Of a stretch of 64,000 nucleotides of DNA, positions 1 to 64,000 are shown one piece after another (position 1 is the stretch's first letter; each line of letters begins with the position of its first letter). Under the pieces are notes generated by a model. That model had not been told where the DNA came from, searched no databases, and saw only the letters and a program-made list of their open reading frames with translations. This stretch comes from Selenomonas ruminantium subsp. lactilytica TAM6421 (lineage in GTDB: Bacteria > Bacillota > Negativicutes > Selenomonadales > Selenomonadaceae), in NCBI RefSeq assembly GCF_000284095.1, contig NC_017068.1:434001-498000 (forward strand). Reading direction: 5' to 3'. The position numbers were made by a program, and so were the translations under genes.

Positions 1-275
1 TCCTGACACTTAAGGGCTTCCATGATCCGGTGGAAGTTCTCTGCAGCTCCCACGACAAAGGCCCCGCAGCCAAGAAACTCTGTGCCAATGCCTGCATCGG
101 CTGTGGCCTGTGCATGCGGAACTGCAGCCAAGGAGCAATCAAGATTGATAACTTCGTGGCCGTAGTGGATAGCAGCAAATGTGCAGAATGCACCGAGCCG
201 ACCTGTATGGGCAAGTGTCCGACTAGCGCGATTCAGTCTGTTGTCCATACAACAGCTGCACAAAAGACGGCATAA
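1..275 (+). CDS. rnfB: RnfB-type electron transport subunit, C-terminal fragment
   Basis: The gene is open to the left edge, so about 90 C-terminal residues are visible; the GTG at 30 is internal. The fragment holds a ferredoxin-type cluster (CIGCGLCMRNC) and a second irregular one whose cysteines run CX2CX4CX3CP (CAEC...CMGKCP). In the Rnf complex RnfB is the membrane-associated iron-sulfur subunit that takes electrons from ferredoxin and passes them on for ion pumping and NAD reduction. The segment before the first cluster (VLCSSHDKG) and the cluster order match RnfB. It ends 71 bp before a strong terminator, so it is probably the last gene of an rnf operon to the left. A generic polyferredoxin is the alternative. 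Confidence 0.8.
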   Translation, partial: LTLKGFHDPVEVLCSSHDKGPAAKKLCANACIGCGLCMRNCSQGAIKIDNFVAVVDSSKCAECTEPTCMGKCPTSAIQSVVHTTAAQKTA

Positions 276-346
276 ACGTTCTTTTGCGCTAGTCTTTGGG
301 CGCTTCTGCTAAGACTGCTGGCTAAAAAGTATCTTTTGCCTTTGGT

Positions 347-397
347 ATAAGGGTAAGCAACTGAACGTACTGTGTTCAAGTGCTTACCCTTATTTTA
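347..397 (+). terminator. Intrinsic terminator after rnfB
   Basis: Arms at 347-366 and 374-393 pair over 20 bp with two mismatches and a 7-nt loop, followed by ATTTTA. It closes the rnf transcript. Confidence 0.8.
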
Positions 398-522
398 GTG
401 ATGGAGAAAATAATATAAAAAATTAAATTTATAAGAAGGAAAACAAAATTTAATCTAGAAGAGTACACAAAGATAAGGCTTGAGAAGGCATAAATAGTTT
501 GAATTAGAAAGGTGGTATTTTT

Positions 523-1071
523 ATGAGTGGAGTTAATGGTATTCAGTCTTAGTACATTGCAAATACTTATAGTCAAAATTCACAATATACGAAGTCGTCC
601 AGTCAACAAATTAATGATATTGTTAGTGAAAGTCCTGCCACGATAGTGGAGTTATCAGCAGAGGCTGTTGCTAGCAAGAATGCAATGCCATCTCGCTATA
701 CTATACAAGCGACTATAAGAGAGACAATAGGTGATGTTGAGAAAATGAGAAATGAGACGCTTAAGTTGGTGGATCATTATAGTGATTATGCTGATTCGGA
801 TAAAAGTACAGTGGCTAGTGATGATAGAAAGGCAATAAGACGCTTGTGGGGAACAAACTCTCCATCGCAGGCAAGTGTTGAGGAATGGTGTCAACATGGT
901 CAAATTGAAAATGGAAGAAAAGTAATAAAAAATGGCTCTGCAAATTTGCAAAGAAAAATGACTGCATTATTCAACAGCAATTTAGATTTTTATACATATA
1001 AAAATGCAAAAAGATCCTTCCAAATTATAGATGATGCATATAATGCAATGCGCGCAGAAATTGGATGGTGA
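523..1071 (+). pseudogene. Hypothetical gene interrupted by an in-frame TAG at codon 10
   Basis: An ATG at 523, preceded by a GAAAGGTGG ribosome site, opens a 183-codon frame that is continuous to the TGA at 1069 except for one TAG at 550-552. The frame reads MSGVNGIQS-stop-YIANTYSQNS and continues in the same style beyond. A single C-to-T change in a CAG codon would create the stop. The downstream part (GTG at 646, 141 residues) could still be made from an internal start, but no good ribosome site is seen there. The product is polar and I do not recognise the family. The gene and its partner 4 bp downstream are much richer in A/T than the neighbours, which suggests acquired DNA. Alternatives are a sequencing error, amber suppression, or an internal start. 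Confidence 0.6.
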
Positions 1072-1075
1072 TAAT

Positions 1076-1780
1076 ATGAGGATTGATTCAGCACGCCAAA
1101 CTATTCGTTTTTTACAGGATAAAAGCATTCAACCAGATTCGAAAAAGGTGTGTTCGCTTAATAAACCTGAAAATATCAACTTTAAAGTAACTATAAGTGA
1201 TGAAGGGAAGCAATTGTCAAGAAAGCTCAATACGGATGTTGTTTCAGCATCCGGAGAAGAACTGAATGCTATTAAAGAAGAAAAAGAATATAGAAAAGAA
1301 TGTAAAGAGAGGATAAAAGGAATCGATGATATTTTGTCCAAAGATGATATAACGGATAAAGAAAGGAATAAACTTTTAGATGAGAAAAAACTTTTAGAAA
1401 AATCATCATGGGATTCAGAAGATGCATTATATGATGCATATAAGAAAAAAAGAGATTTTAATAAACGCCATAACATTGATGAATGCAATTCTGGAGATAG
1501 ATTAATTATAGATAAAGTTAATACATTTTTTGATAGAATAATACAAGAAAAAAAAGATGTAATAAGTAGAGAGAACGAACATGAACAGTCATTGCGGCGT
1601 AACCAAATACAAGAGACTGCTGATATTGAATTGGAAAAACAGAAGGCAAATAAAAATGAAATGAATATGGATAGCGTGGATAAAAATGTCGAACAGTTGG
1701 AAGAAACTACTGACTTACTAAATTTGGTAGAAAAAAGTGCGGCTGAAAATAACGATTCAAAAAGTAATAGAATAATGTAA
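1076..1780 (+). CDS. Hypothetical charged coiled-coil protein
   Basis: Encodes 234 residues from the ATG at 1076, four bases after the upstream stop. A start at 1031 would overlap the upstream gene by 40 bp and looks artificial. The protein is rich in Lys, Glu and Asp, with long heptad-like stretches from about residue 70 onward, and has no signal peptide or membrane segment. No family is recognised. Low GC and tight coupling to the amber-interrupted gene suggest a two-gene unit acquired together. A weak inverted repeat at about 1793-1845 may end the transcript. Confidence 0.6.
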   Translation: MRIDSARQTIRFLQDKSIQPDSKKVCSLNKPENINFKVTISDEGKQLSRKLNTDVVSASGEELNAIKEEKEYRKECKERIKGIDDILSKDDITDKERNKLLDEKKLLEKSSWDSEDALYDAYKKKRDFNKRHNIDECNSGDRLIIDKVNTFFDRIIQEKKDVISRENEHEQSLRRNQIQETADIELEKQKANKNEMNMDSVDKNVEQLEETTDLLNLVEKSAAENNDSKSNRIM

Positions 1781-2030
1781 TGCAGTGATAATGGGGCTGT
1801 GATAATTAGGCAAATAACTTGCAAAAATAATTATTTCACAGTCCTATTATTGTTGTCATAATACTCTTATGACCGAGATTTAGATAAGACTGGCATGTTT
1901 TGAAGAAAACTTCAGTATTCCAGCACAGGTAATGGTAGGTTGTTCAATGGGGAACAGCGTGACTGGCTCACGGAAGTTAAAGGGGATCTTTGCTATGCTG
2001 ATGGTAATGTACTTGAAGGGAGTGTTTTTT

Positions 2031-2912
2031 ATGGCAAAGGTGTTGATTATTGGTTCCGGCCCTGCCGGGGTATCTGCGGCTCTTTATGCGCGGCGCGGGG
2101 GCGCGGATGTGACCGTTATCAGCAAGGGGCTGGAGCTGAGTGGTTTGCAGAAGGCGGAGAAGATTGAAAATTACTATGGTCTGGCTGAGCCCGTCTCGGG
2201 GGCGGAACTCTATCAGCGGGGCATTGAGGGTGCGAAGAAAATCGGCGTGGAGTTCGTGGAAGATGAACTCTTGGGGCTGATGTTTAATGATTCCTTCACG
2301 GGCTTCAAGGTTACAGGCAAGGCGCATGAATTCGAAGCGGCGGCGGTAATCGTGGCCACGGGAGCCTCCCGGCAGAGACTTGATGTGCCGGGGGTAAAGG
2401 AGTATGAGGGCAAGGGCGTCAGTTACTGCGCTGTCTGTGATGCCTTCTTCTATCGGGGTAAGACCGTGGCAGTGGCGGGGGCCGGGGAATATGCCCTGCA
2501 TGAAGCCCAGGCTTTATTGCCCCATGCGGCTCAGGTCTATCTGCTGTCCAATGGCGAGGAAACTACCGTAGAGATACCGACAGAGATCACTGTAGTCAAT
2601 AAAAAGATCACCGCCATTGCAGGCGGTGATCGGGTGGAAAAAGTCATCTTTGCCGATGGGGCAGAGCTGGCTTTGGCTGGTGTATTTATGGCTTTGGGGA
2701 CGGCAGGCAGTACCGCCATTGCGAAGAAGATTGGTGCCCAGCTCGATGGTCATAACATCCGAATCGATGCCCATGGCGCCACCAATGTGCCGGGACTCTT
2801 TGCCGCAGGTGACTGCACCGGCGGCCTGCTGCAGATCGCCAAGGCCGTCTATCAGGGAGCCGAAGCGGGGCTTTCCGCAGTGAAATATCTAAGGGAGAAA
2901 AAATTAGCTTAA
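2031..2912 (+). CDS. Thioredoxin-reductase-like FAD oxidoreductase
   Basis: 293 residues from the ATG at 2031, with an AAGGGAG ribosome site about 10 bp upstream; the frame extends to 1932 but the FAD fold begins here. N-terminal FAD Rossmann motif GSGPAGVSAALYAR (about residues 8-21), a redox pair CAVC (about 128-131), and the C-terminal FAD motif GLFAAGDCTGG (about 255-265) are those of the TrxB family. The middle domain departs from NADPH-dependent TrxB: the usual GGGxSA motif reads AGAGEYA and no HRRxxFRA segment is visible. This raises the possibility of another electron donor, such as ferredoxin or flavodoxin, as in the NADPH-motif-lacking clostridial enzymes. No thioredoxin gene lies next to it. 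Confidence 0.78.
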   Translation: MAKVLIIGSGPAGVSAALYARRGGADVTVISKGLELSGLQKAEKIENYYGLAEPVSGAELYQRGIEGAKKIGVEFVEDELLGLMFNDSFTGFKVTGKAHEFEAAAVIVATGASRQRLDVPGVKEYEGKGVSYCAVCDAFFYRGKTVAVAGAGEYALHEAQALLPHAAQVYLLSNGEETTVEIPTEITVVNKKITAIAGGDRVEKVIFADGAELALAGVFMALGTAGSTAIAKKIGAQLDGHNIRIDAHGATNVPGLFAAGDCTGGLLQIAKAVYQGAEAGLSAVKYLREKKLA

Positions 2913-2913
2913 A

Positions 2914-2960
2914 GCCCCTTCCGTCAGCCTGCGGCTGACACCTCCCCCTTAGGGGAGGCT
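2914..2960 (-). repeat. Dispersed 45-47 bp hairpin element, copy A
   Basis: Read on the minus strand it begins with a CCTCCCCTAAGGGGGAGG hairpin, then a variable short hairpin, and ends in GGAAGGGGC. Copies B (45978-46024) and C (52250-52294) share this plan. It begins one base after a stop codon and fills the gap between two convergent genes, so it probably also serves as a terminator. Confidence 0.75.
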
Positions 2961-2961
2961 T

Positions 2962-4029
2962 TTATTTTCTGCCCAATATTTCCAGGATGGCCGCGCCGAT
3001 TTCGTCGGTCTTGGCCGTGCCGCCTAAATCCGGCGTCAGGGTCTTTTTCTCCAGTAGCAGGGTTTCGATGGCAGCGATGACTTTTTTGCCCCATGCTTCC
3101 TCACCGAAGAAGTCCAGCATCTGGCTGACGCTCCAGATGGCGGCCAGGGGATTGGCCAGGCCTTTGCCGGCGATATCCGGGGCACTGCCGTGGATGGGCT
3201 CGAACATGCTGGGGAATTTTTTCTCGGGGTTGAGGTTGGCTCCGGCGGCCAGCCCCATGCCACCGGCGATGGCGGCGCCCAGGTCCGTCAGGATATCGCC
3301 GAAGAGATTGCTGGTGACTACGACCTGGAATCGCTGGGGATTCTTGACGAAGAACATGCTGGCGGCATCCACCATCAGGGAACTGGTAGGCACATCGGGA
3401 TAATCCTTGCCCACCTCAGCAAAGATTTCATTCCAGAATACCATGGAGTAACCCAGGGCATTGGCCTTGCTGATATTGGTGAGGCTCTTGCCCTCTTTCT
3501 GTGCCAGCTCATAGGCATAGCGGATAACCCGCTCGCAGCCCTTGCGGGAGAAGACGCCGGTCTGCAGGGCGATTTCCTGTTCGGTGCCGGGATAGAGGCG
3601 GCTGCCCACGTTGGCATATTCGCCTTCGCTGTTTTCCCGCACCACAATCATATCGATATCTTCTTCCTTGACATCCTTCAGGGGACAGGGGGCGCCCTTG
3701 AGCAGTTTTACGGGGCGCAGGTTGATGTATTCATCGAAGCCCTTGCGGATTTTCAGCAGCAGCCCCTGCAGGGAAATATCGTCAGGGACACCGGGATAGC
3801 CCACGGCACCTAAGTAGATGGCATCGAAATCCTTGAGGATGGAGAGACCGTCTTCGGGCATCATGCGGCCTTCCCGCAGGTAGTATTCGCAGCCCCAGGG
3901 AAAGTCCGTGAACTCTACATTGAAGGAGCCATCCAGCCCGGCGATGCCGGACAGGACTTTCTTTCCTTCAGCAATCACGTCCGGGCCAATGCCATCCCCG
4001 GCAATTACGGCAATCTTGAAATTTTTCAT
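2962..4029 (-). CDS. Tartrate/D-malate-type beta-hydroxyacid dehydrogenase
   Basis: 355 residues; the ATG at 4029 has an AGAGGTG ribosome site, so the upstream extension to 4068 is rejected. This is the isocitrate/isopropylmalate dehydrogenase superfamily: N-terminal AVIAGDGIGPDV, catalytic-region VVRENSEGEYA, metal-binding SNLFGDILTDLGAA, and nucleotide-site FEPIHGSAPDIAGKG. FPWGCEYYLREGRMMPEDG and the GYPG loop match the tartrate dehydrogenase/decarboxylase and D-malate dehydrogenase branch better than LeuB. It is transcribed alone, away from any leu genes. The reaction expected is NAD- and divalent-metal-dependent oxidation (often with decarboxylation) of a 2-hydroxydicarboxylate. Exact substrate is not decidable from sequence. 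Confidence 0.8.
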   Translation of the reverse strand: MKNFKIAVIAGDGIGPDVIAEGKKVLSGIAGLDGSFNVEFTDFPWGCEYYLREGRMMPEDGLSILKDFDAIYLGAVGYPGVPDDISLQGLLLKIRKGFDEYINLRPVKLLKGAPCPLKDVKEEDIDMIVVRENSEGEYANVGSRLYPGTEQEIALQTGVFSRKGCERVIRYAYELAQKEGKSLTNISKANALGYSMVFWNEIFAEVGKDYPDVPTSSLMVDAASMFFVKNPQRFQVVVTSNLFGDILTDLGAAIAGGMGLAAGANLNPEKKFPSMFEPIHGSAPDIAGKGLANPLAAIWSVSQMLDFFGEEAWGKKVIAAIETLLLEKKTLTPDLGGTAKTDEIGAAILEILGRK

Positions 4030-4139
4030 GGTATGCACCTCTTTTTGATTTGAACACAATTTATACATTTCGTCACGGCCAGGGCTTTTTCCTTGTGGTA
4101 TAATGGGAAAAGGAAAATTTTTGGGAGGTTAAGGACCTT

Positions 4140-4556
4140 ATGGAACTTACGGAATTGCAGCGGCAGATCATGCGCTTCTATCATCATAACCCTTTTGTGG
4201 AATATCTGCATATGCAGGTGGAGCCGCTGGCTGACGGCGGTGTGCAGTTGGTGCTGCCCATTGATGAGATGCATACGAACCTTTATGGCATCGCCCATGG
4301 CGGCGTGCTCATGACCATGGCGGACACGGCTATGGGGGCAGCGTGCCTGGCCTGCAACAAGAAGGTGGTAACCCTCAGCCTGACCACGGATTTCATGCAT
4401 GCAGTGCCTTTGACGGAGAAGGTCATTGCCCATGCCAGGGTGCTCCATGACGGGCGGCATACCATGACCTGTGAGTGCGAGCTGCAGAATAAGGAGGGCA
4501 AGGTCTTTGCCAAGGGCCATGCCAATTTCTATGTGCTGGGAAAATTCGTGGAATAA
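4140..4556 (+). CDS. PaaI-family hotdog thioesterase
   Basis: 138 residues from the ATG at 4140 with a GGGAGG ribosome site. The hotdog motif HGGVLMTMADTAMGAA (about residues 51-66) is typical of PaaI/YdiI-type acyl-CoA thioesterases, with the usual length. It probably hydrolyses an aromatic or short acyl-CoA in the cytoplasm. A TATAAT at 4099-4104 lies in the gap shared with the divergent dehydrogenase gene. Substrate unknown. Confidence 0.83.
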   Translation: MELTELQRQIMRFYHHNPFVEYLHMQVEPLADGGVQLVLPIDEMHTNLYGIAHGGVLMTMADTAMGAACLACNKKVVTLSLTTDFMHAVPLTEKVIAHARVLHDGRHTMTCECELQNKEGKVFAKGHANFYVLGKFVE

Positions 4557-4645
4557 GGGTGCATCGCATTGGCGTGGATGTTTACATCAGAACTTTACTT
4601 TGGTATACTATACGGGTTGAACTTTTGTATTCGAGGAGATAGATC

Positions 4646-5968
4646 ATGCGACAGAGGCGCAGGGGAAAGCGCAGTATGAAGCGCGTTAAGTGGATATTGG
4701 CGATTATGCTTGTCATAGTGGTGGCCTGCTTCGGTGTGAAGGCAGCACGTCATCATAGCGATGGCGGCGGCGAGTCTGCGGGCATTTTTGGCGAGCAGGC
4801 GGAAAATGACAAGATTACCCATGTCCTGCTCCTGGGCGTTGACCGCCGGGAGGGCGATGTGGGGCGCAGTGACACCATGATGGTGGCGGCCTTTGACCAG
4901 ACTAAGGGCAAGGCGGCACTGCTCTCGGTGCCCCGTGATACCCGGGTGCAGATCGAGAAGAACGATTACGAGAAAATCAATCATGCCTATGCTTATGGCG
5001 GGCACAAAATGAGCCAGGAAGCTGTGGAAAAGCTGCTGGGGACGAAGATCGATCATTATATCATCATCGATACCAAGGCTTTTGAACGGATCATCGACGC
5101 ACTGGACGGCGTGGACATCGATGTGGAAAAGCGGATGTATTACGAAGATCCCTGGGATGATGACGGCGGCCTCGTGATCGACCTCTATCCCGGCGAGCAG
5201 CATATGAACGGCAAGAAGGCCATCCAGTATGTGCGTTATCGTGATGGTGAAGGCGATATCGGCCGCATTGGCCGTCAGCAGAAGTTCATGAAGGCAGTGC
5301 TGGCCAAGGTGATTTCTCCATCGGTATTGCCACGGCTGCCGAAACTGGTGGAAGAGGTTAAATCCGCCATTCAGACGGACATGAGCCTTACAGAGCTGCT
5401 GGAATTTGCCGGTCAGCTCAAGAGTGTCCATGACAATGGACTGGAAACCCAGATGGTGCCGGGACAGCCGGCTTATATCAAGGATGTGAGCTACTGGATT
5501 CCCGATATCACGGACCTGCGTCAGCTCATGGCTGAGCAGCTGGGCCTGGAGCTTAGCGAGGCGGCCAAGGAAAAAGCCCAGGACGATGAGGATGCTTATA
5601 TGAAGACGTTGCCCAGCGGTATGCAGCTGCTGGCACAGTCCAAGAATTCCGGCAAAGTGCCTGAAGAAGAGGCGAAAAAGCTGGAGGAAGAGACCAAGCC
5701 CATGAAGCCGGAAGAGATTTCGGTCATGGTCATCAACGACAGTGGCATCAATGGTGCGGCGGCGGAAGTGGCGCAGATCCTGCAGCGCAAGGGCTTCATC
5801 ATTTCCGGCGTGGAGACGGGCAAGACCAGTTCCCGTACCCAGACGACGATCACCACGTCCACCCGGAATACGGATGTGTTCTACGGGATGCCCTTTGCCT
5901 GCGTGATCATGGACGGCGGCAGTTCTAATCAGGCAGTCGTGCATATTGGTTTGGATTATAGGAAATAA
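4646..5968 (+). CDS. LytR-CpsA-Psr (LCP) family protein with LytR_C domain
   Basis: 440 residues; the ATG at 4646 follows a GAGGAG ribosome site. A short basic N terminus leads into one membrane segment (about residues 13-34), then the LCP domain: VLLLGVDRREGDVGRSDTMM (about 58-77), SVPRDTRV (about 93-100), and the conserved RYRDGEGDIGRIGRQQ (about 199-214). The C-terminal 75 residues (from VMVINDSGINGAA) form a LytR_C domain. LCP enzymes attach polymers carried on undecaprenyl phosphate to peptidoglycan or other acceptors at the outer face of the cytoplasmic membrane. Monocistronic between its own leader and the terminator that follows. Confidence 0.88.
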   Translation: MRQRRRGKRSMKRVKWILAIMLVIVVACFGVKAARHHSDGGGESAGIFGEQAENDKITHVLLLGVDRREGDVGRSDTMMVAAFDQTKGKAALLSVPRDTRVQIEKNDYEKINHAYAYGGHKMSQEAVEKLLGTKIDHYIIIDTKAFERIIDALDGVDIDVEKRMYYEDPWDDDGGLVIDLYPGEQHMNGKKAIQYVRYRDGEGDIGRIGRQQKFMKAVLAKVISPSVLPRLPKLVEEVKSAIQTDMSLTELLEFAGQLKSVHDNGLETQMVPGQPAYIKDVSYWIPDITDLRQLMAEQLGLELSEAAKEKAQDDEDAYMKTLPSGMQLLAQSKNSGKVPEEEAKKLEEETKPMKPEEISVMVINDSGINGAAAEVAQILQRKGFIISGVETGKTSSRTQTTITTSTRNTDVFYGMPFACVIMDGGSSNQAVVHIGLDYRK

Positions 5969-5970
5969 AC

Positions 5971-5996
5971 AAGGCGGAGCATTGCTCCGTCTTTGT
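5971..5996 (+). terminator. Intrinsic terminator after the LCP gene
   Basis: GGCGGAGC and GCTCCGTC pair around a 3-nt loop and run into TTTGT, directly after the LCP stop codon. Confidence 0.65.
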
Positions 5997-6021
5997 CTGT
6001 ACTTTAGAGGAGTATATTATC

Positions 6022-7974
6022 TTGGGAATTTTAAAGGTTAACGGCCTGAAAAAGGCCTTTGGCATAGATGAACTTTTTCACGATGTGAGTTTCGAGGTTC
6101 GCGGCGGGGATAAGGTCGGCCTGGTGGGCGCCAATGGCGCAGGCAAGACCACGCTGATGAAGATCCTGCTGGGGCAGGAGGAGGCTGACGCCGGTTCTGT
6201 GCAGTTGGATACAGCTGAAACCATCGGTTATGTGGAACAGCAGGCCAACTTCGGCGAGGGTACCCTCTATGACGAGTTCCGCCGGGCTTTTGATGATATC
6301 ATCGAGCTGGGGGAGCGCAAGCGTTCGCTGGAAAAACGCATTGCCGCTGGCGAAGAGGAGCTTCTGGACACCTATGGCAAGGTGGTGGAGCGTTTTGAGC
6401 AGCTGGAGGGCTATGAGTTTGAAAGCCGCATCAAGAAGGTGGCTTATGGTCTGGGCTTCACCGATGAGGAGTTCCAGAAGGACGTGCAGCATTTTTCCGG
6501 CGGTCAGAAAACCCGTATCTGTCTGGCCAAGGCCTTGCTGCGGGAGCCGGATTTCCTGTTCCTGGACGAGCCCACCAACCATTTGGATATTCAGATGATC
6601 GAATGGCTGGAAGGCTTCCTGCGCACCTATCGGGGTGGCGTGCTGATCATCTCCCATGACCGTTACTTCCTGGACAAGGTGGCCACCCGCATGGTGGAGC
6701 TGGAGGCAGGCACGGTTACCAGCTATGAAGGGAACTATACATATTTCATGCGGGTGAAGACCGCCCGGCGGGAGGCCTTGAAATCGGCCTATGAAAAACA
6801 GCAGGAGCATATCAAAAAGACGGAGGAATACATCCGCAAGTATAAGGCGGGCATCAAATCCAAACAGGCCCGGGGACGTCAGAGCCAGCTGAACCGGCTG
6901 GAGCGCATCGTGTTGCCGCCAGAGGCTGCCAGCTTCAACTATTTTGCCTTCCACAAACCGCCTGAATGTGCGCAAAGGGTGGCAGAACTCGAAGAGGTTG
7001 CTTTTGGCTACGGCAGTGAGCCGGTGTTCAAGGATCTTTCCCTGCTGATCCGCAACGGGGATGGCGTGGCCCTTGTCGGCCCCAATGGCGCCGGCAAGAC
7101 CACCCTGCTGAAAGTGCTGGTGGGCGAACTGGAGGCGACGAAAGGCCGGATCAAGATCGGCAGCCGCGTGAAGATCGGCTATTTCTCCCAGCAGCATGAA
7201 ACCCTGCATATGGATATGACGGTGCTGGATGAAATCATCTACACCTATGGCGTGGATGAGGAACAGGCCCGCCGCTATCTGGGAGCCTTCCTGTTCCATG
7301 GGGACGAGGTGCTGCGCAAGATCGGTGACCTCTCCGGCGGCGAGCAGTCCCGTGTGGCCTTCCTGAAGCTCATGTTGACCGGGGCCAACTTCCTGATCCT
7401 GGACGAGCCCACCAACCATTTGGATATTCCGGCCCGCGAGGCGGTGGAGGAAGCCCTGATGGCGTATCCGGGCACATTCCTGGCCGTATCCCATGACCGC
7501 TATTTCCTCGACAAGGTGGCCAACTGCACCCTGGAACTCGATAACGGTCAGCTTACCGAATACAGCGGCAATTACAGCTACTATCTGATGAAGAAGGAAG
7601 CCGAGCGGGAAGCGGAAGAAGAAGCTCGTCTGGAGGCAGAAGCGGCTGCTCAGAAGGAGGCTGCGAAAAAAGCAGCGGCCAGACCTGCCGAGCAGGAGAA
7701 GGCCGCCGAGGTAAAAGCCGCAGCCAAGGAGCGGGCGGAAGCCGGCAAGATCCAGAGCATGAGCGATGCCAAGCGCACGGAGATGATCCAGCGGGCGGAA
7801 GCCGAGATCGCCATGGCCGAAGCGGAACTCAAGGGGCTGGAGTTCCAGATGAACCAGCCGGAGATACAGGCAGATCCCACGGAAAGCCAGCGCATTGCGG
7901 AAGAATATGCCGCCAAAGAGGCGGAAATCGAAGAACGCTATGCCAAGTGGGAGCGTTTGGTGGCCAGCGAGTAA
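6022..7974 (+). CDS. ABC-F family ATPase, Uup/YdiF-like
   Basis: 650 residues from a TTG at 6022 (ribosome site AGAGGAG). Two ATPase domains in one chain: first Walker A GANGAGKTTL (about residues 36-45), signature FSGGQKTR (about 160), Walker B LFLDEPTNHLD; second Walker A GPNGAGKTTL (about 354), signature LSGGEQSR, Walker B LILDEPTNHLD. There is no membrane domain. A basic linker (about 245-300) and a long Ala/Glu coiled coil (about 520-650) follow the ABC-F plan, where the protein acts at the ribosomal E site. It lies 30 bp upstream of recD2. Whether it aids translation, as Uup/EttA do, or gives antibiotic protection is unknown; no resistance subgroup is evident. Confidence 0.88.
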   Translation: MGILKVNGLKKAFGIDELFHDVSFEVRGGDKVGLVGANGAGKTTLMKILLGQEEADAGSVQLDTAETIGYVEQQANFGEGTLYDEFRRAFDDIIELGERKRSLEKRIAAGEEELLDTYGKVVERFEQLEGYEFESRIKKVAYGLGFTDEEFQKDVQHFSGGQKTRICLAKALLREPDFLFLDEPTNHLDIQMIEWLEGFLRTYRGGVLIISHDRYFLDKVATRMVELEAGTVTSYEGNYTYFMRVKTARREALKSAYEKQQEHIKKTEEYIRKYKAGIKSKQARGRQSQLNRLERIVLPPEAASFNYFAFHKPPECAQRVAELEEVAFGYGSEPVFKDLSLLIRNGDGVALVGPNGAGKTTLLKVLVGELEATKGRIKIGSRVKIGYFSQQHETLHMDMTVLDEIIYTYGVDEEQARRYLGAFLFHGDEVLRKIGDLSGGEQSRVAFLKLMLTGANFLILDEPTNHLDIPAREAVEEALMAYPGTFLAVSHDRYFLDKVANCTLELDNGQLTEYSGNYSYYLMKKEAEREAEEEARLEAEAAAQKEAAKKAAARPAEQEKAAEVKAAAKERAEAGKIQSMSDAKRTEMIQRAEAEIAMAEAELKGLEFQMNQPEIQADPTESQRIAEEYAAKEAEIEERYAKWERLVASE

Positions 7975-8003
7975 GCGGATGACGGCAGAAGGGAGCAAAG
8001 ATA

Positions 8004-10229
8004 GTGGCATATAACAACGATAATGAACAGATGGCATTGGGCTTTGCCCCACAGGCTGGCCAGGAGGAAATCGAAGGCCTGGTGGACAGCATTATCTTTG
8101 CCAGTGAGGATGGCAGATTTGCGGTCTTCCGTCTGCAGCCTTCCGGTCAGAACAGCCGTGTTACGGTGACGGTCAGCTCAGAACCGCCGTTGGTGGGGCA
8201 GCAGGTGTATTTGACGGGGAGCTGGATTACGCACCCTCGTTTTGGGCAGCAGTTCAAGGCTGTGAGCCTGCGGCTGGAAGCCCCTACCAGCGTGGAAGGC
8301 ATTGAGCGTTTCCTGGCTTCCGGTGTGATTGACGGCGTGGGCCCCGCCATGGCCAAACGGCTGGTGGCAAAATTCGGTGCCGATACGCTGGATATCATCG
8401 AGCAGAAACCGAAACTGCTGGAAACAGTGGAGGGCATTGGCAAGAAGACGGCGGCCAAGATCGTGGCCTCGTATACGTCGCAGTCAGAGCTGCGGGAAAT
8501 CATGCTTTGGCTGGAAAGCCATAATGTATCCGGCGCGCTGGCGGCCAGGATCTATAAGAAATATAGTTCCTTTGCTTTGGAAGTGCTGGAAAATCACCCG
8601 TACAAGCTGGCGCAGGAAGTAGAGGGCATTGGCTTTGCTACCGCAGATGCCATTGCCGCCAGCCTCGGTATGGCTGGGGATGATGAAAACCGCGTGGCGG
8701 CAGGTATTGATTATGCCCTGCAGCAGATTTCCACCAGCGGTCACTGCTGCATTCCGGAAGAACCACTGATGGACCGTACGGCCAAACTGCTGCGGGTGGA
8801 TTCCCTGCGGGTGGGTGAAGTGCTGAAAAAGCAGCTGAAAATGCAGCGGTTGGCTGTGGAAGAGGTTGGCGGCACAACGCTGATCTATTCCCCTTATCTT
8901 TATCGGGCGGAGAAAAAAGTTGCCCGCAAACTCCTGTATCTGCAGCGCTATGCCGATGTGCTCAATGTGGAAGATCCCGAGGGGATGGTGGCTCATTGGG
9001 AGGAAATGACCGGCCTTGATCTGGCCCAGGCACAAAAAGAAGCCATGGTGGCGGCGTTAACCCATGGCATTCTGGTGCTGACCGGCGGCCCTGGTACAGG
9101 CAAGACGACGGTGGTGCGGGGGATGATCGACGTGCTGGAAATGGCCGGTCTGGAAATCCTCTTAGGAGCACCTACGGGACGTGCGGCAAAGCGATTGGCT
9201 GAGGCTACGGGGCGCAAGACCATGACGGTGCACCGGATGCTGGAGGCCCAGGGCGGGCGGCAGGATGATGGTGCTTCGATGTTTGCCAAGGACGCAGACG
9301 AGCAGCTGGAAGCCGATGCCATCATCCTCGACGAGGTTTCCATGATGGATATCGTCTTGATGCAACATTTTCTGGAGGCTGTGCCGGATGGCTGCCATGT
9401 GATCCTGGTGGGGGACGTGGATCAGCTGCCGGCAGTGGGGCCTGGTTCCGTGCTCAAGGATATCCTGCGTTCCCAGGTCATCCCTGCTGTGCGCCTCACG
9501 GAGGTTTACCGTCAGAATGAGGAGAGCACCATCGTCTTGAATGCCCATGCCATCAATGCCGGCCGTCTGCCCCTTTGCAAGCCCGCCGGGGATTTTCAGT
9601 TCTGGGAGATCGCCGATCCTGAGGAAGTGGCCCGCAATATCGTGAAGCTCTGTGTGGAGATTTTGCCCAAGCAGGGCTGGAATCCACTGACAGATGTGCA
9701 GGTGCTTTCGCCGATGCACCGTCAGGAATGCGGCGTGGAAAACCTCAACAAGCTGTTGCAGGCGGCCTTGAATCCGCCGGCTGAGTATAAAGCCGAGTAC
9801 AAGAACAGCGTCCGCACCTTTCGTCTCAATGACAAGGTGATGCAGACGAAGAATAACTACAGCAAGATGGTGTTCAACGGTGATATCGGTTTTATCACCG
9901 CTGTGGAGTCTGACCATATCACCGTGCAGTTCAGTGAGGATCTGCAGGTGGATTATGAGAAAAATGAACTGGTGGAGCTGCAATTGGCTTATGCGATGAG
10001 TGTGCATAAAAGTCAGGGCAGTGAATATCCTGTGATCATCCTGCCCCTGACTGCCGGGCATTATATCATGTTACAGAGAAATCTCCTTTATACGGCAGTC
10101 ACCCGCGCCAGCAAGCAGGTCATCCTGTTAGGGACGAAGGCAGCCCTGAATACCGCGGTCACCAATGACCGTACCCGCAAGCGCTATACCCTGCTGGCTG
10201 AACGTCTGGCAGGCGCCTTGAATGAATAA
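8004..10229 (+). CDS. recD2: RecD2-type SF1B DNA helicase
   Basis: 741 residues from a GTG at 8004 (GAAGGGAG ribosome site). The N-terminal region has helix-hairpin-helix segments (GVGPAMAKRLV, GIGKKTAAKI, EGIGFATADAIA; about residues 110-215). The helicase core has Walker A GGPGTGKTT (about 360), DEVSMMD (about 443), QLPAVGPG and the C-terminal SVHKSQGSEYP motif VI region. Length and the HhH segment distinguish RecD2 from the RecBCD subunit. RecD2 is a 5'-3' helicase linked to repair and fork stability in bacteria that use AddAB. Probably co-transcribed with the ABC-F gene, 29 bp upstream. Confidence 0.92.
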   Translation: MAYNNDNEQMALGFAPQAGQEEIEGLVDSIIFASEDGRFAVFRLQPSGQNSRVTVTVSSEPPLVGQQVYLTGSWITHPRFGQQFKAVSLRLEAPTSVEGIERFLASGVIDGVGPAMAKRLVAKFGADTLDIIEQKPKLLETVEGIGKKTAAKIVASYTSQSELREIMLWLESHNVSGALAARIYKKYSSFALEVLENHPYKLAQEVEGIGFATADAIAASLGMAGDDENRVAAGIDYALQQISTSGHCCIPEEPLMDRTAKLLRVDSLRVGEVLKKQLKMQRLAVEEVGGTTLIYSPYLYRAEKKVARKLLYLQRYADVLNVEDPEGMVAHWEEMTGLDLAQAQKEAMVAALTHGILVLTGGPGTGKTTVVRGMIDVLEMAGLEILLGAPTGRAAKRLAEATGRKTMTVHRMLEAQGGRQDDGASMFAKDADEQLEADAIILDEVSMMDIVLMQHFLEAVPDGCHVILVGDVDQLPAVGPGSVLKDILRSQVIPAVRLTEVYRQNEESTIVLNAHAINAGRLPLCKPAGDFQFWEIADPEEVARNIVKLCVEILPKQGWNPLTDVQVLSPMHRQECGVENLNKLLQAALNPPAEYKAEYKNSVRTFRLNDKVMQTKNNYSKMVFNGDIGFITAVESDHITVQFSEDLQVDYEKNELVELQLAYAMSVHKSQGSEYPVIILPLTAGHYIMLQRNLLYTAVTRASKQVILLGTKAALNTAVTNDRTRKRYTLLAERLAGALNE

Positions 10230-10239
10230 AAGAGCATAA

Positions 10240-10279
10240 AAAATGACCGGTCAATTTGCATTGACCGGTCATTTTTTTT
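10240..10279. terminator. Bidirectional terminator between recD2 and the DUF1858 gene
   Basis: A perfect 13-bp stem (AATGACCGGTCAA, 10242-10254, with 10261-10273) and 6-nt loop is flanked by A and T runs, so it can end transcripts from both convergent genes. Confidence 0.9.
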
Positions 10280-10287
10280 AGAACGAA

Positions 10288-10491
10288 TTATGCTTCAGCG
10301 CCGACAACTTCGTTGAGGTTGCTGATCAGAGCATCGATGTCGATGCCGTGAGCCATAGCGCCCTGCTCGATGTTTTCAAAGTGAGCGGCAGCGCAGCCCA
10401 GGCAGCCCATGCCGGCGTTGACGAATACGTCAACGGTGTCCGGGTACTTCTGCACAACTTCGATGATGCTCATGTCTTTAGTGATAGCCAT
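10288..10491 (-). CDS. DUF1858 domain protein
   Basis: 67 residues; the ATG at 10491 follows a perfect AGGAGG, so the longer frame to 10683 is not used. The motif DMSIIEVVQKYPDTVDVFVNAGMGCLGCAAA is spread over residues 6-36 and includes a CxxC (30-33). This is the DUF1858 family of small redox- or metal-linked proteins, often found alone or fused near hybrid-cluster and iron-sulfur proteins in anaerobes. Biochemical role unknown. Confidence 0.85.
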   Translation of the reverse strand: MAITKDMSIIEVVQKYPDTVDVFVNAGMGCLGCAAAHFENIEQGAMAHGIDIDALISNLNEVVGAEA

Positions 10492-10676
10492 TATAAAATC
10501 CTCCTGCGTAAAACGCGATAAAACTAAATTAACCAACAAGGGAATTATAGCATAGTTACCCATTAAGTTACAAGAAACAAATGTTACAGGCAGATTAAAC
10601 AATAGTAATTTTTTACATATTGTTTGCTCATTACGGGGGAATCGGATTGTTTCTGAAAAAAATATGTATGAAACCG

Positions 10677-10705
10677 TTGCCATGTTTCAGAATATGTGTT
10701 ATAGT
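10677..10705 (+). promoter_or_regulatory. Sigma-70 promoter of the SLH porin gene
   Basis: TTGCCA (10677-10682), 17-bp spacer, TATAGT (10700-10705). The predicted start near 10712 leaves a leader of about 100 nt. GTTCG at 10713-10717 can pair with CGAAC at 10776-10780, and GGAAC/GTTCC makes an inner hairpin, so the leader is probably folded. Confidence 0.75.
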
Positions 10706-10813
10706 ATTAATTGTTCGAAGGGACATATGACCTGTTTGATGAGGAAACAAGGAAACTCACTGGGAACGGTTCCGACGAACGAGGGGTTATTAATTATTTA
10801 GGGGGATTTTTTA

Positions 10814-12106
10814 ATGAACAAGAAACTCGTTTCTGCTCTGACTACCGCTCTGGTTGTAGGTGCTGCCAGCACGACGTTTGCTGCCAGCAATCCGTTCAGC
10901 GATGTACCGGCTGACCATTGGGCTTATGATGCTGTAACCCAGCTGGCTAACGATGGCGTTATCGAAGGCTATGGCGACAGCACCTTCAAGGGCAACCGCA
11001 ACATCACCCGCTACGAAATGGCACAGATGGTAGCTAAGGCTATGACCAAGAGCACCAGCGGTGTGGATAAGGCGCTCGTTGACAAACTGGCTGCTGAATT
11101 CGCGGAAGAACTCAACAACCTGGGTGTACGTGTAGCCAACCTGGAACGCAATGCAGATAAAGTTCAGTGGCATGGCACTGCTGAGTATACGTTCCAGCAT
11201 TACATGACTGAAGGTCAGCATGATACGGACAAGAACAGCCGCAACAACCTGCTTATCCGTCTCGAACCGACGGCTGAAGTGAACTCTCACTGGCATGTGA
11301 AGGCTCGTCTCGATGCCAACACGTTCCTGGATGAAGACAGCTCTGCTAATGCTGAAGATGAGGGCAAAGTTGCACTGAAACGTGTTTATGCCGAAGGCAA
11401 CTATGGCAACTGGACGTTGAAATTCGGTAAGTTTGCTACGCCGGATGATGATACCATTGCCGATACGGCTTTCTCCGGTGCAGAAGTTGCTTATAAGCCG
11501 GCAGGGGATGGTGTAAACTTTGTTGTTGGTGCTGGCCGTTTGAATAGCCCGGCAGCATTTAACCGTGAAAAAAATGCAGATGCTGATGATTTGGCTGCCA
11601 ACTATCAGTATGTCGGTGTAGGTGCACAGAAGAGCAAACTTTGGGGTGCTGTCCGCTGGCATCATCTTAATGCGCGTAATTTCGAAAACCTGAACTATAA
11701 TCTTTACGCCAAAAACAAGACGGATGAAGCTAACGTTGTTCTGGTCAAGGGCGGTTATAATTTCAGCAAGAACGTTGGCTTAAAGGGTTTCTATGCGCAG
11801 AACCATGATGCTGACTATTATAAAAAGGCTGGCAGCGTAGAGCTGGATTACAAAGGCGCACAGGCTGAAAACCAGGGGACCTGGGGTGCATGGGTGGCTT
11901 ACCGTCACTTTGGCCGTAATGCCTTCGTAGCCAGCCCCTGGGATGTTATCAACATCGACAACATGGGCGAAAAAGGCTGGGAAGTTGGCGGCAACTATGC
12001 TGTGTTCAAGAATACTATCCTGACGCTCCGCTACGGCAATGGTAAAGATCTCAAGACCGATAAGAAGGTTGAAAACCTCTTCGGTCGTGTGAACTTCCTG
12101 TTCTAA
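10814..12106 (+). CDS. SLH-domain outer-membrane porin (OmpM-like)
   Basis: 430 residues; ATG at 10814 with an AGGGGG ribosome site. A Sec signal peptide ends at TTFA-A (about residue 23). One SLH domain follows (FSDVPADHWAYDAVTQL through ITRYEMAQMVAKAM, about 28-78), then a short coiled coil (about 90-115), then a beta-rich C-terminal barrel ending in aromatic NLFGRVNFLF. In Negativicutes this plan is that of OmpM: SLH binds peptidoglycan modified with polyamine or secondary polymer and tethers the outer membrane, while the barrel forms a pore. A strong promoter, folded leader and terminator fit an abundant protein. A paralogue lies at 48918. Confidence 0.88.
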   Translation: MNKKLVSALTTALVVGAASTTFAASNPFSDVPADHWAYDAVTQLANDGVIEGYGDSTFKGNRNITRYEMAQMVAKAMTKSTSGVDKALVDKLAAEFAEELNNLGVRVANLERNADKVQWHGTAEYTFQHYMTEGQHDTDKNSRNNLLIRLEPTAEVNSHWHVKARLDANTFLDEDSSANAEDEGKVALKRVYAEGNYGNWTLKFGKFATPDDDTIADTAFSGAEVAYKPAGDGVNFVVGAGRLNSPAAFNREKNADADDLAANYQYVGVGAQKSKLWGAVRWHHLNARNFENLNYNLYAKNKTDEANVVLVKGGYNFSKNVGLKGFYAQNHDADYYKKAGSVELDYKGAQAENQGTWGAWVAYRHFGRNAFVASPWDVINIDNMGEKGWEVGGNYAVFKNTILTLRYGNGKDLKTDKKVENLFGRVNFLF

Positions 12107-12126
12107 TCACATAACAATAAACGGAA

Positions 12127-12156
12127 AGGTGCCTCTGCGGAGGCATCTTTTTGTTT
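12127..12156 (+). terminator. Intrinsic terminator after the SLH porin
   Basis: GGTGCCTC and GAGGCATC pair around TGCG and lead into TTTTTGTTTG. Confidence 0.8.
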
Positions 12157-12216
12157 GTCTCTTTCAAATAAATTTCTGACAATAAATAAAATTGTGTGGA
12201 TATTAAGCGTGGAAAA

Positions 12217-12225
12217 TGCTATAAT
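12217..12225 (+). promoter_or_regulatory. Extended -10 promoter of rubrerythrin
   Basis: TGCTATAAT is a perfect extended -10 (TGnTATAAT) 35 bp before the start codon. No good -35 is visible at the right distance. Confidence 0.6.
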
Positions 12226-12259
12226 GTGCTTGTGTAAATTATATTTTAGGGGAGGAATT

Positions 12260-12802
12260 ATGATGAGCAAGTACGCAGGAACCCAGACCGAGAAAAATCT
12301 TGAGGCGGCCTTTGCCGGGGAAAGCCAGGCCCGCAACAAGTACACTTACTATGCTTCCAAGGCGAAGAAGGAAGGTTTTGAGCAGATTGCTGCCCTGTTC
12401 CTCAAGACGGCTGACAATGAAAAAGAGCATGCCAAGATGTGGTTCAAAGAACTCCATGATGGCATGCCCGATACGACGGTGAATCTGAAAGACGCCGCAG
12501 ATGGCGAGAATTATGAGTGGACGGATATGTATGCCGGTTTTGCCGACACGGCAGAAAAAGAAGGCTTCAAGGAGCTGGCAATCAAATTCCGCATGGTAGC
12601 CGAGATTGAAAAGCATCATGAGGAACGCTATCGCGCCCTGCTCAAGAATGTAGAGGCTCAGGAAGTTTTCCAGAAGAGCGAGGTCAAGGTTTGGGAATGC
12701 CGCAACTGCGGTCATATCGTTGTGGGCACCAAAGCACCGCAGCTTTGTCCCGTCTGTGCACATCCCCAGAGCTATTTTGAGATCCATGCTGAGAACTATT
12801 GA
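12260..12802 (+). CDS. rbr: Rubrerythrin
   Basis: 180 residues from the ATG at 12260 (GGGGAGGA ribosome site); the frame to 12155 covers the promoter and is rejected. The N-terminal ferritin-like diiron domain shows E...ESQARNKY (about residues 17-26), EKEHAK and EIEKHHEER. The C-terminal rubredoxin-like domain has CRNCG (about 149-153) and CPVCAH (about 166-171). Rubrerythrin reduces hydrogen peroxide in the cytoplasm of anaerobes. Its stop touches that of the convergent gene. Confidence 0.95.
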
Positions 12803-13459
12803 TCAGCGCTGTTCATCTTCGGGAATCTCCAGATAATCCCGGATAGCCGTGATTTCCTTGGCGGTGTATAACCCCACCGGGGATTCCCGGATCATGATGG
12901 TTTGCAGCATGCGGCTCTGTTCAGCCTGATCATCGGTCTTCAGGTTGGCCGGATCGGCAGCTGCCCGCGTCAGGGCGATGGTGCGGTATTGTGCATCAGC
13001 GTAGGCGTTGGTCTTTTTCACGACTTCGGCCAGCTGGTCATAGCAGCCATCGTTGAGGGCTGTTGGCGGCTTGTGCTGGGCAATGCGTTCCTTGAGGTTC
13101 TGACTGTCCTGGTCCAGTTGCTTCAAGCGCAGGAAACAGGTTTGGATACTGATATTGTCAGCCTTGAAGCTTTCGATGATTTGGTGATACCAGCGCCAGT
13201 TGCGGTCAAGTTCAGCCAAATCCTGTTGGTACTGCGCGTACCAGGCGGTGAAAATCTGTTGTTGCTGCTGCATTTCGTAGCGCTCTGTTTCGCTGATGGG
13301 CTGATGGACGGTTTCGGGTACCGGCCAATAACGGTAGGCAATCAGGCCTGTGATCAGAAGCGTCAGACAGAAGCAGGTGAAGATCTTCGTATTGTGCAGA
13401 TAGCGGTAGAGGAGCAGCAAAAGCAGCAGAGCTGATATGCCAATGACATATATGAACAT
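12803..13459 (-). CDS. Hypothetical membrane-anchored protein
   Basis: 218 residues; the ATG at 13459 follows GGGGGT. Two hydrophobic N-terminal segments (about residues 2-18 and 28-44) are followed by a polar, helical, Gln-rich region likely to form coiled coils (about 60-150). No family is recognised. It shares a divergent control region with the ABC exporter gene and meets rubrerythrin end to end with no terminator between, so mutual read-through is possible. Confidence 0.65.
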   Translation of the reverse strand: MFIYVIGISALLLLLLLYRYLHNTKIFTCFCLTLLITGLIAYRYWPVPETVHQPISETERYEMQQQQQIFTAWYAQYQQDLAELDRNWRWYHQIIESFKADNISIQTCFLRLKQLDQDSQNLKERIAQHKPPTALNDGCYDQLAEVVKKTNAYADAQYRTIALTRAAADPANLKTDDQAEQSRMLQTIMIRESPVGLYTAKEITAIRDYLEIPEDEQR

Positions 13460-13522
13460 GGTGAATATACCCCCTGTATTTCCAATAAGATACTACTTAT
13501 TCATTCTAACATAATTTCTGTA

Positions 13523-13551
13523 TTGCAGGAAATAGGGGAAAGGGCTATACT
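13523..13551 (+). promoter_or_regulatory. Promoter of the SbmA/YddA-type exporter gene
   Basis: TTGCAG (13523-13528), 17-bp spacer, TATACT (13546-13551). A hairpin built on AGATTG/CAATCT and followed by TTTTT (13553-13590) begins at about the predicted start site, so early termination in the leader is possible but its 5' arm may not be fully transcribed. Confidence 0.65.
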
Positions 13552-13607
13552 GAGATTGTTCCGTCTTTGATGGCGGGGCAATCTCTTTTTGTGTGGAGTG
13601 ATTACAT

Positions 13608-15317
13608 ATGGAGAAAAGAGGCGCTTTCAAGGCTTTTTGGCAATTGTTCCGCGGCTATTGGAACAGTGAGCATAAATGGAAAGCCCGGGGGCTGCTGGCC
13701 TTTGTCATTGGTCTGAATTTTTTTGGTGTGTATCTGCTGGTCAGGCTGAACAGCTGGTACAATGAGTTCTATAATGCGTTGCAGCAGTATCAGGCGGATC
13801 AGTTTTGGCCGTTGGTGGGGGAGTTCACGGCGATTGCCATGCTGTATATCGTGATTGCTGTCTATGCGATTTACCTGCGTCAGGAGGTGCAGATAAAATG
13901 GCGTACCTGGTTGACGGATCAGTATCTTTCCCGCTGGCTGAGCGGGCAGGTTTACTATCGCCTGCAGGTGCAGAACAGCGATACGGATAACCCTGACCAG
14001 CGAATCAGTGAGGATATCAATCAGTTTGTTAATCTTTCCCTGCAATTATTGATTGGCTTTTTGAAGCAGCTGACGACGTTGGCCGCCTTTGGTGTGGTGC
14101 TATGGAATCTTTCGGGAGCCTTCACCATGAATCTGGGGGGGCATGATTTCGTCATCTATGGCTATATGTTCTGGTTCTCCCTGTTCTATTCGGGAATCGG
14201 TACGGTCTGCGCTCATTTCGTGGGGCGGAAACTCATTGGCCTGAATTTTGATCAGCAGCGCTTTGAGGCCGATTTCCGTTTCAATATGATGCGCGTGCGG
14301 GAGAACAGCGAAAGCATTGCCTTTTATGGCGGCGAAAAAGCAGAAAACAAGGGCTTCCATGAGCGTTTTGCCAAGGTCATCAGCAATTTCTGGCAGCTTA
14401 TGAAGCAGACGAAACTGCTGAATTTCTATGTGAATGGTTATGCGCAGCTGGCTGTCATCGTGCCGCTGATCTTGGCGGCACCCCAGTATTTTGCGGGCGG
14501 TATTGCGTTGGGCGGTCTGATGCAGACGGTTTCGGCCTTTGGCCGGGTGCAGGATGCCCTGTCTTATTTTGTCGAGTCCTATGATACCATCGCGCAATTG
14601 GCAGCGGTGGTCAAGCGTCTTGCCACCTTTACGGAGCATATGGAAGGGGCCGAAGGTGTCGATGCCGGCATTGTACGCCGGGAAGAAGGTCAGCAGCTGG
14701 CTATGGAGGATCTGCAGGTGCAACTGCCGGACAGCCGGGTATTGCTGGAAAATTGTACCCTGAGTCTGCCCGCCGGCAGCCGTCTGCTGGTAACGGGCTC
14801 GTCCGGCTGCGGCAAGAGCACCTTGCTGCGTACTCTGGCCGGTATCTGGCCTTATGGTAAGGGAAAACTATCATTGAAAGCAGGCAGCAGACTGCTGTTC
14901 CTGCCTCAGCGTCCTTATCTGCCTTTGGGCAGTTTGCGTCGGGCTTTATATTATCCCGGTACGGCAGCAGGCAGTGATGAAACTATGCAGGCTGTATTGC
15001 AGAAAGTGGGCTTGGAAGAATTCGTCGGTCGCCTCGACGAGATTGACGATTGGAGCCGTATCCTGTCGTTAGGAGAACAGCAGCGTCTGGCCTTTGCCCG
15101 GGTTCTGCTGGCCAAGCCGGACTGGGTATTCCTGGATGAGGCGACGTCGGCTTTGGATGAACCGCGGGAAGCGGAGATGTATCAAATGCTGGCCAAAGAA
15201 TTGCCTGATATGGGCGTGGTCAGCGTGGGACACAGGTCGACGTTGTTTGCCCAGCACCAGCAGGAATTGAAACTGGCTGGTGATGGAAGCTGGGAAGTGC
15301 GGGCGATATCGCTATAA
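13608..15317 (+). CDS. SbmA/YddA-type ABC transporter, fused permease-ATPase
   Basis: 569 residues; ATG at 13608 with GTGGAG upstream. About 330 N-terminal residues with several membrane segments carry the ABC_membrane_2 signatures of the SbmA/BacA/YddA group (NSWYNEFYNALQQ, NPDQRISEDI, FRFNMMRVRENSESIAFYGGE). The C-terminal ATPase has Walker A TGSSGCGKST (about 396), signature LSLGEQQR (about 487) and Walker B WVFLDEATSALD (about 505). The family moves peptides, vitamin B12-like compounds or very-long-chain acyl groups across the inner membrane. Substrate not predictable. Monocistronic. Confidence 0.87.
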   Translation: MEKRGAFKAFWQLFRGYWNSEHKWKARGLLAFVIGLNFFGVYLLVRLNSWYNEFYNALQQYQADQFWPLVGEFTAIAMLYIVIAVYAIYLRQEVQIKWRTWLTDQYLSRWLSGQVYYRLQVQNSDTDNPDQRISEDINQFVNLSLQLLIGFLKQLTTLAAFGVVLWNLSGAFTMNLGGHDFVIYGYMFWFSLFYSGIGTVCAHFVGRKLIGLNFDQQRFEADFRFNMMRVRENSESIAFYGGEKAENKGFHERFAKVISNFWQLMKQTKLLNFYVNGYAQLAVIVPLILAAPQYFAGGIALGGLMQTVSAFGRVQDALSYFVESYDTIAQLAAVVKRLATFTEHMEGAEGVDAGIVRREEGQQLAMEDLQVQLPDSRVLLENCTLSLPAGSRLLVTGSSGCGKSTLLRTLAGIWPYGKGKLSLKAGSRLLFLPQRPYLPLGSLRRALYYPGTAAGSDETMQAVLQKVGLEEFVGRLDEIDDWSRILSLGEQQRLAFARVLLAKPDWVFLDEATSALDEPREAEMYQMLAKELPDMGVVSVGHRSTLFAQHQQELKLAGDGSWEVRAISL

Positions 15318-15335
15318 GATAAGTTCGTTTTACAA

Positions 15336-15443
15336 AATTGCATAAAGACGCCGCGGGGCCTGATAATACTTTTCCTTCGCTGAGACGCAAGCGCCAAACG
15401 CTACGGAAAAACATCATCAGGCCTCGCGGCTTTTGCGTACAAT
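15336..15443. repeat. Long palindromic repeat, copy 1
   Basis: Arms 15350-15375 and 15405-15430 pair over 26 bp with few mismatches, around a loop containing CGCTGAGACGCAAGCGCC. A related element (same loop pattern, same TTGTACGCAAA end) is at 46884-46981. It may also terminate the exporter transcript. Confidence 0.75.
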
Positions 15444-15455
15444 GCCCTTGGCTTA

Positions 15456-16062
15456 AAATTGCAGTTTGTCGGCGCGTTCGTGCTGAAGGCATCCCGTTCA
15501 TACGCAGTCAGGGGTTCACGGGGGAGTACTTTTTCTGTTTCCGCTAAAACGACCCTCTCGGCAATTTTAGAGCTGTTTAGCCAGATGGCGCCGGGCAAGA
15601 CCGGCGGCGCGTCTTTCAGCGTGCTTTCTGGTAACGGCCTGCCTCGGGCCGGTCTTCGCTGCGCTCAGACAGTCGCTCCCACAGAAAAAGCACTCCCCCG
15701 TTCGCCCCCAGCCACGATTTTTGCAATTGGCACGAACCCGGTTCTCCCGTAACAAGAACATCGATGTACTTGTATCCTCCAGCCGGAACATAGCAGCATT
15801 GACAAACGTAACTCTGGGTGACGGTGGGGATGCTTTTCCGCCGGCGGAACGACTGCCTGAACGAAGTGAAGGCTGGCCCGCAAACAGCATGTGCTGGATA
15901 CTTCGTTGATGGACGCGCCGCCGGACTTGCCCGGCGCAGGTTACTGGAAGATGCGTACTTCTGCTGGCGGGACATTTAGTGCAGCGGCGGAAAAGTATTC
16001 CCACCGCCGCCCCACTGCTCTGTAACAAAAGCGTTCAGGCTCGCACCTACAAACTGCAATTT
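15456..16062. repeat. 607-bp mosaic of inverted repeats, no credible gene
   Basis: The region is bounded by a perfect 14-bp inverted repeat (AAATTGCAGTTTGT at 15456-15469, complement at 16049-16062) with further imperfect matching inward. Inside are three further pairs: 15519-15538 with 15681-15700 (19 of 20), 15588-15613 with 15912-15937 (25 of 26), and 15823-15843 with 15985-16005. The pairs interlock rather than nest. Open frames here are low-complexity, overlap on both strands and lack ribosome sites. No transposase is present. It fills the gap between the exporter gene and the rRNA promoters. Confidence 0.7.
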
Positions 16063-16106
16063 ATCTAATGTTTTGGCAGCTTTTTTAAGTTTTTTTAAAA
16101 AAGGTG

Positions 16107-16138
16107 TTGACAAGTGAAGCCGACTCGTGTAATATAAT
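16107..16138 (+). promoter_or_regulatory. rRNA promoter P1
   Basis: TTGACA at 16107-16112 behind an A/T-rich tract of an UP-element type. The -10 may be TAATAT (16130-16135, 17-bp spacer) or the overlapping TATAAT (16133-16138, 20-bp spacer). Confidence 0.75.
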
Positions 16139-16240
16139 ACAAGTCGCTGACAGACACGGCAACGAAACAGCACAGCAAGCCTTGAGTGGCAGGCCGCTGG
16201 AACGTTCCGAAAAGCTTCAAAAAAGAATTTAAAAAAGTTC

Positions 16241-16269
16241 TTGACAAGCTGATCTGCTGGTGATAAGAT
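16241..16269 (+). promoter_or_regulatory. rRNA promoter P2
   Basis: TTGACA (16241-16246), 17-bp spacer, TAAGAT (16264-16269), also preceded by A-tracts. A boxA-like TGTTCTTTGAAAACTAAAC at 16319-16337 follows in the leader. Confidence 0.75.
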
Positions 16270-16481
16270 AAATGAGTCGCTTGAAGCGACGGGCACTTCT
16301 GAAGAGTGCGACAATGATTGTTCTTTGAAAACTAAACAATGCAAAATAATCATGCAACATGATTAAGCCAGATGTTTGAAGAAGTTTTTACTTCTTAACA
16401 AAACATCGATTGGTATGAATAACATAGCAATCGGCAATTTCTTTTATAGATAATTAGAGCTTGATTAAGTTCTTCATATTT

Positions 16482-21250
<4,769 letters not shown>

Positions 21251-21320
21251 TCAAGACTAAAATGTTTGGCATTGAAATTTCTTCTGTATAGTTTTGAGTA
21301 GTACATACTCAACTGAATAT

Positions 21321-21434
21321 CTGGTGACGATAGCTGAGTGGTTCCACCTGTTCCCATACCGAACACAGTAGTTAAGCACTCATACGCCGAAAGTACTTGT
21401 CTGGAGACGGACTGGGAGGATAGGGCGTTGCCAG
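21321..21434 (+). rRNA. rrf: 5S ribosomal RNA
   Basis: CTGGTGACGATAGCTGAGTG opens the molecule, CCATACCGAACACAG forms the conserved loop and TAGGGCGTTGCCAG closes the stem. About 114 nt. Confidence 0.95.
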
Positions 21435-21441
21435 TTAAATG

Positions 21442-21467
21442 AAGCACCCGTAAGGGTGCTTTTTTTA
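21442..21467 (+). terminator. rRNA operon terminator
   Basis: AAGCACCC and GGGTGCTT pair around GTAA and run into seven T residues. Confidence 0.92.
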
Positions 21468-21641
21468 CTATGAAATTTTAGTCAGTCAAGCCGATAGGCG
21501 CAGAATGACTTAGATTTCGTGTAAGGGCGTAGTGCGAAACACTGTTTCGCACGAAGTTTCGTATGATAAAGAGTGACGAAGATGTCCGCATATGATATAC
21601 TATCACTGTTGTGTTTAATTTGATCTGATTAGGAGTTTTAT

Positions 21642-22445
21642 ATGATAAAATTGATTTTTTCGGATATGGATGGTACTTTGTTGGATGAAAATGGCCAGCT
21701 GCCTGCTGAGTTTGATGAAGTGATGGGGCAGCTGCAGGCCCGTGGGGTGCAGTTTGCGCCTGCCAGTGGCCGCCAGTATTTTTCGCTGTTGAAATCCTTT
21801 CCCCAATATGAGGATCAGTTTATCTTTGTCAGTGATAATGGCACCATTGTGCGTCAGCATGGCAAGGAATTGTTTTCGGACATCATCGAACGGGATACTG
21901 CAAGAGAGATCTTTAACCTGGTTAATGATGTGGATGGTATCTACAATGTTTTCTGCGGCAAGGAAACCGTTTATCTGTTGAAGCACAAGCATCCTGAAAT
22001 CCAGATGGGTGAACTCAAGAAGTATTTTCGCGCTGTAGAGATTGTGGACAGCTTTGATGATATTGCTGAGGAGCCCATCAAGGTTTCTTTCTTTACGCCG
22101 GATGCTGATGCTGCAGAGAAGATTTATCCTTTGTTTGCGCCGTATTATGATTCCATGCAAGTGGTGCTGGCCAGCGCTTTTTGGGTGGATGTGACCAACA
22201 AGGGTGCCAACAAGGGCATGGCGGTGAAGGCCCTGCAGGAAAGACTGGGGCTAAAGCCTGAAGAATGTGCGGTGTTTGGCGATTATATGAATGATCTGGA
22301 GATGATGAGCGCGGCTTATTACAGCTACGCCATGGAAAACGCCTATCCGCCCGTGAAGGAAGCAGCCAGGTTTATCGCTCCCAGCAATGCGGAGCATGGG
22401 GTTATGAAAACGATCCAGGGATTCATGGAACAGGGGCTTTGCTGA
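21642..22445 (+). CDS. Cof-type HAD-IIB family phosphatase
   Basis: 267 residues; ATG at 21642 with TAGGAG upstream. Motif I FSDMDGTLLDENG (residues 5-17) carries the nucleophile Asp; motif II ASGR; the C-terminal motif GDYMNDLEMM (about 217-226) supplies metal ligands. Length, the large C2B cap and the late NDLEM motif define the Cof/YidA group of cytoplasmic phosphatases acting on sugar phosphates, flavin or pyridoxal phosphates. Substrate unknown. Confidence 0.9.
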   Translation: MIKLIFSDMDGTLLDENGQLPAEFDEVMGQLQARGVQFAPASGRQYFSLLKSFPQYEDQFIFVSDNGTIVRQHGKELFSDIIERDTAREIFNLVNDVDGIYNVFCGKETVYLLKHKHPEIQMGELKKYFRAVEIVDSFDDIAEEPIKVSFFTPDADAAEKIYPLFAPYYDSMQVVLASAFWVDVTNKGANKGMAVKALQERLGLKPEECAVFGDYMNDLEMMSAAYYSYAMENAYPPVKEAARFIAPSNAEHGVMKTIQGFMEQGLC

Positions 22446-22457
22446 TTGTGAGGCAAT

Positions 22458-22508
22458 ACGGCCGTCAGGGGACAGGAATTATGATCTCTTCCTGCTGACG
22501 GCTGTTTA
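22458..22508 (+). terminator. Probable terminator after the HAD gene
   Basis: GCCGTCAG (near 22461) pairs with CTGACGGC (near 22494) in a long imperfect hairpin followed by TGTTTAT. The weak T-run lowers confidence. Confidence 0.5.
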
Positions 22509-22655
22509 TAGCTTTTGTATGTGTTCGAGCACAAAAAATTTGCCAGCCTATTGAAATGCTGCTTATCATGGTGTATGATATGAGTGTAAGTAATTCAGAA
22601 AAATAATAATCTGTAAGAAAAATGTGCGCAGCACAGTGTGTTGGAGGGGAATTTG

Positions 22656-23354
22656 ATGTTAGAAGAACTCAAAGAGAAAGTCTACGAAGCCAATATGCTC
22701 TTGCCGAAACATCATCTGATCACTTTTACCTGGGGCAATGTGTCAGGGATTGACCGGGAGAAGGGACTGTTTGTCATCAAGCCGTCCGGGGTTGAGTATG
22801 ATGTGATGAAACCGTCGGATATGGTGGTGGTGGATCTGGATGGCAACAAGGTGGAGGGGGATCTCAATCCTTCCTCCGACACGGAAACCCATCGCATCTT
22901 CTACAAGGAATTCCCGAACATTGGTGGTGTGGTGCACACCCATTCCCGTTGGGCCACGATTTTTGCTCAGGCCGGTCAGGGTGTGCGTGCTTATGGCACG
23001 ACGCAGGGGGATTATTTCTATGGTGAGATCCCCTGCACCCGGGATATGACCGAGGAGGAAATCAAGGGGGAATACGAATATAACACCGGTGTGGTGGCTG
23101 TGGAGCGTTTCAAGAAATATGGCATCAATCCGGATTATGTGCCGGCGGTGCTAGTGAAGAACCACGGTCCTTTCACCTGGGGTACCGACTGCTTCAATGC
23201 GGTGCATAACGCAGTGGTGTTGGAAGAAGTGGCCATGATGGCCTTCCATACCCAGATGCTTACAGGGGACCGTGATCCCATGCCACAGGTCCTGCTGGAC
23301 AAGCACTTCCTGCGCAAGCATGGCCCCAATGCCTATTACGGGCAGAAAAAATAA
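22656..23354 (+). CDS. araD: L-ribulose-5-phosphate 4-epimerase
   Basis: 232 residues from the ATG at 22656, preceded by GGAGGGG; a TTG at 22638 is rejected because it overlaps the ribosome site. Class II aldolase fold: TWGNVSGID (about 25-33), KPSGVEYD (about 43-50), [11 protein letters not shown], zinc ligands in [13 protein letters not shown] (about 91-103), and the later NHGPFTWG. AraD converts L-ribulose 5-phosphate to D-xylulose 5-phosphate. It stands alone, without araA or araB nearby, so related epimerases such as UlaF/SgbE are possible alternatives. Confidence 0.9.
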
Positions 23355-23365
23355 TACAGAAGGAA

Positions 23366-23403
23366 AAAAGGTTCCCGGCCGCTGCAGGCTGGGAACCTTT
23401 TTG
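23366..23403. terminator. Terminator between araD and the YvyF-like gene
   Basis: AAAGGTTCCCGGCC and GGCTGGGAACCTTT pair around GCTGCA, with A and T runs on the two sides, so it can serve both convergent genes. Confidence 0.88.
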
Positions 23404-23408
23404 GTAAT

Positions 23409-23861
23409 CTATTTTTTGCCCCGCAAAAGTTTGATGATATTGAGACCGCTTTCCTTGTCGCTTTTTTTCTTACCCGTAAGATACTTGCGCTGTTTTTCCT
23501 GAGCGAGGCGGTTGGCATTGGCCGTGGCCTGTTGGACGGCTTGCTGACAGGAGGAACAGTATACGCCAGAAAATATAAGTTTGCCACAGCGGCTGCAGGG
23601 GTAGGTGATTTTGCCACTCATGGCGAACTGGCCGCTTTGGATCATTTTGGATGCAATGGCCAGGGGGGCACCAGTATTTTTGACGATATCACCAGCTGTG
23701 CAGTTGGGATTGGCTTCTACGAATTTCTTGATTTCCATTTCATAGTTCCGATAGGCGTTATAACATTTCTGACAGGCCCCGGAACCGGCATCCGCATAAA
23801 GCTTGCCGCAGATGGGGCAGTTTTTCAGTACGGGGCGGTTCTTGCTATAGTATGTCTTCAT
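23409..23861 (-). CDS. Small zinc-ribbon protein, YvyF/TIGR03826-like
   Basis: 150 residues; ATG at 23861 with AGGAAGGGA upstream. A first zinc knuckle CPICGKLY...CQKCY (about 15-36) is followed by a helix-turn-helix-like segment (NPNCTAGDIVKNTGAPLAIA, about 51-70), then a second knuckle CSRCG...CSSC (about 89-105) and a basic tail. The order and the IxxxTGxP stretch resemble the flagellar-operon protein YvyF, but no flagellar genes are nearby. Role unknown. Confidence 0.65.
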   Translation of the reverse strand: MKTYYSKNRPVLKNCPICGKLYADAGSGACQKCYNAYRNYEMEIKKFVEANPNCTAGDIVKNTGAPLAIASKMIQSGQFAMSGKITYPCSRCGKLIFSGVYCSSCQQAVQQATANANRLAQEKQRKYLTGKKKSDKESGLNIIKLLRGKK

Positions 23862-24033
23862 GGTATCATCCCTTCCTCTACAATAGGGGACTTATGCTTC
23901 CCTGCAAACGGACTACTAACCCCATTATAACATAGCAGACAGAAATAGTATATAATTCTGAAAAATAAATTATCTTATCCATAGGAGAATCTGTGTTAGA
24001 ATAATGAGGAAGATATATGATGAGGTGAAGTGA

Positions 24034-24594
24034 ATGGCAAGCGACAAGCCACCCAAAAGTGCGTTGAAACGGCTGGCAGAGCTGGAACTGCTATGTGAAT
24101 CGTTGAGCGGACAGGTAGAGACGCTGACGGCAGAGCGCAATGGGTTTAAGTTGAAATATGAGAATATCCTGTTGGAAAACATTCGTTTGCAGGAAAAAAT
24201 GACGGAATATCGGGAGCGCCTGCGGCGCCATGAACCGATCGAGCCGAAAGAAGAGGCAGAGGAAGCAGCAGAGGAGCTGCCGGTAGAGCCGGAAGAGACT
24301 GAGACGGATCTATTTGCAGATCTGCCCTTGAAAATAGCCGTGATTGGCGGCAGTGATGCCTGGCAGGCGAAACTGATGGATCGTCATCCGGGGTTCAAGG
24401 TCATTGGCAGCAGCAAGAATTTCGACCGGGACAAGCTCAGTGGGACGGATATCCTCGTGATCAATACGAATGCGGTCTCCCATGCCTGCACACAGAAAGC
24501 CAAGGGCGAGGTCGATAAAGGGACGGAGATACTCACGATTTCTACCAACAATCTGGAGATTCTGGATAAGAAGATCATGGCGATATTGTCATGA
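24034..24594 (+). CDS. Coiled-coil DUF2325 domain protein
   Basis: 186 residues; ATG at 24034 after TGAGGTGA. Residues about 8-70 are a coiled coil, followed by an acidic Glu-rich linker (about 70-95) and a C-terminal DUF2325-like Rossmann domain (IAVIGGSDAW at about 104, ILVINTNAVSHACTQKAK, TISTNNLEILDKKI). The family is of unknown function. Monocistronic. Confidence 0.72.
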   Translation: MASDKPPKSALKRLAELELLCESLSGQVETLTAERNGFKLKYENILLENIRLQEKMTEYRERLRRHEPIEPKEEAEEAAEELPVEPEETETDLFADLPLKIAVIGGSDAWQAKLMDRHPGFKVIGSSKNFDRDKLSGTDILVINTNAVSHACTQKAKGEVDKGTEILTISTNNLEILDKKIMAILS

Positions 24595-24698
24595 TAAGTT
24601 TTTGAAAAAAATTATCATTTATCTATTGATTTTCATTCTCAATAGTGCTATATTATATTCAGGCTTTCGTTAAAGCTCTCCTAAAATATAATACACAG

Positions 24699-24739
24699 CA
24701 AAGCACCCCTTCGTACTGCTCATGCGAAGGGGTGCTTTG
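24699..24739. terminator. Hairpin after the DUF2325 gene
   Basis: A perfect 15-bp stem (CAAAGCACCCCTTCG with CGAAGGGGTGCTTTG) and an 11-nt loop. The T-run is weak on the plus strand. Confidence 0.7.
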
Positions 24740-24805
24740 TATCTGCATTTATGGATTTTGCCTGCTGAATGTGATAAGATTAAGTGACACAGAGGAGGGA
24801 AATCC

Positions 24806-25174
24806 ATGAAGAGAATCCTTACGTTTTTGAAATTATTCCGCTATGACCTGCTGGTTATGCTGGTGGCTCTGAAGCATCGGGATACGCCGAAAAAGGTGAA
24901 AGGGCTTTTGGTGGCGGCCATCATATATCTGATCAGTCCCATCGATCTGGTTCCGGATGCAATACCATTGGCTGGCATCATCGATGATGCAGTCGTTGTG
25001 CCCACAGTTGTCATGGGCTTGACGAATATCCTGCCCAGCCACGTGCGTCATCAGGCTGAAGACCAGGCGGGGAAAATGCTGCGCTATATGCCGGCGATCC
25101 TGGCGGCGGCTACCCTGTTTGTAGTCTGCTGGCTGGGACTCATCATCTACGGATTATATCGATTGTTTAGTTGA
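24806..25174 (+). CDS. YkvA/DUF1232 family membrane protein
   Basis: 122 residues; ATG at 24806 with AGAGGAGG. The DUF1232 signature LISPIDLVPDAIPLAGIIDDA (about residues 42-62, read in parts) is clear, and a C-terminal membrane segment (about 95-118) follows. Function unknown. Stops 7 bp before topB, so the two are probably co-transcribed. Confidence 0.85.
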   Translation: MKRILTFLKLFRYDLLVMLVALKHRDTPKKVKGLLVAAIIYLISPIDLVPDAIPLAGIIDDAVVVPTVVMGLTNILPSHVRHQAEDQAGKMLRYMPAILAAATLFVVCWLGLIIYGLYRLFS

Positions 25175-25181
25175 GGTGTAA

Positions 25182-27677
25182 GTGAAATTGCGTTTATATA
25201 TTGCCGAAAAACCCAGCATGGGCCGGGAAATCGCCAAATGCCTGCAGGGGCCGGTGCGTCGCTGTGACGGGTATCTGGAAACCGGGGAAGGCGTGGTGAC
25301 CTGGCTCTTTGGCCATATCCTGCGGCAGGCGGAGCCGGATGAATACGATCCCAAGTACAAGAGATGGCGGGCCGAGGATCTGCCAATCATTCCGCAGCAG
25401 TGGAAGCTTTTCGTGGATAAATCCTGCGAAAAGCAGTTTGCCATAGTCAAGGGGCTGATTGACCGTTGCGATGAAATCGTCCACGGGGGAGACCCGGACC
25501 GGGAAGGGCAGCTGCTGGTGGATGAGGTGTTGGATTATCTGGGCAATAAAAAACCGGTCAAGCGCATTCTGCTCAATGCTCTGGATGAAGCCAGTATCAA
25601 GAAGGCCAATGCCAATCTGCGGGAGAACAGCGACTTCTTCAATCTCAAGCAGTCGGCACTGGCTAGGGCGCGGGCGGACTGGCTCATCGGCATGAATCTG
25701 TCCCGGGCCTATACGCTGGCAGCACGACGGGCGGGGCATGACAAGCTGGTACTGCCCATCGGACGGGTGAAGACGCCGACGCTGTCGCTGGTGGTACGGC
25801 GGGAGCGGGAAATCGAGAATTTCAAGCCCGTGGATTACTATACCATCAAGGCGGAATTTGCCCATGCAAATGGGAACTTCGCTGCCCAGTGGAAGCCCAA
25901 GGATACCATGGCGGGGCTGGACAGCGAGAACCGCCTGATCGATAAGAAAATTGCCGAGGCGAAGCTGGTCGAGTTCCAGCAGGAGCCGCGGGAGGGTGTG
26001 ATCTCGGCCTATCAGAAGATGAAGAAGCAGGAGCCGCAGCCGCTGCCCTTTTCCTTGTCCTCCCTGCAGGTTTTGGCTGGCAAGATGTTCGGTTATGCGC
26101 CTCAGGTGGTTCTCGATACGGCCCAGAAGCTTTACGAGAAGAAGCTTACGACTTATCCCCGTTCAGACTGTGAATATCTGCCCACCAATCAGTTCGGCGA
26201 TGCGGTAAAGATCATCACGAATCTGGCTCAGGCTGGGGATGAGCGGCTGGCGGGCTGGACAGGCGGCGTGGATACGAAGACAAAGAGCCGGGCCTGGAAC
26301 GATAAGAAGATATCCGCCCATCATGCCATCATCCCCACTACGGTCAAGGCAAATATGCAGACGATGACCACGGAGGAACGCAATCTTTATTTCCTGATTG
26401 CCCGCGGCTATATGGCCCAGTTTTATCCGGTACATCTCTATGACCAGACCAAGGTGGAAGTCACCTATAAGGATGAACTCTTCACGGCCAGCGGCCGCAC
26501 GGAACGGGATCTGGGCTGGAAGGTCATGTATCAGGCGGCGAAGAAGAAAGCCGCTGATGATGATAACGATGGTGACAATGAGAATGAGGAAAGTGATGGC
26601 ACCCTGCCGGTGATGAAGAAAAAGGACAGCGTCACCTATGAGAAGGGCGCAATCACCCAGCGGGCCACCAAGCCGCCCGTGCGGTTTACGGAATCCACCT
26701 TGCTGGCGGGCATGAAGGAAATCCATAAGTATGTGAAGAATCCCGAGGCCAAGAAGCAGCTCAAGGATGTCTATGGCATCGGTACCGAAGCCACCCGCGC
26801 TACGATCATCGAAGATCTGGTCAAGCGCAAGTTCATGCAGAAGCAGGGCAAGAAGAAGTATCTAGTGCCTACGCCGGCGGCTTATCTGCTGGTGGACGCC
26901 CTGCCGGACGAAATGACCTATCCGGATTCTACGGCAATCTGGGAGGATAAGCTGCATTCCATGTCCGAGGGAGATGGAACCTTAGAGGAGTTTTTGCAGG
27001 GGCAGATCGAGTTTACGAAAAAGCTCTGCGGCAAGGCGGGCAACGCCCAAATGGAAGTGACCGGGGAAAATGTCTGCCCCCGCTGCCACAGTGGCGTGCT
27101 GACACAGCGCAAGGGCAGGAACGGCCTGTTCTGGGGATGCTCCAACTATCCGAAATGCCGTATGACCTGCAACGATAAGGACGGAAAACCGGATTTTGAG
27201 GATGCAAAAACGCGCATGGCAAGAAGTGTCCGCACCAGTGCGCCGGCAGCTGTATCTGCCAGCCAGCTGGCACGTCAAAGCGGGGCGTCAGGTTACAGGC
27301 CAAGGCCGGCCGCCACGGTGGCGTATGCGCAAAGTGACAGTGGCCCCAGCGCCCAGGATATGGCGGATCTGAATTCCCTGTTTGCGGCGGCAGATTATGA
27401 GGCCCAGCTGGCGGCGGATATGGCCAGCTATCAGGCCGCGCAAGGGGACCGCGGTTGGCAGAATTGGGAAGATAAGCCCAAATACTCTGCCAGCCCGCTG
27501 GAAAAAGCGGCAAAAGAAAAGACACAGGCAGATGATAAATACCTGTGTCCAAAGTGTCGGGAAGGGCATTTGCGCCTGATTCGCGGCAAAAATGGCGCCT
27601 TCTGGGGCTGCACCAATTATCCCCGCTGTACGGCGACCTTCGATGACAGCAAAGGGGCTCCGGTTATAAATTCGTAG
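25182..27677 (+). CDS. topB: DNA topoisomerase III
   Basis: 831 residues from a GTG at 25182 with GAGGTG upstream. The TOPRIM domain has YIAEKPSMGREIAKCL at the N terminus and the acidic GGDPDREGQLL (about 104-114). The catalytic tyrosine is Y325 in LTTYPRSDCEYL. The C-terminal region carries two zinc ribbons (CPRC...CSNYPKC near 630-660; CPKC...CTNYPRC near 788-818), separated by about 125 Ala/Gln-rich residues, making it longer than typical TopB. Topoisomerase III is a type IA enzyme that decatenates single-stranded regions. Confidence 0.93.
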   Translation: MKLRLYIAEKPSMGREIAKCLQGPVRRCDGYLETGEGVVTWLFGHILRQAEPDEYDPKYKRWRAEDLPIIPQQWKLFVDKSCEKQFAIVKGLIDRCDEIVHGGDPDREGQLLVDEVLDYLGNKKPVKRILLNALDEASIKKANANLRENSDFFNLKQSALARARADWLIGMNLSRAYTLAARRAGHDKLVLPIGRVKTPTLSLVVRREREIENFKPVDYYTIKAEFAHANGNFAAQWKPKDTMAGLDSENRLIDKKIAEAKLVEFQQEPREGVISAYQKMKKQEPQPLPFSLSSLQVLAGKMFGYAPQVVLDTAQKLYEKKLTTYPRSDCEYLPTNQFGDAVKIITNLAQAGDERLAGWTGGVDTKTKSRAWNDKKISAHHAIIPTTVKANMQTMTTEERNLYFLIARGYMAQFYPVHLYDQTKVEVTYKDELFTASGRTERDLGWKVMYQAAKKKAADDDNDGDNENEESDGTLPVMKKKDSVTYEKGAITQRATKPPVRFTESTLLAGMKEIHKYVKNPEAKKQLKDVYGIGTEATRATIIEDLVKRKFMQKQGKKKYLVPTPAAYLLVDALPDEMTYPDSTAIWEDKLHSMSEGDGTLEEFLQGQIEFTKKLCGKAGNAQMEVTGENVCPRCHSGVLTQRKGRNGLFWGCSNYPKCRMTCNDKDGKPDFEDAKTRMARSVRTSAPAAVSASQLARQSGASGYRPRPAATVAYAQSDSGPSAQDMADLNSLFAAADYEAQLAADMASYQAAQGDRGWQNWEDKPKYSASPLEKAAKEKTQADDKYLCPKCREGHLRLIRGKNGAFWGCTNYPRCTATFDDSKGAPVINS

Positions 27678-27691
27678 AACATCTTTGCATT

Positions 27692-27716
27692 AAGACGCCT
27701 GGTGTCTTTGTTGTAG
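27692..27716 (+). terminator. Terminator after topB
   Basis: AAGACGCC and GGTGTCTT pair around a 2-nt loop and run into TGTTGT. Short stem and poor T-run. Confidence 0.5.
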
Positions 27717-27735
27717 GAACAGCGTTTATGACAAT

Positions 27736-27863
27736 GAAAAACAGCCGCTCTCGACCAAAAGAGCGGCTGTCTGCTGTCCTAAACGCGGACTCCGTGCGTT
27801 GCAGGCGACCAAACCCACAACGCTGTTGCTGGTGAAGGATAATCTCCTCAACCTCATCTCACT
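27736..27863 (-). ncRNA. Candidate antitoxin small RNA, divergent to the peptide gene
   Basis: An extended -10 (TGCTATACT, minus strand of 27870-27878) predicts a start near 27863. A perfect 11-bp hairpin at 27741-27770 followed by five U (minus strand of 27737-27741) gives an RNA of about 128 nt with no clear reading frame. The plus strand here repeats parts of the peptide mRNA: TGTTGCnGGTGAA and ATCTCCT at 27824-27848, and GCGTTGCAGGCGA at 27796-27808. The RNA is therefore complementary to the ribosome site and start of the peptide mRNA. Its terminator loop UUUGGUCG is complementary to the GACCAA loop of the peptide mRNA terminator. Expression is inferred. Confidence 0.6.
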
Positions 27864-27866
27864 ACG

Positions 27867-27905
27867 ATAAGTATAGCATATACGAGCAAATAATGCTATA
27901 CTTAT
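27867..27905. promoter_or_regulatory. Palindromic back-to-back promoter of the toxin-like locus
   Basis: A perfect 13-bp inverted repeat (ATAAGTATAGCAT at 27867-27879, complement at 27893-27905) places an extended -10 TGCTATACT on each strand. The -35 position of each promoter falls on the -10 of the other, so simultaneous use by two polymerases is unlikely. Confidence 0.7.
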
Positions 27906-27943
27906 TTGGCTGCACGCCTCTCAGCGGAAAGGAGGTGTTGCAG

Positions 27944-28030
27944 GTGAAAAATCTCCTTCGTGACTTCGCTTTAGCTGTATTAGCCAGCGTTGTCGCAAAC
28001 TTCATCTACACTTGGTTGGTATCCCTGTAA
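27944..28030 (+). CDS. 28-residue hydrophobic peptide, candidate type I toxin
   Basis: GTG at 27944 with a strong AAAGGAGG ribosome site 7 bp upstream; the stop is at 28028. The peptide (MKNLLRDF...IYTWLVSL) has a basic N terminus, one membrane-spanning stretch (about residues 8-28) and a Trp near the C terminus. This is the general build of Fst/Ldr-type membrane toxins, though the sequence match is only by character. It has its own promoter, a long 3' tail and a terminator, and a divergent complementary RNA. It is too short for ordinary gene callers. Alternatives are a small membrane regulator or a leader peptide, but nothing co-directional follows. Confidence 0.65.
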   Translation: MKNLLRDFALAVLASVVANFIYTWLVSL

Positions 28031-28077
28031 AGTGCAGCAACCAACCGTACCTCGGATAAGACCAAATCGCGAGGGAG

Positions 28078-28111
28078 AAAAGCCGTCCTGACCAAAGGGC
28101 GGCTTTTCGTC
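28078..28111 (+). terminator. Terminator of the peptide mRNA
   Basis: AAAAGCCG and CGGCTTTT pair, with further inner pairs, around a GACCAA loop at 28090-28095. The loop is complementary to the loop of the divergent RNA terminator. It also abuts the stop of the convergent DUF4127 gene. Confidence 0.85.
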
Positions 28112-28113
28112 TA

Positions 28114-29712
28114 CTAGAAGGATATCTCGCATTCGAATAAGCGGTTCCAGGGATGGGAGATATGGAGCTTGTCTAAAGAAAGTCCGGCGGGCAGGCTGAT
28201 GTTCTGCCGGGCAAAGTCCTGCATCCATTCGGTACCCTGTTTGGCGGCGAAGTCTCTGGCTCCGTCGAGGTTGCCGGTCTGCTGGTTGTAGCCGGGATGG
28301 CTCCATACAGCACCGCCGAGCTTCTGGCGGACGTTGGCCTGATAACCCCATTCTTCGAGGTAGCGGGTGAGCATGAGTTCATCCCGGGCCTGTTTGTCCA
28401 TCCATTTGGTGAGCAGGCCGGTACCAATCAGGAAGCCCGTGGTGTTGGTGGCGGTGTTCCAGCCGCCGTAGGCCTGCAGTTTGAACTGCAGATCTTTTTT
28501 GTGCAGTTCGTTCATCAGGGCGTTGTCAGCACCGTTGCCATAAGCGATATCGGCAACAGCCGTGGGATAGCCCTTGTCCACAAGTCCTTGGACCAGGTTC
28601 ACGAAGTTCATGGTTCCCTTGCGGGGCTTGGTGGTATTGGCCGGGGAGTTGGCTTCGCCGGTCTTGCCATCGGGGTTCGTGTTGATGGCCATGACCAGCT
28701 CGGCCCGTTCCGGTGCAGGGATCTGCAGGCCGCCAGCGGCGATGATGGTGTTGTCCACATCGGTGCCGATGGCTTCATTGCAGTAGGCGGGGATGGTTTC
28801 ACGGCCCTTGCCGGTATTGTAGGTAGTATAGATGAAGGGAATATCGCCTTTGTCATCGCAGATGGCCCGGCAGAGCATGACCATGCCCAGTTCATCTGCG
28901 CCGGAGGTCAGCTGGAATTTTGTCTTGCCGATATTCTGCCCGTATTCCCGCAGATGACGTGTTTCGTAATGGGTTTGGGAGTAGCGGGCGCCATCGTCAC
29001 CGCCAAGGAACAGGAAGGAGAAGACGCCCTGGCCTGTGAGGTCAATCAGGGCTTTGTTGGCGTCGTAATTGAGGCCATGGCGGTGCGTCCAGTCCTCCAT
29101 GGCGGCCGGAACGATTTCCTGTTCGAGTCTTTGCAGTTCCCGCTTTTCCTTTTTGGAGGCCAGCCCCATTTCGGCCTTGTCGCGGAGCATGCTGTAGTCC
29201 CGGAGCTTTACGGCGTTTTGCTGGTAGATGGCCGGTTCCATGCCGTTGCCGGAATGGGTGGCGGTCAGCAGGGTGCGCAGTATGGTGCCAAAGCCGTAGA
29301 CAGGCAGGCGGGGATGATCTTCATGGAAGCTGCGGAAGCGTTCCACCCGTTCATGGATGGTGTCCTGGGTGAGTTCGTGGTTGCGGGAGGCGACCAGACT
29401 GCCATAGAGCATGGCATCGGTGGAAACCACAGCGGCCTTTGCGCCAGGGGCGTTTTCGTTCAGCCACTGCCAAAGTCCGTCTGGATCGCCGGGCTGCTCC
29501 CGGGTTCCCAGTAATTTTTCTGGAGGAACGACGATATCATAGCCCAGCTTTTCTGCCACCTGACGGGTTTCCTTGTCCGTGATGGGGCGATTGTCCAGCG
29601 GCACGAACAGGATCTTCTTTCCCTGCGCAGGTGAAGCGGCTTCACCTGTGGACAGGTTCGGGATATAGGCAAATGCTATGGCAAGTGCAATCAGTATCAA
29701 GATTTTTTTCAT
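28114..29712 (-). CDS. DUF4127 family exported protein
   Basis: 532 residues; ATG at 29712 with AAAGGAGGT. A signal peptide (MKKILILIALAIAFAYIPNL, cut probably near GEA-A at about 26) is followed by the DUF4127 start ILFVPLDNRPITDKETRQVA (about 35-54), the PPEKLLG segment and internal VVSTDAMLYGSLVASRNH and FLFLGGDDGARYSQTHYE. The family is common in Firmicutes that live in animals, and its function is unknown. It is presumably periplasmic here. Monocistronic and convergent with the toxin-like locus. Confidence 0.87.
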   Translation of the reverse strand: MKKILILIALAIAFAYIPNLSTGEAASPAQGKKILFVPLDNRPITDKETRQVAEKLGYDIVVPPEKLLGTREQPGDPDGLWQWLNENAPGAKAAVVSTDAMLYGSLVASRNHELTQDTIHERVERFRSFHEDHPRLPVYGFGTILRTLLTATHSGNGMEPAIYQQNAVKLRDYSMLRDKAEMGLASKKEKRELQRLEQEIVPAAMEDWTHRHGLNYDANKALIDLTGQGVFSFLFLGGDDGARYSQTHYETRHLREYGQNIGKTKFQLTSGADELGMVMLCRAICDDKGDIPFIYTTYNTGKGRETIPAYCNEAIGTDVDNTIIAAGGLQIPAPERAELVMAINTNPDGKTGEANSPANTTKPRKGTMNFVNLVQGLVDKGYPTAVADIAYGNGADNALMNELHKKDLQFKLQAYGGWNTATNTTGFLIGTGLLTKWMDKQARDELMLTRYLEEWGYQANVRQKLGGAVWSHPGYNQQTGNLDGARDFAAKQGTEWMQDFARQNISLPAGLSLDKLHISHPWNRLFECEISF

Positions 29713-29892
29713 GGAAAATTACCTCCTTTGCCTCTATCATAACATTTTTCGATTCGTTGTAGTAGAAAAGTTTTCTTGTTTTTGCAGTGAGGATTTATGC
29801 GCAAGTCCTGCTTTTGTGGTATAATTCTTTCATAATAATAGCGTTATTACTCGTTCCGCATATAATAATGTTCGCAAAGAAAGGTAAACGAA

Positions 29893-31128
29893 ATGAGCAA
29901 TTTTATAGAAACAGGCATCAGTGAGGCGTTGACTGCTGTATTGAAGAAACAGGGCATCGAATCCCCCATGCAGGTACAGGCGGAGGTTATCCCCAAGGTG
30001 CTGGGGGGCGGCAATCTGGTGGCGCAGGCCCCCACGGGTACGGGCAAGACCTTGGCGTATCTGCTGCCAGCTCTGCAGAAAATCGACGCAGCTTCCCGCG
30101 ATGTGCAGGTGGTTATCTTAGCGCCGACCTATGAGCTGGCCATGCAGATCACCAATGTGGCCCGGGATCTCGCGCAGGGGGCAAACCTCGGCATCAAGGT
30201 ACAGGGCCTTATCGGCGGGGCCAATATCGCCCGGCAGATGGATAAACTCAAGGACAAGCCCCAGCTGATTGTAGGTTCCGCGGGCCGCATCATTGAGCTG
30301 GCCCAGAAGAATAAACTCAAGCTGCAGCATGTGAAGATGCTGGTGCTGGACGAATTTGACCGGCTCTTTGATGACCAGAATATGGGAAATACCGCAGATG
30401 TGGTGCGTTTGCTGCCGGAAGACCGTCAGGTCATCATGGTTTCGGCCACGGCGCCGAAAAAGGCCCTGGAGCGGGCGGATTTCCTGCAGCATCCGGAAAT
30501 CATCAAGGTGGAGGCAGACCCTGCTAGCCAAAACCAGCGGGAAAATCTCTATCGCATGACGCCGTTCCGCAGCAAGGTGGAAACCGTGCGCCATCTGGCC
30601 CGGAGACTTGCTGTGAAGCGCGGTCTGGTATTCATCAACAAGGTATTTGATGCGGAGCGGATTTTGGCGCAGCTGCGCTATGAGGGCTTTATGGTGGGCA
30701 CGCTCTTAGGCCATAACAACAAGCAGGCCCGGCAGAAGGCCATTGCCGATTTCAAGGCAGGCCGTATCAAGCTGCTTCTGTCTACGGATCTGGCAGCCCG
30801 GGGGCTCGACATTCCCGAGGTGGATTATGTCTTCAACCTTGATCTGCCGGAAAGTGCGGAGGTCTATCTGCACCGCGCAGGCCGCACTGCCCGGGCCGGG
30901 GCCAAGGGGACAGTCATCACCCTGGCCGACAACAAGGAAGCTTACAAGCTCGAACAGCTTGAACGGAAGCTGGGCATTGATTTCAAGCCGCTGAAGGGCG
31001 GGGATAAACCAGCGCCCAAGAAGAAAAGCGCAGGGAAGAAAGGAAATGACGCGGCGCCGAAAAAGCCTGCTGCCAAGGCGAAGAAACATAGCAATCGGCA
31101 GGGAAAAAGACGGGTAACGGCGAAGTAA
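29893..31128 (+). CDS. DEAD-box RNA helicase (DEFD variant)
   Basis: 411 residues; ATG at 29893 after GAAAGG. Core motifs in order: IESPMQVQAEVIP (Q-motif region), APTGTGKTLAY (about 43-53), PTYELAMQ (Ia), VLDEFDRLF (II, about 152-160, with DEFD for DEAD), VSATAPKK (III), STDLAARGLDIPEVD (V) and HRAGRTARAG (VI). A basic Lys/Ala-rich tail (about 370-411) suits RNA binding. Likely role is remodelling of ribosomal or messenger RNA structure. Confidence 0.9.
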   Translation: MSNFIETGISEALTAVLKKQGIESPMQVQAEVIPKVLGGGNLVAQAPTGTGKTLAYLLPALQKIDAASRDVQVVILAPTYELAMQITNVARDLAQGANLGIKVQGLIGGANIARQMDKLKDKPQLIVGSAGRIIELAQKNKLKLQHVKMLVLDEFDRLFDDQNMGNTADVVRLLPEDRQVIMVSATAPKKALERADFLQHPEIIKVEADPASQNQRENLYRMTPFRSKVETVRHLARRLAVKRGLVFINKVFDAERILAQLRYEGFMVGTLLGHNNKQARQKAIADFKAGRIKLLLSTDLAARGLDIPEVDYVFNLDLPESAEVYLHRAGRTARAGAKGTVITLADNKEAYKLEQLERKLGIDFKPLKGGDKPAPKKKSAGKKGNDAAPKKPAAKAKKHSNRQGKRRVTAK

Positions 31129-31164
31129 ACAGAAATATATAACGGATTTTGGAGGGAAGATAAT

Positions 31165-32493
31165 TTGGACATTGTACCGATACTATTGCAGTTAGTACTG
31201 GTAGCGTTTTTGATCTTTATGAATGGTTTTTTTGTGGCGGCGGAGTTTGCCTGCGTGAAGATCCGCTCGTCCCGGCTGGAGACATTGATTGCGGAGGGCA
31301 GCCGACGGGCGGTATATGCCAAGCGGCTCACGGATCATCTGGATGCTTCCCTGTCGGTGACGCAGCTGGGCATCACGTTGGCTTCGCTGGGGCTGGGCTG
31401 GGTTGGTGAACCGGCTGTAGCCCAGCTGATCCTGCCGCTTACCCGTTTGGCCGGGATGGATGATATGGTGGGTCATACCTTGTCCCTCGTGGTGGCCTTT
31501 TCCATCATCACTGCGGGCCATATCGTGCTGGGGGAACTTACCCCGAAGACCATGGCCATCCAGAATGTGGAAAAGATCATGTTGTCGGTGGCCCTGCCCA
31601 TGCTGATTTTCCATAAGGTCATGTATCCCTTTGTCTGGATCCTCAATCATGTGGCCAACTGGGTAACGGCCCGCATGGGCTTTGAGGCGGCCAGCGAAAG
31701 TGAGTCGGCCCACACAGAAGAAGAGATCCGCCTGCTGATGGAGGAAAGCCACCGGCAGGGACTCATTGATGATACGGAAGCGGATTTCGTGGACAATGTT
31801 TTCGATTTCACGGAACTCAATGTCCGGGAGATCATGACACCGCGCACGGATATGGTGGTCATTTATCTGGAGGACAGCTGGCAGGAGAATATGGACGTGA
31901 TCCTTTCTGAACAGATGACACGTTATCCCATCTGCAAGGAGGACAAGGATCATATTATCGGCTTCCTGCATGTGAAGGATCTGATGAAGGCCATGGCCAC
32001 GGGCAAGCGCCCCAACTTCCGCAAGCTGGCGCGCAAGGCACTGGTGGTGCCGGAAAGCATGGATGTCAATGTGCTATTGAAGACCATGCAGGGCAGCCAC
32101 AGCCAGATGGCCATTGTGGTGGACGAATACGGCGGTACGGCCGGCATGGTGACCATTGAGGACATCATGGAGGAGATTGTCGGCGACATTCAGGATGAGT
32201 TTGATGAGGAGCGCCCCACGGCAGAAGACCGGGGGGATAATGTCTACTCCGTGGATGCCAAGATGCTGCTGGAAGAACTCGAAGACATCTTGGAAATCAC
32301 CATTGAAGATGAAGATGTAGACAGCGTGGGCGGCTGGCTTTATGACCAGATCGGCAGTGAGCCGAAGGTCGGCCAGATGGCTGCCGCTGCAGGCAACTTC
32401 TTCTATGTGGAGGAAGTGGAAGGCGCACGGATTACCCGTGTGTTGATAAAATTAGCTCATGAACTCACAGAAGAGCATGAGGAAATCGTTTAG
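31165..32493 (+). CDS. CNNM/CBS/CorC-domain membrane protein (hemolysin family)
   Basis: 442 residues from a TTG at 31165 with GGAGGGAAG upstream. An N-terminal CNNM domain with about four membrane segments (1-190; FFVAAEFACVKIRSSRLE, LGITLASLGLGWVGEPA, LGELTPKTMAIQ) is followed by two CBS repeats (about 215-335; REIMTPRTDMV, GTAGMVTIEDIMEEIVGDI) and a C-terminal CorC_HlyC domain (about 345-435). Members are linked to magnesium or other divalent cation efflux; the hemolysin name is historical. The helicase gene is 36 bp upstream. Confidence 0.9.
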   Translation: MDIVPILLQLVLVAFLIFMNGFFVAAEFACVKIRSSRLETLIAEGSRRAVYAKRLTDHLDASLSVTQLGITLASLGLGWVGEPAVAQLILPLTRLAGMDDMVGHTLSLVVAFSIITAGHIVLGELTPKTMAIQNVEKIMLSVALPMLIFHKVMYPFVWILNHVANWVTARMGFEAASESESAHTEEEIRLLMEESHRQGLIDDTEADFVDNVFDFTELNVREIMTPRTDMVVIYLEDSWQENMDVILSEQMTRYPICKEDKDHIIGFLHVKDLMKAMATGKRPNFRKLARKALVVPESMDVNVLLKTMQGSHSQMAIVVDEYGGTAGMVTIEDIMEEIVGDIQDEFDEERPTAEDRGDNVYSVDAKMLLEELEDILEITIEDEDVDSVGGWLYDQIGSEPKVGQMAAAAGNFFYVEEVEGARITRVLIKLAHELTEEHEEIV

Positions 32494-32515
32494 TTTTTTG
32501 GGAAAGGGAGTGGGG

Positions 32516-33448
32516 ATGTTGAAGATTTTTCGTACATTATTAGGACTGATGCTGATTGCAGTCACCATGCTGGCCTTTACGGGCTGCGGTGGCGGCAGTA
32601 CGGCCTCGGGAACGGTGTTTTACCTGAGTCATCAGGATGGCGACGGCTTTACGGATATGATCCGCAAGTCCTTCAGTGACAAGGCCAAGGCTGCCGGTAT
32701 CCCTGTGGAATACCGGGATGCCAAGGGCGATGTCAATATGCAGATCGACCAGATGAAGGAGGCCATCGCGGCCAAACCCAGCGCGATCGTGTTGCTGGCG
32801 GTGGATGGCACGGCGTTGGTGCCCATGGTGGAAAAGGCCAATGAGGCCGGGATTCCCATCATCATCACCAACCGTGGCCTGAACGGCGGTAAATACCTGT
32901 CCTGTATGGTCGATGAAAAACAGGCGGGCATCATGCAGGGGGAATATATGGCCAAACACTTGCCGCCCAATGCCAAAGTGGTTTATCTCGAAGGGGAAAA
33001 GGGATTTGAAGGCAGTGTGCTGCGCTGGCAGGGATTCAAGGAAGCCTGCCTGGACAAGCGTTCGGACGTGCAGCTCCTGGCCAGCACCTCAGCCAATTGG
33101 CGCACTTCAGATGCCCTCAGGAACGTAGCGCTCTGGACAAAACTCTTCCCGCAGATTGACGGCGTGATCGCGGCCAATGACAGCATGGCTGTTGGTGCTG
33201 TGCAGGCACTTAAAGATGCAGGCCGCCTGGATGGCTGTCTGATATCCGGCGTTGATGCGATGGATGAGGCATTGAAACTCATCGATGCCGGTGAAATGAG
33301 CCAGACCGTCCAGCAGGATGCGAATGCCTTGGCAGATGGCACCTTCAAGTTGGTGGATTCCTGCCTGAAGGGGAAAATCCCCACGGAAAACATCGTTGTG
33401 GAATTCAAGTCCATTACCAAGGATAATATCGCGCAGTTCCGCAAATGA
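32516..33448 (+). CDS. Sugar-type periplasmic binding lipoprotein
   Basis: 310 residues from the ATG at 32516 (GGAAAGGGAG ribosome site); the earlier start at 32459 overlaps the upstream gene and lacks a site. Signal peptide with lipobox LAFTGC gives Cys at about 24. The type 1 periplasmic-binding fold of the RbsB class follows: [80 protein letters not shown]. No ABC permease or ATPase is near. The stop overlaps the chemoreceptor frame, so it is probably a sensing partner rather than a transport subunit. Ligand unknown. Confidence 0.83.
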
Positions 33449-33465
33449 GGAAGGGGGATGCTGTC

Positions 33466-35172
33466 ATGGAGAATTTAAGCGTAAGAATCAAGATCCTGCT
33501 GCTGGCGGCAATTATGCTGGTCATCACCTGCGTAGTGGCGGCTGTGGGAATCTTTTCCAATCAGAAATCCAAGCAGGCTTTGGATGATATGTATAATTAC
33601 AATCTTATGGCCACACAGTACCTCAATGATGCCAACAACCATCTGCGCGGCATTGATGTGGATGTAGCCTATATGCTCCAGCAGGATTTCTCGGCCGACA
33701 GCCGCAAGGTCATGCTGGCAGATATCAAGGGACGCTTGCAGTCCATCAAAGGGGATATCGATAAAGTCAAGGAAATCGACCGCAGCCCCCGGGCGCAGGA
33801 AATCATTGCCAGCCTGGAGAAAAATCTCGCAACGGCAGAAAGCAAGGTCAAGGAATGTGAAACCTTAGGAAACACCAATGAAGACAAGGTGAAAACCTTC
33901 GAAAACCTTTCCGCTACCGGCATTATCGCTAACGATATGGCGGTACTGACGCCCGACAACGTGTCGCAGGGCAAGGTGCTCTTCGATGAAAACAACGCCA
34001 ACTATGAACTGACCATCAAGATCTTCCTGAGCATCATCCTGATTGGCCTGTTGGTGGGAATTGCCGTGGCATTCTTCATTGCCCGTAATATCGCCTCGCC
34101 GCTGGCAACGTCTATTGAGCATCTGAATGCCGTGGCCGATGGCGATCTGACGCAGGAAATTCCGCAAAAACTGTCTGCACGGCAGGATGAAGTGGGCCTC
34201 GTCATGCAGGCTTTGGGCAGGATGCAGAAGGCCTTGCGCAGTGTCATCAAAAATGTCCACGATGAGGCAGAAAACAGTGCCAATATGGTCACGGAAGTGC
34301 AGGGCCTGGTGGATTCGCTTAATGAGAGCGCACAGGATATGTCAGCTGTAACCGAGCAGATGGCTGCGGGCATGGAAGAAACTGCCGCGTCCACGGTCAG
34401 CCTGCAGAACCTTGCCGATCATCTGCGCGATAAGATCCATGCTTCGGCCAAGGGCGCTGCGGACAGTGAAGGCTATACGGTGGAAATCGCCCAGCGGGCC
34501 AGCAGCCTCAAGACCAGCATGGAAGAATCCAGCCGGGAAGCCAAACACATATACAACGACACCAAAGTGTCATTGGAAGAATCCATCGCATCGGCCAAAG
34601 TGGTGGATAACATCAGCCTGCTCACGCAGGACATCAGCGAAATCGCCGCTCAGACCAACCTGCTGGCGCTCAATGCCGCGATTGAGGCCGCCCGGGCTGG
34701 CGAATATGGCCGCGGCTTTGCCGTGGTAGCAGATGAGGTGCGCAAGCTGGCCGAGCAGTCCCACGATACGGCCGAAAAGATTAAGGAACTGACCGGTCAG
34801 GTGACCAGTTCGGTACAGGATCTCTCGTCAGGGGCCTTTGACCTGCTGAAGTTCATGGATGAAAAGGTCGTCAAGGACTATGATCTGCTCAATGAGACTG
34901 CTATCCACTATCAGGAGGATGCCGATTACGTCAACGACTTTGCCCAGAAGAGCAACATTTCTGCGCAGGAGCTGATTCGTTCGGTAGATGTCATGAATCA
35001 GTCCATGGAAGAGATTGCCAAGGCAACCCATGAAGGGGCCGTGGGCAATACCACCGTGGCGGAGAAAGTCACGGTGGTGGCCGAGAAAGCCAACGATATT
35101 CTCGATAAGATGAACGCCTCCATGGAAGGGGCAGAGAACCTCAAACAGCAGGTTGCTAAATTTAAAGTATGA
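33466..35172 (+). CDS. Methyl-accepting chemotaxis protein
   Basis: 568 residues from the ATG at 33466, with AAGGGGG about 10 bp upstream; an ATG at 33445 overlapping the upstream stop is the alternative. TM1 (about 9-30), a helical periplasmic domain of the four-helix-bundle type (about 31-180), TM2 (about 184-206), HAMP (about 207-260) and the cytoplasmic signalling helix bundle, whose tip has [19 protein letters not shown] (about 388-406) and the [13 protein letters not shown] stretch. It relays ligand signals to CheA/CheW. Coupling to the binding lipoprotein suggests a paired receptor. Confidence 0.92.
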
Positions 35173-35180
35173 TTTATGTG

Positions 35181-35217
35181 AAAATGACCAGTTAATGTCC
35201 GCGTTGACTGGTCATTT
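35181..35217. terminator. Terminator after the chemoreceptor gene
   Basis: AAATGACCAGT pairs with ACTGGTCATTT around an 8-10 nt loop, with a T-rich tail. Confidence 0.78.
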
Positions 35218-35233
35218 CTATTGTGGTTTGGAC

Positions 35234-35262
35234 TTGCCATTGTGAGAAATTTGCTATACAAT
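35234..35262 (+). promoter_or_regulatory. Promoter of the dcw cluster
   Basis: TTGCCA (35234-35239), 17-bp spacer, TACAAT (35257-35262), giving a start near 35269 just before the MraZ box. Confidence 0.7.
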
Positions 35263-35273
35263 AAAAAGGAATA

Positions 35274-35300
35274 AAAGTGGGATAAAGTGGTGAAAAGTGG
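35274..35300 (+). promoter_or_regulatory. MraZ box: three AAAGTGG repeats at 10-bp spacing
   Basis: GTGG occurs at 35277, 35287 and 35297, each preceded by AAA, exactly one helical turn apart, 31 bp before mraZ. MraZ is known to bind TGGG-type direct repeats in front of its own gene and repress the operon. The site lies just after the predicted start, as for a repressor. Confidence 0.75.
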
Positions 35301-35330
35301 CACAAGATGAAGCAAAGGTGGTGAGGCAGG

Positions 35331-35768
35331 ATGTTCATGGGCGAGTACACCCACTCCATTGACGCCAAGGGGCGCATCATTCTGCCGGCGGATTTCCGTC
35401 AGGAGCTCGGTGTTACCTTTATCATTGCCAAGGGGCTGGATAAATGTCTCTTCCTCTATGGCCAGCAGGCCTGGGAGGAACTGGCGGCCAAACTTCGGGC
35501 CCTGTCTCTGGTCAAACCGGAGGCCCGGGCTATGAACCGCTTTTTCTTTGCCGGTGCCCGCACGTTGGAATGTGACAAGCAGGGACGTTTCCTCGTTCCG
35601 GCCAATCTGCGCAATTACGCGGAGATTGCCCTGAAGCAGGATGTGATTCTCACCGGTGTGGATAACCGCATTGAAGTATGGAGCAAGGAAAACTGGAACC
35701 GATATAATGGCGAAGTTGAGCCGGATGTTACAGCTATCGCTGCGACGCTGGCAGATTTGGGTGTTTAA
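35331..35768 (+). CDS. mraZ: Transcriptional regulator MraZ
   Basis: 145 residues; ATG at 35331 with GGTGAGG. Two SpoVT/AbrB-like MraZ domains: FMGEYTHSIDAKGRIILPADFR (start) and ARTLECDKQGRFLVPANLR (about 73-92). First gene of the division and cell wall cluster. It forms oligomeric rings that bind repeats in its own promoter region and control the operon. Confidence 0.96.
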   Translation: MFMGEYTHSIDAKGRIILPADFRQELGVTFIIAKGLDKCLFLYGQQAWEELAAKLRALSLVKPEARAMNRFFFAGARTLECDKQGRFLVPANLRNYAEIALKQDVILTGVDNRIEVWSKENWNRYNGEVEPDVTAIAATLADLGV

Positions 35769-35786
35769 GGAAAGGATTACCGTTAC

Positions 35787-36746
35787 ATGGAGTTTCATCA
35801 TATCAGCGTGATGCTGGAAGAGACCGTCAAAGGTCTTGTGACAACTAAAGAGGGAACCTATGTGGACTGTACCCTGGGCGGCGGCGGCCACTCGAGCCTG
35901 ATTGCATCCATGCTGACGGAAAAAGGCCGGCTGATCGGCATCGATCAGGATGCTGCGGCGATAGCAGCAGCATCGGAACGATTGCAGGATGCCAAATGCC
36001 GCGTGGATATCGTGCACAACAACTTCCGCAATCTGGAGCAGATTCTCGCGGATGAGGATGCCCAGCTGGTGGATGGTGTGGTTTTTGATTTAGGCGTGTC
36101 CTCCCATCAGATCGACACGGCCGAGAGGGGCTTTTCCTATATACAGGATGCGCCGCTGGATATGCGCATGAATCCGGAAGCGGATTTCAGTGCCTATGAT
36201 GTGGTGAACACCTACGAGGAAAAGGAGCTCAACCGCATCTTCAAGGAATACGGTGAGGAGCGCTGGAGCAAGCGCATTGCCCAGTTTATCGTGCAGGAAC
36301 GGGCGCAGAAGCCGATTGAGACCACTGGGGAACTGGTGGATATCATCTGCAAGGCTGTACCCAAGGCGGTGCGGCAGGCTGCGGGCGGCCATCCCGCCAA
36401 GCGGATCTTCCAGGCCATCCGCATTGAGGTCAATGATGAGCTGGGGATCTTGGAGAATTCCTTCCGTACGGCGGTGGCCCATCTGAAGCCCGGCGGGCGC
36501 ATTGCCATCATCACCTTCCATTCGCTGGAAGACCGCATCGCCAAGAATGTCCTGAAGGAACTGGCCCGGGGCTGTATCTGTCCGCCGGAACTGCCGGTGT
36601 GCATGTGCAGCCACCAGCCGGAGATCAAGATAATCGGCAAGCCGATTCAGGCTACAGCTGATGAGTTGGAGCACAATTCCCGCTCCAAGAGCGCCAAGCT
36701 GCGCATTGCCGAGAAATTGCCGCCAAAAGAGAAGGGAGGCAGATGA
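35787..36746 (+). CDS. rsmH: 16S rRNA m4C1402 methyltransferase RsmH
   Basis: 319 residues; ATG at 35787. MraW/RsmH motifs: HHISVMLEETV, YVDCTLGGGGHSSLI (SAM site, about 23-37), FDLGVSSHQIDTAERGFSY, DMRMNP, and the C-terminal ITFHSLEDRIAKN and ELEHNSRSKSAKLR. It N4-methylates C1402 of 16S rRNA. It overlaps ftsL by 4 bp (ATGA). Confidence 0.96.
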   Translation: MEFHHISVMLEETVKGLVTTKEGTYVDCTLGGGGHSSLIASMLTEKGRLIGIDQDAAAIAAASERLQDAKCRVDIVHNNFRNLEQILADEDAQLVDGVVFDLGVSSHQIDTAERGFSYIQDAPLDMRMNPEADFSAYDVVNTYEEKELNRIFKEYGEERWSKRIAQFIVQERAQKPIETTGELVDIICKAVPKAVRQAAGGHPAKRIFQAIRIEVNDELGILENSFRTAVAHLKPGGRIAIITFHSLEDRIAKNVLKELARGCICPPELPVCMCSHQPEIKIIGKPIQATADELEHNSRSKSAKLRIAEKLPPKEKGGR

Positions 36747-37129
36747 CCATGTTAGCCAGACAGGAAGAATATTATGAGGAAGAAGCCCATGTGCTTACAC
36801 CTGCTGAGGAGAGAACGGAGCTGCGCAAAGCGCCGAAGGAACCGCTCTTCAAGACGGTACTGGATACCAGGCTGCGCACCCATGGCCAGCTGCTGTTCCT
36901 GACCATGACGGTATTGGCACTGCTAGTAACGGTGGGCAGCGGTGTCAGCGCCAGCAGGGGTTATGAGCTCGTAGCCATCCAGCAGCAGGCTGATCAGCTG
37001 GAGCAGGAAAATGAACGACTGAAGATTGAGATTGCTAAATTAAAGTCGCCGGAGCGCATTAAAACCATTGCCAAGGATCAGCTGGGGATGGAGGTTCCGA
37101 AGCATACTTATTTCAGCAGTGAAAAATAA
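36743..37129 (+). CDS. ftsL: Cell division protein FtsL (DivIC-like)
   Basis: 128 residues; the ATG at 36743 overlaps the rsmH stop, and an ATG two codons later is also possible. A cytoplasmic acidic/basic N terminus, one membrane segment (about 50-72) and a leucine-zipper coiled coil (QQQADQLEQENERLKIEIAKL, about 80-100, read in parts) ending with PERIKTIAKDQLGM. This is the FtsL/DivIC septum-initiator build, and position after rsmH supports FtsL. It would join FtsQ (46052) and FtsB/DivIC in the divisome. Confidence 0.85.
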   Translation: MTMLARQEEYYEEEAHVLTPAEERTELRKAPKEPLFKTVLDTRLRTHGQLLFLTMTVLALLVTVGSGVSASRGYELVAIQQQADQLEQENERLKIEIAKLKSPERIKTIAKDQLGMEVPKHTYFSSEK

Positions 37130-37141
37130 TGACCAGATATC

Positions 37142-37184
37142 AAAAATTACAGGATTTTTCGCAGAAAAATCCTGTAATTTTTTG
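37142..37184 (+). terminator. Strong terminator between ftsL and murE
   Basis: A perfect 18-bp stem (37142-37159 with 37165-37182) and 5-nt loop ending in a T-run. It splits the dcw cluster at the place where ftsI usually stands. Confidence 0.88.
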
Positions 37185-37195
37185 CTAATTTGCCG

Positions 37196-37201
37196 TATAA
37201 T
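37196..37201 (+). promoter_or_regulatory. -10 element for murE
   Basis: TATAAT lies 40 bp before the murE ATG, directly after the terminator. The best -35 at 17 bp is TGTAAT (37173-37178), which lies inside the terminator stem. Confidence 0.5.
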
Positions 37202-37240
37202 AGTTAACGGTTCGCATTATTAGGCGAGGGAGGATACTAT

Positions 37241-38743
37241 ATGAAGACATTAGCGCAGCTTGCAGAGCTGGTGGAAGGCTCTGTTATCAAAGGCGACAAA
37301 AATATAGAAATCACAGGGATTGAGCATGATTCCCGTAAGGTAGAGGAAGGTACGCTCTTCGTGTGCATTGCCGGTTTCCATGTGGATGGCCATAAGTTCA
37401 TCCCACAGGCAGTGGAGAAGGGGGCCAAGGCTATCCTGACCACCCGCAGCATTGAAGAAGTGGAAGTGCCGGAAGGCATTGCGGTACTTCAGGTGCCGGA
37501 GCTCAAAGAAGCGCTGGATACCATTGTGCCCTTCTTCCATGATTACCCGGCGCAGAAGATGCGGGTAATCGGCATCACGGGTACCAATGGCAAGACCACG
37601 ACAAGCTATCTGATCCGAGCTATCCTGCGGGAAGCTGGTTACAAGGTGGGGCTTATCGGCACCATCCAGATCATGATGGAAGAGGAAGTTTTCCCAATTC
37701 ACAATACCACGCCGGATGTGGTGGAACTGCAGCATACTCTGGCCATCATGCGGGACAAGGGCATGGACTATGTGGTCATGGAGGTTTCCTCCCATGCCCT
37801 CGACCAGAATCGCGTAGCGGGCATCGAGTTCGATACGGCAGTGTTCTCCAACCTGACCCAGGACCATCTGGACTACCATAAGACTTTGGAAAACTACAAG
37901 CTGGCCAAGGCCAAGCTCTTTGATCTGCTGGGGCAGGAAGGCGTCAAGGAAAACAAGACGGCTGTGGTCAATGCCGATGATGAGGCAGGCAAGACCATGC
38001 TGGAACATGCCCAGTGCCGCCATCTGACCTACGGCATTGATAACAAGGCCAGCCTGCAGGCCACCAATGTGGAAGTTCTGGCCAGCGGGGCCAATTTCAC
38101 CCTGACGGAAGAATTCCTCGGCGGGATGGATCTGCAGCTGCATATCACCGGCATCTTCAATGTCTATAACGTGATGGCCGCAGTAGGCGCTGCCATTGCG
38201 GAAAAAATCGATCCGCCTGTCATCCGGAAGGCGCTGTCTGAGTTCACCAGTGTGCCGGGGCGTTTCGAGCTTGTGAAGGCAGGGCAGGATTTCTCCATCA
38301 TCGTGGATTATGCTCATACGCCGGATGGGGTGGAAAACGTGCTGAACACGGCCCGCCGCATTGCGAAAAAGAAAATCATCGCCGTGTTCGGCTGCGGCGG
38401 CGACCGCGACCGCACGAAGCGTCCGATCATGGGGCGTCTGGCCGCCAAGCTCGCCGATGTGGTGATTGCCACCTCCGACAACCCCCGCAGCGAAGATCCG
38501 GCCTTCATCCTCAGTGAAGTGGAAGCTGGCGTCAAGGAAACTATCGGCGACAAGCACCATGAGTGCATCATTGACCGCCGTGAAGCCATCTTCCGCGCCG
38601 TGGAACTGGCGGAAACGGACGATATCGTGATCATCCTGGGCAAGGGCCATGAGGATTATCAGATTCTCAAAGACAAGACCATCCACTTTGACGATAAGGA
38701 AGTTGCCCGGGATGCTGTGGCAGCAAAAAAGGAGCAGAACTGA
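37241..38743 (+). CDS. murE: UDP-MurNAc-tripeptide synthetase (meso-DAP adding)
   Basis: 500 residues; ATG at 37241 with GGGAGGA. Mur ligase motifs: ATP site GITGTNGKTTTSYLI (about 110-124), NLTQDHLDYH, the central YAHTPDGVENVL and GCGGDRDRTKRP. DNPR at residues 413-416 is the residue set that selects meso-diaminopimelate over lysine, as expected for Negativicutes. It adds the third residue to UDP-MurNAc-L-Ala-D-Glu. Ends in TGATG with murF. Confidence 0.96.
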   Translation: MKTLAQLAELVEGSVIKGDKNIEITGIEHDSRKVEEGTLFVCIAGFHVDGHKFIPQAVEKGAKAILTTRSIEEVEVPEGIAVLQVPELKEALDTIVPFFHDYPAQKMRVIGITGTNGKTTTSYLIRAILREAGYKVGLIGTIQIMMEEEVFPIHNTTPDVVELQHTLAIMRDKGMDYVVMEVSSHALDQNRVAGIEFDTAVFSNLTQDHLDYHKTLENYKLAKAKLFDLLGQEGVKENKTAVVNADDEAGKTMLEHAQCRHLTYGIDNKASLQATNVEVLASGANFTLTEEFLGGMDLQLHITGIFNVYNVMAAVGAAIAEKIDPPVIRKALSEFTSVPGRFELVKAGQDFSIIVDYAHTPDGVENVLNTARRIAKKKIIAVFGCGGDRDRTKRPIMGRLAAKLADVVIATSDNPRSEDPAFILSEVEAGVKETIGDKHHECIIDRREAIFRAVELAETDDIVIILGKGHEDYQILKDKTIHFDDKEVARDAVAAKKEQN

Positions 38744-40110
38744 TGTTTACTCTTGATGAGATTGTAAAGGCCATTAGCGCCAAGATATATAAGGAAGAAA
38801 AGAAGGATTTCAGCGCTGTAGTCACCGATACCCGCAAGATCAGCGCAGGCGTGCTCTTTGTGGCCCTGAAGGGCGAGCGCTTCAATGGGGAGGATTTCGC
38901 CGCTGAAGCCTTGGAAAAGGGAGCTGCCGGCGTTGTGGTCAGCGAAAACTGCGCTCAGGAACAGCTGGACAAATGTCAGGGCACGGTGCTGCAGGTTGCC
39001 GATACGCTGACGGCCTATCAGTTGATTGCCAAGGCATGGCGCGACAAGTTCCCCCAGATTCCCGTAGTAGCCATCACTGGTTCCAACGGAAAGACTACCA
39101 CCAAGGATCTGACGGCAGCTGTGCTGTCCGCCAAAGGTGATGTGCTCAAGACGCAGGCCAACTTCAACAATGAAATCGGTCTGCCGCTGACACTGCTGGG
39201 CCTGAAAGCGGAACATAAAGCCGCCGTGGTGGAAATCGGCATGCGCGGCTTCCATCAGATTGACGCGCTGGCGCCCATCGCTTCACCCCAGATCGGCATC
39301 GTGACCAATGTGGGGGAAACCCATATGGAACTTCTTGGTTCTCTCGAGAATATCGCCAAGGCTAAGCAGGAGCTGGTGGAAGCCATTCCTGCGGGCGGCA
39401 CGGTGATCCTGAATGCCGACAACAAGTATGTGGCAGGCATGGGCTCTGCAGCGAAAGAGGGCGTCAAGGTCATGACCTTCGGCATCGAAAAGGATGCAGA
39501 TGTCAAGGGCGAGGCCCTGCATACGGAGGGAAATGTCACGAAGTTCATGGTGACTTATGCCAATGAACGCCATGAGTATGAGGTCAATATGGTGGGGCGC
39601 CATAATGTCTATAACACCCTGGCAGCTATTGCCGCCGGCTTTGCCATGGGGCTGACGCCGGATGAAGTGCGCAGGGGCCTGGGCAATCTCGAAGCCACGA
39701 AGATGCGCTTTGAGCTGCAGCAGGTCAAGGAATGGAATGTGGTCAATGACGCCTACAACGCCAGCCCCATGTCCATGACAGCGGCCATCAATACCCTGTC
39801 GGAACTGGCCAAAGGCCGCAAGATTGCCGTGCTCGGTGATATGCTGGAATTGGGCAGTGTGTCCGAAGAGGCGCATATCCATGTAGGTGAGGAAGTGGCG
39901 GAGCATGGCTTTACGGCGCTCGTTACCCGCGGCGAGATGGGCAATTTCATCGCCAAGGGGGCAGAAGCCAAGGGCATGACAGCGGTTTACCGCTGCGCCA
40001 GCCATGAGGAGGCGGCAGACAAACTCCATGAACTGCTGCAGCCCGGTGATACCCTGCTTTTCAAGGGTTCCCGCGGCATGGCGATGGAAAAGATCATTGA
40101 TTTACTTTAA
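38743..40110 (+). CDS. murF: UDP-MurNAc-pentapeptide synthetase
   Basis: 455 residues; ATG at 38743 shares its A with the murE stop, so translation is coupled. ATP motif AITGSNGKTTTKDLTA (about 109-124), NFNNEIGLPLTLL, NVGETHMELLGSLENIAKAK and NDAYNASPMSM. It ligates D-Ala-D-Ala to the tripeptide precursor. Confidence 0.96.
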   Translation: MFTLDEIVKAISAKIYKEEKKDFSAVVTDTRKISAGVLFVALKGERFNGEDFAAEALEKGAAGVVVSENCAQEQLDKCQGTVLQVADTLTAYQLIAKAWRDKFPQIPVVAITGSNGKTTTKDLTAAVLSAKGDVLKTQANFNNEIGLPLTLLGLKAEHKAAVVEIGMRGFHQIDALAPIASPQIGIVTNVGETHMELLGSLENIAKAKQELVEAIPAGGTVILNADNKYVAGMGSAAKEGVKVMTFGIEKDADVKGEALHTEGNVTKFMVTYANERHEYEVNMVGRHNVYNTLAAIAAGFAMGLTPDEVRRGLGNLEATKMRFELQQVKEWNVVNDAYNASPMSMTAAINTLSELAKGRKIAVLGDMLELGSVSEEAHIHVGEEVAEHGFTALVTRGEMGNFIAKGAEAKGMTAVYRCASHEEAADKLHELLQPGDTLLFKGSRGMAMEKIIDLL

Positions 40111-40137
40111 AGAAATTTAGATAGTGAGGCATTACAG

Positions 40138-41088
40138 TTGGATAGCTATATATTGGCGGCAGTGGTTGCCGCAGGTTTTGTTCTGCTGACCGGGCCTTTT
40201 TTCATCCCGGAACTGCATAAGCTGAAGTTTGGCCAGAGCATTCGTGAGGAAGGGCCGGCAAGTCATCAGGCCAAGAGCGGTACGCCGACCATGGGCGGCA
40301 TCATGATTATCCTGGGGATAACCATCGCTACTCTGGTGGCCGCGCCGTTTTCCACGGAAATCATTTTGGCCTTGTTCATCATGCTGGGGCATTTTGTCCT
40401 GGGCTTCCTCGATGACTATATCAAGGTGGTCAAGAAGCGCAACTTAGGTCTGAAGGCCAAGCAGAAGCTGCTGGGGCAGATCATCATTGCCGTGGTTACG
40501 ACAATCATCGGCACGCAGATGCTGGGCATTGATCCCACCATCTGGGTGCCGGGGCTGGATGTCCATATCAATATCGGCCTGGGATATTTCGCCTTTCTGG
40601 CTTTTATCATGGTGGGGACCAGCAATGCGGTGAACCTGACCGACGGTCTGGACGGGCTGGCTTCCGGTACCGTGGCCATATCTGCCAGCACTTATGCGGT
40701 GGTCTGCCTGCTGTTGGGGCATGGTGACTTGGCCATCTTTGCCACGGCCATTGCCGCTGCCTGCGTGGCGTTCCTGCGTTTCAATGCTCATCCCGCCAAG
40801 GTCTTTATGGGGGATACTGGTTCCCTGGCTCTGGGCGGCGCCATGGCTGCCCTGGGGATTCTGACACACACGGAATTATTGTTGGCCCTGATCGGTTTTA
40901 TCTTTATGTGCGAAACGCTGTCAGTCATCATTCAGGTGATATCGTTTAAGTCCACGGGCAGGCGGGTGTTCCGCATGAGCCCCATCCATCATCATTTTGA
41001 ATTGGGGGGCTGGTCCGAGTGGAAGGTGGTCTTCGTCTTCTGGACGGTACAGCTTATTACCTGTGTGGCAGCTTTGAAACTACTTTAA
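40138..41088 (+). CDS. mraY: Phospho-MurNAc-pentapeptide translocase MraY
   Basis: 316 residues from a TTG at 40138 with TAGTGAGG upstream. About ten membrane segments; family motifs KSGTPTMGGIMI (about 44-55), FLDDYIKVVKKRN (the acidic pair), NAVNLTDGLDGLASG (about 163-177), FMGDTGSLALGGA and the His-rich SPIHHHFELGGWSE near the C terminus. It makes lipid I at the cytoplasmic face of the membrane. Confidence 0.96.
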   Translation: MDSYILAAVVAAGFVLLTGPFFIPELHKLKFGQSIREEGPASHQAKSGTPTMGGIMIILGITIATLVAAPFSTEIILALFIMLGHFVLGFLDDYIKVVKKRNLGLKAKQKLLGQIIIAVVTTIIGTQMLGIDPTIWVPGLDVHINIGLGYFAFLAFIMVGTSNAVNLTDGLDGLASGTVAISASTYAVVCLLLGHGDLAIFATAIAAACVAFLRFNAHPAKVFMGDTGSLALGGAMAALGILTHTELLLALIGFIFMCETLSVIIQVISFKSTGRRVFRMSPIHHHFELGGWSEWKVVFVFWTVQLITCVAALKLL

Positions 41089-41101
41089 GGGGGATTTTCC
41101 A

Positions 41102-42475
41102 ATGGATTTGACGGGCAAGAAGGTACTCATTATCGGTGCTGGCATCAGCGGCTTTGCGGCGGCGAAAATTACCCGCCGTTTAGGGGCGCAGGTGACGTTG
41201 AGCGATGCGAAGAATGAGGCGGATTTCAAGGACAGTGAGGAGAGCTTTGCTGAGCTGCGGGACATGGGGGTGGCCCTTGTGTTTGGGCCCCAGTCCGAGG
41301 AACTGCTGGACGGCGTAAGCCTGGTCATTGTTTCACCGGCTGTACCTGCCCGTATCCCCTTGATCCAGGCTGCGTACCAGCGGAAAATCCGCGTGGCCAG
41401 CGAAGTGGAGCTGGCCTATCGGCTGAAGAAGGCACCCATCTGTGCCGTGACGGGCACCAATGGCAAGACCACTACGGTAACGCTGTTGGGCCTGTTGCTG
41501 GAAGCGCATTTCGATAAGGTCGGCGTGGGGGGCAATATCGGTGTGCCTCTGTCGGAAGTGGCGTTGGAGATTCCCGCCGACGGCTGCATCGCCGCCGAGA
41601 TTTCCAGCTATCAGATGGAGGTCACCGAGGAATTCCATCCCCGTGTGGCAACGGTCCTCAATGTCACTCCCGACCATATCGTGCGCCATGGTTCCATCGA
41701 GGAATACCAGCGCATGAAGGAACGCATGTTTGCCCAGCAGAATAGCAAAGATTTCCTGGTGCTGAACTATGACGATGACCGGGTAAAGGATATGGCCAAT
41801 CGTGCCAGTGCCCATGTGGTTTTCTTCAGCCGTCAGGTGCATCTCCATGAAGGGGCTTATCTCGAAGGGGATATGCTGACCATTGCCTGGAACGGCGAGG
41901 ATTATCCTCTCTGCACCATCGGCGAGCTGGGCATCAAGGGGGCCCATAATGTGGAAAATGCCCTGGCTGCTGTCATGTCGGCATTCCTGGCTGGTTGCAC
42001 GGCAGAAGAGATGATACCCGTACTCAAGTCCTTCCGGGGCGTGGAGCATCGCATTGAATATGTGCGCACGCTGAATGGTGTGGAATATTACAACGACTCC
42101 AAGGCCACCAATACGGATTCCGCCATCAAGGCATTGGAAACCTTTGCGGATGGCATTGTGCTGCTGGCAGGCGGCGATGACAAGATGACCGACCTGACGG
42201 ATTTCCTGGTTCGCGTCAAGGAGCGGGTTACGGATCTGGTGCTGGTCGGTGCTGCTGCCGACCGCTTCGAGCAGGAGGCCTTGAAGCACGGCTATCCGGC
42301 TGAGCATATCCATCGGGCCGGCTTCTCCATGGAAAAGGCCGTGGAACTGGCCCATGACCTGGCCAAGGCACCGCAGGTGGTGCTGCTTTCTCCGGCCTGC
42401 GCCAGCTTCGATATGTATAATGGCATGGCAGAGCGCGGTCGTCACTTCAAGGATTTAGTGGATAAATTACAGTAA
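41102..42475 (+). CDS. murD: UDP-MurNAc-L-Ala:D-Glu ligase
   Basis: 457 residues; ATG at 41102 with AAGGGGG. N-terminal Rossmann GAGISGFAAAK (about 13-23), ATP motif AVTGTNGKTTTVTLLG (about 116-131), NVTPDHIVRH, YNDSKATNTDSAIKAL and LLSPACASFDMYNGMAERGRHF. It adds D-Glu to UDP-MurNAc-L-Ala. In many dcw clusters ftsW follows; here murG follows after 12 bp. Confidence 0.96.
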   Translation: MDLTGKKVLIIGAGISGFAAAKITRRLGAQVTLSDAKNEADFKDSEESFAELRDMGVALVFGPQSEELLDGVSLVIVSPAVPARIPLIQAAYQRKIRVASEVELAYRLKKAPICAVTGTNGKTTTVTLLGLLLEAHFDKVGVGGNIGVPLSEVALEIPADGCIAAEISSYQMEVTEEFHPRVATVLNVTPDHIVRHGSIEEYQRMKERMFAQQNSKDFLVLNYDDDRVKDMANRASAHVVFFSRQVHLHEGAYLEGDMLTIAWNGEDYPLCTIGELGIKGAHNVENALAAVMSAFLAGCTAEEMIPVLKSFRGVEHRIEYVRTLNGVEYYNDSKATNTDSAIKALETFADGIVLLAGGDDKMTDLTDFLVRVKERVTDLVLVGAAADRFEQEALKHGYPAEHIHRAGFSMEKAVELAHDLAKAPQVVLLSPACASFDMYNGMAERGRHFKDLVDKLQ

Positions 42476-42487
42476 GAGGGATTTTGC

Positions 42488-43609
42488 ATGAATATCATTG
42501 TTTCCGGTGGCGGCACCGGCGGGCATATCTATCCGGCGCTGACCATCATGCGTACCATTGAGGAAAAATACCCCGATACCAAATTCCTCTATGTGGGCAC
42601 CAATAAGGGGCTGGAGGCGGACATCATTCCCAAGGAAAATATCCCCTTCGCCACGGTGGATATTCAGGGCTTCAAGCGCAGCCTGTCCCCGGCTAACTTC
42701 GTCCGGGCAGGCCTGGCTGCCATCGGCGTGGCCAAGGCCATGAACGTGGTGCGCAAGTTCAAGCCCGATGCGGTGATCGGTACGGGGGGATATGTCTGCG
42801 GCCCGGTGCTGATGGCCGCCAGCATGCTGGGGATTCCGACGCTGATCCAGGAACAGAATGTGGTGCCGGGCATCACCAATAAGATCTTGGCCAAGTTCGT
42901 GACGAAGATTGCGGCGGGCACACCGGAAGCGGCCAAGCATTTTCCGGCGGGCAAGGTCGTCTGCACGGGCAATCCCATCCGTAAGGAAGTTATGACGGCT
43001 GCCAGGGAAGATGGCGCCAAGGCCTTCGGTTTCGATCCGGCGAAGAAGACCGTGCTGATTTCCGGCGGCAGCCGCGGTGCCCGCAGCATCAACAACGCCA
43101 TGATTGATGTATTGGCAGCGGCGGCCAAGCAGACGGAAGTGCAGTACCTCCATGTGACCGGCAAGCTGGACTATGAGGATATTCTCGGCCGTCTGGCCGA
43201 GAAGGGCGTAAAGCTTAATGAAACGCCGAATATCAAGGTGGAGCCTTACCTCTATAATATGCCGGCAGCCATGGCTATGGCGGATCTGGTGGTCTACCGT
43301 GCGGGAGCCACCGGTTTAGCAGAACTTACGGCCCGGGGAATCCCGTCCATCCTGATTCCCTATCCGTATGCGGCGGAGAACCATCAGGAACACAATGCCC
43401 GGGCGTTGGAGGCGGCAGGTGCGGCCAAGGTTATCCTGAACCGGGATTTGAAGAGTGATATCCTGCAGAGTACCCTGCAGGAACTTCTGGCTGATGATGC
43501 AAAACTTGCGGCCATGGCTGCGGCAAGCAAAGCCTTGGGGAAGCCCCAGGCGGCAGAAGATATTGCTGGGTTGGTTATTGAAATGACACAGGGGAGAAAG
43601 ACTAAATGA
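42488..43609 (+). CDS. murG: MurG N-acetylglucosaminyltransferase
   Basis: 373 residues; ATG at 42488 with AGAGGG. VSGGGTGGHIYPALTI (about 4-19), GTGGYVCGPVL, QEQNVVPGITNK, SGGSRGARSINNA and PYPYAAENHQEHNARALE match MurG (GT28). It converts lipid I to lipid II. Overlaps murC by 4 bp. Confidence 0.96.
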   Translation: MNIIVSGGGTGGHIYPALTIMRTIEEKYPDTKFLYVGTNKGLEADIIPKENIPFATVDIQGFKRSLSPANFVRAGLAAIGVAKAMNVVRKFKPDAVIGTGGYVCGPVLMAASMLGIPTLIQEQNVVPGITNKILAKFVTKIAAGTPEAAKHFPAGKVVCTGNPIRKEVMTAAREDGAKAFGFDPAKKTVLISGGSRGARSINNAMIDVLAAAAKQTEVQYLHVTGKLDYEDILGRLAEKGVKLNETPNIKVEPYLYNMPAAMAMADLVVYRAGATGLAELTARGIPSILIPYPYAAENHQEHNARALEAAGAAKVILNRDLKSDILQSTLQELLADDAKLAAMAAASKALGKPQAAEDIAGLVIEMTQGRKTK

Positions 43610-44997
43610 AACGGCTGAAAGAGCTTAAAGATATTGAAAAAATTCATTTCGTGGGGATTGGCGGTGCCGGCATGAGCCCGCTGGCCAAGATCATGGTGGA
43701 GCTTGGCTATGAAGTCACCGGCTCTGACCGGGCAGATTCTGAGGTGATCCAGAACCTCAAGAAGCTGGGGGCAAAGATCACGCTGGACGGCCAGAAGGGG
43801 GAAAATGTCAAGGGTGCTGACGCCATCGTCGTGTCCACGGCTATTCCCTATGACAATCCGGAAGTCTTGGCGGCCCGTGACCTGGGCATCCGCAAGCTGC
43901 ACCGCTCGGATATCAATGCGGCGCTGGTCAACGAGTACAAGGGCATTGCCGTAGCCGGTGCCCATGGCAAGACCACCACCACTTCCATGCTGGGGGTGGC
44001 CCTGACGAAAGCCGGCGTCTCCCCGACGGTTGTTGTGGGGGGCGAAATGCCGGATCTGGGCACCAATGCCATCCTGGGCGAGAGTGAGTATCTGACCTCT
44101 GAGGCCGATGAGAGCGATGGTTCCTTCCTGAAACTCCATCCCCATATTGCAGTTGTGACCAATGTGGAAGATGACCATATGGATCACTATGGCACTATGG
44201 AAAACATCATCAAGGCCTTCACCCAGTTCATTCAGAATGTGGATAAGGAAACGGGTTATGCGGTGCTGTGCTTCGACAATGAAAACCTGCGCAATATCGC
44301 CAAGACCGTGGACCGCAAATTCTACACCTATGCTATCGATCACGAGGCTGACTATACGGCCAAGAGCATCAAAACCAATGGCAAGGGCATTGCCTTTGAT
44401 GTATTCCATGGTGAGGAGATGCTGGGGCATGTATCCCTGAACATTCCGGGACGCCACAATGTGCTGAATGCGCTGGCCTGCATCGTGACGGGTTTGTCCA
44501 TGGGCGTAGAATTCGAGAAACTGGCGGCTGGCCTGGCGGAATTCCACGGTGCCAAACGCCGCTTCCAGACCAAAGGCCGTGCCAATGGCGTCTGGGTGGT
44601 GGACGACTATGCCCATCATCCGACGGAGATTGCCGCCACCCTCAAGGCTGCCAAAGAGCTCAATCCGAAGCGTCTGGTCTGTGTGTTCCAGCCCCATCGC
44701 TATTCCCGTACCCAGCTTCTTCATGAGGAGTTTGGCAAGGCCTTTATGTCTGCCGACCTTTTGATCCTCACGGATATCTATGCCGCTGGGGAAGCTCCCA
44801 TTGAAGGCATCAATGGCGAGACCATCCTGAGGGAAGTGCGCAAGCAGTCCGGGCAGGATGTCATTTATATCGCTGCTCGGGAAAAGCTGGCAGGTTATCT
44901 GGAAAAAGAAGCCCAGGATGGAGATCTTATCATCACCATGGGCGCCGGGGACATCTACAAGACCGGTGAAGAATTAGTGGAACTTTTGAACAAGTAA
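43606..44997 (+). CDS. murC: UDP-MurNAc:L-alanine ligase
   Basis: 463 residues; the ATG at 43606 overlaps the murG stop. IHFVGIGGAGMSPLAKIM (about 13-30), ATP motif AVAGAHGKTTTTSMLG (about 114-129), NVEDDHMDHYG, VVDDYAHHPTEIAATL and QPHRYSRTQLL. First amino-acid ligase of the pathway. No murB fusion or neighbour follows. Confidence 0.96.
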   Translation: MKRLKELKDIEKIHFVGIGGAGMSPLAKIMVELGYEVTGSDRADSEVIQNLKKLGAKITLDGQKGENVKGADAIVVSTAIPYDNPEVLAARDLGIRKLHRSDINAALVNEYKGIAVAGAHGKTTTTSMLGVALTKAGVSPTVVVGGEMPDLGTNAILGESEYLTSEADESDGSFLKLHPHIAVVTNVEDDHMDHYGTMENIIKAFTQFIQNVDKETGYAVLCFDNENLRNIAKTVDRKFYTYAIDHEADYTAKSIKTNGKGIAFDVFHGEEMLGHVSLNIPGRHNVLNALACIVTGLSMGVEFEKLAAGLAEFHGAKRRFQTKGRANGVWVVDDYAHHPTEIAATLKAAKELNPKRLVCVFQPHRYSRTQLLHEEFGKAFMSADLLILTDIYAAGEAPIEGINGETILREVRKQSGQDVIYIAAREKLAGYLEKEAQDGDLIITMGAGDIYKTGEELVELLNK

Positions 44998-45018
44998 GGA
45001 AAGCAGGATTTAAAGATC

Positions 45019-45951
45019 ATGAAACAGGATAAAATCGTAGTTGTTATGGGTGGCACCTCCACCGAAGCCGAAGTTTCCCGCCGCACGGGCAAAGCCATTC
45101 TGGATGCTCTGCTGGAAAAAGGCTATAATGCTGAAGGCATGGAACTCAATCCGAAGACCTTTGCCATGGATATCCAGAAGGCTGGGGCCAAGATGGTCTT
45201 CAATGCACTGCACGGCAAGTTCGGTGAAGATGGCCTGCTGCAGGGTACCCTCGACATGCTGGGCATTCCCTACACGGGTTCCGGCGTGCTGGCTGCGGCC
45301 ATCACCATGGACAAGGCCGCTTCCAAGCGCGTCTTCATCAGCGAAGGCATTTCCACGCCGAAATGCCACACCTATAACAGCTTCGAGCAGAAGCGTGACC
45401 TGGCCGGGGAAATCATCGCTGAGTTCGGCCTGCCTGTAGTGGTCAAGGCTGCTTCCCAGGGGTCCAGCATCGGCGTCTATATCGTGGAAAAAGCTGAGGA
45501 TCTGGCGCCGGCCATCAAGGAAGCTTTTTCTTACAACGATGAGATCTTAGTAGAAGAATTTATCAAGGGCCGGGAAATGACCGTAGCCGTCTGGGGCGAC
45601 GAGGACAAGAAGGAAGCCTTCCCGATCATCGAGATCACCACGACTTCCGGCCGTTATGACTATGAAAGCAAGTACACCAAGGGTGCTTCTGCCCATATCA
45701 TCCCGGCTCCTGTCAGCGAGGAAAAGACGAAGGAAATGCAGGAACTGGCCATCAAGACCTACACGGCCTGCGGCTGCAAGGGCGTAGCCCGTGTGGATAT
45801 GATGTACAGCGAGGACGAAACGCCGTACGTCATCGAGGTGAACTCTGTGCCGGGCATGACGGAAACATCTCTGGTTCCCGATGCCGGCCGCGCCATGGGT
45901 ATTGAGTTCCCGGAACTCTGTGAACGTCTGCTGGAATTGGCAGGCTTTTAA
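45019..45951 (+). CDS. ddl: D-alanine-D-alanine ligase
   Basis: 310 residues; ATG at 45019 with AAGGAAAG. ATP-grasp: VVMGGTSTEAEVSRRTG (N terminus), ALHGKFGEDGLLQGTLDMLG with the YTGSG motif, KAASQGSSIGVYIV, EEFIKGREMTVAV and EVNSVPGMTETSLVPDAG. It supplies the dipeptide used by MurF. Confidence 0.95.
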   Translation: MKQDKIVVVMGGTSTEAEVSRRTGKAILDALLEKGYNAEGMELNPKTFAMDIQKAGAKMVFNALHGKFGEDGLLQGTLDMLGIPYTGSGVLAAAITMDKAASKRVFISEGISTPKCHTYNSFEQKRDLAGEIIAEFGLPVVVKAASQGSSIGVYIVEKAEDLAPAIKEAFSYNDEILVEEFIKGREMTVAVWGDEDKKEAFPIIEITTTSGRYDYESKYTKGASAHIIPAPVSEEKTKEMQELAIKTYTACGCKGVARVDMMYSEDETPYVIEVNSVPGMTETSLVPDAGRAMGIEFPELCERLLELAGF

Positions 45952-45977
45952 TCAGGCCGCAAGCGGCCACGTTCCAG

Positions 45978-46024
45978 GCCTCCCCCTTTGGGGGAGGTGC
46001 TGAGCAAAGCGAAGCGGAAGGGGC
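45978..46024 (+). repeat. Dispersed 45-47 bp hairpin element, copy B
   Basis: CCTCCCCCTTTGGGGGAGG hairpin, then a variable AGC/GCGAAGCGG part and GGAAGGGGC end. Same family as 2914-2960 and 52250-52294. It lies in the 100-bp gap between ddl and ftsQ. Confidence 0.75.
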
Positions 46025-46051
46025 AAGCAGGAAGAAAGAAGGGCGGCAGAG

Positions 46052-46867
46052 ATGAACGAACAGGATTTTGCGGAAACAACAGAAAACCTACAACCGAATC
46101 GAAGAAAGCGCCGCCGCAGTCCCCGCCGCATCATCAAGGGGCTGATGTTTTTAGGCATTTGCGGCGGGCTGATGTCTGTGGTCGTCTATTCGCCTCTGTT
46201 CACCCTGCAGCGGGTGACGCTTCATGGCAACACTTATCTCAGTGAGGAAGATATCCTGACCAGCGGGCGGCTCCATAAGGGGGAACCTCTCTTTCAGCTG
46301 GAGACTGATGCGGTGACGCAGAACCTGATGAAGGATCTGCGCATTGAAAGCGTTATCGTGCGGCGGAAGTTGCCGGACACCTTGGATGTGGAGCTCAAAG
46401 AACGCATGCCCGTGGCTACGGTGGCCTGCGAGTATGGCTATCTGGACCTGGACCGGCAGGGCAAGGTCATCGCCAGCTACAAGAATCTGCGCAAGATGCC
46501 CATCCCCTTGGTTACCGGTGTGGCGATGCATGATAAGTATATCGGTGACGATAACACGGATGGGAACGTGCAAAAGGTTTTGGAATTCCTGTCCCTGCTG
46601 GATGCGGAGTCCCTGAATCATCTGTCGGAAATCAACATCACCAATCCCAATGCGATTACGGCCTATACCAATCAGTCCGTGCAGATACGGCTGGGCAATT
46701 TCGACCGCTGGGAAGAAAAGGCCAAGCTCACGAAAGATTTCCTGCTGAGCCTGCCCAATGCCAGACATCAGATCGAATTCGTGGATTTCAGTTATACAGC
46801 ACCTTTTATCCGGTTGAAAGGAAATTTGACGGAATCAGAAGTTGAGGTGCATAAAGGCGCGCAGTAG
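46052..46867 (+). CDS. ftsQ: Cell division protein FtsQ/DivIB
   Basis: 271 residues; ATG at 46052 with GGCAGAG. A basic cytoplasmic N terminus (RRKRRRSPRR), one membrane segment (about 30-50), and a POTRA domain beginning FTLQRVTLHGNTYLSEEDIL (about 50-69), then the beta domain with GRLHKGEPLF and RRKLPDTLDVELKERMP. It links FtsL/FtsB with the septal synthase. Last gene of the dcw run here; no ftsA or ftsZ follows. Confidence 0.9.
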   Translation: MNEQDFAETTENLQPNRRKRRRSPRRIIKGLMFLGICGGLMSVVVYSPLFTLQRVTLHGNTYLSEEDILTSGRLHKGEPLFQLETDAVTQNLMKDLRIESVIVRRKLPDTLDVELKERMPVATVACEYGYLDLDRQGKVIASYKNLRKMPIPLVTGVAMHDKYIGDDNTDGNVQKVLEFLSLLDAESLNHLSEINITNPNAITAYTNQSVQIRLGNFDRWEEKAKLTKDFLLSLPNARHQIEFVDFSYTAPFIRLKGNLTESEVEVHKGAQ

Positions 46868-46883
46868 TTCTCTGGTTATATAG

Positions 46884-46981
46884 TTGTACGCAAAGGCCCG
46901 GAAGTTGGCAACCATTTTTTCGCTAAGATGCAAGCACTAAAAGTGGCGAAAAGCTGTTGTCAGCTTCCGGGCTTATTGCAT
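46884..46981. repeat. Long palindromic repeat, copy 2
   Basis: Arms 46896-46912 and 46956-46972 pair in 15 of 17 positions around a loop with CGCTAAGATGCAAGCAC, matching the loop pattern of copy 1 at 15336-15443, and both elements share a TTGTACGCAAA end. It separates ftsQ from the sugar locus and could act as a terminator. Confidence 0.7.
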
Positions 46982-47033
46982 GTTTCTTTAGAATGAAATT
47001 CATGTTGTACCGCCGGTCAGGGAAGAAAGCCCT

Positions 47034-47084
47034 GAAAAGATTTTCAAAACGTGAAAACACGGGGAAACAATTTTAATCTATAAT
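47034..47084 (+). promoter_or_regulatory. Operator 1 and -10 of the PTS gene
   Basis: Operator 47034-47059 reads GAAAA, 7 nt, AAAA, 3 nt, GAAAACA. TATAAT (47079-47084) follows after exactly 19 bp. There is no TTGACA-like -35; the operator covers that position. Confidence 0.65.
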
Positions 47085-47147
47085 GTAATCATAACAAGAA
47101 GAGCTTAGCAAGGGGCTCTTAGTCAGAGAGAAAGAAAGGGAATTATC

Positions 47148-48809
47148 ATGGAAAAACTCATCAAGATGGTAGAGACCATGAAGCCTTTTTTTGAAAAGGT
47201 TTCCAACAACATCTACCTGAGGGCAATCCGGGATGGCTTTGTGAGCTGCATACCGGTTATCCTGTTCTCGTCCTTATTCATCCTGGTGGCCTGTGTGCCG
47301 GAGATTTTCGACTACAAATGGCCGGAAAAGATCAGCACGGTATTGTGGCAGGCCTATAATTACAGCATGGGCATGCTGGGCATCCTGATGGTGGCAACCA
47401 TCGCCAAAAGTTTGACGGACAGCATCAATACCAAGATGCCGAAATTGCGGCAGATCAACGACGTTTCGGTTATGATCGTCTCCATCATCTGCCTGCTGCT
47501 GCTGGCAGTTGCACCTGTGGAAGGTGGGATCTCCACTGAGTTCATGGGCACCAAAGGCCTGCTTTCTGCGTTTGTGGTAGCTTTTACTGTTCCGAATATT
47601 TACAAATTTTTCGTAAAGCGCAATATTACCATTAAACTTCCGGACGAAGTTCCTCATTATATCGCCCAGACCTTTGCCGACCTCATCCCCCTGTCGGTGG
47701 CGGTCATGATCTACTGGGTATTCGGTATCGTGTTCAAGGAAGCTACGGGCATGATGTTTGGTGCCTGGATCCTGGAAGTATTCAAACCACTGTTTGTGGC
47801 AGCTGATGGTTACATCGGTTTGGCCATTATCTACGGCGCCATGGCCATGTTCTGGTTCGTAGGTATCCACGGCCCCTCCATTGTGGAACCGGCAGTGACG
47901 GCTATCTATATTGCCAACATCGAGGCAAATCTGCAGATTGTCAGTGCCGGTGGCCATGCCACGAATATCCTGACTCATCCGACCTCTTATTTTGTCGCTA
48001 CTCTGGGCGGCACGGGTGCAACTCTGATGTTCTGCGCCATGTGCGCTTTTATCGCCAAGTCCAAACAGCTGCGGGCTGTGGGCCGGGCTTCGATTGTGCC
48101 GGTCACCTTTGCGGTCAATGAACCCATTATCTTCGGTGCTCCAATCGTGTTGAATCCGGTACTGTTCTTCCCCTTTGTTTTGACACCAATCCTCAATGTC
48201 TGGGTGTTCAAATTCTTTGTCGATAATCTGGGCATGAATGCCTTCACCTATATCCTGCCCTGGACCACGCCGGCTCCTATCGGCCTGATCATCGGCACGG
48301 GCTTTGCCCAGTTGGCCTTCGTGTTGGCACCGCTGCTCCTGGTGCTGGATGCGGTTATGTACTATCCGTTCTTCCGCGTCTATGATGCCCAGCTGGTGGA
48401 AAAGGAAAAGGCTGGTGCAGCAGAGGTGGTTGTGGAAGAAGCTCCTGCTGTGGAAGCTGCTCCGGTTGTGGCTGCGGAAGAACTGCCCAGCGATGAAAAG
48501 CGCGTTCTTGTTCTCTGCGCTTCCGGTGCTACCAGCTCCATGCTGGCCAAGGCCATCACCAAAGGGGCTGAGCATCGCAATGCTCCGGTAGAATCCATTG
48601 CCATGGCCTATGGCCAGCACAAGGATGTCATCACGGACTTCGATCTGGTGGTGCTGGCTCCCCAGATGGCTTCCATGTATGACGAGCTCAAGAGCGACTG
48701 TGAAGCCAAAGGCGTCAAGAGTGCAACTACCAGCGGCCGGGAATATGTGGGACTTACCCGTGATCCGGACAAGGCGCTGGACTTTGCCCTGGCCCTGATG
48801 GCTCACTAA
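47148..48809 (+). CDS. lacE: Lactose/cellobiose-family PTS EIICB
   Basis: 553 residues; ATG at 47148 with AAAGGGA. The N-terminal EIIC part (about 1-430) has around ten membrane segments and Lac-family signatures (NIYLRAIRDGFVSCIPVILFSSLFI split over residues 22-46, FWFVGIHGPSIVEP near 236, VTFAVNEPIIFGAPIVLNP). An acidic Ala/Glu/Val linker leads to a EIIB domain with the phosphocysteine in VLVLCASGATSSML (Cys 457). It imports and phosphorylates a beta-galactoside, using the EIIA at 56388. Fused C and B domains are as in LacE. Confidence 0.9.
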   Translation: MEKLIKMVETMKPFFEKVSNNIYLRAIRDGFVSCIPVILFSSLFILVACVPEIFDYKWPEKISTVLWQAYNYSMGMLGILMVATIAKSLTDSINTKMPKLRQINDVSVMIVSIICLLLLAVAPVEGGISTEFMGTKGLLSAFVVAFTVPNIYKFFVKRNITIKLPDEVPHYIAQTFADLIPLSVAVMIYWVFGIVFKEATGMMFGAWILEVFKPLFVAADGYIGLAIIYGAMAMFWFVGIHGPSIVEPAVTAIYIANIEANLQIVSAGGHATNILTHPTSYFVATLGGTGATLMFCAMCAFIAKSKQLRAVGRASIVPVTFAVNEPIIFGAPIVLNPVLFFPFVLTPILNVWVFKFFVDNLGMNAFTYILPWTTPAPIGLIIGTGFAQLAFVLAPLLLVLDAVMYYPFFRVYDAQLVEKEKAGAAEVVVEEAPAVEAAPVVAAEELPSDEKRVLVLCASGATSSMLAKAITKGAEHRNAPVESIAMAYGQHKDVITDFDLVVLAPQMASMYDELKSDCEAKGVKSATTSGREYVGLTRDPDKALDFALALMAH

Positions 48810-48825
48810 AAAGTAGGAAATGATA

Positions 48826-48877
48826 ACTCCTGCTGCCAGTTGTGATGGCAACAGTGGCAGCAGGAGTATTTTTTTGG
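48826..48877 (+). terminator. Terminator after the PTS gene
   Basis: CTCCTGCTGCCA pairs with TGGCAGCAGGAG in a long hairpin ending in ATTTTTTTGG. Some read-through to the porin is possible. Confidence 0.85.
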
Positions 48878-48917
48878 CCATTTTTACAGAAGATTAGGAA
48901 TTTTAGGAGGAATTATC

Positions 48918-50381
48918 ATGAAGAAATCAGCTCTCATAGCAGCCGTCCTGGCAGCAACTACCATGAGCACCACGGCTTTTGCCGCCCAGAATCCCTTCAA
49001 GGATCTGCCGGAAGGACATTGGGCTTATGATGCCGTTACCATGCTGGCTGAGGATGGCGTGTTGGAAGGCTATGGCGATGGTACATTCAAGGGTGCGAAA
49101 CTGATGAACCGCTACGAGATGGCTGAGGTGGTCAGCAAGGCCCTGGCCAAATACGATACGGCCCGTCCTGCTGATAAAGGCGCCATGAAAAAGCTGGAGA
49201 AGGAATTTGCCAATGAACTGAAGGATATGGATGTACGGCTGAAGGCTGTGGAAAGCGATGTGCAGGAGCTGAAGAAGGGGGTGTCCAGCTTTAAGTGGTA
49301 TGGCGATGCCCGTCTGCGTTGGATACAAAACAAGGATATGAAAATGCATGACAAGCAGGGGACCACGAAATCTTCTCAGTTGGAAAAGCGGGTGCGGCTG
49401 GGGATTTACGGCGAACCGGCCAAAAATCTTTCCGTGGATGGCCGCATCAAATATGAAGACAGCTTCATGAAAAAAGACGGCTGGGGCGGCAAAAATCAAG
49501 CCAATTGGGATGGCAATTACGATAATCATAATTCCTTCCGTCTGGACAAAATCAGCCTGAACTGGAACCATGCAGGGACTAAAGTTTCTGTGGGCCGCAC
49601 GGAAGTAAGTCTTGGTCAGGGCCTTCTCTATTGGGAAAATCCTGTAGATGGCGGCTATGTGCAGCATCAGTTTGGCCCCAAGGTAACGGCTATGGTGGGC
49701 GTAGGGGACATTTCCGCTGCCGGCTGGCAGGATAGCAATATTGGGGCACAGTTTGCCAATATTACCGTAAAGGCCAGCCCGGCAACTACATTTACTTTTG
49801 CTAATTTGCATACGAATACAACCATGGAGACTGCAACGGTTGGTTATAAGACGGAGCAGGGCTGGACTCAGCATGATGATGGCAGCTGGCATCAGGATGG
49901 TCCCCTGACTACGACGAAGGAAACAAAATGGAATAAGGATGATTATAAACTTAATCAGTACGCTGTGGGGATGAATGCCCAGCTGGCACCTAAGTGGAAT
50001 CTTATCACAGAATATGTGCGCAATAACGCAGGTGTGCTTAAAAACAAGGATGGTATCTGGAACCGCCTGACTTATGGCAAGTTGGTATGGAATAAGGCTA
50101 ATACCTGGCATGTTTACGGCGAGCATTTCGCCTTTGGCGGTGGTGCGGTGGATTCTCTGGGCTGGCAGCACCGTTTAAACATTGCCGGTGGCAGCATGAA
50201 GAATGATGGCTTTGCCGGGGATAAAGGCGTCCGTGGCTGGGGCATGGGTGTCGGCTACATGTTGGCGGCTAACACCAATTTGGATTTGACCTATTACAGG
50301 CTGAAACCCTATGATGAAAATGCTGCCGGTTTCACGAAATATGATGATGTGGCTTATGCCGCTCTGACTTATAGCTTCTGA
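48918..50381 (+). CDS. SLH-domain outer-membrane porin, sugar-locus paralogue
   Basis: 487 residues; ATG at 48918 with TTAGGAGGA. A signal peptide ends at TAFA-A (about 23), one SLH domain follows (FKDLPEGHWAYDAVTML to NRYEMAEVVSKAL, about 28-76), then a coiled coil (about 90-125) and a beta-rich barrel region with a C-terminal aromatic (AALTYSF). Same plan as the OmpM-like protein at 10814, but the barrel is longer and different. Position between the PTS and the galactanase suggests a substrate-specific channel for galacto-oligosaccharides. Ends 13 bp before the galactanase. Confidence 0.85.
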   Translation: MKKSALIAAVLAATTMSTTAFAAQNPFKDLPEGHWAYDAVTMLAEDGVLEGYGDGTFKGAKLMNRYEMAEVVSKALAKYDTARPADKGAMKKLEKEFANELKDMDVRLKAVESDVQELKKGVSSFKWYGDARLRWIQNKDMKMHDKQGTTKSSQLEKRVRLGIYGEPAKNLSVDGRIKYEDSFMKKDGWGGKNQANWDGNYDNHNSFRLDKISLNWNHAGTKVSVGRTEVSLGQGLLYWENPVDGGYVQHQFGPKVTAMVGVGDISAAGWQDSNIGAQFANITVKASPATTFTFANLHTNTTMETATVGYKTEQGWTQHDDGSWHQDGPLTTTKETKWNKDDYKLNQYAVGMNAQLAPKWNLITEYVRNNAGVLKNKDGIWNRLTYGKLVWNKANTWHVYGEHFAFGGGAVDSLGWQHRLNIAGGSMKNDGFAGDKGVRGWGMGVGYMLAANTNLDLTYYRLKPYDENAAGFTKYDDVAYAALTYSF

Positions 50382-50394
50382 TGAGGTGACGATA

Positions 50395-52245
50395 ATGCGT
50401 AAATCAACTTTGAAATCTTTAGTTTTGGCCGCTCTGACGGCAGGTTCCCTGATGATGGCTGCGCCTGCTGATGCAGCCGTACAGGTCAATCCCATTCCCA
50501 ATCTCAGTGCCGATTTCATCAAGGGCGCTGATGTGTCCATGCTGCCGGAGCTGGAATCCTTAGGCGGCAAGTTCTACGATATGGACGGCACGGAAATGGA
50601 CGAGCTGGCCCTGATGAAGAAATACGGCATCAACTGGATCCGCGTGCGTATCTGGAATGATCCCGATCATGCCAATGGCGGCGGCTATACCACGGCGGAG
50701 CGTGCCATAGCCATGACCAAGCGGGCACATGAACTGGGCATGAAGGTGCTCATTGACTTCCATTACAGCGATTTCTGGGCGGATCCGGGCAAGCAGTGGG
50801 TGCCCAAAGCCTGGGAAAAGGACAGTGCTGGCAAGGTAGCCAAAGATGTTTACCAATACACCAAAAAGGTGCTGGGGGATTTCAAACAAGCCGGTCACCT
50901 GCCGGAAATGGTACAGGTGGGCAACGAGATCACCAATGGTATGATCTGGCCTCTGGGGAAATTGCCTGCCGACGATAATGGCAAAACATTGGCCTCCTTT
51001 GTGGCCAGCGGCCTTAAGGCAGTCCATGAGACAGACCCCAACATCAGGACCATGATCCATATTGATAAGGGCGGGGATAACGCTGCCTCCCAGAATTTCT
51101 ACAATCAGCTGATCAAGGATAACGGCGTCAATGACTTTGACATCATCGGCCTGTCCTATTATCCCTTCTGGCATGGCAATATGGATGCCATGCGGAATAA
51201 TATCAACGATCTGGCAGCCCGTTACGGCAAGGATGTTGTCATCGTGGAGACCGCTTTTGGTTACACCAACGAGAACTTTGACGACACGAAAAATGCCTAT
51301 GATGCCCAGGCTGAATATGTGGGCGGTTTCCGTTCCAGCGTGCAGGGGCAGGCCACGGGCCTTAGAACCATCATGCAGAGCCTGGCCGATGTGCCAAATG
51401 GCAAGGGCATCGGCATGTTCTACTGGGAACCGGACTGGTACGCTGTGCCGGGGGCCGGTGCCTTCAAGGATAAAGGCAATGAATGGGACAATCTCGTGAT
51501 GTTTGACAACAAGGGCAAAGCTTTGGAATCCTGGAAGGTATTCAACGATGTGAGCAATCCGTCCCTGCCCACGGTAAAGCCTGTCTTCAAGGATGTGGAT
51601 GCGGTAACCGGGGACGCCGGCAAGGGCGTGCCGGCCAAGCTGCCCGTGAAGACAAGGGTGACTTTCAGTGATGACCATACGGAAAACTTAGACATTGCCT
51701 GGGATAATCCAGCACCAGTATTCAATGAAGCTGGTGATTATACTGTCAAAGGCACAGTAACGGTGGATGGGAAGAAACATCCTGTTACAGGCCTCATCAG
51801 CGTGGTGGATAAGGTGAACCTGTTCAAGAACGGCAACTTTGAAGCCGCCCAGAATCTGGATGGCTGGACCATTACCGGAGATCAGGTGCTGAATGTGGTG
51901 ACCAAGGGCGGCGATGCTCTGGATACCAGCGCTATGCACTATTGGAGCGACAAGGCCTTCAAGTTCACCGTCAGTCAGAAATTCACGGGCCTGGCTGATG
52001 GCAAATACACGGTAGCCGTATCCACCCAGGGCGGTGGCGGTCAGAGCAAGTACCAGCTCACTGCTGTTACCAGCAGCGGCACGAAGGCCGTGGATATCAA
52101 GGATACGAAATGGAATGAATGGCATACCTTCACCATCAAAGATGTGGAGGTCAAGGACGGCGTGTGCACGATTGCCGTAACTATGGAAGCCGCCCCGGGC
52201 ACCTGGGGATCCCTGGACAATTTTGAATTCTACAAACAGAAGTGA
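50395..52245 (+). CDS. GH53 endo-beta-1,4-galactanase with C-terminal binding domain
   Basis: 616 residues from the ATG at 50395 (GAGGTGA upstream; a GTG three codons earlier lies in that site). A signal peptide ends near ADA-A (about 27). The GH53 domain spans about 40-390: GADVSMLPELESLGGKFYD, WIRVRIWNDP, DFHYSDFWADPGKQ, acid/base E178 in QVGNEITNGM and nucleophile E285 in VIVETAFGYT. A Big_4-like domain (about 400-475) and a CBM-like beta-sandwich starting NLFKNGNFEAAQNLDGW (about 478-616) follow. GH53 cuts beta-1,4-galactan of pectin side chains. The binding domain resembles galactan-binding CBM61; this is tentative. Confidence 0.9.
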   Translation: MRKSTLKSLVLAALTAGSLMMAAPADAAVQVNPIPNLSADFIKGADVSMLPELESLGGKFYDMDGTEMDELALMKKYGINWIRVRIWNDPDHANGGGYTTAERAIAMTKRAHELGMKVLIDFHYSDFWADPGKQWVPKAWEKDSAGKVAKDVYQYTKKVLGDFKQAGHLPEMVQVGNEITNGMIWPLGKLPADDNGKTLASFVASGLKAVHETDPNIRTMIHIDKGGDNAASQNFYNQLIKDNGVNDFDIIGLSYYPFWHGNMDAMRNNINDLAARYGKDVVIVETAFGYTNENFDDTKNAYDAQAEYVGGFRSSVQGQATGLRTIMQSLADVPNGKGIGMFYWEPDWYAVPGAGAFKDKGNEWDNLVMFDNKGKALESWKVFNDVSNPSLPTVKPVFKDVDAVTGDAGKGVPAKLPVKTRVTFSDDHTENLDIAWDNPAPVFNEAGDYTVKGTVTVDGKKHPVTGLISVVDKVNLFKNGNFEAAQNLDGWTITGDQVLNVVTKGGDALDTSAMHYWSDKAFKFTVSQKFTGLADGKYTVAVSTQGGGGQSKYQLTAVTSSGTKAVDIKDTKWNEWHTFTIKDVEVKDGVCTIAVTMEAAPGTWGSLDNFEFYKQK

Positions 52246-53286
<1,041 letters not shown>

Positions 53287-53304
53287 CCAAGGAAGGGATA
53301 GCTT

Positions 53305-54234
53305 ATGATACTGGTAATAAATTTGAATGCTTCACTGGACAAGCGTTATGAATTGGTGGATTTTGCCAAGGGCAAGATCGTCCGGGCAAAGTCCGTGGAC
53401 AACACTCCCGGCGGCAAGGGCATCCATGTGGCCAACGTGGATACGATCCTGGGGGAGGACACGGTGGTGACGGGGTTTTTGGGCGGCAAGACCGGGGAAT
53501 TTGTGGCTGGGCGATTATATGATTATGGCATCAGCGGGGATTTCGTGAACGTAGCCGGGGAAACCCGCTCCTGTCTGGCCATACTGACTGAAGACGGTGC
53601 CCAGACGGAAATTTTGGAGCCGGGGCCGGAGGTTAGTTCCGTGGAATTAAAAAAGTTCCGCGAAAAGTACACGGAACTTTTGGGAAAAGCGGATATTGTT
53701 GTGGCCTCCGGCAGTGTGCCCAGAGGCGTGCCAGTTGATTTTTACGCTGACTTGATTGAAGAGGCCCATGCAGCCGGGAAGAAATTCCTGCTGGATACCA
53801 GTGGCGATCTGTTGGCCAGAGGCATAGAAGCCCAGCCGGATTTTATCAAGCCCAACCGGGACGAGATTGAAGCCCTGCGGGGCTATCGCCTGCAAAGCGA
53901 AGCTGATGTGGTGAGAGAGATTCGCCATTTCCTCGAGGGAGGCATTGAGATAGCGGCCATATCCCTGGGCAGCGAAGGTTCGCTGGTGGGGGTAGGCGAT
54001 GAGATCTACCGCGTGAAAGTGCCTGCGATTGACTGCCAAAATCCCGTGGGTTCCGGGGATTCCTATGTGGCAGGCATTGCCGCAGGACTTTCCCGCAACC
54101 TTCCCATAGAGGATACGCTTCGCTTAGGTGCGGCCTGCGGGACGGCCAATGCCTTGGAGGCGGAAAGCGGCTTTGTTCGCAAGCAGATTGTTGAGGAGCT
54201 GATGCTTCGGATAGACATTGAGAAGATAGCATAG
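53305..54234 (+). CDS. lacC: Tagatose-6-phosphate / 1-phosphofructokinase family kinase
   Basis: 309 residues; ATG at 53305 with AAGGAAGGGA. PfkB-family motifs: LNASLDKRYEL (start), NTPGGKGIHVANV (about 33-45), GFLGGKTGEFV, and the C-terminal NPVGSGDSYVAGIAAGL (about 248-264), where the GSGD Asp is the catalytic base. Next to the aldolase, 18 bp downstream, the likely substrate is tagatose 6-phosphate. FruK-type activity cannot be excluded. Confidence 0.85.
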   Translation: MILVINLNASLDKRYELVDFAKGKIVRAKSVDNTPGGKGIHVANVDTILGEDTVVTGFLGGKTGEFVAGRLYDYGISGDFVNVAGETRSCLAILTEDGAQTEILEPGPEVSSVELKKFREKYTELLGKADIVVASGSVPRGVPVDFYADLIEEAHAAGKKFLLDTSGDLLARGIEAQPDFIKPNRDEIEALRGYRLQSEADVVREIRHFLEGGIEIAAISLGSEGSLVGVGDEIYRVKVPAIDCQNPVGSGDSYVAGIAAGLSRNLPIEDTLRLGAACGTANALEAESGFVRKQIVEELMLRIDIEKIA

Positions 54235-54257
54235 GCTTCGCACGTAAAAAACGTAAC

Positions 54258-55064
54258 TTAAAAATAATGTTCCCGGCGATAAGCTGCCTCTTTGCGGGCG
54301 GCTTTTTCGCGTTCTTCTTCCTCCTGCTTGGCCAGATAGTCGATGATGATGCGGCTGATGACGTAAATGGGCAGGCGGGAGGTGGCGTCTACGTTCTTGA
54401 TGGACACATGGCTGTGCTTGAAGCCGTAGGCGGTGAGGTGGGCAATGCGGGCTAAAGGTGTGTCCGGGGCGCCGCAGGTGATGGTGATGATCCTGGCGCC
54501 TAAAGAGGCGGCATTTTCGGCGGCAGTCAGAAGTTCCGGGGTTTTGCCGGACAGGCTGAAGATGATTACCAGTTCCTGATTCTTCACCCGGCGTGTCATA
54601 TCCTGCATGATGGAAGGATCGCTGTTGGCAAAGACATTATAGCCCTGCAATTGCAGCTTCAGGGAAAATTCGTCGGCCACATGCTCCGTAAGTCCACGGG
54701 AAAGAAGATAGATGCGTTTGGCCTGCCGGATTTCCCGCACCACGGCCAAAATGGTATCAATGCTCAGCTGTTCAATGGTTTGAGTTACTTCCAGCAGGCT
54801 TTTGTTGAAGATTTCGTTGACGGCAATGCTGTCTTGGTGTACCTCTGTTTCCTGGGTAATAAGGTAGCGCAGCTCCGCAAAGCCGGAAATACCGCATTTC
54901 TTGATAGTGCGGCTTACCGTGGCTGGAGAAGAATAGGTGGCTTCTGCCACATCGCTGATGGACATGGAGGAAATCTTCTCCGCATTCATATTGATGAAAC
55001 CGATGACTTTCTTCTCTGTTTCCGTCAGATGCTCGTGGAAATCATGATCGATTTTGATTAACAT
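54258..55064 (-). CDS. MurR/RpiR family transcriptional regulator
   Basis: 268 residues; ATG at 55064 with TAAGGAG. N-terminal RpiR helix-turn-helix (SISDVAEATYSSPATVSRTIKKCG, about 34-57, read in parts) and a C-terminal SIS sugar-phosphate isomerase domain (about 105-240; IYLLSRGLTEHVADEF, LVIIFSLSGKTPELL, ITITCGAPDTPLA). Regulators of this class sense phosphosugars. Convergent with the kinase gene and divergent from lacA, inside the sugar locus, it is the obvious candidate to bind the three shared operators. A minus-strand TATAAT at 55100-55105 lies next to operator 3, so it may control itself. Confidence 0.88.
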   Translation of the reverse strand: MLIKIDHDFHEHLTETEKKVIGFINMNAEKISSMSISDVAEATYSSPATVSRTIKKCGISGFAELRYLITQETEVHQDSIAVNEIFNKSLLEVTQTIEQLSIDTILAVVREIRQAKRIYLLSRGLTEHVADEFSLKLQLQGYNVFANSDPSIMQDMTRRVKNQELVIIFSLSGKTPELLTAAENAASLGARIITITCGAPDTPLARIAHLTAYGFKHSHVSIKNVDATSRLPIYVISRIIIDYLAKQEEEEREKAARKEAAYRREHYF

Positions 55065-55118
55065 GCTTTATCGCTCCTTACATAACAACACATGCTTTAA
55101 TTATACCACGGACTTGTC

Positions 55119-55169
55119 GAAAATCCTTTCAAAACATGAAAACAAATAGAAAACAAGAATGGCTATAAT
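55119..55169 (+). promoter_or_regulatory. Operator 3 and -10 of lacAB
   Basis: Operator 55119-55144 has the shared GAAAA / AAAA / GAAAACA frame and TATAAT (55164-55169) follows after 19 bp. It lies in the gap shared with the regulator gene. Confidence 0.65.
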
Positions 55170-55207
55170 GGAATCATCAACAGGAAATACAGAAAGGAAG
55201 TCAGATT

Positions 55208-55627
55208 ATGAAAGTTGCATTAGCTGCCAATGATGCTGGCGCAGAACTGAAGGAAAGCATCCAGGAATATTTGACCGGCAAAGGTTATGAGATAGAGGAT
55301 TTCTCCCATGAGGATATCTTCACGGCAACGGAAAATGTGGTGGAGGCCATTCAGAAGCAGGGAATCACCCGGGGAATCGTGATTGATGATTATGGTGTGG
55401 CACCTTTTATGATTGCCGCCAAGCATCATGGGATTGTCTGTGCACCGACTTATGAGGATTATACGTCCTCCATGACCCGCCGCCATAACAGTACCCAGAT
55501 CATTACCCTGGGAGCAAAAGTAACGGCAGAAGATCTTTCCTGCCGGCTGGCGGAAAATTTTGTCAAGACGGAATACGATGGCGGCCGTCATCAGATTCGT
55601 ATTGACATGCTGAACCGGGAACTTTGA
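55208..55627 (+). CDS. lacA: Galactose-6-phosphate isomerase subunit LacA
   Basis: 139 residues; ATG at 55208 with GAAAGGAAG. RpiB/LacAB fold: [20 protein letters not shown] (start) and [20 protein letters not shown] (about 58-77), with the [12 protein letters not shown] segment. LacA pairs with LacB to convert galactose 6-phosphate to tagatose 6-phosphate. Stops 13 bp before lacB. Confidence 0.88.
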
Positions 55628-55640
55628 GGGAGGAAAAAAC

Positions 55641-56156
55641 ATGAGAATTGCGATTGGCTGTGACCATATTGTTACGGATATCAAGATCAAGGCAGCAGAG
55701 TTTTTGAAGAAGCAGGGCCATGAGGTCATCGATGTGGGAACCTATGATTTTATCCGCACCCATTATCCGATTTACGGCCGCAAGGTGGGCAAGCTGGTGG
55801 CCACGGGAGAAGCGGATTTAGGCGTTTGCATCTGTGGCACCGGCATCGGCATCAACAACGCTGCGCAAAAAGTGAAGGGCGTACGGGCTGCCTGTGTGGC
55901 GGATGTGCAGACGGCCGTTGCGGCCAAAGAAAATCTCAATGCCAATGTGATTGGATGCGGAGGCAGAGTCATTGGGATCGGCTCCATTGAATATATATTG
56001 GAGGCGTTTTTGCAGGCAGAGTATAAGGCTACGCCGGAAAAGGATGCTTTGATTGCGAAGATTGATGCTCTTGTCCCGGAAAATGACTGCATTGAGAATG
56101 ACGGGCTTTTTGATGAATATCTGCAAAAGTGGGATGAGGGTTACTACCATGATTGA
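55641..56156 (+). CDS. lacB: Galactose-6-phosphate isomerase subunit LacB
   Basis: 171 residues; ATG at 55641 with GAGGGAGG. RpiB-like signatures: [20 protein letters not shown] (start), [37 protein letters not shown] (about 62-78, catalytic Cys region) and [20 protein letters not shown]. Length 171 is the LacB standard. Confidence 0.93.
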
Positions 56157-56186
56157 TATGGTGGTATAATTAAGCTTAGTTAGCTG

Positions 56187-56355
56187 GCTTACTTTTCTTT
56201 GGCGCAAAGAAAAGTAACAAAAGAAAACAGCGGCTAAAAATCCCATCACGGGATTTAAAGCCGCCTGCGCCCGTCCTTGGGCGCCGGGCAACGATAATGC
56301 TTTATTTTTTGCTTCCAAGTGCCCGGCAGGGCGAAAGGGGCGTTTTTCAGCGTAT
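56187..56355. repeat. Chain of four hairpins with a TTACTTTTCTTTG palindrome
   Basis: A perfect 13-bp stem (56189-56201 with 56205-56217, loop GCG) is followed by a GCGGCT/AGCCGC hairpin enclosing ATCCC/GGGAT, a GCGCCC/GGGCGC hairpin, and a GCCGGGCA/TGCCCGGC hairpin. The first stem and the CAAAAGAAAA tail look like an intergenic repeat I know from many bacterial genomes. It stands between lacB and the EIIA gene. Confidence 0.75.
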
Positions 56356-56387
56356 TGGTGTAATTGATTGGAAAAGGTGTGATATTT

Positions 56388-56705
56388 ATGTCTATGACAA
56401 AAGATGAAATGGCTATGATTGCGATGGAGATTGTGGCTTATGCGGGGGATGCGCGGACTAAGTTTTTGGCGGCTATGGATGCCATTGGGGAGAAGGATTT
56501 TGCCAAGGCAGAAGCGCTGATCAAAGAGGGGGATGATCTGATCCTGAATGCCCATAATCAGCAGACGGAACTGATTACGAAGGAGGCTGCCGGGGAGGAG
56601 ATTGAGATTGGCTTCCTGACGGTGCATGCTCAGGACCATCTGATGACGGCGATGCTGCTGTCGGATATGGACAAGCGGTTCCTCAAGATGTTCCGGGAGA
56701 AATGA
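56388..56705 (+). CDS. lacF: Lactose/cellobiose-family PTS EIIA
   Basis: 105 residues from the ATG at 56388 (AAAAGGTG upstream); the TTG-type start at 56364 adds an unneeded tail. All-helical EIIA: DEMAMIAMEIVAYAGDAR, AKFLAAMD-like helix, ILNAHNQQTELITKEAAG and the phosphoryl His 80 in VHAQDHLMTAML. It passes phosphate from HPr to the EIIB domain at 47148. Ten bases before lacG. Confidence 0.92.
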   Translation: MSMTKDEMAMIAMEIVAYAGDARTKFLAAMDAIGEKDFAKAEALIKEGDDLILNAHNQQTELITKEAAGEEIEIGFLTVHAQDHLMTAMLLSDMDKRFLKMFREK

Positions 56706-56714
56706 GGGTTGGTT

Positions 56715-58133
56715 ATGGCAAAGAAATTTCCAGCTAATTTTATCTTTGGCGGGGCCACGGCAGCTTATCAGGTGGAGGGAGCCACCCGGGAGGATGGGCG
56801 GGGGCCCTGTGTCTGGGACGAGTATATGAACCGTCCCGGGGCGCGGTTCAATGCGGACCCGGCTTCGGATTTCTATCATCAGTACAAGCAGGATCTGCAG
56901 CTGGCCCATGATTTCCATATCAATGGTATCCGTATTTCCTTGTCCTGGACACGGATTTTGCCGACAGGTGAAGGCAAGGTCAATCAGGCGGGCATTGATT
57001 ACTACAATCAGCTCATTGACGAGTGCATCAGACAGGGCGTAGAGCCCTTTGTGACACTGCATCATTTTGATACACCCCTTGCCTATTTTCAAAATGGTCA
57101 TTGGCTGAATCGGGACTTGATCGATAAATTCACAGCCTATGCTAAGATTTGCTTTGAGGCTTTCGGCGACCGTGTCAAGAAATGGGCAACTTTCAATGAG
57201 CCTTGGTCCATTGCTCAGAATGGTTATCTGGCAGGTAACTTTCCCCCTAACGAGACCTTCCAGATCACGAAGGCCATCCAGATCGAGCATAATCTGATGG
57301 TAGCCCATGCCCGGGCTTTGAATCTCTACAAGAGCATGAACCTGCCGGGGCGTATCGGCATCGTGCATACGTTGGAGGGCAAGGTGGCCATTTCGGACAC
57401 GCCGGAGAATAATCACGCCCGGGATCTGGATGATGCCATCTCCAACCGGTTTATGCTGGATGCCTGCTATTTGGGCAAATACAGTGATACGACGATGGCA
57501 CTGATTCATGAGATCCTGCAGAAAAATGGCGGTGAGCTGATTACGGAACCACAGGATTTTGAGGATTTTGCCAAGGCTGCCGCACAGATTGATTTCTTAG
57601 GCATGAACTACTATTCCAGTCATTTCCTGCAGGCCTATGAGGGCGAAAGTCAGGTGGTGAACAACAGTACCGGTGAAAAGGGTACCAGCGTGTTCTGTCT
57701 GAAGGGGATTGGGGCCCGGGTCAGCAATCCGGAAGTTCCTACCACAGATTGGGACTGGCCCATTTATCCTGAAGGGATGTATCGCCAGCTGAAGCGTATT
57801 GCCCGGGATTATCCTAATTATAAGGAAATTTTCATTTCCGAAAATGGCATGGGTTATAAGGATGATTTTGTGGATGGTGAAGTCGATGATACCCCCCGCA
57901 TCGAATATGTTGCCAAACATCTGGAGGCCATTTTGCAGGCCATTGCAGAAGGTGTGCATGTTGGTGGTTACTATATCTGGAGCCTGATGGATGTACTTTC
58001 CTGGAGCAATGGCTATAACAAACGCTATGGTCTCTTTTATGTGGACTATGAAACACAGAAGCGCTATCCCAAGAAAAGTGCTTATTGGTATAAGAAAATG
58101 GCGGCTGCCAAAGAACTGCTGCCTCCGTTATGA
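56715..58133 (+). CDS. lacG: 6-phospho-beta-galactosidase (GH1)
   Basis: 472 residues from the ATG at 56715; TTG at 56709 is the alternative. GH1 motifs: FIFGGATAAYQVEGA (about 8-22), LSWTRILPTGEG, acid/base E162 in FNEPWS and nucleophile E376 in ISENGMG. Length and residue spacing fit LacG. It cleaves the imported 6-phospho-beta-galactoside to galactose 6-phosphate, feeding LacAB. A broader 6-phospho-beta-glycosidase activity is possible. Confidence 0.9.
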   Translation: MAKKFPANFIFGGATAAYQVEGATREDGRGPCVWDEYMNRPGARFNADPASDFYHQYKQDLQLAHDFHINGIRISLSWTRILPTGEGKVNQAGIDYYNQLIDECIRQGVEPFVTLHHFDTPLAYFQNGHWLNRDLIDKFTAYAKICFEAFGDRVKKWATFNEPWSIAQNGYLAGNFPPNETFQITKAIQIEHNLMVAHARALNLYKSMNLPGRIGIVHTLEGKVAISDTPENNHARDLDDAISNRFMLDACYLGKYSDTTMALIHEILQKNGGELITEPQDFEDFAKAAAQIDFLGMNYYSSHFLQAYEGESQVVNNSTGEKGTSVFCLKGIGARVSNPEVPTTDWDWPIYPEGMYRQLKRIARDYPNYKEIFISENGMGYKDDFVDGEVDDTPRIEYVAKHLEAILQAIAEGVHVGGYYIWSLMDVLSWSNGYNKRYGLFYVDYETQKRYPKKSAYWYKKMAAAKELLPPL

Positions 58134-58152
58134 ACGTGTTCTTCCCCCGGAT

Positions 58153-58181
58153 AAAACGCCCCGTTGCAGGGGCGTTTTGGC
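58153..58181. terminator. Terminator after lacG
   Basis: A perfect 10-bp stem (AAAACGCCCC with GGGGCGTTTT) around GTTGCA. Confidence 0.85.
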
Positions 58182-58275
58182 TTGTATCCAAACACAGATT
58201 TTCGTTTTTTTGTAATTTTTTTTTGAAACTTATAGCATTATGGGCAGATAAATGGTAGAATTAAGGAGTATATTT

Positions 58276-58347
58276 GTGTGGACTAGGAATCCCAGTGGAC
58301 GAAATACCGTTTGCCAGGGATGTAGAATAGAACATCATGGGGGTTAA
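58276..58347 (+). CDS. Possible 23-codon upstream ORF coupled to ftsZ
   Basis: AAGGAG lies 7 bp before a GTG at 58276, a better ribosome site than that of ftsZ itself. The frame runs 23 codons, ends TAA at 58345-58347 and contains a CxxC (residues 13-16). Its stop lies between the two candidate ftsZ starts (ATG 58337, GTG 58352), in another frame, which would allow translational coupling. It may be chance. Confidence 0.35.
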
Positions 58348-58351
58348 CGCT

Positions 58352-59488
58352 GTGTTTGAATTGGATGATAACGGCCTCGATCAGGTGGCCAAAATTAAGG
58401 TAATCGGTGTAGGCGGCGGCGGCAGCAATGCTGTCAACCGCATGATAAACTTCGGACTGCAGGGAGTCGAATTTATCGCTGTGAATACGGATGCGCAGGC
58501 GCTGTTGAAGTCTTTGGCTCCGAAGCGCATGCAGATTGGCGAGAAGCTCACCAGGGGATTGGGTGCAGGCGCTCGTCCGGAAATCGGCCAGAAAGCGGCT
58601 GAGGAAAGCCGCGATGATATTCTCGAAGCTCTGCGTGGTGCAGATATGGTCTTCGTTACCGCTGGCATGGGGGGCGGCACTGGTACTGGTGCTGCGCCGG
58701 TGGTTGCTGAATGTGCCCGGGAAATCGGTGCACTGACCGTAGGTGTTGTCACCCGTCCTTTCGGCTTCGAGGGCAAGAAGCGTGAGCGCAATGCCGAAGC
58801 AGGTATTGCCAACCTGAAGCAGCACGTGGATACCATCATTACCATTCCCAATGACCGCCTGATGCAGGTGGTGGACAAGAAGACGCCGATCACGCAGGCC
58901 TTCAGCATTGCCGATGACGTATTGCGTCAGGGTGTCAAAGGTATTTCCGACCTGATTGCTCTGCCTGGCCTGGTCAACCTGGACTTTGCTGATGTGAAGA
59001 GCATCATGAGCAACGCCGGTTCTGCCCTCATGGGTATCGGTGAGGCTACGGGTGAAGGTGCAGCTATCGCTGCTACTAAGATGGCCATTGAATCGCCGTT
59101 GCTGGAAACCAGCATCGACGGTGCCCGTGGTATCCTGCTGAACGTGACTGGTGCTGAAGACAACCTCAGCATGTACGAGATTCAGGAAGCTTCTGAAACC
59201 ATCCATGAAGCAGCCGATGATCAGGCAAACATCATCTGGGGTGCATCTGTGGACAACACTATGGGCGATACCGTCCGGGTTACGGTTATTGCTACGGGCT
59301 TCGATATGCCGGAAACCATCGGGGTACAGCCCCAGGCCGTACCTTCGGCCGCTCAGCCGGTACAGCCGAACCTGAACCTCAATATGGGGATGCCGGGAGC
59401 AGCACCGGCTGCACCGATAGAACAGCAGCAGACGGTAGCGCCAGCTGCTGATTTCATCGACATTCCCGTGTGGATGCAGAAAAAATAA
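58352..59488 (+). CDS. ftsZ: Cell division protein FtsZ
   Basis: 378 residues from a GTG at 58352, preceded by GGGGGT; an ATG at 58337 would give 383 residues but lacks a ribosome site. Tubulin-fold motifs: [17 protein letters not shown] (about 15-31), [16 protein letters not shown] (about 106-121, the GTP-binding signature), [11 protein letters not shown] and NDRLMQV. An unstructured Pro/Ala/Gln linker (about 325-365) leads to the conserved C-terminal peptide [12 protein letters not shown]. It forms the division ring. It lies 11.5 kb from ftsQ, with the sugar locus between, and has no ftsA beside it. Confidence 0.97.
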
Positions 59489-59507
59489 TAAAATCTTAAA
59501 ATATTTG

Positions 59508-59536
59508 TTGACAAGCGTTAAGAAGATATGTATAAT
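59508..59536 (+). promoter_or_regulatory. tRNA promoter inside a 14-bp dyad
   Basis: TTGACA (59508-59513), 17-bp spacer, TATAAT (59531-59536). A perfect inverted repeat, ACAAGCGTTAAGAA at 59511-59524 and its complement at 59545-59558, frames the -10. Read from ftsZ it is also a long hairpin. Confidence 0.88.
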
Positions 59537-59568
59537 ATATCTTGTTCTTAACGCTTGTTGCGTTATAT

Positions 59569-59654
59569 GGGTAGGTGGCCGAGTGGTTAAAGGCAACAGA
59601 CTGTAAATCTGTCATCTTCGGATTACGATGGTTCGAATCCATCCCTGCCCACCA
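59569..59654 (+). tRNA. tRNA-Tyr (GTA)
   Basis: 86 nt including an encoded CCA. Acceptor GGGTAGG pairs with CCTGCCC; anticodon GTA at 59603-59605 between TT-type flanks; long class II variable arm; GGTTCGAATCC T-arm. The TAAA after the anticodon and the long arm fit bacterial Tyr. Confidence 0.96.
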
Positions 59655-59658
59655 CTTT

Positions 59659-59735
59659 GGCGGCATAGCTCAGTTGGCTAGAGCATGCGGTTCATACCCG
59701 CAGTGTCAGGAGTTCAAATCTCTTTGCCGCCACCA
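59659..59735 (+). tRNA. tRNA-Met (CAT)
   Basis: 77 nt including CCA. Acceptor GGCGGCA pairs with TGCCGCC; anticodon CAT at 59693-59695; T-arm AGTTCAAATCT. The first base pair is G-C and the D-arm is elongator-like, so this is not the initiator. A CAT tRNA-Ile2 is the less likely alternative. Confidence 0.92.
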
Positions 59736-59746
59736 TTTGGAAAGTC

Positions 59747-59778
59747 TTGAGCACATCTTTACAGGTGTGCTTTTTTTT
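59747..59778 (+). terminator. Terminator after the tRNAs
   Basis: GAGCACA(T)C and GGTGTGCT pair around TTTACA and end in eight T. Confidence 0.85.
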
Positions 59779-59898
59779 GCGGGATAGTTGCGGCGTTTAT
59801 GGTATGATGAATATTTTGTATACATCAAGATGTACATGTTTTTTTCAGAAAGAAATACTATAATATATGGCGTTTGTTGATAGGATTAGGTGGATGAC

Positions 59899-60513
59899 AT
59901 GAAACGCAGAGATTTCTTGAAAAACATGATACTCTTAGGTGCAGGCACGGTCGTACTGCCACAGCTTTGGACAGCGAAAGCAGCAGAGGCCGCCTGGAAT
60001 GCCGATGGCGGCGCTGCGAGCGGCGTGGACTCGAAATTGGGGATTCCCATCCGGGAAACCAATTTTAGATTCTCTTCCTTGCAGAACCGCAAGACCACCG
60101 ATGCTATTGTTATCCACCATGTAGGCGGAACCAATCGTGATGTGTCAGCTGAGGAAATCAATGTTTGGCACAAAAACAACGGCTGGGCCGGCATTGGCTA
60201 TCACTTTGTCATACGCAAGGATGGCACCATTGAACGGGGACGTCCGATGGATATGCTTGGCGCGCATTGCTATGACCATAACTGGCATACGGTGGGAGTG
60301 AATATCGTAGGAGAGTTTGATGGTCATGTACCGGAACCGGCCCAGATGGATTCTGCGGCGAAACTTCTGGCTGCACTGTGCCGTTATTACGGCATTGAGC
60401 CGAACCGCCAGCATATCAAAGGCCATCGGGAGTATAACTCCACGGCCTGCCCGGGGCAGAATCTCTTTGATCGTCTGCCACGGTTGGTGACGATGACACG
60501 CAAATATTACTGA
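59899..60513 (+). CDS. Tat-exported N-acetylmuramoyl-L-alanine amidase (Amidase_2/PGRP)
   Basis: 204 residues from the ATG at 59899 (GGATTAGGTGG upstream). The N terminus MKRRDFLKNM is a twin-arginine signal followed by a hydrophobic stretch and a cut near AKA-A (about 31). The amidase domain (about 65-195) has zinc ligands in IVIHHVGGT (His near 74) and in KGHREYNSTACPG (His near 177 and Cys near 185), plus GIGYHFVI. It would cut the MurNAc-L-Ala bond in the periplasm. A folded, cofactor-loaded export is implied by the Tat signal. No cell-wall-binding domain is seen. Confidence 0.88.
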   Translation: MKRRDFLKNMILLGAGTVVLPQLWTAKAAEAAWNADGGAASGVDSKLGIPIRETNFRFSSLQNRKTTDAIVIHHVGGTNRDVSAEEINVWHKNNGWAGIGYHFVIRKDGTIERGRPMDMLGAHCYDHNWHTVGVNIVGEFDGHVPEPAQMDSAAKLLAALCRYYGIEPNRQHIKGHREYNSTACPGQNLFDRLPRLVTMTRKYY

Positions 60514-60554
60514 CAAGCTTCAAGACACTACAAACTGACTAAGGGGTGACGGCA

Positions 60555-60890
60555 ATGCGTTACCGTTGGTTTATTGACAAGGATAAGCAGACCGATGAGT
60601 ACGGTGTGCCCCTGAGCCGGGCAGCTTATGATGAAGAACTGCATCCACAGAAGAAACCGCTGTACAGCAGGGGAGAGATCCTGGCCATCCTGGTGGTTAT
60701 CTTTGTTCTCTTCTATGAATGGAATGAAGATTACAATCCGGTATTGTACATGTGCGCGTCCTTCCTGACCTTTGAGGCACGCCCGGTAGTGCGTTTTTTC
60801 ATGGGGGAGAGAAGCAGGACAGTCAACAATGCTCTGACCGGTTTCAGCGTGGCCGTGTTTGTGGCTGCTGTTTTTTGGACAATGCTTTGA
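60555..60890 (+). CDS. Small hypothetical membrane protein
   Basis: 111 residues from the ATG at 60555 (AAGGGGTG upstream; the GTG at 60546 lies in that site). A polar N terminus (MRYRWFIDKDKQTDEYG) precedes two or three membrane segments (about 47-60, 66-80 and 95-110). Family not recognised. Lies 41 bp after the amidase gene, so they may be co-transcribed. Confidence 0.6.
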   Translation: MRYRWFIDKDKQTDEYGVPLSRAAYDEELHPQKKPLYSRGEILAILVVIFVLFYEWNEDYNPVLYMCASFLTFEARPVVRFFMGERSRTVNNALTGFSVAVFVAAVFWTML

Positions 60891-61244
60891 GTTTGCTTTT
60901 ATTAATGTAAATTTTCAGGCATTTGCCAAAAATGATTATAAAAAATTATTTATATTTTTTTTAGAAACAAGCAGGAAAACATCGTATAAAGGCGAATTAT
61001 GTCAATATAGATTGATTGTTGGTGAAAAGCAATCAAAGGCAGCTGCATCCTGTCAGTGCCGTGACATATGTCATAATATCGTGACAAATGTAACAATTTT
61101 ATAACCTGCAGCAAAAAATACAGAAATAGCAGGGAAAAACTGTATACTAACAGATGAAAATCTGTTAAAATATATACATAAAAGTAAACTGTAGTCGAAT
61201 AAGGGGAGATTATTGTTTACTGTGATATCCAAGGGGGATTTTTT
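60891..61244 (+). promoter_or_regulatory. AT-rich control region of the glg operon with paired palindromes
   Basis: No gene is seen. TGACATATGTCA (61062-61073) and TGACAAATGTAA (61082-61093) are two palindromic sites with centres 20 bp apart; TGTCAGTGCCGTGACA (61051-61066) overlaps the first. A -10-like TATACT lies at 61143-61148 and an AACAGAT/ATCTGTT hairpin follows. The regulator is unknown; the form is that of a dimeric CRP/FNR-like or other HTH protein. Confidence 0.5.
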
Positions 61245-62399
61245 ATGAGAAAGACAGAATGCTTGGCCATGATTTTGGCCGGTGGTCAGGGCAGCCGCCT
61301 CGGCGCGCTCACCAAGAAGATTGCAAAACCGGCTGTACCGTTTGGGGGAAAGTATCGCATTATTGACTTCCCACTCAGTAACTGCGCAAATTCCGGTATT
61401 GACAAGGTCGGTGTCCTCACCCAGTATCGTCCGCTGGAGCTGCACAACTACCTGGCTTCTGGCAGCGCCTGGGATCTGGACCAGAAGGATGGCGGTATCT
61501 TTATCCTGCCGCCGTATGCCCGTGAAAAGGGTGCTGATTGGTATCAGGGTACTGCTGATGCCATTTATCAGAACCTGAACTTCATTGATTTAGCAGATCC
61601 TGAATATGTTCTCATTCTGTCTGGTGACCACATCTACACGATGGATTATTCCTGGATGCTGGAATCTCATAAGATGAATAAGGCTGAGGCTACCATCGGC
61701 GTTATCGAAGTGCCTTGGGATGAAGCACCGCGTTTCGGTATCATGAACACGGACAAGACGGGCCGCATCGAAGAATTCGAAGAAAAGCCCGCGAAACCGA
61801 AGAGCAATCTGGCCTCCATGGGTATCTATATTTTCAACAAGAATTTCCTCAAGAAATATCTGGAAGAAGATGCCAAAGACGAAACCAGCAGCCATGACTT
61901 CGGCAAGAACATCATTCCGAAGATGCTGGCTGACAAAGCTCGCCTGTATTCTTACGCCTTCGAAGGCTACTGGAAGGATGTCGGCACCATCGAAAGCCTC
62001 TGGCAGGCCAATATGGACCTGCTGCAGGATGAGCCGCCCTTCGACCTCAAGGGTGAGAAGAAGATCTATTCTTCCAACGCCTCCATGCCGCCGCACTACA
62101 TCGGTCCGGATGCCAAGGTGAAGAATTCCATGATCAGCGAAGGTTCCATGATCCTTGGTGAAGTGGAAAACTCCGTAATCTTCCCGGGCGTGCGCATTGG
62201 TAAGGGCGTTAAGGTTACCAATTCCGTAGTTATGCCTTCAACCGTTATCCGTGACGGTGCCGTAGTGGATTACGCCATCCTGGCTCAGAACTGTGAAGTA
62301 GCTGCAGGAGCCAAGGTTGCAGGCGAATTGGGCGCTATCACTGTAGTAGCTGAGGGTGAGACTGTACTGGCCGAGGCTAGCGGCAAGCAGGCCGGCTGA
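61245..62399 (+). CDS. glgC: Glucose-1-phosphate adenylyltransferase
   Basis: 384 residues; ATG at 61245 with AAGGGGG. Nucleotidyltransferase motif [20 protein letters not shown] (about 10-29), [11 protein letters not shown], the [11 protein letters not shown] segment, [22 protein letters not shown], and a C-terminal left-handed beta-helix of hexapeptides. It makes ADP-glucose from ATP and glucose 1-phosphate, the committed step of glycogen synthesis. Full length. Confidence 0.96.
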
Positions 62400-62446
62400 G
62401 TATTTCCCTATCGTTACAGCCTAGATACAGCAAGGAGTGGAAGAAA

Positions 62447-63553
62447 TTGAAAGATGTAATGGGGATTATTAATCTTCAGGAAGATAATAAATTAATTCGT
62501 GAACTGACGGAAAAACGTGCGGTGGAGTCCATGCCCTTTGCAGGACGCTATCGTCTGATTGACTTTACTTTATCCAGCATGGTGAATTCAGGTATCCTGA
62601 ATGTAGGGGTTATGCTTCCCGATAAACCCCGTTCCGTGCTTGACCATCTTCGTTCCGGTAAGGATTGGGATCTGGCCCGCCGTCATGACGGCCTGTTCTA
62701 CTTGCCGTCCCCCAGCGAAGAAGACAGCATCCGTAAAGGCGATTTAAAGAACTTCTATCACAATCTGGATTTCTTCGAACATAGCAGTCAGAAATATGTA
62801 TTGCTGACCAGCGGCAGCTTCGTCTACAATGTGGACTTTTCCCAGCTCCTGCGCTTCCATCAGAACACCTCGGCGGATATCACGATGGTGTATTATACGG
62901 CAAAGGAAGAGCAGGCCGGCCGCAATGTGATTCTCGAAACTGCTGAAAATGGTCTGGTGACAGATTTGGCCGAGAAACCGGCTATTTACGATGACTCCAA
63001 GGTAGCGATGAATGTGTATCTCATCGAAAAACGCATCTTCGTAGAATTGGTGCGTTACACCTATGAGCATGGCGGACAGGATCTCCTGATGGACGGCATC
63101 ATCCGTCGCGCCAACGAGTATAATATCTATGCTTGTGAGCACGATGGCTATGTGGCCCATGTGGATTCCACTTCCGCATATTACAAGGCGAACATGGATA
63201 TATTGGAACCGGAGGTTTGGGAAGAGCTCTTCATGGGTAACAATTCCATTTATACCAAAGGCAAAGATGAAGTTCCGGTTCAATATAAGGAGACAGCTAA
63301 AGTCAAAAATTCGCTGATCGCTAATGGCTGCGTAATTCGCGGCGAAGTCGAAAACAGCATTTTGTTCCGTGGTGTCACCGTAGGCAAGGGCGTAAAAATC
63401 AAGAATTCCATTATCATGCAGAAATGTGATATACAGGATGATTCCTTGGTGGAAAATGTCATCTGCGACAAGAACGTGGTTATCTCAAAGGAAAAATGGC
63501 TTAAAGGTGCCAATAATTACCCGCTGATCATCACGAAGAATGTCGTAATCTGA
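62447..63553 (+). CDS. glgD: GlgD, regulatory paralogue of GlgC
   Basis: 368 residues from a TTG at 62447 with AAGGAGTGG upstream. It aligns with GlgC (RYRLIDFTLSSMVNSGI, EKPAIYDDS, hexapeptide repeats near the end) but lacks the GGQGSRL loop: the N terminus reads MGIINLQEDNK. In Firmicutes GlgD partners GlgC and raises its activity rather than catalysing on its own. It follows glgC by 47 bp. Confidence 0.94.
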   Translation: MKDVMGIINLQEDNKLIRELTEKRAVESMPFAGRYRLIDFTLSSMVNSGILNVGVMLPDKPRSVLDHLRSGKDWDLARRHDGLFYLPSPSEEDSIRKGDLKNFYHNLDFFEHSSQKYVLLTSGSFVYNVDFSQLLRFHQNTSADITMVYYTAKEEQAGRNVILETAENGLVTDLAEKPAIYDDSKVAMNVYLIEKRIFVELVRYTYEHGGQDLLMDGIIRRANEYNIYACEHDGYVAHVDSTSAYYKANMDILEPEVWEELFMGNNSIYTKGKDEVPVQYKETAKVKNSLIANGCVIRGEVENSILFRGVTVGKGVKIKNSIIMQKCDIQDDSLVENVICDKNVVISKEKWLKGANNYPLIITKNVVI

Positions 63554-63558
63554 TATTG

Positions 63559-63626
63559 AAAGGCCGTTGTAACGAGGCAATCTGCCTATAACGGGCATAA
63601 GCCAAGTTATGACGGCTTTTTGTTGT
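63559..63626 (+). terminator. Hairpin between glgD and glgP
   Basis: GGCCGTTGTAAC and GTTATGACGGCT pair with some G-U, followed by TTTTTGTTGTG. It could lower glgP expression relative to glgCD. Confidence 0.6.
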
Positions 63627-63655
63627 GTTGAGGCTGAAAAAAGGGAGTGTTTTTT

Positions 63656-64000
63656 TTGGCAAAGGAAAAGAAAAAAGTCAATGACGCTGAGTTCAAGAAA
63701 CTCAAGGAAAAACTGAAAGCCCGCTTTATCAATACGGCCCATATCATGTGGGGCCGCGAATTGGACGAGCTTTCGGAAAATGAAATATATCAGACGGTAG
63801 CCGCTACGGCTAAGCAGTATATCTCGGAAAACTGGATCAAGACCAACAAGGCCTATATGGAGCGGGAAGAGAAACAGATCTACTATTTCTCCATCGAATT
63901 TCTGATGGGGCGTCTCTTGAAATCCAACTTGATCAATCTGGGCTTGGAAGAGGCACTGCGGGATGTATTGGGTGACTTCAAGCTGAACCTCGACAAGATC
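63656..64000 (+). CDS. glgP: Glycogen/maltodextrin phosphorylase, 5' part
   Basis: Runs off the right edge. TTG at 63656 follows AAAAGGGAGTG. The first 115 residues read MAKEKKKVNDAEF, then a helical stretch and IYYFSIEFLMGRLLKSNLIN (about 80-99), the hallmark N-terminal segment of glycogen phosphorylase. It releases glucose 1-phosphate from glycogen, opposing the GlgC-GlgD branch. The pyridoxal phosphate site lies outside the window. Confidence 0.92.
   Translation, partial: MAKEKKKVNDAEFKKLKEKLKARFINTAHIMWGRELDELSENEIYQTVAATAKQYISENWIKTNKAYMEREEKQIYYFSIEFLMGRLLKSNLINLGLEEALRDVLGDFKLNLDKI

Follow-up and report, generated by a model that had tools for sequence, protein, structure and literature searches.

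A putative RpiR-type activator with an operator in the -35 position of three galactan-lactose promoters of Selenomonas ruminantium

Results

The window analyzed here, a stretch of 64,000 nucleotides from the genome of Selenomonas ruminantium subsp. lactilytica TAM6421, carries a galactan/lactose gene cluster extending from lacE to lacG (Table 1). In Gram-positive cocci, lac and tagatose operons are controlled by LacR, a regulator of the DeoR family. A Pfam scan of the ten genes from lacE to lacG revealed no DeoR-family regulator that would point to LacR-type control; the one regulator found has both domains of the RpiR family, an N-terminal HTH_6 and a C-terminal SIS phosphosugar domain.

Table 1. 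Genes, operators and predicted promoter elements of the galactan/lactose cluster (window coordinates).
Feature	Position	Strand	Evidence or remark
Operator 1	47034..47059	+	palindrome 47034-47045 and half-site GAAAACA 47053-47059; precedes lactose-PTS gene
-10 TATAAT of operator 1 promoter	47079..47084	+	19 bp 3' of operator
lacE-type PTS IICB, lactose family	47148..48809	+	TIGR00410 247 (cut-off 236); lactose-specific TIGR00394 574 bits, under cut-off 614
SLH-domain porin-like protein	48918..50381	+	PF00395; por_somb 45 bits, under cut-off 100
GH53 endo-beta-1,4-galactanase	50386..52245	+	PF07745, 387 bits
Operator 2	52333..52358	+	precedes aldolase-kinase genes
-10 TATAAT of operator 2 promoter	52378..52383	+	sequence
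Tagatose-bisphosphate aldolase, gatY-like	52432..53286	+	TIGR01858 465 bits, over cut-off
Hexose kinase; tagatose-6-phosphate kinase by context	53305..54234	+	TIGR03168 over cut-off; lacC TIGR01231 236 bits, under 410
RpiR-type regulator, HTH_6 + SIS	54258..55064	-	PF01418 49.6 bits (cut-off 28.3); PF01380 67.2 bits (cut-off 25)
Predicted rpiR -10, extended TGG	55100..55105	-	sequence; operator starts 13 bp upstream
Operator 3	55119..55144	+	between rpiR and lacA
-10 TATAAT of operator 3 promoter	55164..55169	+	sequence
lacA, galactose-6-phosphate isomerase subunit by context	55208..55627	+	TIGR00689 over cut-off; LacA models under
lacB, galactose-6-phosphate isomerase subunit	55641..56156	+	NF006381 262 bits (cut-off 234); TIGR01119 under cut-off
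lacF-type PTS IIA, without own operator	56388..56705	+	PF02255 over cut-off; TIGR00823 112 bits, under 137
lacG, 6-phospho-beta-galactosidase	56709..58133	+	TIGR01233 642 bits, over cut-off

A previous sequence-only reading of this DNA had described three sites of the form GAAAA-N7-AAAA-N3-GAAAACA, each located 19 bp before a perfect TATAAT, and a lack of the site at lacF-lacG. All three sites match without a mismatch, the distance is exactly 19 bp in each case, and lacF-lacG indeed have no site. As these two genes lie downstream of lacA-lacB in the same direction, with no terminator-like match listed in the intervening gap, they probably need no operator of their own. The gap measures 234 bp in the window and 42-143 bp in the 17 relatives in which it was measured.

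The genome-wide scan for which the same reading had called gave three exact matches in 3.63 Mb, all within the galactan/lactose cluster, and these are also the sole matches to motif plus -10 in the TAM6421 genome when up to three mismatches are allowed. With up to two mismatches, the motif alone was found five times in the window as compared to 0.04 expected from shuffles, and at 21 places in the genome as compared to 10 for the reversed control; genome-wide, only the exact matches rise above the control. A chance origin of the motif was rejected on the basis of the shuffle expectation and of the reversed motif, which scored zero in every genome row of the family and class scans. Low-scoring matches with 3-5 mismatches look like chance hits and were left out of the analysis.

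In 151 genomes of the family the bare 26-mer occurs 72 times, and at 71 of these sites a TATAAT (53 sites) or TATACT (18 sites) is present exactly 19 bp downstream. The same spacing to TATAMT is found at 73 of 75 sites in 380 genomes of the class. The fixed distance between operator and -10 expected for a class II activator is thus observed at both levels. Among the fetched loci, the best -10 lies at 19 bp for 63 of 68 distinct sites, and in three others a perfect TATAAT at 24 bp overlaps a TATACT at 19 bp. In genome G314, a strict site has no good -10 at the 19-bp distance. Within the spacer, the inner 17 positions carry only 0.03-0.35 bits, and between clusters the spacers share 28% identity. 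For the information content, two of the 68 distinct sites were omitted because they lack a -10 at 19 bp (G059 and one of two in G314), and many motif letters were fixed by the search pattern itself. Position 8 of the palindrome is T in 51 of the 72 sites, and operator 3 of the window deviates there. The palindrome is therefore imperfect at some sites. At locus L196, the left palindrome is displaced by 1 bp.

Single-link clustering of 59 spacers gave 22 spacer-distinct representatives, which are not fully independent by descent. None of them matches TTGACA at three or more positions with a spacer of 16-18 bp, which bears out the absence of a -35 hexamer noted in the sequence-only reading. This depletion is dictated by the fixed letters GAAAACA and therefore counts as one fact rather than 22; likewise, the lack of a functional -35 typical of class II activation is apparent by sequence alone and imposed by the letters of the motif. 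All 22 representatives also lack the TG that marks an extended -10. For control TATAAT hexamers in the same loci, the -35 signal was only modest, with at least four matches in 15 of 83 (11 expected), so that a missing -35 alone proves little. The opposite side of the operator served as an internal control: in 13 loci, the best -10-like hexamer towards rpiR lies at distances varying from 8 to 87 bp. This predicted rpiR -10 was picked mechanically, as the hexamer closest to TATAAT in the stretch from operator to rpiR, and carries an extended TG in nine of the 13 loci. An alternative sigma factor was dropped from consideration, since the -10 of the operator promoters is TATAAT or TATACT.

The occurrence of the motif upstream of unrelated constitutive genes would have spoken against a dedicated operator. 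However, 70 of the 72 family sites are followed by genes for galactan, lactose or galactose use, and the closest match to a cluster gene or to galKET starts 76-303 bp from the start of the site. Of the remaining two sites, one is at a contig end and the other is located upstream of an apparent porin remnant. Queries in this search of the downstream DNA were limited to the cluster genes, ddl, ftsQ, ftsZ, galKET and two relatives. The downstream targets comprise lacE, lacA, gatY, a GH1 gene before gatY, a gene for a GH53-C-terminal-like protein before galK, galK, and porin or GH53 genes; gal operons carry the site in three genomes (G093, G114 and G003).

Furthermore, the co-occurrence of site and regulator was assessed in the 380 class genomes, with RpiR orthologs defined by at least 57% identity. 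Both are present in 29 genomes, the site alone in four, RpiR alone in two and neither in 345 (Fisher p 8e-37, relatedness ignored). Both genomes with RpiR only have a near-match site that ends in GGAAACA and is located at 19 bp. RpiR orthologs track the site far better than the LacI-type GalR, the sole other candidate tested.

Three of the four genomes with the site only may represent assembly gaps or decayed loci. In G132 (82% complete) the site lies 199 bp from a contig end and the RpiR ortholog is missing; in G042, listed as 100% complete, the contig stops inside the kinase gene and the best LacB match is 42%. In these two, the absence of the regulator may be an assembly gap. G059 (82% complete) holds the single family site that lacks a -10, and no RpiR ortholog was found there. 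By reading of the locus, porin and GH53 are truncated in this genome, and a site with three mismatches before the GH53 remnant retains its TATAAT; a one-mismatch site at L158 of G059 has no recognized regulon gene downstream and was taken as chance. Outside the strict count, a one-mismatch site in G049, which is absent from the RpiR-holding genomes, precedes an apparent lacA-lacG-kinase remnant with internal deletions.

The unexplained exception is G093 (99% complete), where a perfect site precedes galKET and no RpiR ortholog was found, the best match being 19-23% identical. Either this galKET promoter is a recent relic, or the site can be used by another protein. A DeoR-like protein, identified by reading, is encoded near the site in this genome (locus L108).

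Discussion

We propose that in rumen Selenomonas the three promoters constitute one galactan-lactose regulon, which is likely driven by the RpiR-type protein encoded among them as the candidate regulator. The proposal is based on the sites, their fixed distance to the -10, their targets, their co-occurrence with the regulator, the geometry of the SpNanR site and the register of sites in a paralogous clade. As the spacing between operator and -10 is fixed, the regulator probably stands in for half the promoter and turns the genes on; judged from sequence, we have good confidence in the prediction that the protein binds and activates from a palindrome plus half-site in the -35 position. With TATAAT taken as -12 to -7, two RpiR dimers would lie side by side on the operator as a tetramer. 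The first would occupy the palindrome of 12 bp (GAAAA-N3-TTYC, -57 to -46), and the second would place one subunit on the half-site GAAAACA (-38 to -32), in the position expected for a -35 hexamer. In the galactan/lactose clade the right half-site has no TTTTC partner, so that the placement of this second dimer is a model only. With the -35 and the extended -10 both missing, RNA polymerase is predicted to depend on bound RpiR as a substitute contact for sigma region 4, the alpha C-terminal domain or both. The signal would be a phosphorylated sugar of the tagatose-6-phosphate route, e.g. galactose 6-phosphate, held in the SIS domain.

Thr18, Ser50, Arg56 and Lys59 of SpNanR align with T14, S46, R52 and K55 of the RpiR protein of the cluster, whereas the minor-groove residue Arg67 corresponds to Ala63, which is Ala or Ser in close relatives. 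Key residues of the recognition helix are conserved. We take PDB entry 8tx9 to be SpNanR, since its residue numbers agree with PMC12713135. According to that preprint, SpNanR of Streptococcus pneumoniae is an RpiR activator with a DNA complex and a 12-bp site of the form GAAA-N4-TTT(C) (PMC12713135). The left part of the candidate operator spans the same 12 bp, with position 8 variable, and may be of the GAAA-N4-TTTC type. The two systems differ in that SpNanR has its site about 55 bp ahead of a -35 that is present, whereas the half-site of the cluster is at the -35 itself. The authors hypothesize a tetramer on the full palindrome and a degenerate half-palindrome about 23 bp downstream, whereas the half-site of the cluster is nearly invariant and starts 19 bp from the palindrome start (PMC12713135). 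The effector pathway of SpNanR is also unlike that proposed for the RpiR protein of the cluster.

Further RpiR activators are known from Lactococcus lactis. GlaR (YugA) activates galactose and lactose genes, and the lacS promoter under its control likewise combines a perfect -10 with the lack of a consensus -35; the glaR gene adjoins a Leloir/lacS operon, and the passages covered mention neither tagatose-6-phosphate or galactan genes nor an operator motif (PMC6528599). ClaR activates PTS disaccharide use through a cellobiose-lactose PTS, reportedly depending on sugar phosphate, and the passages covered give no operator geometry (PMC4286628). With activation by SpNanR, GlaR and ClaR already known, the new element would be activation from the -35 position, as proposed here. 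A likeness of mechanism only, and no protein relation, is claimed to Mor of phage Mu, where a dimer on an inverted repeat centered at -43.5 is described as replacing the -35 at a promoter with only a -10 (PMC4390567). In the literature covered, from which subscription papers were mostly lacking, we found no paper pairing RpiR with Selenomonas. As a hypothesis for how RpiR proteins activate, the SpNanR preprint offers a tetramer that bridges a palindrome and a half-site near polymerase (PMC12713135). Here, the arrangement of palindrome and half-site is fixed by evolution in many promoters, at a place where polymerase contact is likely. Natural variants, i.e. the 1-bp shift of L196, the full right palindrome of the paralogous clade and the lost -10 of G059, make the question testable.

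RpiR could also use the same site as a repressor, as is described for many members of the family, and keep the -35 region covered until it dissociates upon binding of a sugar phosphate. This is unlikely in our judgment, although the operator covers the -35 region, a poor -35 is also compatible with a weak promoter under a repressor, and the perfect galKET site of G093 fits a promoter that works independently of an activator. The statement in PMC12713135 that all RpiR regulators reported before SpNanR repress is contradicted by the GlaR and ClaR papers (PMC6528599, PMC4286628). Moreover, repression does not need a fixed distance, yet 19 bp is kept at nearly all sites. Left to themselves, the operator promoters offer no -35 and no extended -10, whereas the predicted promoter of rpiR itself, at a variable distance, mostly has an extended -10.

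Far less probable is the use of the sites as cre-like operators by another regulator, chiefly the LacI-type GalR, whose gene is located downstream of galT, or a CcpA-like protein. GAAAA-N2-TTTTC equals a cre core minus its central CG, the site is present at the three gal operons, and in two of these genomes (G093 and G114) the gene after galT is of the LacI type. GalR (E 1e-30) is present in 77 of the 151 family genomes; it is, however, found in all 22 genomes of the genus, five of them without the site, and was not found in G094 and G100, both of which have it. A cre core carries a central CG, and only two of the 72 sites have CG at the centre of the palindrome. A regulator such as GalR could nevertheless account for G093. 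Least probable of all is that the motif is merely an UP element, with the alpha C-terminal domain binding its A-tracts and no specific regulator involved. UP elements are positioned at -59 to -38, nearly in register with the motif. In the representatives, invariant G or C, partly set by the search pattern, is present at -57, -46, -38 and -33, which AT-rich elements would not keep; A/T tracts free of conserved G or C and in general promoter use are not what is seen. Similarity of the motif to the UP consensus AAAWWTWTTTTNNNAAA, as given in PMC2412878, has to be set against just three sites in the whole genome, against targets that are almost exclusively galactan, lactose or galactose genes and against a site presence that follows RpiR orthologs. 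Alpha may contact the A-tracts beside bound RpiR.

Returning to RpiR as the predicted activator, we note two paralogous groups of regulators, one for galactan/lactose and one for gatY-kinase/PTS. RpiR proteins of 43-49% identity are associated with GAAAAGATTTTC or GGAAAGATTTTC, the first seven bases of which lie 19 bp before a -10-like hexamer. There are even chances, in our estimate, that this RpiR clade is a dedicated -35 surrogate, with the half-site of a tetramer at one -10 distance in two paralogous groups and several families, a promoter-proximal mode unlike the distal one of SpNanR; the loss of the minor-groove arginine would match the free palindrome centre of the galactan/lactose group. 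For the paralogous clade, the search pattern demands GA at the centre of the palindrome, which is hence no finding there. The motif has no or one mismatch in 10 of 17 loci and two mismatches in the other seven, a count that includes near-identical pairs and omits L071 (inside a gene) and opposite-strand readings in L075 and L076. In 14 of the 17 loci, 19 bp is the best position. The paralogous clade has a full right palindrome.

Three operator-promoter units and their conservation

All three 26-bp sites described in the sequence-only reading were recovered; each matches GAAAA-N7-AAAA-N3-GAAAACA with 0 mismatches, and exactly 19 bp separate it from a TATAAT downstream. In a scan of the 3.63-Mb genome these were the only exact matches, and they remained the sole matches when up to three mismatches were permitted in motif plus -10. 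The observation of three operator-promoter units is confirmed, and the regulator interpretation, in which binding, activation and effector are putative, is supported.

Features of the window and of loci fetched from relatives (L)
Feature	Position	Strand	Remarks
First operator	47034		then lactose-type PTS gene (lacE), SLH porin-like gene, GH53 galactanase
Second operator	52333		then tagatose-bisphosphate aldolase (gatY) and hexose kinase
RpiR gene	54258-55064	-	HTH_6 + SIS; between second and third unit
Third operator	55119		then lacA-lacB-lacF-lacG
lacB-lacF gap	56157-56387		repeat-like by reading
Galactan/lactose island	46052-59488		between ftsQ-like gene and ftsZ, within mur/dcw cell-wall cluster (names from ORF reading)
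Operator of genome G314	L197:9803		strict; before rpiR itself; no good -10 at 19 bp
Operator of genome G093	L108:10609		perfect; before galKET
Genes near G093 operator	L108:15201-15965 region		DeoR-like (by reading) and small PTS-IIA-like
Extra GH1 gene (example)	L050:12771-14171		between operator and gatY

With the refined pattern GAAAA-N3-TTYC-ARA-N4-GAAAACM, the bare 26-mer was found 72 times, in 30 of the 151 family genomes, and TATAMT lies at 19 bp in 71 of these sites; the reversed pattern as a control gave 0 matches in any of the 151 genomes. With duplicates removed, these sites represent 40 different 26-mers and 57 different spacers. Among 22 spacer-distinct representatives, positions -30 to -14 carry 0.03-0.35 bits and the outermost positions -31 and -13 carry 0.78 and 0.62 bits. 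The motif letters themselves hardly vary, which is partly due to selection by the pattern.

For all 72 sites, each taken with its downstream DNA (the window's three directly from the window), the nearest match among the cluster genes and galKET was determined. Occurrence before unrelated constitutive genes, named beforehand as the observation that would contradict the proposal, is not what was found: 70 sites precede galactan, lactose or galactose genes, namely lacE (23), lacA (20), gatY (13), GH1 before gatY (9), a GH53-C-terminal-like gene before galK (2), galK, porin and GH53 (1 each). The other two have no such match: one lies at a contig end and the other before what reads as a porin remnant.

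Co-occurrence with the RpiR regulator

Orthologs of RpiR with at least 61% identity are present in 27 of the 151 family genomes. The strict promoter occurs in 26 of these, and the 27th (G076) carries it with one mismatch; it occurs in 0 of the 11 genomes whose only RpiR is a 43-49% relative. In the class, four genomes from other families encode an RpiR of 57-61% identity, and three have the strict motif. TATAAT is found at 19 bp in G243 and G318; G314 holds two sites, of which the strict match lacks a good -10 at this distance and the other, with one mismatch, has TATAAT there. The fourth genome, G224, contains a variant in which GGAAACA keeps the exact 19-bp distance to TATAAT and the left palindrome is displaced outward by 1 bp. 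Over 380 genomes, 29 have both site and regulator, 4 the site only, 2 the regulator only and 345 neither (Fisher p 8e-37, relatedness ignored). In the family genomes, the distribution of a LacI-type GalR does not follow that of the site.

Among genomes with a site and no RpiR ortholog, G132 and G042 have contig edges close to the site. G059 (RpiR ortholog not found) contains the sole family site without a -10, before a porin truncated by reading and with a truncated GH53 nearby, which reads as decay following regulator loss, although this genome is 82% complete. In G049, where no RpiR ortholog was found, a one-mismatch site precedes a lacA-lacG-kinase remnant. Loci L157 and L125 (of G049 and G059) read as decayed galactan/lactose loci: next to operators that survive or are damaged, they hold truncated lacA, lacG, kinase, porin and GH53 genes. 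G093 is the real problem for RpiR as the binder: this genome is 99% complete and carries a perfect operator, and neither LacB (best 38%) nor an RpiR ortholog was found.

The distance from the operator's left edge to the rpiR -10, taken as the best TATAAT-like hexamer between operator and rpiR, ranges from 8 to 87 bp in 13 loci (extended TG in 9). Since it varies, the operator keeps a fixed spacing towards lacA and none towards rpiR. Where this distance is short, as in the window (13 bp), operator binding may also repress rpiR. The G314 operator before rpiR is perhaps autoregulatory.

A second RpiR clade and the proposed mechanism

A second RpiR clade, 43-49% identical, adjoins gatY/kinase genes or, by reading, a PTS gene. 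Its loci L063, L067-L077 and L199-L203 contain operators of the form GAAAAGATTTTC or GGAAAGATTTTC; from the first seven bases of these, 19 bp lead to a -10-like hexamer. In 10 of the 17 loci the hexamer has 0-1 mismatch (TATAAT, TATGAT or TATATT), and in 7 it has 2 (TACCAT, TAAGAT, CATTAT or GATTAT); 19 bp is the best -10 position in 14. Several members of each group share a core TTTTC-N7-GAAAA, centred near -42. The window's group combines a left palindrome with a half-site on the right; the second clade has a complete right palindrome.

According to a preprint (PMC12713135), the RpiR activator SpNanR occupies TCTGAAAGTACTTTTAGA in dimeric form and is stabilised as a tetramer by its effector; altering the TA step at the site centre abolished binding. 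We infer from matching residue numbers that PDB 8tx9 is SpNanR. Its site spans 12 bp (G4-T15), as does GAAAA-N3-TTYC here (GAAAA-N2-TTTYC in 51 of 72 sites). The DNA-contacting Thr18, Ser50, Arg56 and Lys59 correspond to T14, S46, R52 and K55 of the window protein, and Thr55 to S51. At the centre, the SpNanR residue that reaches into the minor groove is Arg67, to which A63 corresponds. The palindrome centre shows 11 different dinucleotides among the 72 sites; A63 would fit such a free centre, though this is just a correlation.

The half-site at -38 to -32 would put the protein where sigma region 4 reads the -35, in place of that contact. Replacement of the -35 by an activator dimer is described for Mor of phage Mu (PMC4390567), and RpiR activators of sugar genes are already known, as the reports on GlaR (PMC6528599) and ClaR (PMC4286628) describe; the present promoter arrangement would be a variant of RpiR activation.

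Gene surroundings

The names lactose IIC, tagatose-6-phosphate kinase, LacA and lactose IIA are context-based because specific models score below cut-off. As the sequence-only reading stated, lacF-lacG has no site of its own in the window. The lacB-lacF distance is 234 bp here versus 42-143 bp in 17 relatives measured, and the gap has no copy of at least 40 bp elsewhere in the window. No ddl, ftsQ or ftsZ matches were found in the 39 loci compared (8-21 kb each). Aldolase and kinase genes intervene between lacB and lacF in L062, L195 and L196. L195, from another family, has a single site, followed by lacA-lacB-gatY-kinase-lacF-lacE-lacG-porin-GH53 in what looks like one operon. The extra GH1 gene of some genomes is 37-46% like lacG.
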